IMG/VR virus record: IMGVR_UViG_3300009430_000009
Coordinates: 1-24,892 of that record
Source of the DNA: a virus
Reading direction: 5' to 3' (one strand)
Length of the DNA: 24,892 nt
In this document: positions 1 to 24,892 of the stretch, piece by piece
Layout: the number at the start of each line of letters is the position of its first letter
Position numbering within the stretch: position 1 is the stretch's first letter
Made by a program: the position numbers and the translations under genes
Notes under the pieces: model-generated
Databases searched by the model: none
What the model saw: the letters and a program-made list of their open reading frames with translations, nothing else
Told to the model about the DNA's origin: nothing

Positions 1-133
1 ACATTTTGGTGATAAAAGTTTATGTTATTTATCTGATAATGAAGGTATTCCAGTTAAAAAATCTGATTTAAAAGTAACATATCATGGATTGAAAAAATTA
101 GAATGGGATTTAATAAAATCACCTTTTATTTGA
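1..133 (+). CDS. 3' end of an unidentified gene (cut by window start)
   Basis: An open frame (codons starting at base 2) enters from the left edge and stops at TGA 131-133, giving the last 43 residues. The visible end, with SDNEGIPVKKSDLKVTYHGL, is mixed charged and hydrophobic with no family I recognise. TGA is unusual here, as most genes stop with TAA. Its final codons run into the TTTGATAAC sequence that resembles the -33 part of a promoter for the next gene. Confidence 0.55.
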   Translation, partial: HFGDKSLCYLSDNEGIPVKKSDLKVTYHGLKKLEWDLIKSPFI

Positions 134-157
134 TAACTTTTTTGTAAAATAAAAAAA

Positions 158-518
158 ATGATAACAAAAAAAAGCAATATGGTTATTATTAGTTATAGAT
201 AGGTATTTAAGTATAGATTTTAATAAATTTAAACTATTACTTAATGAAGATGATAAAGAATTTTTAAAAGCTGCTAAAGAGTTTAATAAAAAAATATTTA
301 ATGAATTAAATATTTGTTATGAATTAAAAAGTATTCATAAGCATATTATTTTACCTTTTCTTGAAAAGAATACTATTGATGATGGTTTTAATATAGTATT
401 TACTGATTCACCTAATTTTGATATAAATGTATATAACGATTGTTTTGTACATTTACCTAATGGTAATAAAAAATCAAAACTTACTTTGTATTCTATACAA
501 TTAATATTAGGTAAATAA
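158..518 (+). pseudogene. small gene with a frameshift in an A8 run just after its ATG
   Basis: ATG 158 reads MITKKSNMVIISYR and stops at 200-202. A frame one base away is open from 165 to TAA 516-518 but has no usable start codon. Removing one A from the eight at 166-173 joins them into one protein of about 119 residues beginning MITKKAIWLLLVIDRYLSID. The N-terminus is then hydrophobic and the rest (FNKFKLLLNEDDKEF, ending YSIQLILGK) looks soluble. I do not recognise the family. The upstream TTTGATAAC lacks a matching -7 box, so the promoter also looks damaged. Either a real mutation, a slippage-controlled start, or a sequencing error. Confidence 0.5.
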
Positions 519-538
519 CTTTAAAACACTTATCTTTG
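507..538 (+). promoter_or_regulatory. promoter 1 of a tandem triplet
   Basis: -33 TTAG variant overlapping the last codons of the upstream frame, 20-nt spacer GTAAATAAC..., -7 TATCTTTG. The -7 lies inside the palindrome CTTTGATTTATCAAAG. Confidence 0.65.
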
Positions 539-575
539 ATTTATCAAAGAAAACAAAAAAAGTTCTTAAAAAAGA

Positions 576-607
576 TTTGGTAGATAACTTAAAACTCCTT
601 ATCTTTG
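576..607 (+). promoter_or_regulatory. promoter 2 of a tandem triplet
   Basis: -33 TTTG, spacer GTAGATAAC..., -7 TATCTTTG, 69 bp after promoter 1. It again overlaps the palindrome CTTTGATTTATCAAAG. Confidence 0.75.
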
Positions 608-654
608 ATTTATCAAAGCAAACAAAAAAAAAACAAAAGTTCTTAAAAAAAAGA

Positions 655-686
655 TTTGGTAAATAACTTAAAACTCCTTATCTTTG
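655..686 (+). promoter_or_regulatory. promoter 3 of a tandem triplet
   Basis: -33 TTTG, spacer GTAAATAAC..., -7 TATCTTTG, 79 bp after promoter 2. The right palindrome arm is missing here. It drives the gene at 725 with an A-rich 35-nt leader. Confidence 0.8.
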
Positions 687-724
687 AAAAGCAAAAGTAA
701 CAATTTAACAATAACAATTTAAAA

Positions 725-1096
725 ATGAAAAAAATGGCGAAAGAAAAAGTAGTTAAAAAGACAAATGGTGTTATTAGAAGTTTAACATCTCCAGATGTAG
801 CAGTTAAAGAAGCAAGGGCGATTAACTTCTCCGATTTGTTAGGTGGTGCGCAAAAGAAATTAATTAGTGATTTGGAAGGTAAAATTGCTAATTTAAGAAG
901 TAAGCAACTTACCTTAAAAGATTTTAGTGCTAACAGTTCAACTGATTTGAACCAACACTTAACAAAGTTTAATTATCAAAACTGGGTAGCTGAATACCAC
1001 GAGGTTAAACTTGAATTATTCAACTTAAAAGCAGAATTGAAGTTGGCGGAGGAAACTTATGCTGAGTTCTTTCAAGAAGAAGAAGAAGAAGCGTAA
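725..1096 (+). CDS. acidic-tailed coiled-coil protein, unknown function
   Basis: A 123-residue protein. Residues 1-25 are basic (KKMAKEKVVKKTNG), about 35-115 are strongly helical with heptad-like Leu spacing, and it ends in FFQEEEEEA. No family recognised. The N-terminal VVKKTNGVIRS weakly resembles KVVNGVRS in the product of the gene at 7119. An alternative ATG lies three codons in. Three stacked promoters upstream and a strong terminator directly downstream mark it as a probable high-expression monocistronic gene. Its codons are less AT-rich (GCG, CTT, GAG appear) than neighbouring orphans, which also fits high expression. A structural or DNA-coating role is possible but unproven. Confidence 0.85.
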   Translation: MKKMAKEKVVKKTNGVIRSLTSPDVAVKEARAINFSDLLGGAQKKLISDLEGKIANLRSKQLTLKDFSANSSTDLNQHLTKFNYQNWVAEYHEVKLELFNLKAELKLAEETYAEFFQEEEEEA

Positions 1097-1117
1097 AAAA
1101 CGCAAAAGTAAGTAAAA

Positions 1118-1145
1118 AAAACCGCCCTTAATGGGCGGTTTTTTA
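1118..1145 (+). terminator. intrinsic terminator after the 725 gene
   Basis: Seven-bp GC-rich stem ACCGCCC / GGGCGGT with loop TTAAT, followed by T6. Confidence 0.9.
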
Positions 1146-1165
1146 ATTAAATTAAAAAGGTTTTT

Positions 1166-1636
1166 ATGAATGTACATATAATTTTAGAAGATGTATCAAT
1201 AGATACAAATAATAAGAAAAAATGTTTATTAAACATTTTAAATCAATATCCTTTATTTAAGGAAACTTCTATAAAAGAAGCAAATTATCTTATTATAATT
1301 CCTAACTATCCAAGTGCAGGTAAACAATATTTTTCTGATAAATTAAAAGATATTATCTTTTATGAAGCTACACATATTCAAGAAAAAAATACTTTTTTAT
1401 TAGATTCTGATAATACTTTATTTACTTTAGATGAAGATAGATTAGATTGTGTATATCGTAATATAGTGTTTAAAGAAGATAATTTAAGCATTAAAGATGT
1501 GTTTGGGTTTACTCCACAACAACTTTCTGATTATGCAAGTAAACAAGAATTTATAAATTGGCAAACCCCACCACAAGAAATAAAACAAGAACCAATTAAA
1601 GAAAAGCCTAAAAAAAGAAGATTGTTTTTAGGTTAA
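1166..1636 (+). CDS. unknown soluble phage protein
   Basis: A 156-residue protein with no recognised family. Residues 1-110 look like an alpha/beta domain (starts MNVHIILEDVSI; strand NYLIIIPNYP at about 40-50). Residues 130-156 form a proline/lysine tail ending KPKKRRLFLG. It starts 20 bp after the preceding terminator and I see no TAnnTTTG box in between, so it must rely on read-through or an unrecognised promoter. The end of its frame (TTTAGGTTAA) forms the -33 region of the next promoter. Confidence 0.75.
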   Translation: MNVHIILEDVSIDTNNKKKCLLNILNQYPLFKETSIKEANYLIIIPNYPSAGKQYFSDKLKDIIFYEATHIQEKNTFLLDSDNTLFTLDEDRLDCVYRNIVFKEDNLSIKDVFGFTPQQLSDYASKQEFINWQTPPQEIKQEPIKEKPKKRRLFLG

Positions 1637-1659
1637 GAACTTTAAAAGTAGTATATTTG
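1628..1659 (+). promoter_or_regulatory. promoter of the 1693 gene
   Basis: -33 TTAG variant overlapping the last codons of the previous gene, -7 TATATTTG. The spacer has GAA where nearly all others have TAA at positions 6-8. Confidence 0.6.
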
Positions 1660-1692
1660 TTCTATCAAGTTAATCACTTAAAACAAATTAAA

Positions 1693-1875
1693 ATGAAATT
1701 ATTTACCGCAATTATAGTTATAGCAATATGGATATACCTAACTATATATCTACCACTTAAATTAAACGATTTTAGCCTATGGTTAGTAGGTTATTTTATT
1801 ACAATGATTTATTTTAATATTACTAAAGTATCAAAATTTATTGTTTGGAACTTCTATTCAGTAGAACAAGAATAA
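1693..1875 (+). CDS. small two-helix membrane protein
   Basis: A 60-residue protein starting MKLFTAIIVIAIWIYLTIYL, with a second hydrophobic segment at about 28-44 (LWLVGYFITMIYF). The frame is open further upstream to a TTG at 1657, but that lies inside the -7 box (1652-1659). ATG 1693 is preceded by an A-rich leader and is the real start. Function unknown; it belongs to the many tiny membrane proteins of this region. Confidence 0.7.
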   Translation: MKLFTAIIVIAIWIYLTIYLPLKLNDFSLWLVGYFITMIYFNITKVSKFIVWNFYSVEQE

Positions 1876-1911
1876 TTTTTTTTATTCATGAACTGAATTA
1901 AAAAAGTGTAT

Positions 1912-1950
1912 ATATTAAACGGAAAATTCAACTTTTTTCCGTTTAATATT
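1912..1950. terminator. long AT-rich hairpin, probable bidirectional terminator
   Basis: Fifteen-bp perfect stem ATATTAAACGGAAAA / TTTTCCGTTTAATAT with an 8-nt loop. It could end the 1693 transcript and minus-strand transcription coming from the small RNA at 2190. Confidence 0.65.
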
Positions 1951-2111
1951 ACATTTTATCCACTAAAAACTCAAATGCCATCGGTAAAAATTCAAATTCA
2001 TGCAAGATCATGATATATATATAATATATATAATATAAATAATTTGTTGATTTTCCTACCTTTTTTACCATAGCGAAAATTTTACGGTTTTTTATACTTT
2101 TTAATAAATAA

Positions 2112-2193
2112 CCTACCTTTGATTCCTCCACACGTTTTATGGTGTGCCTATCATAGCAGCCCGCCCCAAGCGGGGCTGCGTTTTATTGATAGA
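2112..2193 (-). ncRNA. structured small RNA, copy 1
   Basis: Minus-strand RNA beginning just after the -7 box at 2195-2202. P1 is CTATCA/TGATAG and holds an extra GC-rich hairpin (GCAGCCC...GGGCTGC, plus-strand 2155-2179) that other copies lack. P2 is CACAC/GTGTG with loop CATAAAAC, then the tail GAATCAAAGGTAGG. No clear terminator follows. The frame across it (GTG 2131 down to 1949) is open for 60 codons, but the other copies do not support translation. Function unknown; see the family finding. Confidence 0.65.
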
Positions 2194-2194
2194 C

Positions 2195-2226
2195 CAAAGA
2201 TAAGAATAAATAAGTTACCCACCAAA
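2195..2226 (-). promoter_or_regulatory. minus-strand promoter of small RNA copy 1
   Basis: On the minus strand: -33 TTTG, spacer GTGGGTAACTT..., -7 TATCTTTG. Back-to-back with the plus promoter at 2246. Confidence 0.85.
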
Positions 2227-2245
2227 TTTAATTTTAGAAAAAAGA

Positions 2246-2277
2246 TTTGTTTAGTAAGTTTTATTGGTGTATATTTG
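2246..2277 (+). promoter_or_regulatory. promoter of the 2299 gene
   Basis: -33 TTTG, spacer TTTAGTAAGTT..., -7 TATATTTG. The spacer matches those beside small RNA copies 3 and 4. Confidence 0.85.
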
Positions 2278-2298
2278 CTTTACAATAAAAACTTAAAA

Positions 2299-2715
2299 AT
2301 GACTGAATTAGAATTATTAGAAGATACTATTAAGTATTATAGTGAAAATCCCGAAAGAAGATGTGTAGTTATGAGAAGTTGCTATTATTCACCTATTACA
2401 GCAGGAAAAGAAAATATATCAGAAGGTTGTGCTATTGGTAGGCATTTGGACAAAGACTTTGCATTACAAATTGATAATGAGGATGATGATTTTGGTGGGT
2501 GTAGTCAAATTGAAAATGTATTATCTATTATGCTTGAAAAAGAAGAAAATAAAAGTAAATTTCCAGATTGGATGTTAAAAATGAAGCCTAATTTTTTATC
2601 AGATATACAAGGATTGCATGATGGAGTATCTCATTGGGATAAAAATGGTTTAACTCAAGAAGGACTTGAATATGTAAAAGAAATAAAAAATAAGTTGGCT
2701 AATAACTTATATTAA
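2299..2715 (+). CDS. conserved phage protein of unknown function (GCAIGR / LHD type)
   Basis: A 138-residue protein. ATG 2299 is chosen because the promoter -7 box ends at 2277; the frame upstream of it is noncoding. The pattern EGCAIGRHL at about 47-55, then FLSDIQGLHDGVSHW and GLTQEGLEYV near the C-terminus, matches a small protein widespread in phages and bacteria (seen from memory, function unknown). The Cys-rich first half (CVVMRSCYY, GCAIG, GGCSQ) could suggest metal binding. It faces the small RNA copy 1 promoter. Confidence 0.75.
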   Translation: MTELELLEDTIKYYSENPERRCVVMRSCYYSPITAGKENISEGCAIGRHLDKDFALQIDNEDDDFGGCSQIENVLSIMLEKEENKSKFPDWMLKMKPNFLSDIQGLHDGVSHWDKNGLTQEGLEYVKEIKNKLANNLY

Positions 2716-2725
2716 CGTATATTTG
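2694..2725 (+). promoter_or_regulatory. promoter of the 2746 gene
   Basis: -33 GTTG inside the end of the previous gene, spacer with TAAC, -7 TATATTTG after its TAA stop. Confidence 0.75.
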
Positions 2726-2745
2726 CTTTACAAAAAACTTAAAAA

Positions 2746-3453
2746 ATGAAAAAATACTTAGTATTATCTAATGATGATTTTTTAGAAATTGAATTAGAAA
2801 TTGAATTAGAAAAATTAACCGAAACCGATATTTTTAATAAAATCCAAAGTAAATTTGGTTTAGTCGGTAATTATGCAATGACCTTAATGTTTATTAAAGT
2901 CATGGATATTTACTCCTTTACTATTACTAAACGTGGTACAGCAACAACTTTCTTAATTAAAGAAATAAAAGATAGTGTACCACCTTTATCTAATAATAAT
3001 TTATCTAATTTAGATAAGTTCGATAATTTATTAGAAGAATTATTAAATGGAGAAATTGATACGATTAATTTGGAAAAAATCAGCAAATCTGATTTAGAAG
3101 ATAAATTAAAACAAAAAGGTTTTGATATATTAGATAGTTATATAGAGAATGAATGTATAACATATTATTATAGCCATGATGAATGGAAACTTGATGATGA
3201 TAACGATTATTTTAACCGATTAAATGTTGAATATAATTTATCAGATTTAAGTCTTACAATTTTTTTAGAAGAAATTCCAGAAGTTTTAGAAAATTTGAAA
3301 GATATTAAATATTCTATCAATAAAAAGCGAAATGAACTTGATTCTCTTGAAGAAGAAATTAATAATTTATCAGATAAGAAAAATTGTTTAGAAAGTGAAA
3401 TTGAAGATATGATTTCTACTTTTAGAAGCGAAAATAATAATTATTATTATTAA
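2746..3453 (+). CDS. unknown protein with C-terminal coiled coil
   Basis: A 235-residue acidic protein. Residues 1-75 look folded (starts MKKYLVLSNDDFLEIELEIE, with an imperfect EIELEIELEK repeat), 80-180 are mixed, and about 190-230 form a coiled coil (NKKRNELDSLEEEINNLSDK). It ends NNNYYY, encoded by AT-only codons. No family recognised. Monocistronic with its own promoter; no clear terminator before the next promoter. Confidence 0.8.
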   Translation: MKKYLVLSNDDFLEIELEIELEKLTETDIFNKIQSKFGLVGNYAMTLMFIKVMDIYSFTITKRGTATTFLIKEIKDSVPPLSNNNLSNLDKFDNLLEELLNGEIDTINLEKISKSDLEDKLKQKGFDILDSYIENECITYYYSHDEWKLDDDNDYFNRLNVEYNLSDLSLTIFLEEIPEVLENLKDIKYSINKKRNELDSLEEEINNLSDKKNCLESEIEDMISTFRSENNNYYY

Positions 3454-3462
3454 CAAAAAAAA

Positions 3463-3494
3463 TTTTGTAATTAAAATTTTTTTTCGTATTTTTG
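3463..3494 (+). promoter_or_regulatory. promoter of the 3517 gene
   Basis: -33 TTTT (a TTTG lies one base later), -7 TATTTTTG, spacer GTAATTAAA.... Confidence 0.7.
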
Positions 3495-3516
3495 TTTCAC
3501 AAAAAAATATTTAATT

Positions 3517-3900
3517 ATGGCAGTTACAAAGCAAATTTTAGCAGATTTAATTATATTAAATCCTAAACACAAAGACAATACCGTATCTAAATTAATGCGT
3601 TTAACTAAAGACAAACTATTAGCAGAATGTAAAGAATTAGGTATCGAAATTCCCGAAGCAGCACCGAAAAAAACTAAAGCACCAAGTAAACCTCGTGTTA
3701 AAAAAGAAATTGATAATTCAACAGATGAAAAACGTACTTTAACTACTCGTGCAGTAAAAAAAGATGATAAAGGCGATTTTGTTTCGTGGAAAAAAGCACA
3801 ACGTTGGATAAGAAAAGAATCAGGGGAATATGAAAATCCTAAAGGTGAAGTATTACCTGATATTGAAGCAGTATTTGATATTTTCAAAGCTATAAAATAA
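3517..3900 (+). CDS. small basic protein with a LTKDxL helical module
   Basis: A 127-residue protein in three parts. A helical module at about 1-42 includes SKLMRLTKDKLLAECKEL. A lysine/proline/alanine linker follows at 48-65 (EAAPKKTKAPSKPRVKKE). A C-terminal part at 85-127 carries WKKAQRWIRKE. The LTKD motif also occurs twice in the product of 8500. The architecture (short helical repeat plus basic linker) resembles SAP or Rho-N style nucleic-acid-binding proteins, but that is inference. An acidic-tailed relative in style is encoded at 5075. Own promoter and downstream hairpin. Confidence 0.85.
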   Translation: MAVTKQILADLIILNPKHKDNTVSKLMRLTKDKLLAECKELGIEIPEAAPKKTKAPSKPRVKKEIDNSTDEKRTLTTRAVKKDDKGDFVSWKKAQRWIRKESGEYENPKGEVLPDIEAVFDIFKAIK

Positions 3901-3908
3901 TTTGTTAT

Positions 3909-3942
3909 GAAATTGCCTTAAAATATTTTTTAAGGCAATTTC
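3909..3942 (+). terminator. hairpin after the 3517 gene
   Basis: Stem GAAATTGCCTTAAAA pairs with TTTTAAGGCAATTTC. The U-tract is short, so termination may be partial. Confidence 0.7.
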
Positions 3943-3966
3943 AATATCTTAAAATGCGAAATTAGA

Positions 3967-3998
3967 TTTGTTTAATAACTTTATTAATTGTATTTTTG
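3967..3998 (+). promoter_or_regulatory. promoter of the 4013-4228 pair
   Basis: -33 TTTG, spacer TTTAATAAC..., -7 TATTTTTG. Confidence 0.8.
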
Positions 3999-4012
3999 TA
4001 AAAATAAAAACT

Positions 4013-4216
4013 ATGACAACAATAGCACCTAAAAAAAATTCAGTTTTGATTAAAAGTGAGAAAGATGGTATTAAAAAAACCGTTATTATAAATAACGAAG
4101 GTAACTATCTTATTCAAAAAACTAACATAGCTACGAAAGAAGTATTGGCATTTGCTATTTTAAGTAGTGATGTATTTGAAATTCAAGAAGTAATTGAATT
4201 TTTTACAAAATATTAA
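4013..4216 (+). CDS. small unknown protein
   Basis: A 67-residue protein starting MTTIAPKKNSVLIKSEKDGI. Frame-open codons extend upstream to 3968 but lie in the promoter, so ATG 4013, 14 nt after the -7 box behind an A-rich leader, is the start. It looks like a small beta-rich fold (VLIKSEKDGIKKTVIINNEG, then a helix DVFEIQEVIEFFTKY). No family recognised. First gene of a two-gene unit with 4228. Confidence 0.7.
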   Translation: MTTIAPKKNSVLIKSEKDGIKKTVIINNEGNYLIQKTNIATKEVLAFAILSSDVFEIQEVIEFFTKY

Positions 4217-4227
4217 ATTATAAAAAT

Positions 4228-4491
4228 ATGAAAATCTTTGTGGGTATTATTGCTTTTATCGTATTAATTTTTTGTGGTTTAGTGCATTATGTGGAAGATT
4301 ATACAATTAAAGGTTTTATTTACGATAAAGCTATTACATCGGGTACAAATGGTAGTACAGTATATTATCATGTTTTAGTTAAATATGAAGATGGAACAGT
4401 AGATGATATTATTGGTTTAGAAAATTATTTACATTTTAGTAAAGGTACTACCTACATATTTACTAAACAAAGATTTAATTTTAGTAAATAA
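4228..4491 (+). CDS. small membrane-anchored protein
   Basis: An 87-residue protein with an N-terminal membrane anchor at about 2-21 (FVGIIAFIVLIFCGLVHYV), then a small beta domain with ITSGTNGSTVYYHVLVKYED. No lipobox. It starts 11 bp after the previous stop with no promoter in the gap, so it is co-transcribed with 4013. Function unknown. A long hairpin follows at once. Confidence 0.75.
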   Translation: MKIFVGIIAFIVLIFCGLVHYVEDYTIKGFIYDKAITSGTNGSTVYYHVLVKYEDGTVDDIIGLENYLHFSKGTTYIFTKQRFNFSK

Positions 4492-4528
4492 ATTAAAAGG
4501 AATAATTTACAAATTATTCCTTTTAATA
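4491..4528. terminator. bidirectional hairpin between 4228 and the HNH relic
   Basis: AAAAGGAATAATTT pairs with AAATTATTCCTTTT. It overlaps the last codons of the minus-strand HNH relic. Confidence 0.75.
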
Positions 4529-4989
4529 AATCTATTTTCATAAGAACATAAAGGTTTAAGATTTGTTTAATGATTAAATTTTAGTAATTCTTCTTCATTT
4601 GTAGCAGATGATAAAGGTATGATATGGTCTATATCCCATGATTTATTGGGTTCTACTAAACCATCTTTGGGATTGCCGTAATTATCCCAATTCATCCATG
4701 TTTCAAATTTAGATTCTAAGTAGATTTTAAAATCTTCAAAAGAACAACCTAAAATTTCGTGAGTTCTTGATTCTTTTAAATATCCTTTTGATTTAATAGA
4801 AGTGCTGATAGCACTTCTTATATTACAAGATAATTTGAATAAAGGTTCGTTTTCTCTACGATTTTTTAACCTTTTTAAGTTTTTTTCTTTATTTAATCTT
4901 TCATATAATTTTTTTCTTTCACGTTCTTTTTCTTTATTTTTTTCTGAATATCTTTTATTATATTATTTTTTCTTTTCTTTATCTATCAT
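4507..4989 (-). pseudogene. decayed HNH homing endonuclease
   Basis: Minus-strand relic of 161 codons, ATG at 4989 and TAA at 4507. It matches the three intact HNH genes here: LGCSFEDFKIYLESKFETW, then WDIDHIIPLSSAT and TNLKPLCSYENRF. Two in-frame TAA codons break it. Codon 9 (4963-4965) sits where relatives have Gln in KKQYNK. Codon 141 (4567-4569) replaces Tyr of HYTNL and cuts off the Asn half of the HNH site. The N-terminal repeat region is also much shorter than in the intact copies. It should be inactive unless TAA is read through, which nothing else supports. Confidence 0.85.
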
Positions 4990-5001
4990 TTTTAAAAAAT
5001 A

Positions 5002-5033
5002 TTTTTTTATTAAATTAAAAAGTTGTAAATTTG
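5002..5033 (+). promoter_or_regulatory. promoter of the 5075 gene
   Basis: -33 TTTT, spacer with TAAA, -7 TAAATTTG. A weak match, but with the same 32-bp geometry. Confidence 0.55.
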
Positions 5034-5074
5034 TAATGTAATTATAATATATATTAACTTTAAAAATTAGTATT

Positions 5075-5398
5075 GTGGCAACAAAAGCAGAAATCGTTGC
5101 TGAATTAAAAAAATATTCAGAATACAGCGATATAAAAGAAACAGTTTTAATGCGTGAACTTAAAGCAACTTTAGAAGAAAAATTGGATAAAGTTAAAGGG
5201 GTTTCAACAGAAGAATTGAAAGCAGAAGAAAAAGCTGCCCCTAAGAAAACAACTACACGAAAATCTACAAGCAAAAAAGCTAAAATTGATTTTGGTGATA
5301 GTGATTTGGATATGGATTTAATAAATGATGATTCTATCGTAAATGATTTTTACGAAGATGATTATGAAGATGTCGATGATGATTTTCCATTTATGTAA
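5075..5398 (+). CDS. small protein with KKYSEY helical module and acidic tail
   Basis: A 107-residue protein from a GTG start (no ATG in frame; the leader AAATTAGTATT is A/T-rich). Residues 1-42 (TKAEIVAELKKYSEYSDIKE) are clearly related to residues 1-42 of the protein at 18883. A basic hinge PKKTTTRKSTSKKAK spans about 55-70, and the tail is very acidic (SDLDMDLINDD, YEDVDDDFPFM). The N-terminal module is helix-turn-helix in length, like HeH/SAP folds, but this is a guess. Own promoter and strong terminator. Confidence 0.85.
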   Translation: MATKAEIVAELKKYSEYSDIKETVLMRELKATLEEKLDKVKGVSTEELKAEEKAAPKKTTTRKSTSKKAKIDFGDSDLDMDLINDDSIVNDFYEDDYEDVDDDFPFM

Positions 5399-5413
5399 TC
5401 CCATTTCTAAAAG

Positions 5414-5448
5414 AAAAAATCAATCCCTTTAGGGGATTGATTTTTTTT
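5414..5448 (+). terminator. intrinsic terminator after the 5075 gene
   Basis: AAATCAATCCC pairs with GGGGATTGATTT around TTTA, followed by T8. Confidence 0.9.
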
Positions 5449-5483
5449 ATCTAATTTATTTAATAAATAACCTATTCCCTTTG

Positions 5484-5561
5484 TAAAAGTTTGCTTTTTA
5501 AAAAACAAACTACTTCTGATTCCTTCACACGTTTAATGGTGCGTCTGTCATTCATTAACTA
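5484..5561 (-). ncRNA. structured small RNA, copy 2
   Basis: Minus-strand RNA of about 78 nt. P1 is GTTA/TGAC (one G-U), P2 is CGCAC/GTGTG (one G-U) with loop CATTAAAC, and the tail is GGAATCAGAAGTAG. An 11-bp terminator hairpin AGTTTG.../...CAAACT at 5488-5511 with a UUUU run directly abuts the tail. It contains ATGAATGAC in the P1 loop, which could be read as a short peptide; the copies without ATG argue against that. Confidence 0.75.
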
Positions 5562-5563
5562 TA

Positions 5564-5595
5564 CAAAGATACGAATAAAATTATTAATAAACAAA
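5564..5595 (-). promoter_or_regulatory. minus-strand promoter of small RNA copy 2
   Basis: Minus strand: -33 TTTG, -7 TATCTTTG, spacer with TAAT at positions 6-9. Confidence 0.85.
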
Positions 5596-5604
5596 TTTAT
5601 TTTG

Positions 5605-5636
5605 TTTGGTGGGTAAGTTTATTTAGTGTATATTTG
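5605..5636 (+). promoter_or_regulatory. promoter of the 5641-6171 pair (leaderless start)
   Basis: -33 TTTG, spacer GTGGGTAAG..., -7 TATATTTG. ATG begins 5 nt after the box. Confidence 0.85.
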
Positions 5637-5640
5637 CTTT

Positions 5641-6162
5641 ATGAATGAAACAACTACATATAACAAAAATACATTTGAAAAATCAGCAAAATTTCTCAAA
5701 GGTAAATCAATTGAACAAGAATTTTCAGATATTCTTACTCGTGAAGGTTATATTGTAGAAGAAGCAACTCGTGAAGAAGATATGAAACTTCATGTTGATT
5801 TATGGGCTTTTACAAAAGAAGGTAAAAAATTTGGTATTGATGTTAAAGGTATAAAATTTAGTAATGAAGATAGAATAATTATTGAACTAAAAAACCCAAT
5901 TGGTAATTTAGGTTGGTTATTTGGTCAACAAACTTTTATTGCTTTTGAAACCAAAGATTATTTTATTTTAGTACAAAGGGATAAATTATGCTTATTAACC
6001 GCAAAATTATTAATTGATGAAACTTTTTTAGTTGAAACATATAATAGGATGCCTTTATACAAAAAACTTAACTTTAAACAAAATAAATCAGAATTAGTAA
6101 AGTTAAAATTAATTGATGTTTTAAGCATTGCTACAAAGATTTTTAAAAAAATACCTTTATAA
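5641..6162 (+). CDS. PD-(D/E)XK nuclease-like protein
   Basis: A 173-residue protein. Residues 20-70 fit the restriction-endonuclease-like core: helix GKSIEQEFSDILTREGY with Glu25/Glu27, then HVDLWA with Asp53, then FGIDVKG with Asp67 and Lys69 (D-x-K). The rest (LGWLFGQQTFIAFETKDYFI) continues the beta sheet. Such folds cut or repair DNA; the substrate cannot be told from sequence. ATG 5641 is preferred over an upstream in-frame ATG inside the -7 box, making the mRNA leaderless. Co-transcribed with 6171. Confidence 0.7.
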   Translation: MNETTTYNKNTFEKSAKFLKGKSIEQEFSDILTREGYIVEEATREEDMKLHVDLWAFTKEGKKFGIDVKGIKFSNEDRIIIELKNPIGNLGWLFGQQTFIAFETKDYFILVQRDKLCLLTAKLLIDETFLVETYNRMPLYKKLNFKQNKSELVKLKLIDVLSIATKIFKKIPL

Positions 6163-6170
6163 TTAAATTT

Positions 6171-6548
6171 ATGTACGAGAAAGATACAAAAATAAAAAAT
6201 ATTTCAATGTATGACCCAAAGATAGAAAATGTTATTAACGTTCTAAATCAAATAGAACCTAATAAAATTAGCTATGAAGTAAAAAAAATAATTGATGACT
6301 ACATTGCTGATTTAAAAAATAAAGAAGTAAATTACAATTTATATTTACAATCAAAACCTATATTAGTAATTCAATATTTAGAAGAATTAGGATATTCTAA
6401 ATTCAATAGATATAGTCAATTCGGTTATAATATTCTTTTATTTAAACATAAAGATAAACAATTCACTGAATTAGAATTATTTATGGACTATCTAAATTTT
6501 AAATGTTATTTACTTAATACTCACCCTGCAAAAAAGTTTGGTGAATAA
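6171..6548 (+). CDS. unknown soluble phage protein
   Basis: A 125-residue protein, mostly helical (IENVINVLNQIEPNKISYEV), with a hydrophobic middle stretch around YLQSKPILVIQYLEELGY. No family recognised. It begins 8 bp after the nuclease-like gene, so it is the second gene of that transcript and may work with it. Its last codons TTT GGT GAA TAA are also the -33 element of the next promoter. Confidence 0.75.
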   Translation: MYEKDTKIKNISMYDPKIENVINVLNQIEPNKISYEVKKIIDDYIADLKNKEVNYNLYLQSKPILVIQYLEELGYSKFNRYSQFGYNILLFKHKDKQFTELELFMDYLNFKCYLLNTHPAKKFGE

Positions 6549-6568
6549 CTCTAAATTACTTATCTTTA
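6537..6568 (+). promoter_or_regulatory. promoter of the 6584 gene
   Basis: -33 TTTG supplied by the last codons of 6171, spacer GTGAATAAC..., -7 TATCTTTA. Confidence 0.75.
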
Positions 6569-6583
6569 CATAAAGAAAAAAAT

Positions 6584-7048
6584 ATGGAACTAAGTTTTGA
6601 AGTAAAACAACAAATAGATTTATTTATTAAACAATGCGAAAAATGGTTAATAGATGAACCTAAACCTAATAAACTCAAATTAGAAGCTAAATTTGGTGCA
6701 GTAGAAGATTATTTAGCTGAAACTTTTGAGTATTCAAATTATAGCATTGACTTTACTACACTTGATTTAGTAGATAAGAATAATCTTTTTAATGAATTTA
6801 GAAAAGATTATCCTGACTTAGATGATTCAAGTGATAGGAGTATATGGATGTTGTGGTATAAATTAAGAGATAAAAATCAAATTGATACTATTAGTATATC
6901 ATATACTAAACAAAATCATAATTTTAATTATGAAAATTATGAAAGTGATGATAATTATAATGTACCTGAATGTGTAGGAATTAGAGTACATTTAGATTAT
7001 AGAGAAGGTATTGTTTATTTAGAAACATTTGATTCTTGTTCTGAATAA
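6584..7048 (+). CDS. unknown acidic phage protein
   Basis: A 154-residue acidic protein. The N-terminal helix is ELSFEVKQQIDLFIKQCEKW, the middle has DDSSDRSIWMLWYKLRD, and the C-terminal beta part has CVGIRVHLDYREGIVYLETF. No catalytic motif is visible and no family recognised. Monocistronic; the promoter of the next gene lies directly downstream. Confidence 0.75.
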   Translation: MELSFEVKQQIDLFIKQCEKWLIDEPKPNKLKLEAKFGAVEDYLAETFEYSNYSIDFTTLDLVDKNNLFNEFRKDYPDLDDSSDRSIWMLWYKLRDKNQIDTISISYTKQNHNFNYENYESDDNYNVPECVGIRVHLDYREGIVYLETFDSCSE

Positions 7049-7052
7049 AAAA

Positions 7053-7084
7053 TTTGATTATTAACTTTTAATACCGTATATTTG
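7053..7084 (+). promoter_or_regulatory. promoter of the 7119 gene
   Basis: -33 TTTG, spacer ATTATTAAC..., -7 TATATTTG. Confidence 0.85.
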
Positions 7085-7118
7085 TAAAACAATTATTAAC
7101 AATAAAAAACAATAAAAA

Positions 7119-7790
7119 ATGAGTAACGAAGCTAAAGTAGTTAATGGAGTAAGAAGTACAATCGCAATTAGTAATACCGATTTGGTTACTACTATGGTTG
7201 TTAAATTAATGCGAAAACTAAAAACTGATTTAGAATTAGCACAAGAAAGAAAAAAACAACTTGAAGATTCTATCTTATCTGCGCCTTTACAAAAAGCAAT
7301 TGATTTAGCAAAAATTATTAATGACACAGATGTAAATTTGATTGCTTGGAAAAGTTTGTTGAAATCATTGAACCCTAAAACAGATTTTGAAATCAAATTA
7401 AAAGAAAACCTAATTGAAAATTATGTTATTAGGGCTATTGAAGCATTAAGACAAGATGTAGGCGAGGTTGAGATTGAAATTATTTCATTATCATTTGATT
7501 TTGGTGTAAAAAATGATAGAAGGTCTACCCCATATTTCTATAATGTAAAAATTGGTGATTTACGACCTAATGAATTTCCAATTGATATTAATTTCAAAAT
7601 GGAAATTGATAAAACCGAATTAAACAAAGTTCAAAAAGAAATTAGCGACCTTGAAAATAAAATTAGGAATAAACAAGCTATTCAAGATGAAGCAACTGCC
7701 AAAATTACTGAAGCAAGTATCATGAATAACCCTGAATTAAGTTTTCTTGCTAATATATCTATTGAAACTCAAAACTTATTAGGTAACTAA
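7119..7790 (+). CDS. coiled-coil phage protein, unknown function
   Basis: A 223-residue protein. After KVVNGVRSTIAISNTDLV there is a coiled coil at about 26-65 (KLMRKLKTDLELAQERKKQL) and another at about 165-200 (DKTELNKVQKEISDLENKI). Between them is a beta-rich stretch with EVEIEIISLSFDFGVKND. The arrangement resembles proteins that assemble into oligomers, but no family is recognised. Its own promoter with an A-rich 34-nt leader and a large terminator mark it as an independent, probably well-expressed unit. Confidence 0.85.
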   Translation: MSNEAKVVNGVRSTIAISNTDLVTTMVVKLMRKLKTDLELAQERKKQLEDSILSAPLQKAIDLAKIINDTDVNLIAWKSLLKSLNPKTDFEIKLKENLIENYVIRAIEALRQDVGEVEIEIISLSFDFGVKNDRRSTPYFYNVKIGDLRPNEFPIDINFKMEIDKTELNKVQKEISDLENKIRNKQAIQDEATAKITEASIMNNPELSFLANISIETQNLLGN

Positions 7791-7799
7791 TCAAAAAAA

Positions 7800-7849
7800 A
7801 TTTTTTTTTCTTAGTGGTGTAAAAAGCCACTAAGAAAAAATTTTTTTTT
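7800..7849. terminator. strong terminator after the 7119 gene
   Basis: TTCTTAGTGG pairs with CCACTAAGAA; long T-runs lie on both sides, so it can work in both directions. Confidence 0.9.
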
Positions 7850-8041
7850 ATTTGATATACAAAACCCTACTAAATTAATAGACATAATTTATCCTTACTA
7901 AATTAGCATACTAACTTAGATATAGGAAATAGGGTATCTTTTGCCTATTTTGGGCAATAGAATAGCTTTTGCCTATTTTGGGTAATATAGTATAAGGGGA
8001 ATATAAACGGCAAATATTAAGCAAAAAAACTTATAAAAAAA
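7850..8041. other. noncoding stretch with tandem hairpin repeat
   Basis: No gene is visible. It contains several short TA-rich repeats (CTTACTAAATTAGCATACTA) and the tandem hairpins listed at 7938-7987, then ends at the promoter of the 8087 gene. Confidence 0.6.
7938..7987. repeat. two tandem hairpin repeats, period 28 bp
   Basis: CTTTTGCCTATTTTGGG occurs at 7938-7954 and again at 7966-7982. Each can fold: TTGCC/GGCAA in the first and TTGCC/GGTAA (G-U) in the second, with loop TATTTTG. This looks like a protein-binding or RNA element rather than a terminator, as no T-run follows. Confidence 0.65.
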
Positions 8042-8073
8042 ATTGGTTAGTAATTTTTTTTGTTGTAGATTTG
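8042..8073 (+). promoter_or_regulatory. promoter of the 8087 gene
   Basis: -33 ATTG, spacer GTTAGTAAT..., -7 TAGATTTG. Confidence 0.65.
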
Positions 8074-8086
8074 TGGTCTAATAATA

Positions 8087-8242
8087 ATGTATGAAAAAAA
8101 AAATAAAAAGTATATAACCTATATCATAATATATGGACTTGTACAATATAGTATATACTATTTACCTATACCTATTATATATAGGATAGTATTTATTAGT
8201 CTTATAGGTTTATTATTTTATTATTTAGCAGTGAAAAAATAA
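8087..8242 (+). CDS. small membrane protein
   Basis: A 51-residue protein starting MYEKKNKKYITYIIIYGLVQ, with hydrophobic stretches at about 10-33 and 35-48 (RIVFISLIGLLFYYLAVKK), probably two membrane helices. It is very rich in Tyr and Ile through AT-only codons. Promoter directly upstream. Function unknown; the short length leaves some doubt. Confidence 0.6.
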   Translation: MYEKKNKKYITYIIIYGLVQYSIYYLPIPIIYRIVFISLIGLLFYYLAVKK

Positions 8243-8274
8243 TTTGGTGGATAAAATAAAACACCTTATATTTG
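8243..8274 (+). promoter_or_regulatory. promoter of the 8290 gene
   Basis: -33 TTTG next to the TAA of 8087, spacer GTGGATAAAAT..., -7 TATATTTG. Confidence 0.8.
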
Positions 8275-8289
8275 TAGTAACAAAAAACA

Positions 8290-8445
8290 ATGTATATGAA
8301 ACCTTATATGAATTTGAAAGGAAAAGGTCATTGGTCTAATTTTTGGGGGGATAAAGTTGCTAAAAAGTTTAAGAAGATTTTTAAGAAATCTGAAAGACAA
8401 AAAGGTAAAAAAGAAATCCAAAATAATATTTGGTGGATAAATTAA
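8290..8445 (+). CDS. small highly basic protein
   Basis: A 51-residue Lys-rich protein: MYMKPYMNLKGKGHWSNFWG, then a helix KVAKKFKKIFKKSERQKGKK. It could bind nucleic acid or membranes, as amphipathic basic helices do; this is inference. Its C-terminal codons for IWWIN are the same bases as the -33 region (TTTGGTGGATAAATTAA) of the next promoter, an overlap of coding and control sequence. Own promoter. Confidence 0.65.
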   Translation: MYMKPYMNLKGKGHWSNFWGDKVAKKFKKIFKKSERQKGKKEIQNNIWWIN

Positions 8446-8460
8446 AACACCGTATATTTA
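8429..8460 (+). promoter_or_regulatory. promoter of the 8500 gene
   Basis: -33 TTTG inside the end of 8290, spacer GTGGATAAA..., -7 TATATTTA. Confidence 0.75.
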
Positions 8461-8499
8461 CATAACAATTTTAATTTTTAATCTTTAAAACAAAAGAAA

Positions 8500-9006
8500 A
8501 TGGCAGTTGCAGCAAAAAGTGCAGTAGTAGTTACTCCGAAAGTAGCTAAAATTACAAAAAGTGATATTACCAATGCAATATTGGAACAATCACTTGAAAC
8601 AAAAATTGGTTTATTAGTAGTTACCGCAACAAGTGATAACTTAAACAAGTTCACTAAAGATGCTTTAGTAGAAATCGTAAAAGTAGCTAACCCTAAATTT
8701 GAGGTGTTGAAGAAAACTAATAAAGGCGAAATTATCCCTGCTATTATGAAAGCGGATGATTCAAGAAATATGGGTAATATTGCAAATGTTATCTTCACCG
8801 AAGAAAATCTTATGAAATTGACAAAAGATGTTCTTGAAGGTATCATCGCTGCAAGTCAAACCTTAGCAACAGAACAAACACCTGCTGCCGAAACACCTGC
8901 TGCTGAAACAGCAACAGAAGATACAACTCCAACAGATGCGGTTGTTACCGTTGAAAGTGCTGAAGTTGTTGCAGAACAAACAGAAACAGAACAAACAGAA
9001 GCCTAA
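8500..9006 (+). CDS. protein with duplicated LTKD helical module and acidic tail
   Basis: A 168-residue protein. Residues 46-63 (DNLNKFTKDALVEIVKVA) and 102-119 (ENLMKLTKDVLEGIIAAS) are an internal duplication, related to SKLMRLTKDKLLAECKEL in the product of 3517. An Ala/Lys-rich start comes before. The tail from about 123 is a low-complexity acidic Thr/Glu/Ala stretch with EQTPAAETPAAET repeats. Codons are less AT-rich than in neighbours, and it has a strong promoter and terminator, so high expression is likely. A DNA- or RNA-binding role is a guess. Confidence 0.85.
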   Translation: MAVAAKSAVVVTPKVAKITKSDITNAILEQSLETKIGLLVVTATSDNLNKFTKDALVEIVKVANPKFEVLKKTNKGEIIPAIMKADDSRNMGNIANVIFTEENLMKLTKDVLEGIIAASQTLATEQTPAAETPAAETATEDTTPTDAVVTVESAEVVAEQTETEQTEA

Positions 9007-9026
9007 CCGCTTTTGTTGAATAAAAA

Positions 9027-9060
9027 TAAGGGATTTTTAATTAAATCCCTTATTTTTTTT
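9027..9060 (+). terminator. intrinsic terminator after the 8500 gene
   Basis: AATAAGGGATTT pairs with AAATCCCTTATT, followed by a T-run that leads straight into the next -33 TTTG. Confidence 0.9.
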
Positions 9061-9092
9061 TTTGTTTAGTAACTTTTTTATCCTTATCTTTG
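9061..9092 (+). promoter_or_regulatory. promoter of small RNA copy 6
   Basis: -33 TTTG, spacer TTTAGTAAC..., -7 TATCTTTG; no gene follows, only the small RNA. Confidence 0.85.
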
Positions 9093-9094
9093 GG

Positions 9095-9177
9095 TAGTCA
9101 ATATGGACTGCCGCTTTATAAAATAAGTGTAGTAATCAGAAGTAGGCTGCCCTTTAGGGGGGCAGCCTTTACTTTTT
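9095..9177 (+). ncRNA. structured small RNA, copy 6 (plus strand)
   Basis: The only plus-strand copy, about 83 nt. P1 is AGTC/GACT. P2 is CGCTT/AAGTG with the 8-nt loop TATAAAAT, carrying two compensated pairs relative to CGCAC/GTGTG. The tail GTAATCAGAAGTAGGCT runs into terminator GGCTGCC/GGGCAGCC (9144-9168) plus TTTACTTTTT. It has the most changed sequence but the same spacing, and its frame has a stop after seven codons, so it is not a peptide gene. Confidence 0.8.
9144..9177. terminator. shared terminator of convergent small RNAs 6 and 3
   Basis: AGGCTGCC / GGGCAGCCT hairpin with a T-rich tail on the plus side only. The minus-strand RNA copy 3 runs into it from the right. Confidence 0.85.
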
Positions 9178-9242
9178 ATAATATAGACAAACTACCTCTG
9201 ATTTCTTCACACGTTTAATGGTGCGCCTGTCTAATTGACAAT
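9144..9242 (-). ncRNA. structured small RNA, copy 3
   Basis: Minus-strand RNA of up to about 99 nt. P1 is TGTC/GACA, P2 is CGCAC/GTGTG with loop CATTAAAC, and the tail is GAAATCAGAGGTAG. About 25 nt of AT-rich sequence leads to the hairpin shared with copy 6. It has no ATG in the frame that is open in copies 2 and 4. Confidence 0.75.
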
Positions 9243-9243
9243 A

Positions 9244-9275
9244 CAAATATACATCAATTGTAGTTATTAAACAAA
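9244..9275 (-). promoter_or_regulatory. minus-strand promoter of small RNA copy 3
   Basis: Minus strand: -33 TTTG, spacer TTTAATAAC..., -7 TATATTTG. Confidence 0.85.
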
Positions 9276-9294
9276 TCTTTTTTCTAAAATTAAA

Positions 9295-9326
9295 TTTGCT
9301 TAGTAAGTTTTATTGGTGTATATTTG
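9295..9326 (+). promoter_or_regulatory. promoter of the 9331 gene (leaderless start)
   Basis: -33 TTTG, spacer CTTAGTAAG..., -7 TATATTTG, ATG 5 nt later. Confidence 0.85.
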
Positions 9327-9330
9327 TTGT

Positions 9331-9546
9331 ATGAAAAAGATAGCATCATTTATATCATTACTTTTGGTATTTATATCAGGCTTAATTATATTATGCGTAT
9401 CAATAATATCAATTTTTATTGATGATTTATTTAGTAATAAAATTTATCATCATACATTATTAGGTATAATGATAGCAGTATTATCTTTATATAGTATCTA
9501 CAAAAGTTTAAAAAGTTTAAATAAAGATTTGGATAGTAACAATTAA
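9331..9546 (+). CDS. small two-helix membrane protein
   Basis: A 71-residue protein with helices at about 4-28 (IASFISLLLVFISGLIILCV) and 40-58 (LLGIMIAVLSLYSIYKSL), and a charged C-terminus. ATG 9331 is 5 nt after the -7 box, so the message is leaderless; the in-frame codons upstream lie in the promoter. It faces the small RNA copy 3 promoter. Function unknown. Confidence 0.75.
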   Translation: MKKIASFISLLLVFISGLIILCVSIISIFIDDLFSNKIYHHTLLGIMIAVLSLYSIYKSLKSLNKDLDSNN

Positions 9547-9559
9547 TAACTTACATTTG
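9528..9559 (+). promoter_or_regulatory. promoter of the 9576 gene
   Basis: -33 TTTG inside the end of 9331, spacer with GTAAC, -7 TACATTTG. Confidence 0.7.
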
Positions 9560-9575
9560 CTTTAAATAATTAGAT

Positions 9576-9941
9576 ATGACAATTGAAGATGTAAAACAAA
9601 AAGCAGAACATATTTGGGAAAATAATAACCCAAATGAAATTTCATCTTTTAATGAACAAAAAAATTCATTCGTGGAAGGTGTAGTTGAAGGTTTTATTAT
9701 GGGTAAACAAGACCATACGTTTAGTTTACTTTCTAAATTTTTATCAAATGATGAAAGTGAATATAGTTCAATTTTATCAAATCTTAAACAAGCATTAAAA
9801 AATGAACCTGATTCTTTTGTAGATAATGTAAAAAATCTTCAAGTAATTAGTAATATTGAATTTTGTTTTAATGTAAAAGAATTTTGCGAATTAATTGATT
9901 TGAATTTACAAAATGATTTTTATTTGGTACATAAGTTTTAA
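9576..9941 (+). CDS. unknown helical phage protein
   Basis: A 121-residue, mainly helical acidic protein beginning MTIEDVKQKAEHIWENNNPN, with the segment FVEGVVEGFIMGKQDHTFSL. The start resembles short phage proteins with a VEGFIxGxxw-type helix that I remember only as hypothetical. No motif gives a function. Its end overlaps the next -33 element. Confidence 0.75.
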   Translation: MTIEDVKQKAEHIWENNNPNEISSFNEQKNSFVEGVVEGFIMGKQDHTFSLLSKFLSNDESEYSSILSNLKQALKNEPDSFVDNVKNLQVISNIEFCFNVKEFCELIDLNLQNDFYLVHKF

Positions 9942-9954
9942 TACCTTATATTTG
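9923..9954 (+). promoter_or_regulatory. promoter of the 9974 gene
   Basis: -33 TTTG within the last codons of 9576, spacer GTACATAAG..., -7 TATATTTG. Confidence 0.8.
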
Positions 9955-9973
9955 CTTTAAAAAATAAACAGTT

Positions 9974-10153
9974 ATGGCAGTAGAACAAAAAGTATTGATA
10001 ACACAATCAGAATATGATATTAACGACCTTATTGATAAAGGTTGGGTGGTAAAAAATGTTGTTTCTCAACACGTTTCAATAGCTACAAGTAGTAGTCATT
10101 CCCAACAAATAAAAGGAAATTTTTTAATTTTATTTGAACGTGAAAAATCTTAA
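9974..10153 (+). CDS. small unknown protein (DUF4177-like shape)
   Basis: A 59-residue protein: MAVEQKVLITQSEYDINDLI, then KGWVVKNVVSQHVSIATSSS and GNFLILFEREKS. The order strand, helix, KGWVV strand, strand ending ILFEREK is the shape of small DUF4177-type proteins; I am not sure of the family. The promoter and A-rich leader support it despite its size. Confidence 0.65.
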   Translation: MAVEQKVLITQSEYDINDLIDKGWVVKNVVSQHVSIATSSSHSQQIKGNFLILFEREKS

Positions 10154-10160
10154 AAAAATA

Positions 10161-10192
10161 TTTGGTAAATAACTTAACTTCTCGTATATTTG
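10161..10192 (+). promoter_or_regulatory. promoter of the 10227-10341 pair
   Basis: -33 TTTG, spacer GTAAATAAC..., -7 TATATTTG. Confidence 0.85.
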
Positions 10193-10226
10193 CTGTATAA
10201 TTAATAACAAAAAAAAAATTAAAATT

Positions 10227-10331
10227 ATGTTTAATTCAATTACACAATTCTTTAATGACTTAAAAGAAAGTTCAAAATACCTTTGGTATGTTATCCGATT
10301 TTTAATATACCTTTTATTCATCTGTATTTAA
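10227..10331 (+). CDS. tiny membrane protein
   Basis: A 34-residue peptide MFNSITQFFNDLKESSKYLW followed by a hydrophobic helix YVIRFLIYLLFICI. Promoter at 10161 and an A-rich leader. It resembles single-pass phage micro-proteins; function unknown. The small size keeps confidence moderate. Confidence 0.55.
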   Translation: MFNSITQFFNDLKESSKYLWYVIRFLIYLLFICI

Positions 10332-10340
10332 TTTCGTTTA

Positions 10341-10457
10341 ATGAGTATCGCAAGTACCGTAGGTAATACACTTGGATTTTTATTAATATGTTTAATAGCT
10401 ATTGTAGGTGGTATTCGTACAATACGTTCTATTAAAAAGTTGTTAGAAAAGTTGTAA
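10341..10457 (+). CDS. tiny membrane protein
   Basis: A 38-residue protein MSIASTVGNTLGFLLICLIA, then IVGGIRTIRSIKKLLEKL: one membrane helix and a basic amphipathic tail. It starts 9 bp after the previous stop with no promoter between, so the two are co-transcribed and may act as a pair in the membrane, a guess from position only. Confidence 0.55.
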   Translation: MSIASTVGNTLGFLLICLIAIVGGIRTIRSIKKLLEKL

Positions 10458-10462
10458 AAACT

Positions 10463-10494
10463 TTTGGTAAATAACTTTAAACATAGTATATTTG
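10463..10494 (+). promoter_or_regulatory. promoter of the 10557 HNH gene
   Basis: -33 TTTG, spacer GTAAATAAC..., -7 TATATTTG. It is followed by a 62-nt leader. Confidence 0.85.
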
Positions 10495-10556
10495 CAGTAT
10501 CAAATAACAAATTAGTTGTTATTAAACATTTTTTCATTATAATATATAATGAAAAA

Positions 10557-11312
10557 ATGAAAAAAATGTTTAACGAAAAAGAATACCAAAAAGAATATCA
10601 GAAAAAGTATCGTGAGGAAAAAAGAAAAAATATAACTGAAGAAGAAAAAGAGAAAAAAAAGCAATATAATAAGGAATATCGTGAAAAAAATAAAGAAACC
10701 ATAAAATTTTACAATAAAAAATATCGTGAAGAAAATGAAGAAAAAGTCAAAGAACTACAAAAAAAGCATCATGAAAAAAATAAAAAGGTAAGAGAGAAAA
10801 AGGTAAAAGAGAAAAAAGTATTTGATAAAGAATATTTTAAAAATTATTACTTTAACAATAAAGAGAAAATTAATCTTTATCGTAAAAATAATAAAAATAA
10901 ATATACATATTCTAATAATAAATCAAAAATACTTGAAAGATTAAAAAAACTTAGAAATGAAGACCCTTTATACTCGCTTACTATTAGTATTCGTTCTTTA
11001 ATTTTTATTAGTTTAAAAAATAATGGCTATAAAAAAGAATCAAGAACATATGAAATTTTAGGTTGTTCTTTTGAAGATTTTAAGATTCATTTAGAAAGTC
11101 AATTTGAAAGTTGGATGAATTGGGAAAATAAAGGCAATCCGAAAGATGGTGTATTTGAACCTAATAAAACGTGGGATATAGACCATATTATTCCTATTTC
11201 AAGTGCTAAAACAAAGGAGGAATTATTAGAATTAAGTAAATATACTAATTTAAGACCTTTATTTTCTTACCATAATAGATGGGTTAAAAAAAATAATTTG
11301 GTAGATAAATAA
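10557..11312 (+). CDS. HNH homing endonuclease
   Basis: A 251-residue free-standing HNH endonuclease. Residues 1-110 are a very basic repeat region (KEYQKEYQKKYREEKRK, KEYREKNKE units) likely to wrap DNA. About 150-251 are the nuclease: LGCSFEDFKIHLESQFESW, then WDIDHIIPISSA with the catalytic His, then KYTNLRPLFSYHNRW with the Asn. ATG 10557 is chosen over an upstream in-frame ATG inside the promoter. An ATG at 10548 opens only MKK. It is the only intact plus-strand copy and the only one with a clear promoter. Its last codons TTG GTA GAT AAA TAA form the next promoter's -33 region. Confidence 0.9.
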   Translation: MKKMFNEKEYQKEYQKKYREEKRKNITEEEKEKKKQYNKEYREKNKETIKFYNKKYREENEEKVKELQKKHHEKNKKVREKKVKEKKVFDKEYFKNYYFNNKEKINLYRKNNKNKYTYSNNKSKILERLKKLRNEDPLYSLTISIRSLIFISLKNNGYKKESRTYEILGCSFEDFKIHLESQFESWMNWENKGNPKDGVFEPNKTWDIDHIIPISSAKTKEELLELSKYTNLRPLFSYHNRWVKKNNLVDK

Positions 11313-11328
11313 AAAAGGTGTACATTTG
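11297..11328 (+). promoter_or_regulatory. promoter of the SPFH gene
   Basis: -33 TTTG in the end of the HNH gene, spacer GTAGATAAA..., -7 TACATTTG. Confidence 0.75.
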
Positions 11329-11436
11329 TAATGTCAATCAATTAGGCTATTTAAAAATCAAAATATAGCAAAAAAAGTTCCATATTGGAACAACCAGAAG
11401 TGGTTTAACAATCTAAATTTTTCAAAAAATGAAAAA
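11329..11436 (+). promoter_or_regulatory. long leader with two hairpins before the SPFH gene
   Basis: A 108-nt leader, far longer than others here. It contains GTTCCATATTGGAAC (6-bp stem, loop TAT) and AACCAGAAGTGGTT (5-bp stem, loop GAAG), plus an ATG (11429) that opens only MKKCLMP. This suggests post-transcriptional control. Confidence 0.5.
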
Positions 11437-12289
11437 ATGTTTAATGCCTTAGCTTTAATGATGCTAAGTATCGTGTTCATGCAGAGTTGCACATTAGTAG
11501 ATAACACCGAAGCAGGTTTTATCATCAAGAAAAGTGGTAGTTATCGTGGGATTGATTCCTTACCATTAGTTACGGGTTACAATTTCTATATGCCTTTTAC
11601 AGAAAGTGTAATTACAATTCCAACAACCCAACAACATATTATTTGGAGTGAAGGTGCTGATGAAGGCTCTTCCCCTAATCAACACATGGCTGTTCCTTGT
11701 TTGGGTGGTGCAGGATTTAAAATAGATGTTGGTATTAACTATCGTGTAAATCCCTATAAAGCAAGTAAAATTTATCTAAAGTATAGAACGGATAATTTAC
11801 AAAGCATTACAGATACTTATCTAAGAAATGTGGTAAGGGGTTCAATGAATGAAGTTAGTTCTACTTTATCTGTAGATAGTATATTAAATAATGTAAGTGC
11901 ATTTGAAGAATCTTGTAGGGAAAAAAATTAGAAAAACTTTAGCACCTGAAGGATTTATAATTGATAATTTCTACTTTATTCATGCCCCAGTTGCTTCCGA
12001 CCCTAATTTAGCAGCAAGTATTCTTGCTAATCAAAAAGCAAGACAAGATGCTAAAACAGCTACTATGCAATTACAAATTTCAGTAGCAGAAGCTAATAAA
12101 TCAATTGCTCAAGCACGAGGGGATAGTGCAGTTAAGGTTATTAACGCATTAGGTGAAGCAGAAGCAGTAAAGAAAATTCAACAAGTATTATCACCAACCT
12201 ATGTGGAATATACAAAAATTCAAAGATGGAATGGTAAGTTGCCTGATGTAGTTGGTGGTTCGGGTGGAATGATGTTAAACATTAAGTAA
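11437..12289 (+). pseudogene. SPFH/prohibitin-like lipoprotein, split by a frameshift at an A7 run
   Basis: Frame 1 (11437-11931) starts MFNALALMMLSIVFMQSC, a lipoprotein signal with Cys18, then an SPFH domain (VDNTEAGFIIKKSGSYRGID; DVGINYRVNPYKASKIYLKY). It stops at TAG 11929-11931 right after the A7 run 11921-11927. The frame one base away continues KIRKTLAPEGFIIDNFYFIH and the usual SPFH end: a helical QKARQDAKTATMQLQISVAE stretch, ARGDSAVKVINALGEAEA, and TYVEYTKIQRWNGKLPDVVG, to 12289. With six A's the protein is one piece of about 283 residues. SPFH proteins form membrane cage assemblies. Either broken, slippage-expressed, or a sequencing error. Confidence 0.85.
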
Positions 12290-12297
12290 ATAATTTT

Positions 12298-12336
12298 AAA
12301 AAAACCTTTACACTTTTTAGTGTAAAGGTTTTTTTA
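12298..12336 (+). terminator. intrinsic terminator after the SPFH gene
   Basis: AAACCTTTACACT pairs with AGTGTAAAGGTTT around TTTT, followed by more T. Confidence 0.9.
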
Positions 12337-12376
12337 TTTGGAAATTTTTTTGTATTTTTAATAAAATAATTTTTTT

Positions 12377-12646
12377 ATGGAATTAAACGAATATCAAAAG
12401 CAAGTATTGTTATCAATGCTAAATGATAGAGTAATTGAAGAACAAAATACAATTGATAGATTAACTCAAACAATCAATCATAATAAAAAATGGTTAATAC
12501 CTCTTGCAGAAAATATACAAGATAAATCAATTATTAATATACAAAATATTGTTTTATTTGCTAAAAGGGATATTGATACAAATGAAAAAGATTTAATTCA
12601 AATAAAAGAATTGATTGAAAAAATAAAAAATTTGTTGATTAACTAA
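12377..12646 (+). CDS. small helical protein
   Basis: An 89-residue protein, helical and probably coiled coil: MELNEYQKQVLLSMLNDRVI, DRLTQTINHNKKW, and IQIKELIEKIKNLLIN at the end. No family recognised. The region upstream has TATTTTTA at 12353-12360 but no good -33 at the standard distance, so its promoter is weak or absent. The terminator just before makes that notable. Confidence 0.7.
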   Translation: MELNEYQKQVLLSMLNDRVIEEQNTIDRLTQTINHNKKWLIPLAENIQDKSIINIQNIVLFAKRDIDTNEKDLIQIKELIEKIKNLLIN

Positions 12647-12662
12647 TAAAGGTGTATATTTG
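12631..12662 (+). promoter_or_regulatory. promoter of the 12678 gene
   Basis: -33 TTTG within the last codons of 12377, spacer TTGATTAAC..., -7 TATATTTG. Confidence 0.8.
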
Positions 12663-12677
12663 TAAAAATATATAATT

Positions 12678-12902
12678 ATGAATATACAATCAATGGTTAT
12701 TATAGCAATAATATTATTTACTTTTTATCTTTTTATTAAAGATTATAAAAGAACAAGAAATTTAGCAACAATAAGTAATAAAGTAAATATTGCTAATCAA
12801 GATTTTTATTTGGATATTGTACTTATGGATAAATACAAACGTATTAAAGTAAGTCAAGAAGTTTTTGAATACTATAAAGTAGGGCATAAAATACTTTGGT
12901 AG
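12678..12902 (+). CDS. small membrane-anchored protein
   Basis: A 74-residue protein with one N-terminal helix (MVIIAIILFTFYLFI at 6-20), then a charged part ending YYKVGHKILW. It stops with TAG, one of two clean TAG stops in the window, which shows TAG is not recoded here. Own promoter. Function unknown. Confidence 0.7.
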   Translation: MNIQSMVIIAIILFTFYLFIKDYKRTRNLATISNKVNIANQDFYLDIVLMDKYKRIKVSQEVFEYYKVGHKILW

Positions 12903-12925
12903 TTTTTAGAAAACATCAAACATTT

Positions 12926-12957
12926 TTTGGTAGATAACATTTTTTAACTTATATTTG
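12926..12957 (+). promoter_or_regulatory. promoter of the 12980 Nudix gene
   Basis: -33 TTTG, spacer GTAGATAAC..., -7 TATATTTG. Confidence 0.85.
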
Positions 12958-12979
12958 CTTTATAAAAATAACAATAATT

Positions 12980-13375
12980 ATGATTTCAAAAGAAAGATTA
13001 CACTCTGTTAGTATTGTTCTAATTAACGAACAAAAACAGATTTTAGGTGTATCAAGAAAACATGACCATGATGATATGGGTATCGTAGGGGGAAAAGTTG
13101 ACCCTGAAGATAATTTTGATATAATGGCTGCCGCTATTAGAGAAACAAAAGAAGAAACTGGTTTAGATATATTTGACCTTGAACTTATTTATGCTACATT
13201 TGTAGGGAATAGGATGCAATGGACTTTTTTAGCAAAATATTCTGGCGAAATTCATACAGACGAACCTCATGTTGTTAAATGGATTGATAAAGAAACCTTA
13301 CTAAAAGGTAGCTTTAGAGAGTATAATAATGAAGTTTTAACCTCCCTTAATCAAATGGGAATTACAATCAATTAA
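12980..13375 (+). CDS. Nudix hydrolase
   Basis: A 131-residue single-domain Nudix protein. The Nudix box at about 38-62 reads GKVDPEDNFDIMAAAIRETK then EETGL; the R54-E-x-x-E58-E59 core is intact, but the first box Glu (G-x5-E) is Asp here. Such enzymes cleave nucleoside diphosphates linked to another group; typical substrates are oxidised dNTPs, ADP-ribose, NADH or capped RNA. Which one cannot be told. The Nudix domain at 16547 shares the Asp change. Being 3 kb from the NAD+ genes, an ADP-ribose or dinucleotide substrate is possible. Own promoter and terminator. Confidence 0.88.
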   Translation: MISKERLHSVSIVLINEQKQILGVSRKHDHDDMGIVGGKVDPEDNFDIMAAAIRETKEETGLDIFDLELIYATFVGNRMQWTFLAKYSGEIHTDEPHVVKWIDKETLLKGSFREYNNEVLTSLNQMGITIN

Positions 13376-13377
13376 AG

Positions 13378-13405
13378 AAAAGCAGCCTTTAAGGGCTGCT
13401 TTTAA
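13378..13405. terminator. bidirectional terminator: Nudix gene and small RNA copy 4
   Basis: AAAGCAGCC / GGCTGCTTT stem with loop TTTAAG, T-runs on both sides. Confidence 0.85.
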
Positions 13406-13488
13406 ATTTACTTATTAAAAAAAATAAAAGGAAGGCTACCTCTGATTCCTTCACACGTTTTATAGTGCGTCTGTCATTCATTGACTGT
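13378..13488 (-). ncRNA. structured small RNA, copy 4
   Basis: Minus-strand RNA of up to about 110 nt. P1 is GTCA/TGAC (perfect), P2 is CGCAC/GTGTG with loop TATAAAAC, and the tail is GGAATCAGAGGTAG. An AT-rich stretch leads into the hairpin shared with the Nudix gene. Compared with copy 2, P1 has an A-U or G-C pair where copy 2 has G-U. Confidence 0.75.
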
Positions 13489-13489
13489 G

Positions 13490-13521
13490 TAAAGATACAA
13501 CAATTGAAGTTATTAAACAAA
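13490..13521 (-). promoter_or_regulatory. minus-strand promoter of small RNA copy 4
   Basis: Minus strand: -33 TTTG, spacer TTTAATAAC..., -7 TATCTTTA. Confidence 0.8.
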
Positions 13522-13540
13522 TCTTTTTTAGAAAATTAAA

Positions 13541-13572
13541 TTTGTTTAGTAAGTCTTATTAGTGTATATTTG
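13541..13572 (+). promoter_or_regulatory. promoter of the 13591 gene
   Basis: -33 TTTG, spacer TTTAGTAAG..., -7 TATATTTG. Confidence 0.85.
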
Positions 13573-13590
13573 TGGTATAAATAAAAAGAT

Positions 13591-13716
13591 ATGACACAAG
13601 TAATAGAATTAATTAAATGGTGTTTTAAAGATACAAATAGTAGTGTTTGTACTATTATTGTAATAGCTGTTATTTTTGGTGGTATAGCAAAAATAATTGA
13701 AGATATTAAAAATTAA
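13591..13716 (+). CDS. tiny membrane protein
   Basis: A 41-residue protein MTQVIELIKWCFKDTNSSVC followed by a membrane helix TIIVIAVIFGGIAKII. It lies downstream of a standard promoter with an A-rich 18-nt leader, and beside small RNA copy 4. Small membrane proteins also lie beside copies 3 and 5. Function unknown. Confidence 0.6.
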   Translation: MTQVIELIKWCFKDTNSSVCTIIVIAVIFGGIAKIIEDIKN

Positions 13717-13717
13717 G

Positions 13718-13749
13718 TTTGGTAGATAACTTTAAATATAGTATCTTTG
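13718..13749 (+). promoter_or_regulatory. promoter of the 13783 gene
   Basis: -33 TTTG, spacer GTAGATAAC..., -7 TATCTTTG. Confidence 0.85.
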
Positions 13750-13782
13750 AATCTCTAATTAAATAACTTAAAAATTAAAAAC

Positions 13783-14232
13783 ATGAAATTAAGAGTAATG
13801 CTAAATCCACTTGTTGAAGCAACTGTTGACACAAAACCATTCAAACTTGAAGCACCAAATAATAAAACACTTATGTTAATGATTGATGTTATTAGAGAAG
13901 AAAATCCAGAGTTTGAACTTTTCTATAATTGCCAAAAGCATAATAAAAAACCATTAGGGGATGGATTTTTTATTGCTTCTAAATGGACTGCAAATGTTTA
14001 TTTGTTTGAACCTGAAGTAAGTAAATTACTTTATATGCGTCAAAATGCTCGTAATTTTGATGTTTCAATGAAACCTTTGCCGGATTTTGTAAACAAATTA
14101 AAATTAAATAACAGAAAAAATCCAAAATCTGTTAGTGTATCAAAAGTTGCTAATTCTGAACTTGTATCTGTAATTCAGAATGTAGGTAGAATTAGCAATT
14201 CCCCCGAAACTATACAAAGTGCATTAGTGTAA
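13783..14232 (+). CDS. unknown soluble phage protein
   Basis: A 149-residue protein. Residues 1-85 look folded (PLVEATVDTKPFKLEAPNNK; GDGFFIASKWTANVYLFEPE). The C-terminal part is basic and Ser-rich (LKLNNRKNPKSVSVSKVANS) and ends in a flexible tail. No family recognised. It has its own promoter and a downstream hairpin, and the A-rich leader fits good expression. Confidence 0.8.
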   Translation: MKLRVMLNPLVEATVDTKPFKLEAPNNKTLMLMIDVIREENPEFELFYNCQKHNKKPLGDGFFIASKWTANVYLFEPEVSKLLYMRQNARNFDVSMKPLPDFVNKLKLNNRKNPKSVSVSKVANSELVSVIQNVGRISNSPETIQSALV

Positions 14233-14238
14233 AAACAA

Positions 14239-14272
14239 AAGCAACAAGTAAGAATTTCTTACTTGTTGCTTA
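14239..14272 (+). terminator. long hairpin after the 13783 gene
   Basis: AAGCAACAAGTAAG pairs with CTTACTTGTTGCTT around AATTT. No strong T-run follows, so it may act as an RNA end stabiliser or processing site ahead of the tRNA-like element. Confidence 0.65.
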
Positions 14273-14277
14273 AACAT

Positions 14278-14383
14278 ATAGGTAAATTTTGTTAGGTGTA
14301 AAAGCTATACATCTAAGGTAAATTGCAATGATTTGGAGGTGCATCGAAAAATTATTGTTTGGGTTCGATTCCCAATACCTACC
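14278..14383 (+). other. tRNA-like element (degenerate or unusual tRNA)
   Basis: The 3' half is tRNA-like: T-arm TTGGG-TTCGATT-CCCAA (14359-14375) followed directly by TACCTAC, which pairs with ATAGGTA at 14278-14284 except for the first base pair. A D-arm TTTT/AAAA can be drawn. The anticodon arm is poor (one mismatch) with loop ATCTAAG, which would give anticodon CTA. An alternative fold gives two 9-bp hairpins (TTAGGTGTA/TACATCTAA; CAATGATTT/AAATTATTG). At 106 nt it is too long for a normal tRNA and has no encoded CCA. Confidence 0.45.
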
Positions 14384-14391
14384 TAAATTAA

Positions 14392-14423
14392 TTTGGTTAA
14401 TAACCTTTAATACCTTATATTTG
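14392..14423 (+). promoter_or_regulatory. promoter of the 14428 gene (leaderless start)
   Basis: -33 TTTG, spacer GTTAATAAC..., -7 TATATTTG, ATG 5 nt later. Confidence 0.85.
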
Positions 14424-14427
14424 CAGT

Positions 14428-14757
14428 ATGAAAACAGAAATAGATTACGAAAGTAAAGAAATAAAAAAATGGGCTATTTTTAGTGGGCTTGGTGGTGGCT
14501 TTGGTGGAAGTAATTTTGATAGATTTGAAGAATGCACTGCTAAAGAAGCATCTGATATTGCTTATGAAAATGCTTGTGAAACTTATGAAAATTATGTAGG
14601 AAGTCATGGTCTTCGCAGTATTGAAGATATAAAAGAAGAAGATGATATTGAAGATGATGAAGAAGCAGAAGAAGTTTTTAATGAAGAACGTGAAACGTGG
14701 ATTGATTATCATATAGAAGAATATGACCCTATTAAACATTCAGAATACGAAAAATAA
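14428..14757 (+). CDS. conserved acidic phage protein, unknown function
   Basis: A 109-residue very acidic protein. The glycine-rich GLGGGFGGSNFDRFEECTAK at about 20-39, EASDIAYENACETYENYVGS, and the end RETWIDYHIEEYDPIKHSEY match a small family I recall from many phages, always hypothetical. Its Asp/Glu content suggests a DNA-mimic or calcium-binding type of protein, which is only inference. ATG lies 5 nt past the -7 box, so leaderless. Confidence 0.8.
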   Translation: MKTEIDYESKEIKKWAIFSGLGGGFGGSNFDRFEECTAKEASDIAYENACETYENYVGSHGLRSIEDIKEEDDIEDDEEAEEVFNEERETWIDYHIEEYDPIKHSEYEK

Positions 14758-14758
14758 A

Positions 14759-14790
14759 GTTGGATATTAAATCAATTATCCTTATCTTTG
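14759..14790 (+). promoter_or_regulatory. promoter of the lipoprotein-15695 pair
   Basis: -33 GTTG, spacer GATATTAAA..., -7 TATCTTTG. Confidence 0.75.
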
Positions 14791-14816
14791 ATAAACAAAA
14801 CAAAACAAAACAAAAA

Positions 14817-15668
14817 ATGAGAAAAATCATCGGGTCATTCGCAGCAGTAATTACATTAATTAGTTGCAATTCATCAGGTCAAAACAATGTTCAAGTTGTG
14901 CCGCAAAGTACAAATAATAACATTCAAGTACAAGCAGAAGATATTCCAGGCTTTAATGTACAAGCATTTGCTAATTTAGTAAAAACAACTGCCAATCCAC
15001 AATTATTAGAACAACAAATTAATAACCCAAATTCGGGTATTAATACATTAGATTTGGATAAAGATGGTAATGTAGACTATCTTAAAATTGTAGAAAAACA
15101 AAATCAACTTATTGTTGTTGATGAAACACCTACAAATCAAATAACAATCGCTACATTAAATATTACTCCAAATGGTGATGTTCATGTTAATGGTGTACCA
15201 ACATATTGCGGTCCCAGTTATTATCATCATAGTCATTATTCATTAGGGGATGCGTTATTATTATCTTACTTATTAAGACCTCATGTATTATATGTCCCAC
15301 GATACCATTATGGTTTTTATCCATCATATTATCATAGAACAAGTGTAATTTCTACAAGAACTCGTATAATTTCAAGAACTACAACTACAAGAACTGTTCA
15401 AAATACACGAACTACACCAAATACAATTAGAAAAAATCCTATTACTCCACAAAGAACAAGTATATCAAATCCAACTAATACTCAAAGAGCGTTTACACCA
15501 AGACAACAATCAACACCAATAAGTTCGGGGGGTTTTGGTAATTCATCTTCAAAAAGTTCAAGTAGTCCATCATCTTTTGGTGGTAGCAGTAGTAGTAGCA
15601 GTAGCAGTAGTAGTAGCAGTAGTAGTAGCAGTAGCAGTAGAAGTTTTGGTGGTGGTAGAAGGTATTAA
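14817..15668 (+). CDS. lipoprotein with EF-hand-like loop and poly-serine tail
   Basis: A 283-residue lipoprotein: signal MRKIIGSFAAVITLISC with acyl Cys17. A domain at about 40-130 carries a calcium-type loop D79-x-D-x-D-G-x-x-D87 (LDLDKDGNVDYLKI). A His/Tyr-rich stretch with two hydrophobic segments follows at about 140-185 (SYYHHSHYSLGDALLLSYLL), then a Thr/Arg/Pro linker and a serine tract ending SFGGGRRY. ATG 14817 is used because the frame upstream runs through the promoter. Likely exported to the outer membrane of an infected cell. Probably transcribed with 15695. Confidence 0.8.
   Translation: MRKIIGSFAAVITLISCNSSGQNNVQVVPQSTNNNIQVQAEDIPGFNVQAFANLVKTTANPQLLEQQINNPNSGINTLDLDKDGNVDYLKIVEKQNQLIVVDETPTNQITIATLNITPNGDVHVNGVPTYCGPSYYHHSHYSLGDALLLSYLLRPHVLYVPRYHYGFYPSYYHRTSVISTRTRIISRTTTTRTVQNTRTTPNTIRKNPITPQRTSISNPTNTQRAFTPRQQSTPISSGGFGNSSSKSSSSPSSFGGSSSSSSSSSSSSSSSSSSRSFGGGRRY
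15591..15646 (+). repeat. AGY microsatellite encoding poly-serine
   Basis: Alternating AGT/AGC codons give a run of about 19 Ser near the C-terminus of the lipoprotein. Such a trinucleotide run can change length without shifting frame. Confidence 0.85.
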
Positions 15669-15694
15669 TATTTTTTAATTAAAAAACATTTTTT

Positions 15695-16462
15695 ATGTAT
15701 ATAGGTGAAATAGAGTCAAGAAATTATAAATCTTTAATTCTACTTAAAGAATTAATTGATGGTAGAACATTTAGAACTATTTTAAATGGTAGTGATAATC
15801 TTTTAAATGGAATTTTTACAGAACTTTTAAATAAAGGTTATGTAGAAACAAGTTTTTTGAAATACAAAATAACAGAAAAAGGTATTAATGCGTATGACCT
15901 TTTTATGAAAAGGTATAGTGAGTATTTACGTTACTATGATATTTTTTCATTTGTTGATTTAGAAAAAGGTGAATTTGCTTTTGCTAATTACTTTAATTTT
16001 GAAACAGATGAAGAATGGGAATTATATAAAATGGATAGCAGATTTGATGATGTTAGATTAGCTGTTGCATCTTATAAAAAAATAAATCCTGCTGAAATTG
16101 TTTTTATGTCTTTTCTATCTGATGGTAGATTTGATACTCAAAGTGTCGGATGGCAAGCAAATTTAGTTTCAAATATTATTTGGGATGAAATTAATTTAAT
16201 TTGTTCAACTGCTATCAAACATGAAGAATTAGGACAAGATGTAATTGAAGATATTATTCAGCAAGGTTCTCAATTAATGCTTGAATTAATTAAAGAAGAA
16301 AATAGAAGAAACCAAGAAAATTTGGCAACTACCGAAATAGTTGAAGAAACCATAATTGATGATGATGATTATGATTATGATGAATATGTGTATTATGAGC
16401 CATATTGTTATGACCCATTCTATATTTCTCCTATATGGATTACACCAATATTTATTTGGTAA
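15695..16462 (+). CDS. winged-helix-like protein with acidic/aromatic tail, lipoprotein partner
   Basis: A 255-residue protein. Residues 1-75 look like a winged helix (LLKELIDGRTFRTILNGSDN; LLNKGYVETSFLKYKITEKG). The middle is helical. The last 40 residues are acidic then aromatic (DDDDYDYDEYVYYEP; YDPFYISPIWITPIFIW). It starts 26 bp after the lipoprotein with no promoter between, and the Tyr/Pro/Trp tail echoes the Tyr-rich part of that lipoprotein, so the two probably work together. I recall similar Bacteroidota proteins only as hypothetical. Confidence 0.75.
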   Translation: MYIGEIESRNYKSLILLKELIDGRTFRTILNGSDNLLNGIFTELLNKGYVETSFLKYKITEKGINAYDLFMKRYSEYLRYYDIFSFVDLEKGEFAFANYFNFETDEEWELYKMDSRFDDVRLAVASYKKINPAEIVFMSFLSDGRFDTQSVGWQANLVSNIIWDEINLICSTAIKHEELGQDVIEDIIQQGSQLMLELIKEENRRNQENLATTEIVEETIIDDDDYDYDEYVYYEPYCYDPFYISPIWITPIFIW

Positions 16463-16472
16463 AAATACTTAT

Positions 16473-16501
16473 AAAAAACTCCAATTTTATTGGAGTTTTT
16501 T
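16473..16501 (+). terminator. intrinsic terminator after 15695
   Basis: AAACTCCAAT pairs with ATTGGAGTTT around TTT, followed by T6. Confidence 0.9.
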
Positions 16502-16502
16502 A

Positions 16503-16534
16503 TTTGTTTAATAAAAATTTTTTCCGTATCTTTG
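16503..16534 (+). promoter_or_regulatory. promoter of the NMN adenylyltransferase gene
   Basis: -33 TTTG, spacer TTTAATAAA..., -7 TATCTTTG. Confidence 0.85.
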
Positions 16535-16546
16535 TAAAAAGAAAAT

Positions 16547-17521
16547 ATGACTACACAAAAAAAAATCGGGGTATGTATAATGAGAGTACAAACTCCATTC
16601 CTTACAGAAGGACACCGTACATTAATTGATTATACAGGTTTCCATTCAGACCAATTAATTATTATATTAGGTATCGCCCCAACAATGTTAGCAACCTATA
16701 ACCCACTTATTTACGATATGCGTAAAACTATGGTGGAAATTAGTTATCCAAATGCTATTGTATTAAGTGTTAAAGATACTACAGATGATTTAATTTGGAG
16801 TAATGAAGTAGATAAAGTTCTTTTGCCATATAATAATGAAGATATTACTATTTATGGTGGTCGTGATTCTTTTATTCCTTATTACTTAGGTAATTATAAA
16901 ACATTTGATATTGGCAAAACTCCATTTGACCATATTAATGCTACAACATATAGAAATAAATTGAAAGATTATAAATACTTTCAAGAATTATCAAATAATA
17001 TGATGACAAGTTTTACATCTTTTGAAGATATTGTAGAATTTGGATTTAGATGTGGGGTTATTTGGGCTTCGCAAAATAAATTTCCAGTTGCCTTTGCTAC
17101 TGTTGATATTGGAGTAGTAAGAGAAAATAATGGAGTTGCTGAAATTTTATTAGGTAAAAAATACAAACAAAATGTAAGAGTGTTAATGGGGGGGTTCGTA
17201 GATAAAGAAGACTCTAACTATCTTTCTGCTGCTAAAAGAGAATTAAGAGAAGAAGTCGAAGGAATTAAAACAAGTGAATTAAAATTTATTGATTCATTTA
17301 AAATAGATGATTGGCGCTATAGAAAAACTGCTGATTGTATTATAACTAACTTACATATTTGTAAATGGATTGAAGGTGAACCTAAAGGAGCAGATGATTT
17401 AGAAACCGCAGAATTTTATACTTTTGAAAAAGCATATAGTGTTATAGGAGACCATCATAAGCATTTACTTAATGTTATTGAAAACAACTTAGAATTAGTA
17501 GGTATCAAAATTATTAATTAA
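16547..17521 (+). CDS. nadM: bifunctional NMN adenylyltransferase / Nudix hydrolase
   Basis: A 324-residue two-domain enzyme. Residues 1-145 are a nucleotidyltransferase: MRVQTPFLTEGHRTLI at 12-27 carries a T/HxGH site (T20-E-G-H23; Thr replaces the first His, as CoaD enzymes do), YGGRDSFIPYY is at 103-113, and INATTYR at 130-136 matches the ISTSSxR phosphate motif. Residues 180-324 are Nudix (box 215-240, GGFVDKEDSNYLSAAKRELR), with Asp for the first Glu and one extra residue before its last Gly. The first domain joins NMN and ATP to NAD+; the second usually cleaves ADP-ribose. The nicotinamide phosphoribosyltransferase at 19884 makes its NMN. Confidence 0.92.
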   Translation: MTTQKKIGVCIMRVQTPFLTEGHRTLIDYTGFHSDQLIIILGIAPTMLATYNPLIYDMRKTMVEISYPNAIVLSVKDTTDDLIWSNEVDKVLLPYNNEDITIYGGRDSFIPYYLGNYKTFDIGKTPFDHINATTYRNKLKDYKYFQELSNNMMTSFTSFEDIVEFGFRCGVIWASQNKFPVAFATVDIGVVRENNGVAEILLGKKYKQNVRVLMGGFVDKEDSNYLSAAKRELREEVEGIKTSELKFIDSFKIDDWRYRKTADCIITNLHICKWIEGEPKGADDLETAEFYTFEKAYSVIGDHHKHLLNVIENNLELVGIKIIN

Positions 17522-17526
17522 TATCT

Positions 17527-17558
17527 AATAATAGGGGTTTATATAAACCCCTATTATT
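17527..17558. terminator. bidirectional terminator between nadM and HNH gene
   Basis: AATAATAGGGGTTTA pairs with TAAACCCCTATTATT, close to a perfect palindrome. It overlaps the end of the minus-strand HNH gene. Confidence 0.85.
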
Positions 17559-18234
17559 CTAATACATTATTTTTTTTAACACACCTATTATAATAGGAAC
17601 ATAAAGGTTGTAAATTAGTATATTTACTTAATTCTAAAAGTTCTTTTTTATTTATTGCTGATGCTAAAGGTATAATATGGTCTATATCCCATGTTTTATT
17701 TGGTTCAAATATATTATCTTTAGGATTGCCGTAATTTTCCCAATTCATCCATGATTCAAATTTAGATTCTAAGTAGATTTTAAAATCTTCAAAAGAACAG
17801 CCTAATAATTCTTCACTTTTTTTAGTCTTTGGTAAACTTTTAATTTTTAAGGTTCTCCATACAATTTTTCTAACACTAACACTTAACTTAAATAAAGGGT
17901 CATTTTCTTTCCTAATTTTTGTTCTTTTATTTGCTTTTTCATTTAATTTTTCACGATTTTTTGAAATATATTCTTTTTGGTAATTTTTATACCATTTTTT
18001 TCTTTTTTCTGTTTGACTTCTTAATTTATCACGTTCTCTCCTTTTTTGTTTTTTTAATTCAATAGCTTCTTTAGTCTTTTCTTTTTTATATTTAAAATTA
18101 AATTCTATTTCAAGCTGCTTAATTTTATCTTCAATTTCTAATGAAAAATTTTTTTTCATTTTTTCTTTCATTTTATAAATTATATCACGTTCTTTTTTTC
18201 TTTGTTTTTGTTCATTTGTTAATTCTTTTTTCAT
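17554..18234 (-). CDS. HNH homing endonuclease
   Basis: A 226-residue minus-strand relative of the HNH at 10557. The basic coiled N-terminus (about 1-110, KEKMKKNFSLEIEDKIKQLE, RDKLRSQTEKRKK) differs in sequence. The nuclease half has LGCSFEDFKIYLESKFESW, WDIDHIIPLASA (His) and KYTNLQPLCSYYNRC (Asn). No standard promoter lies upstream on the minus strand, so it may be expressed poorly or from read-through. It sits in the middle of the NAD+ gene region, tail to tail with nadM. Confidence 0.9.
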   Translation of the reverse strand: MKKELTNEQKQRKKERDIIYKMKEKMKKNFSLEIEDKIKQLEIEFNFKYKKEKTKEAIELKKQKRRERDKLRSQTEKRKKWYKNYQKEYISKNREKLNEKANKRTKIRKENDPLFKLSVSVRKIVWRTLKIKSLPKTKKSEELLGCSFEDFKIYLESKFESWMNWENYGNPKDNIFEPNKTWDIDHIIPLASAINKKELLELSKYTNLQPLCSYYNRCVKKNNVLE

Positions 18235-18263
18235 ATATTATATGTTAAAAAAGTGAAAAAAGA

Positions 18264-18295
18264 TTTGGTAAATAACTTTTATTACCGTATATTTG
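18264..18295 (+). promoter_or_regulatory. promoter of the 18300 gene (leaderless start)
   Basis: -33 TTTG, spacer GTAAATAAC..., -7 TATATTTG, ATG 5 nt later. Confidence 0.85.
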
Positions 18296-18299
18296 TGTT

Positions 18300-18845
18300 A
18301 TGAAAATTTTAAGTAAATTCAAAGACTATTACGATTATCTGCAAGGTATCTATGGTATAGATACTACTTTAGTTTTAGATAGAACTGAATACACACCTAC
18401 TAATTATTCTCCAAGTATTGATTGTATAGAAACTTTTATTATAGGTGAATATAAAGTGCAAGGGTTTTGGCATAAAGGTAAAATTTATTATGGTGAAGAA
18501 ATTAAAAAATTAGGTTTAAAAGTATGTGATGATTTTTTTAATGAAAATATTTTCATTATTGAAGGTAATCATAAAGTATTAAAAAAACCTTTATTAATAA
18601 ATAATAGCCCTGCTTATGAATACAATTGCCCTATCTTAATAAAAGATTGGGGTTCAAAATACAAAAAAAATCCTATATTAAAAGACTATTCCATGCAAAA
18701 AGTATTTCCACCAAATGAAATGTGGATTTTATTATATGATTTTTTAACTAAATTAAAAAGTAATTATGAAGTAGTTGAACAATCAAATGAGAATAAAATT
18801 ATATCTCATGCGTTTGATTTAAAAACTTCTTTTAGAGGAAAATAA
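18300..18845 (+). CDS. conserved phage protein of unknown function
   Basis: A 181-residue protein. The start MKILSKFKDYYDYLQGIYGI and the end ISHAFDLKTSFRGK are the hallmarks of a family I recall from many large phages without known role. The middle carries an aromatic VQGFWHKGKIYYGEEIK. ATG lies 5 nt after the -7 box, so it is leaderless. The next promoter overlaps its stop region. Confidence 0.8.
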   Translation: MKILSKFKDYYDYLQGIYGIDTTLVLDRTEYTPTNYSPSIDCIETFIIGEYKVQGFWHKGKIYYGEEIKKLGLKVCDDFFNENIFIIEGNHKVLKKPLLINNSPAYEYNCPILIKDWGSKYKKNPILKDYSMQKVFPPNEMWILLYDFLTKLKSNYEVVEQSNENKIISHAFDLKTSFRGK

Positions 18846-18846
18846 A

Positions 18847-18878
18847 TTTGATTATTAACTATCAATACCTTATATTTG
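18847..18878 (+). promoter_or_regulatory. promoter of the 18883 gene (leaderless start)
   Basis: -33 TTTG, spacer ATTATTAAC..., -7 TATATTTG. Nearly identical to the cassette at 19487. Confidence 0.85.
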
Positions 18879-18882
18879 CAGT

Positions 18883-19485
18883 ATGACAAAAGCAGAGTTA
18901 ATAACCGATATAAAAAAATATTCTGAATATAAAGATGTTAAAGATTATATTCTGAATAAAAAGAAAAAGGAAGAACTTGTTTCTATACTCGAAAAATTAT
19001 CGGGCAAACCACTCGTTGAAGTTAAAACTTTATCAAAAGAAATATTAAATAAAATTTCTGAAAAAGAAATTGAATTGGCTAAATATGCAGATAAATGTGA
19101 TATTTGGAACGAAAGAACTGCTAATAGGATAAGGTCGAATGAAGAAGCATACAAAAATAGAGAGATTTGTGCGAAACTTAAAAAAGAGATAAGAGATTTA
19201 AAAGAATCAAATATCCCCGATGTTACCGATTTGAAAAAAGTGTATAACGGTAATAAAAAACAAATTACTTTTTCAATAGGTAAAGATAAGTTTTTATACG
19301 AGGAAATACCTACAGGTAGAAGTATATGTGATGGAGAGTATTATAAATACGAAACTACTTTTAAACTTAGTAAAAATGGTGTTATCATTAAAAATAGTAC
19401 AAGTTATGTGCATGAATTAGCAGAATCTAGCCCTTCTATGTATGGTGATATTTTTAATGAAAAACAATGCAGACAATTAAAATAA
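18883..19485 (+). CDS. protein with KKYSEY helical module and coiled coil
   Basis: A 200-residue protein. Residues 1-42 (TKAELITDIKKYSEYKDVKD; LVSILEKLSG) are homologous to the N-terminus of the 5075 product. A coiled coil runs about 45-110 (EKEIELAKYADKCDIWNERT), and residues 120-200 form a beta-rich domain (YNGNKKQITFSIGKDKFLYE) ending FNEKQCRQLK. The same N-terminal unit on two different bodies suggests a shared targeting or binding module. Leaderless. Confidence 0.8.
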   Translation: MTKAELITDIKKYSEYKDVKDYILNKKKKEELVSILEKLSGKPLVEVKTLSKEILNKISEKEIELAKYADKCDIWNERTANRIRSNEEAYKNREICAKLKKEIRDLKESNIPDVTDLKKVYNGNKKQITFSIGKDKFLYEEIPTGRSICDGEYYKYETTFKLSKNGVIIKNSTSYVHELAESSPSMYGDIFNEKQCRQLK

Positions 19486-19486
19486 A

Positions 19487-19518
19487 TTTGATTATTAACT
19501 ATCAATACCTTATATTTG
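19487..19518 (+). promoter_or_regulatory. promoter of the 19523 gene (leaderless start)
   Basis: -33 TTTG, spacer ATTATTAAC..., -7 TATATTTG; a copy of the cassette at 18847. Confidence 0.85.
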
Positions 19519-19522
19519 AAGT

Positions 19523-19828
19523 ATGAAAAATTTATTAATAGAAGTTAAACAAGAAGATTTAATAGTTTGTGATAACCCAACTTGTAATTTTCATATTCCT
19601 TATACGGATGAAAATAAAGATGAATTATCCTACTATATAAATATACCTTGCCCTAAATGTGGTGAAAATTTATTAACTGAAAAAGATTTTATTCAATCTG
19701 AAAAAGTCATGAATTTAATTAATTGGTTAAATAAATATTTTAGTTGGTTAAACTATGTTTTCTTTTGGCAAAAGAAAACAAATATTGGTAGTATTCATGT
19801 ACATAATGGTATCAACATTAAAAAATAA
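19523..19828 (+). CDS. small zinc-ribbon protein
   Basis: A 101-residue protein with four zinc-ligand Cys: CDNPTC (C16, C21) and CPKC (C43, C46), the latter in PCPKCGENLLTEKDF. After them comes an aromatic helix LINWLNKYFSWLNYVFFW at about 66-83. I recall close relatives in phages, all of unknown role. Probably a protein- or nucleic-acid-binding adaptor. Leaderless. Confidence 0.8.
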   Translation: MKNLLIEVKQEDLIVCDNPTCNFHIPYTDENKDELSYYINIPCPKCGENLLTEKDFIQSEKVMNLINWLNKYFSWLNYVFFWQKKTNIGSIHVHNGINIKK

Positions 19829-19829
19829 A

Positions 19830-19861
19830 TTTGATTATTAACTATTTTTTTCGTATTTTTG
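19830..19861 (+). promoter_or_regulatory. promoter of the nicotinamide phosphoribosyltransferase gene
   Basis: -33 TTTG, spacer ATTATTAAC..., -7 TATTTTTG; the -33 half matches the cassettes at 18847 and 19487. Confidence 0.85.
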
Positions 19862-19883
19862 TGTTATAAAAAAACAACATATT

Positions 19884-21545
19884 ATGAGTAAATCAATGTT
19901 AGATTACAAACGTAAAAATCACAAAACACCTCGTTTAGTAATTACAGATGCTTACACAATTGGTTCAAATCCATTTGAAAGTGAACAAGCAAAAAACCAA
20001 TCAGTTTATTACATTACTGCAAGAAAATTTTTAGATACAATTAACCACAGTCTTTACACAAAAGAAGATGCACGATATATTTTTAAAGGGTTATCAAAAT
20101 TAATTGATTATCTTTTATTTGAGCCTATTACAATGGAAGAAATTTTAGAAACTGATAGATTTTTAGAATTTCAAAAAGTTACCCTAAATGGTTTAGCAAA
20201 ATTTGAATATCCTCGTGAACTTTGGGTAAGAATAGTTGAAGAATTTGGTGGGCGTATTCCTATTAGAATAAAAGCCCTACCCGAAGGTTCTGTTTTTTAT
20301 CCACACGAACCTATCGTAGAAATTGAAACAAGTGTAAAAGATTTTGGTGTATTAGCCGCTTGGTTTGAAAGTTCACTCTTAAAAATTTGGGCTGCTACCG
20401 AAATGGTTACACAATTAGAACATTGGGTTCTTTATTACTTGGGATTGATGGATGAAATTTACGGAGATTCAATTTCAAAAGAACAAAAAGATTTCTTTGC
20501 TCGTGGAATGTTACACAATTTTGGTTGTCGTGCAGGTATGACACCACAAGAATCAGAATGGCTTGGCGAAGAAGCATTATTTAGTTTTTCGGGAACTGAT
20601 ACCTTTAGCGGTGCTTATCAATTTTGGAAAAATGCAGGTGAAGAAGCAGGACACTCTTTTTCAGTTAGTGCTTTAGCACATAGAAATATTCAAAGCTACG
20701 ATAAAGAATTTGATTGCTTTGAAGCATTATTTAACTACTTAAAAAGTGGTGAACTTGGTTCAAATGTTGCAGATTGTAACGATTTCTTTATTGCTGTTAA
20801 AAAAATAGGCAATGATAATAAACTTATCAAAGGTTGTTTACTTGAATTGGCTTTAAGAAGTAAAGAATTAGGTTTAAATGTTGTTGTTGTTATAAGACCT
20901 GATTCTGGCGATGCGGCAAAACAATTACTATTTGTTTGCGATACTGCAAAAGAATATGGTTTGTTTAGAGAAATTGAAATTAATGGTAAAACTTGGTACG
21001 GTGGTACTTTACTAAGATTTATTGAAGGGGATGGCATGAAATGGGAAACCATGAAAAAAATAAACGATATTCTTTTAGCAAATAATTATTTGGTTTGGGA
21101 ATGGGGTTTATATGGAATGGGTGGTGGTATGAGAAATGCCCTAAGTCGTGATAATTCATCTATGAAATATGCTTTATGTGCTGTTGGTGAAGAATTAAGA
21201 CCAGTTGTTAAATTTTCTGAAACTGCTGGAAAATCTACTTTGCCGGGACCTTTTAAACTTTTAAGAAGTAAAGAAGCATTGGAAAGTGGTATTACAATTG
21301 TAGGTATTAATGAAGTGGGTGAAGATGCAAGGGTTATTTATTACGATGGCTTAAATCCAAAATTCTTTGGTGATGTAATGTTTGAAGATAATAGAGATTA
21401 CAAAAAAAGAATTAGGCAACAAATGGATTTTATGCCAAAAAGATTAAAAAATGATATTCCTGCAAGCGAATTTATTTTGAATAAGCGTTTAGAATTATTA
21501 GCTAAATATGCTCCAGAAAAACTTGAAACTTTCTTAAAAGGTTAA
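19884..21545 (+). CDS. nadV: nicotinamide phosphoribosyltransferase
   Basis: A 553-residue enzyme that makes NMN from nicotinamide and PRPP. The active-site residues known from human NAMPT all have counterparts: FGCR at 213-216 (Phe and Arg stack nicotinamide), GTDT with Asp239 (amide recognition), His266 in ALAH (the phosphorylated catalytic His), Asp297, VIRPDSGD with Arg338 (phosphate), EGDG at 381-384, and GMGGGMRNALSRD with the Gly loop and Arg422. It is longer than the human 491, with an extra loop before His266 (GEEAGHSFSV) and a longer C-terminus. With nadM it forms a complete NMN route to NAD+. Own promoter and terminator. Confidence 0.96.
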   Translation: MSKSMLDYKRKNHKTPRLVITDAYTIGSNPFESEQAKNQSVYYITARKFLDTINHSLYTKEDARYIFKGLSKLIDYLLFEPITMEEILETDRFLEFQKVTLNGLAKFEYPRELWVRIVEEFGGRIPIRIKALPEGSVFYPHEPIVEIETSVKDFGVLAAWFESSLLKIWAATEMVTQLEHWVLYYLGLMDEIYGDSISKEQKDFFARGMLHNFGCRAGMTPQESEWLGEEALFSFSGTDTFSGAYQFWKNAGEEAGHSFSVSALAHRNIQSYDKEFDCFEALFNYLKSGELGSNVADCNDFFIAVKKIGNDNKLIKGCLLELALRSKELGLNVVVVIRPDSGDAAKQLLFVCDTAKEYGLFREIEINGKTWYGGTLLRFIEGDGMKWETMKKINDILLANNYLVWEWGLYGMGGGMRNALSRDNSSMKYALCAVGEELRPVVKFSETAGKSTLPGPFKLLRSKEALESGITIVGINEVGEDARVIYYDGLNPKFFGDVMFEDNRDYKKRIRQQMDFMPKRLKNDIPASEFILNKRLELLAKYAPEKLETFLKG

Positions 21546-21555
21546 ATTAAATTAA

Positions 21556-21582
21556 AAATTGCCCCTTAAAGGGGGCAATTTT
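21556..21582 (+). terminator. intrinsic terminator after nadV
   Basis: AAATTGCCCC pairs with GGGGGCAATTT around TTAAA, followed by TTTATTT. Confidence 0.85.
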
Positions 21583-21583
21583 A

Positions 21584-21615
21584 TTTGGTTGATAACATTT
21601 AAAGTCGTATATTTG
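21584..21615 (+). promoter_or_regulatory. promoter of the 21633 gene
   Basis: -33 TTTG, spacer GTTGATAAC..., -7 TATATTTG. A near-duplicate of the cassette at 21869. Confidence 0.85.
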
Positions 21616-21632
21616 TCTTAAATAAAAAAATT

Positions 21633-21872
21633 ATGGAATTATTGTGTGTAAATGCAAAAGATATTAAAATAAATAATATAATTTATTTCTGTAAAGAATT
21701 AGTAGAAGGTAAAATATATACAACAAAAGGAAAACCTTTTCTTGATGAAGAAGGGCATCTATGTTATTATATTGATGGTATAGGTATTCTTTTTGCTTGT
21801 AGATTTACTGAAGCCTTAGATAATTCTAAAAAAGAAGAATTTATCTTTAAAAAAGAACTTTGTTTAAATTAG
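21633..21872 (+). CDS. small beta-rich phage protein (SH3-like guess)
   Basis: A 79-residue protein. LVEGKIYTTKGKPFLDEEGH, then CYYIDGIGILFACRFTEA, fits a small beta-barrel pattern (EGKIY, D-x-G, then RF) that I recall in many phage proteins of about 80 residues with unknown role. Four Cys are present without a clear zinc pattern. It stops with TAG, and the TTAG there forms the -33 element of the next promoter. Confidence 0.75.
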   Translation: MELLCVNAKDIKINNIIYFCKELVEGKIYTTKGKPFLDEEGHLCYYIDGIGILFACRFTEALDNSKKEEFIFKKELCLN

Positions 21873-21900
21873 GTTAATAACATTTAAAGTCGTATATTTG
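21869..21900 (+). promoter_or_regulatory. promoter of the 21905 gene (leaderless start)
   Basis: -33 TTAG that contains the TAG stop of 21633, spacer GTTAATAAC..., -7 TATATTTG. Confidence 0.75.
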
Positions 21901-21904
21901 TCTT

Positions 21905-22219
21905 ATGAAAGAAGTAAAATTTGAAAATAGAACATTTCAATATAAAGTTGAAACGCATGAAACTGAAAAGTATTAATCTGAAATGTCTGGTGGAATGAGA
22001 GATATTACTATTTTTTATGAAGGAACAGAAACTTTCTTTCAAAAAAAATTTATTTTCTTTGGTAAAAAGATTGAAAAAACAAGACCTAAAAAAGTATTTG
22101 AAATTTATGCAAATGCTAATAACCCTTCTATTTCTAAAGAATGGTGGTATAAAGCAATTAGCGATGAAGTTGCTAAATTAGAAAGAAAGGAAGAAATTGA
22201 TAAAGGATTTTTAATATAA
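21905..22219 (+). pseudogene. phage gene interrupted by an in-frame TAA
   Basis: ATG 21905, 5 nt after the -7 box, reads MKEVKFENRTFQYKVETHET to TAA 21974-21976 (codon 24). The same frame continues past two sense codons to ATG 21983, then MSGGMRDITIFYEGTETFFQ to TAA at 22219, with FIFFGKKIEKTRPKKVFEIY and KEWWYKAISDEVAKLERKEE. I recall a phage family in which both halves are one protein. So this is a nonsense mutation, a read-through site, or a gene rescued by restart at 21983. If only the second part is made, it is 78 residues. Confidence 0.7.
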
Positions 22220-22240
22220 ATAGTTTTTCATAGTGTGTAT

Positions 22241-22270
22241 AGACCTTTCCGTTTCTACGGAAAGGTCTTT
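22241..22270. terminator. bidirectional terminator: 21905 gene and small RNA copy 5
   Basis: AGACCTTTCCGT pairs with ACGGAAAGGTCT around TTCT; a T-rich run follows on the plus side. Confidence 0.85.
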
Positions 22271-22354
22271 AAATTTTTTATAATATATTTTTTTAAATAG
22301 CCTACTTCTGATTCCTTCACACGTTTAATGGTGCGCCTGTCTTTATTGACTATG
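22241..22354 (-). ncRNA. structured small RNA, copy 5
   Basis: Minus-strand RNA of up to about 114 nt. P1 is GTC/GAC, P2 is CGCAC/GTGTG with loop CATTAAAC, and the tail is GGAATCAGAAGTAGGCT (identical at its end to plus-strand copy 6). An A-rich stretch leads into the shared hairpin. There is no ATG in the frame open in copies 2 and 4. Confidence 0.75.
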
Positions 22355-22386
22355 TAAAGATAAGGTATTTTAAGTTATTAACCAAA
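22355..22386 (-). promoter_or_regulatory. minus-strand promoter of small RNA copy 5
   Basis: Minus strand: -33 TTTG, spacer GTTAATAAC..., -7 TATCTTTA. Confidence 0.8.
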
Positions 22387-22405
22387 CATTTTTTATAAAA
22401 AAAGA

Positions 22406-22437
22406 TTTATTTATTAAATTTAGATACTGTATATTTG
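22406..22437 (+). promoter_or_regulatory. promoter of the 22442 gene (leaderless start)
   Basis: -33 TTTA, spacer with TAAA, -7 TATATTTG, ATG 5 nt later. Confidence 0.7.
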
Positions 22438-22441
22438 TAGT

Positions 22442-22789
22442 ATGAATATAAAAGATATAGTATTAGGTATTTTATTATGTACTCTTGGACAATTAGCATC
22501 ATTTATGCAATTACAAGCGAGTGTAAAATTTGGGTGGGATAAAAAATATATGTTAATATTATTAATATGTAGTGTACCTATATCGTGGATATATATTAAA
22601 TCTGTTCATTATTTTATAGATGGATTTGATGGGTTAATTTGGCCTTCAAGGATTTTAGGGTTTGGTGTAGGTATAATTGTATTTACAACAATGAGTTATT
22701 TAATTTTTAAAGAACCATTTACTTTGAAAAATACTTTATGTTTATCTTTGGCTGCTATAATAATTTTAATTCAATTATACATGAAATAA
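22442..22789 (+). CDS. four-helix membrane protein, SMR/DMT-like
   Basis: A 115-residue protein with four membrane segments at about 4-24, 35-54, 67-88 and 93-113. The end (MSYLIFKEPFTLKNTLCLSL, then AAIIILIQLYMK) has the F-K-E-x-hydrophobic pattern of small multidrug-resistance/DMT family members, which work as dimers. The segment GQLASFMQLQASVKFGWDKK fits the first loop of such proteins. I recall similar genes in Bacteroidota. Substrate unknown. Leaderless; it sits beside small RNA copy 5. Confidence 0.75.
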   Translation: MNIKDIVLGILLCTLGQLASFMQLQASVKFGWDKKYMLILLICSVPISWIYIKSVHYFIDGFDGLIWPSRILGFGVGIIVFTTMSYLIFKEPFTLKNTLCLSLAAIIILIQLYMK

Positions 22790-22792
22790 AAT

Positions 22793-22824
22793 TTTGGTTA
22801 ATAACTTTAAATACATTATCTTTG
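22793..22824 (+). promoter_or_regulatory. promoter of the 22840 gene
   Basis: -33 TTTG, spacer GTTAATAAC..., -7 TATCTTTG. Confidence 0.85.
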
Positions 22825-22839
22825 TTAAAACATAAAAAC

Positions 22840-23076
22840 ATGGCAAACAATAACAATTCAACAAGTTCAAGTCTTGGTTTTGGGAGTATATTAACGTTAA
22901 TTTTTATTACGTTAAAATTAACGAATTATATTAATTGGTCTTGGTTTTGGGTATTATTACCTTCTTTGTTACCTTTAATTATAGTTGTGTGTTTAGCAAT
23001 TTTTTCAATTATTGCTATTTATAAAAAGAATAAAAAGCTGAAAAAAGAATTACAAAAATTGAAAGATAGAAATTAA
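22840..23076 (+). CDS. small membrane protein, Fragile-X-F (TMEM185-like) type
   Basis: A 78-residue protein starting MANNNNSTSSSLGFGSILTL, with the IFITLKLTNYINWSWFWVLL pattern seen in short phage proteins labelled transmembrane Fragile-X-F, and a second helix LIIVVCLAIFSIIAI at about 46-60. A charged tail KKNKKLKKELQKLKDRN follows. ATG 22840 follows a normal A-rich leader; upstream codons lie in the previous gene and promoter. Role unknown. Confidence 0.8.
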   Translation: MANNNNSTSSSLGFGSILTLIFITLKLTNYINWSWFWVLLPSLLPLIIVVCLAIFSIIAIYKKNKKLKKELQKLKDRN

Positions 23077-23112
23077 TTTAGAAAATAAATTTCAAATTAA
23101 TATGTAATTGAA

Positions 23113-23144
23113 ATAAGATTAAAAATTAACTTTTTTAATCTTAT
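23113..23144. terminator. bidirectional terminator between 22840 and HNH gene
   Basis: ATAAGATTAAAAA pairs with TTTTTAATCTTAT around TTAACT; T-rich on the plus side, A-rich mirrored for the minus side. Confidence 0.75.
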
Positions 23145-23146
23145 AA

Positions 23147-23935
23147 TTATAATAAATTATCTATTTTAATAAATCTATTTGTATAACTACAAAGTGGTTG
23201 AAGATTTGTATAATGGTTTAATTTAATAACTTCTTCTTCACTTGTTGCTGAAGATAAAGGTATAATATGGTCTACATCCCATGTTTTATTTAATTCAAAG
23301 ATACCGACTTTGGGGTTGCCATAATTATCCCAATTCATCCACGATTCAAATTTAGATTCTAAATATATCTTAAAATCTTCATAAGAACAACCTAAAATTT
23401 CATAAGTTCTTGATTCTTTTATAAAACCTTTATTTTTTAATGATTTAAAAATTAAACTTCTTATATTACAAGTTAATTTGTATAAAGGGTCATTTTCTCT
23501 TTTTTCTTTTGATTTTTTATTAATTATATCTTTGTTTTTTTCTTTATACGACTTATTATATTCTTTTTGATAATTTTTAATATCAATTTTATTTTTTTCT
23601 ACATATTCCTTTTGGTATTCTCTAATTTTTATTTCATTATTTATAAAATAAGTCTTAGTTATTTCTTTTATTTTTTCCCTTTTATAAGAATCTATATTTT
23701 GTCTATATTTTCTCATATATAAATTTATATCTTCTCTATTATTAGAGAAATATTCTTTTTGATATTCTTTAATCTTTTCTTTATTTTTATCTTTATATTT
23801 TTTTCTTTTTTCTTTAATAACATCCTTATTTTCTGATAAGTATTTTATTCTTTTTTCTCTTAAAACTTTTTTGTTTTTTTCTCTATATTCTCTTTGCTTT
23901 TTATTTCTTTCCTCTTTTTTTATATCAATTTCCAT
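23147..23935 (-). CDS. HNH homing endonuclease
   Basis: A 262-residue minus-strand HNH. It has the clearest N-terminal repeat: about eight units like KEYREKNKEKIKEYQKEY over residues 1-140, a long basic coil. The nuclease half has LGCSYEDFKIYLESKFESW, WDVDHIIPLSSA (His) and HYTNLQPLCSYTNRF (Asn). It is the closest intact relative of the broken copy at 4507 (both have HYTNL and ESRTxEILGC). No standard promoter is seen upstream on the minus strand. It lies next to the tRNA gene. Confidence 0.9.
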   Translation of the reverse strand: MEIDIKKEERNKKQREYREKNKKVLREKRIKYLSENKDVIKEKRKKYKDKNKEKIKEYQKEYFSNNREDINLYMRKYRQNIDSYKREKIKEITKTYFINNEIKIREYQKEYVEKNKIDIKNYQKEYNKSYKEKNKDIINKKSKEKRENDPLYKLTCNIRSLIFKSLKNKGFIKESRTYEILGCSYEDFKIYLESKFESWMNWDNYGNPKVGIFELNKTWDVDHIIPLSSATSEEEVIKLNHYTNLQPLCSYTNRFIKIDNLL

Positions 23936-23989
23936 TTTATTTTTATTTTTATATATTAAAAATATCTAACTAACGAAAATAAAAATAAT

Positions 23990-24021
23990 TTTGTTTATTT
24001 CAAAACTTTTTCTTATATTTG
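23990..24021 (+). promoter_or_regulatory. promoter of the tRNA-Leu gene
   Basis: -33 TTTG, -7 TATATTTG, standard spacing but without the TAA at spacer positions 6-8. Confidence 0.75.
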
Positions 24022-24046
24022 TTTTATAAATAAAAAGAAATAAAAT

Positions 24047-24136
24047 ATCGGGGTGACGAAACTAGGTAGCCGTAACAGACTTAAAATCTGTCGCTTGTTG
24101 ATAAACAGCGTGTGGGTTCGACTCCCATCCCCGATA
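24047..24136 (+). tRNA. tRNA-Leu (anticodon UAA)
   Basis: A full cloverleaf of 90 nt. Acceptor ATCGGGG/CCCCGAT (7 bp), D-arm ACG/CGT, anticodon stem ACAGA/TCTGT with loop CTTAAAA (anticodon TAA, decoding UUA), a long variable arm typical of Leu (CGCTTGTT...AACAGCG), and T-arm GTGGG-TTCGACT-CCCAT. Discriminator A; CCA is not encoded. UUA is the commonest Leu codon in this AT-rich DNA, so the tRNA should help phage translation. Own promoter. Confidence 0.93.
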
Positions 24137-24149
24137 CAAAAAAAAAAGA

Positions 24150-24181
24150 TTTGTTTATTTGAAAAAATTTACTTATCTTTG
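24150..24181 (+). promoter_or_regulatory. promoter of the 24202 gene
   Basis: -33 TTTG, -7 TATCTTTG, standard spacing but without the TAA at spacer positions 6-8. Confidence 0.75.
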
Positions 24182-24201
24182 ATAAAATAAAATAAAAGTA
24201 T

Positions 24202-24366
24202 ATGTGGGCATTAATAGCTTCCGTTTTATGTGGTATTTGGGGTTATAATATTTTAAAAGATAAAGGACATAACCCAATCATAGGTGCTTGTTTAGGGGGG
24301 TTGCTTGGGTTAATTGGAGTATTAATTTGTTATTTAGCATTTGATGATAAATATTTTGATAATTAA
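24202..24366 (+). CDS. small two-helix membrane protein
   Basis: A 54-residue protein MWALIASVLCGIWGYNILKD, then KGHNPIIGACLGGLLGLIGV. Two membrane helices are joined by a DKGHNP loop, a pattern common in short bacterial and phage membrane proteins (KGRNPxxxAxLGxLxGLIG). Promoter upstream; its last codons TTT GAT AAT TAA form the next -33 region. Confidence 0.7.
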   Translation: MWALIASVLCGIWGYNILKDKGHNPIIGACLGGLLGLIGVLICYLAFDDKYFDN

Positions 24367-24386
24367 CTTTTTTATTTGTATCTTTG
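24355..24386 (+). promoter_or_regulatory. promoter of the 24399 gene
   Basis: -33 TTTG in the end of 24202, spacer ATAATTAAC..., -7 TATCTTTG. Confidence 0.8.
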
Positions 24387-24398
24387 TAAAAAGAAATT

Positions 24399-24707
24399 AT
24401 GACAGCAGAAGAATTTTTAATAGATTATATGGGTAAAGATGATTCTACACACCCTAACGAAAATATTAGAAACGAATGGATTGAAAGAACCAATCAATTA
24501 AAACAATTTGCTAAATTACATTGTGAAAAACAATTAGAAGCTATTTTAGAAAATGTTAATTTAATAGGTGATAATGCTCATGTTGATGGTAGACCTCCTG
24601 TATATGAGGATAGTGTTTATGTAGTTGACCAAATTGGACCAGATTATATTTACACCGTAAATAAAGATTCAATTATTGAAGCATACCCATTAGAAAACAT
24701 AAAATAA
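24399..24707 (+). CDS. small unknown phage protein
   Basis: A 102-residue protein. The start MTAEEFLIDYMGKDDSTHPN and the helix WIERTNQLKQFAKLHCEKQL resemble short Bacteroidota phage proteins that I know only as hypothetical. The C-terminal half (YEDSVYVVDQIGPDYIYTVN) is beta-rich. Own promoter. Confidence 0.75.
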   Translation: MTAEEFLIDYMGKDDSTHPNENIRNEWIERTNQLKQFAKLHCEKQLEAILENVNLIGDNAHVDGRPPVYEDSVYVVDQIGPDYIYTVNKDSIIEAYPLENIK

Positions 24708-24709
24708 TT

Positions 24710-24741
24710 TTTGGTAATTAACTTTTTTATTCGTATCTTTG
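24710..24741 (+). promoter_or_regulatory. promoter of the last gene (leaderless start)
   Basis: -33 TTTG, spacer GTAATTAAC..., -7 TATCTTTG, ATG 5 nt later. Confidence 0.8.
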
Positions 24742-24745
24742 ACTT

Positions 24746-24892
24746 ATGAAAAAGAAACAATAATAATATTTAGTTTATTACTCCTTATAATAGGTGCAAT
24801 TAGTTTTTATCTTTATCAATTGTCTATTAGACCTAAAGATAATGTACCAACTTATCATGTGCCGGCAAGTGATGCTAATATTAATATTAATA
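24746..24892 (+). pseudogene. membrane protein gene frameshifted at an A5 run after its ATG (cut by window end)
   Basis: ATG 24746 lies 5 nt past a good -7 box but reads only MKKKQ before TAA. A neighbouring frame is open to the window end and gives TIIIFSLLLLIIGAISFYLY, a membrane helix, then QLSIRPKDNVPTYHVPASDA. Adding one A to the five at 24749-24753 joins them as MKKETIIIFSLLLL.... Right after a start codon in an A-run, this mirrors the break at 158-173. Real mutation, slippage control or base-calling error. Confidence 0.55.

Follow-up and report, generated by a model that had tools for sequence, protein, structure and literature searches.

Results

The window, meaning the whole 24,892-nt stretch of IMG/VR virus record IMGVR_UViG_3300009430_000009 that was analyzed, carries two phage genes that together probably make up a NadV-NadM / NARP2-type pair for NAD+ salvage, including Nudix recycling, with predicted activity and a plausible use against NAD-depleting immunity. 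This reading draws on sequence and on analogy with known phage systems. The Nampt of the pair is, by sequence, a strongly diverged branch of the family carried mostly by huge phages; the pathway is already known, and the divergent member is new.

The window is taken to be phage DNA from the class of the IMG/VR virus record and from its relatives in huge phages, with no structural gene used for this assignment. A search for a near-identical phage record returned none. The host signals of the window were of the Bacteroidota type.

Gene layout

The two enzyme genes were confirmed as ORFs on the + strand, 2,362 bp apart (Table 1), in agreement with the preliminary description, which had placed a nicotinamide phosphoribosyltransferase and an NMN adenylyltransferase-Nudix gene 2.4 kb from each other; both family assignments were borne out by profile and structure searches. 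The HNH-like gene between them has two paralogues in the window; the three genes have a C-terminal motif in common and are homologous to one ORF of L051. The Pfam scan gave no informative match for the window ORFs between and around the enzyme pair.

Table 1. Position and basis of the features in and around the enzyme pair
Feature	Position	Strand	Basis or remark
Bacteroidota-type promoter TTG-N20-TATCTTTG	16504..16534	+	precedes nadM
nadM-type bifunctional NMN adenylyltransferase / Nudix (ADP-ribose pyrophosphatase-like), 324 aa	16547..17521	+	profiles, PDB matches, motifs, model
HNH endonuclease-like gene between both enzymes	17554..18234	-	weak Pfam HNH match (0.027, under cut-off), paralogues
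ORF, no assigned function	18300..18845	+	own promoter at 18265
ORF, no assigned function	18883..19485	+	own promoter at 18848
Small ORF, no assigned function	19523..19828	+	own promoter at 19488
Bacteroidota-type promoter TTG-N20-TATTTTTG	19831..19861	+	precedes nampt
Divergent long nicotinamide phosphoribosyltransferase (Nampt/NadV, clade L), 553 aa	19884..21545	+	profiles, structures, alignment, tree

Identity of the NadM-Nudix protein

As judged from its sequence and structural model, the upstream product is an NMN adenylyltransferase-Nudix protein of the NadM type. Matches were obtained to Pfam NUDIX (6e-8, 33 bits against a cut-off of 21) and to the NCBIfam NMNAT/Nudix family (2e-10), and PDB entry 2qjo was aligned across nearly the whole length; the adenylyltransferase half gave a weak single-sequence match (2e-4). 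The AlphaFold model reached a pLDDT of 91, and all six of its six best Foldseek PDB matches were bifunctional NMNAT/ADPR pyrophosphatases (NadM), the fold matching 2r5w, 2qjt and 2qjo.

The (H/T)xGH motif of the N-terminal half was present as T20-E-G-H23 and the ISSTxxR-like motif as NATTYR136, with R136 invariant. The C-terminal Nudix signature GGFVD...RELREE was also found, and the Nudix box, GGFVDKEDSNYLSAAKRELREE, is one residue longer than that of 2qjo. The NCBIfam NMNAT/Nudix equivalog cut-off, which is a naming threshold, was not reached (40 bits vs 409). Because huge-phage homologues also score under this cut-off, membership in NadM is claimed by architecture and fold.

Identity and divergence of the Nampt protein

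The downstream product is, from its sequence, a nicotinamide phosphoribosyltransferase (Nampt). It matched Pfam NAPRTase (8e-10), PHROG 448 'nicotinamide phosphoribosyl transferase' (3e-37) and the human, mouse and Xcc NAMPT structures (1e-20 to 1e-22), and was about 20–27% identical to characterised enzymes. Its score on NCBIfam NF006629 was 141 bits, below the equivalog cut-off of 405 that serves as a naming threshold; the canonical phage Nampt proteins P0007 and P0010 scored 583 and 486 bits, respectively.

Asp239, His266 and Arg338, previously named as key residues, proved to be numbered correctly, aligned to the canonical Nampt D, H and R, and were invariant in 14 relatives. The residues in contact with nicotinamide and with ribose 5-phosphate are known from solved Namat and Nampt structures (PMC12774641). 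The window protein has kept every one of them (D22, Y24, F213, R216, D239, A263, R338, D340, G382, D383 and R422), and none varies among 14 clade members; the same holds for the catalytic H266.

In the tree, the protein falls in a monophyletic clade of ~550-aa proteins of huge phages (clade L) on a branch of 2.78. No relatives came up when IMG/VR was scanned with single sequences; alignment-based scans did retrieve the clade-L relatives. Carriers comprise LR745206.1, a 635-kb uncultured huge phage, and about 20 IMG/VR contigs, with Nampt proteins mostly 45–54% identical. A bacterial member was found once, in a Candidatus Kapaibacterium MAG (L136; 44% identical), where the gene directly follows that of NrtR, a repressor of NAD biosynthesis. 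Positions beside the active site were changed throughout the clade (ALAHRN for SEHST, DAYTIGS for DSYKxxH). This divergence was not part of the preliminary description, which also did not cover the normally contiguous arrangement of the pair or the possible return of ribose 5-phosphate by the Nudix half.

The long branch and the changes beside the catalytic His could mean that clade-L proteins have come to use a different base (nicotinic acid, the NAPRT substrate) or a phosphoribosyl donor other than PRPP; the pair would then have some other task in pyridine metabolism. Such a shift is improbable: Asp239, which serves amide recognition in Nampt, is kept in all members along with Phe213 and Tyr24, sequence profiles rank Nampt far over NAPRT, and the partner NadM is of the NMN type. 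By rmsd the monomer model was closest to NAPRT chains (3.3 Å, Z 20.2), with NAMPT chains tied in Z (19.4). This better NAPRT match was rejected, as the rmsd is governed by domain placement in the monomer model, which says little on domain placement in the dimeric enzyme.

It is extremely unlikely that the protein is instead a Namat of the NARP1 pathway, an enzyme that couples nicotinamide with ADP-ribose pyrophosphate in a single reaction. Namat and the window protein are both Nampt homologues, and the length is near that of some Namat-like proteins (562–597 aa). However, the clamp motif GSx...TRD with its aromatics, present in five of six prs-neighbour proteins and in a close form in the sixth, was absent from all clade-L proteins (GxGGGxRNxLxRD); at this position the window Nampt has GMGGGMRNALSRD, without the motif. 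The two groups formed separate clades with 100% support, and the clade-L profile gave 147–166 bits for Nampt vs 75 bits for Namat (9W5W/9W5X). The neighboring gene is NadM rather than Adps, and no Adps gene was found among the scanned ORFs of the window, a 24.9-kb contig fragment. A NARP1/Namat identity was rejected on the clamp motif, the tree and the profile scores. Since the Nampt lacks the Namat adenine clamp, the pair is NARP2-like (NadV-NadM), as had been proposed from the sequence before.

Gene pairing and promoters

Pairing was surveyed in 62 non-redundant viral loci collected with NadM alone as query. In 59 of them, Nampt lay at most 4 kb downstream of NadM and on the same strand, which rules out chance pairing. 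The gap was shorter than 150 bp in 33 of the 59 pairs, and in huge phage LR745206.1 the NadM gene and the clade-L Nampt gene are 10 bp apart. The pair is thus usually contiguous elsewhere, and in the window it is split by the HNH-like gene and three ORFs.

This interruption, together with Thr at the first catalytic His position of NadM (T20) and an insertion of ~20 aa, would fit two decaying remnants, driven apart by a mobile HNH gene, that have ceased to cooperate. Both ORFs nevertheless have their full length and retain the catalytic residues, Thr is permitted in the motif (T/HxGH; T or S occurs there in other phage NadM proteins), a good promoter precedes each gene, and gaps of 1–2.5 kb were seen in 8 of 59 other pairs. 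Decay is therefore very unlikely. A scan of interrupted relatives for group I/II introns gave none over the Rfam thresholds.

The same promoter type does precede both genes, as noted earlier, and joint expression had been deduced from it. That deduction is weak. The Bacteroidota-type promoter was found at 38 sites on the + strand against a shuffle mean of 3.7 (4 on the - strand) and precedes most window genes, including the small genes between the enzymes, so it says little on co-expression of nadM and nampt. Co-regulation through a common promoter was downgraded accordingly.

Proposed pathway and role

The enzyme identities support the two-step route from nicotinamide to NAD+ that had been suggested. 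Nampt would convert nicotinamide and PRPP to NMN, and the adenylyltransferase half of NadM would join NMN with ATP to give NAD+. The Nudix half would probably split ADP-ribose into AMP and ribose 5-phosphate, which could be returned to PRPP by the host PRPP synthetase, or by a phage enzyme in several relatives. In that case, nicotinamide and ADP-ribose, the two products of NADase defences, would both be reusable.

The PRPP synthetase and anti-defence context of the window was judged within its 24.9 kb. In five clade-L phages, a true PRPP synthetase gene lies 1.5–9 kb downstream, with Sir2 also present in three of those. The prs genes of relatives score as true PRPP synthetase (257–309 bits vs 60–140 for Adps-type genes). 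Full recycling of ADP-ribose may thus be possible in these five phages, and the question is raised whether, through the Nudix half and PRPP synthetase, a phage regains the ribose of destroyed NAD+ besides its nicotinamide.

Both enzymes would be active and expressed in infection, and they may act against NAD-depleting immunity, with or without a general contribution to NAD+ supply. Anti-defence use is plausible by analogy with NARP1 and NARP2, which replenish NAD+ (PMC11984713). Of 296 Bacteroidota genomes sampled, just 23 encoded a Nampt; most such hosts would thus gain from the phage a route that they lack.

A tentative alternative is that the same enzymes serve mainly to increase NAD+ levels and turnover for phage replication and for NAD-using phage enzymes (Sir2, RNA-repair proteins), rather than to counter defences. 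Reviews and phage papers take this view (PMC13282480, PMC5107563), and the sequence fits it as well as it fits anti-defence use; NAD+ made for replication would leave an identical trace. The scarcity of Nampt in Bacteroidota agrees with it, as do the occurrence of Sir2, a phage NAD+ user, near the pair in some clade-L phages and the dCMP deaminase and HAD-SAK protein that follow Nampt in one. In contrast, NARP1 and NARP2 are reported in published work to overcome NAD-depleting defences, and the Nudix half suits recycling of ADP-ribose, a product of NADase defence.

It is rather doubtful that clade-L Nampt is also functionally distinct. The changes ALAHRN, DAYTIGS and GGGxRN and the extra length might then alter donor use or allow escape from host feedback and, with the Nudix half and a phage PRPP synthetase, create a closed ADP-ribose-to-NAD+ cycle distinct from both NARP1 and the plain two-gene NARP2. 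With the salvage pair as read here, a known route of NAD+ salvage and counter-defence now also takes in a diverged branch of one enzyme, carried by huge phages and phages associated with Bacteroidota, and its two genes tend to travel jointly.

Comparison with known systems

As outlined in PMC11984713 and PMC12300627 after Osterman et al. 2024, NARP2 is the phage NAD+ reconstitution pathway 2, in which phage genes are expected, as here, to rebuild NAD+ via Nampt and NMN adenylyltransferase. Three sequence-level features of NARP2 and of phage NadV-NadM systems were found in the window: a Nampt with the catalytic Asp, His and Arg, an NMN adenylyltransferase in the same phage, and a conserved pair. 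The window differs in its divergent ~550-aa clade Nampt, in the fusion of NMNAT to Nudix, and in the 2.4-kb separation with separate promoters; it is known here from sequence. The NadV-NadM (NatV) salvage outlined for Vibrio phage KVP40 and other large phages (Lee et al. 2017; Iyer et al. 2022, PMC9503650) consists of the same two enzymes, NMNAT being fused to Nudix there as well, whereas the window protein is just ~26–27% identical to NadV of T4-like phages and the window has Bacteroidota-type host signals and clade-specific motifs.

NARP1 (Adps and Namat; PMC12774641) likewise employs a Nampt-like transferase that uses nicotinamide, with the same biological aim. The window Nampt, in contrast, has no Namat clamp and needs a separate NMNAT, which is present. 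The Kapaibacterium Nampt belongs to the same clade but lies on a bacterial contig behind NrtR, with NadM not seen beside it. LR745206.1 and the ~20 IMG/VR contigs share the clade-L Nampt, with NadM directly upstream in most; they differ from the window in that the genes are contiguous in many and that PRPP synthetase and Sir2 lie nearby in several.

Gene layout and promoters

The window, an IMG/VR virus record of 24,892 bases with 25.5% G+C, carries nearly all of its genes on the plus strand. The NadM-type and Nampt (NadV) genes share that strand and are separated by 2,362 bp, a gap that holds one HNH-like gene on the opposite strand and three short plus-strand ORFs with similar promoter repeats.

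Features of the window and of a related bacterial locus
Feature	Position	Strand	Remark
HNH-like paralogue	10464-11312	+	
SPFH/band-7 (prohibitin-like) gene	11437-11931 and 11897-12289	+	two overlapping frames
Nudix hydrolase	12980-13375	+	131 aa, stand-alone
NadM-type protein	16547-17521	+	324 aa
HNH-like paralogue	17554-18234	-	
Promoter copies	18256-19873		four, 52 nt
Nampt	19884-21545	+	553 aa
HNH-like paralogue	23147-23935	-	
tRNA-Leu (TAA)	24047-24137	+	
NrtR-type regulator	L136:5204-5869		Kapaibacterium MAG, directly upstream of clade-L Nampt

All three HNH-like paralogues share a C-terminal domain (ILGCSFEDFKIHLES...WDIDHIIP), and one matched an endonuclease VII PHROG at 3e-10. The SPFH/band-7 gene is broken by a frameshift, a sequencing error or decay; Rhizobium phage B1VFA (L107) likewise has a prohibitin gene close to its NadM-Nampt pair. 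The second Nudix protein, which may be an additional hydrolase of ADP-ribose or nucleotides, is 50% identical to one encoded 2.6 kb upstream of NadM at locus L065.

The motif TTG-N17-22-TAnnTTTG occurred at 38 sites on the plus strand and 4 on the other, compared with 3.7 in shuffled sequences. Spacing was identical at 33 of the 38 sites, giving the rigid form TTG-N20-TAnnTTTG, and the four 52-nt copies were similar, also in the start-codon context. This motif is the known Bacteroidota promoter type; it points to a Bacteroidota host. Joint expression of the pair had been proposed from a common promoter type, which was indeed found before both genes, but the same promoter also precedes most other window genes. 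Since only 23 of 296 sampled Bacteroidota genomes contained Nampt, the phage would add a new nicotinamide route in most such hosts.

Identity of the two enzymes

For the NadM-type protein, single-sequence searches were consistent but weak: Pfam NUDIX at 6e-8, NMNAT/Nudix equivalogs at 2e-10 and weaker, and PDB 2qjo over residues 2-297 at 2e-4. A profile built from 25 phage relatives reached 1.5e-22 for 2qjt and 4.5e-20 for 2qjo. The six top PDB matches of the AlphaFold model (pLDDT 91) were all bifunctional NMNAT/ADP-ribose pyrophosphatase chains, with low whole-chain TM values (0.42-0.44) because the two domains are differently placed. The adenylyltransferase signature reads T20-E-G-H23 plus NATTYR136, its first position being H in most phage homologues and T or S in some, and the Nudix box GGFVDKEDSNYLSAAKRELREE retains RExxEE.

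Nampt structures matched the window Nampt at 1e-20 to 1e-22, and at 8e-48 with a profile. The key residues named in the preliminary description, Asp239, His266 and Arg338, are rightly placed within the GTD, AxH and RPDS motifs of canonical Nampt and were invariant among 14 relatives. Positions binding nicotinamide and ribose 5-phosphate, defined for Namat and Nampt (PMC12774641), are also kept. For the AlphaFold model (pLDDT 82), human, mouse and Xcc NAMPT were the best Foldseek matches, while NAPRT and NAMPT tied in VIA-align 2 (Z 19-20). Both proposed enzyme identities were thus upheld by family, structure and profile matches together with kept signature residues.

NARP1 or NARP2

NARP2 combines Nampt with an NMN adenylyltransferase. 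NARP1 consists of Adps and Namat, the latter marked by a GSx...TRD motif with adenine-stacking aromatics (PMC12774641). Among six phage proteins adjoining a ribose-phosphate pyrophosphokinase-like gene, five carried this motif (e.g., GSYTYQYMTRD) and the sixth, from a Listeria phage, a close form, GAYMYSFSLSRD. In the window Nampt and all proteins of its divergent group, clade L, the form GxGG-x-RN...RD replaces it. Clade L and the six-protein group stood apart in the tree with 100% support, and the clade-L profile scored 147-166 bits for Nampt versus 75 bits for Namat structures 9W5W and 9W5X. On these three grounds the pair is NARP2-like, as originally proposed.

Pairing and probable function

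Loci were collected by NadM alone (n = 80; 62 once near-copies were removed). In 59 of the 62, a same-strand Nampt gene followed NadM within 4 kb, at gaps below 150 bp in 33 pairs and of 1-2.5 kb in eight; in the other three loci Nampt was upstream (two) or absent within about 8 kb (one). According to published work, all phages with NadM also carry NadV (PMC9503650), which agrees with these counts.

Phage Nampt genes were repeatedly interrupted (L021/L140, L022/L023/L141, L049, L062, L098), either split into separate ORFs that flank an endonuclease-like ORF (L140) or extended by an in-frame insertion of ~330 aa, giving an 878-aa Nampt (L141). In these genes, no Rfam intron scored above threshold and Pfam detected no intein domain.

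Both window genes are intact, belong to the right families, keep the expected residues and show conserved pairing. From family knowledge, they would very probably convert nicotinamide to NMN and then NAD+, and the Nudix half of NadM would cleave ADP-ribose. By precedent, the pair may rebuild NAD+ after TIR, SIR2 or SEFIR effectors. Counter-defence is slightly favoured as its main use; NAD+ might instead be raised simply for replication, and the sequence is compatible with both. An explanation allowing counter-defence and general NAD+ supply is fairly probable. Earlier publications cover NadV-NadM pairs in phages, the bias of these pairs towards jumbo phages and the counter-defence reading; within the part of the literature covered, no description was found of the clade-L Nampt or its link to NrtR and PRPP synthetase.

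Clade L and its neighbourhood

The nearest relative of the window Nampt is 54% identical. About 20 IMG/VR contigs, several of 120-600 kb, cluster with it, as does the 635-kb huge phage LR745206.1 (50% identity). Clade L forms a monophyletic group with 100% support, and its branch measures 2.78 changes per column. Its catalytic histidine region reads ALAHRN (ALAHHT in L025) versus xxEHST in canonical Nampt, DAYTIGS stands against DSYKxxH, and the clade-wide RN of the glycine motif also differs. The sole bacterial member found, in a Kapaibacterium MAG, directly follows a gene with an NrtR winged-helix domain and may point to a bacterial origin of clade L; as this MAG comprises 7.9 Mb in many contigs, the placement is tentative.

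Six of ten clade-L sequences (nine large IMG/VR contigs plus a huge-phage record) encode the N-terminal domain of PRPP synthetase. In five of the six it follows Nampt at a distance of 1.5-9 kb on the same strand, and in three of these five Sir2 lies between the two. These neighbours scored as true PRPP synthetases (257-309 bits, versus 60-140 for Adps-type genes). Neither PRPP synthetase nor Sir2 was seen in the window, which stops 3.3 kb past Nampt. Gene content in the relatives suggests that, with the Nudix half, a cycle could be closed from ADP-ribose to AMP and ribose 5-phosphate, then PRPP, NMN and NAD+. Clade-L neighbours of Nampt, Sir2 and PRPP synthetase (L137, L138) further include a dCMP deaminase and a HAD-SAK RNA-repair-type phosphatase, and an ORF in this neighbourhood resembles Thg1 (tRNA-His guanylyltransferase) by eye.
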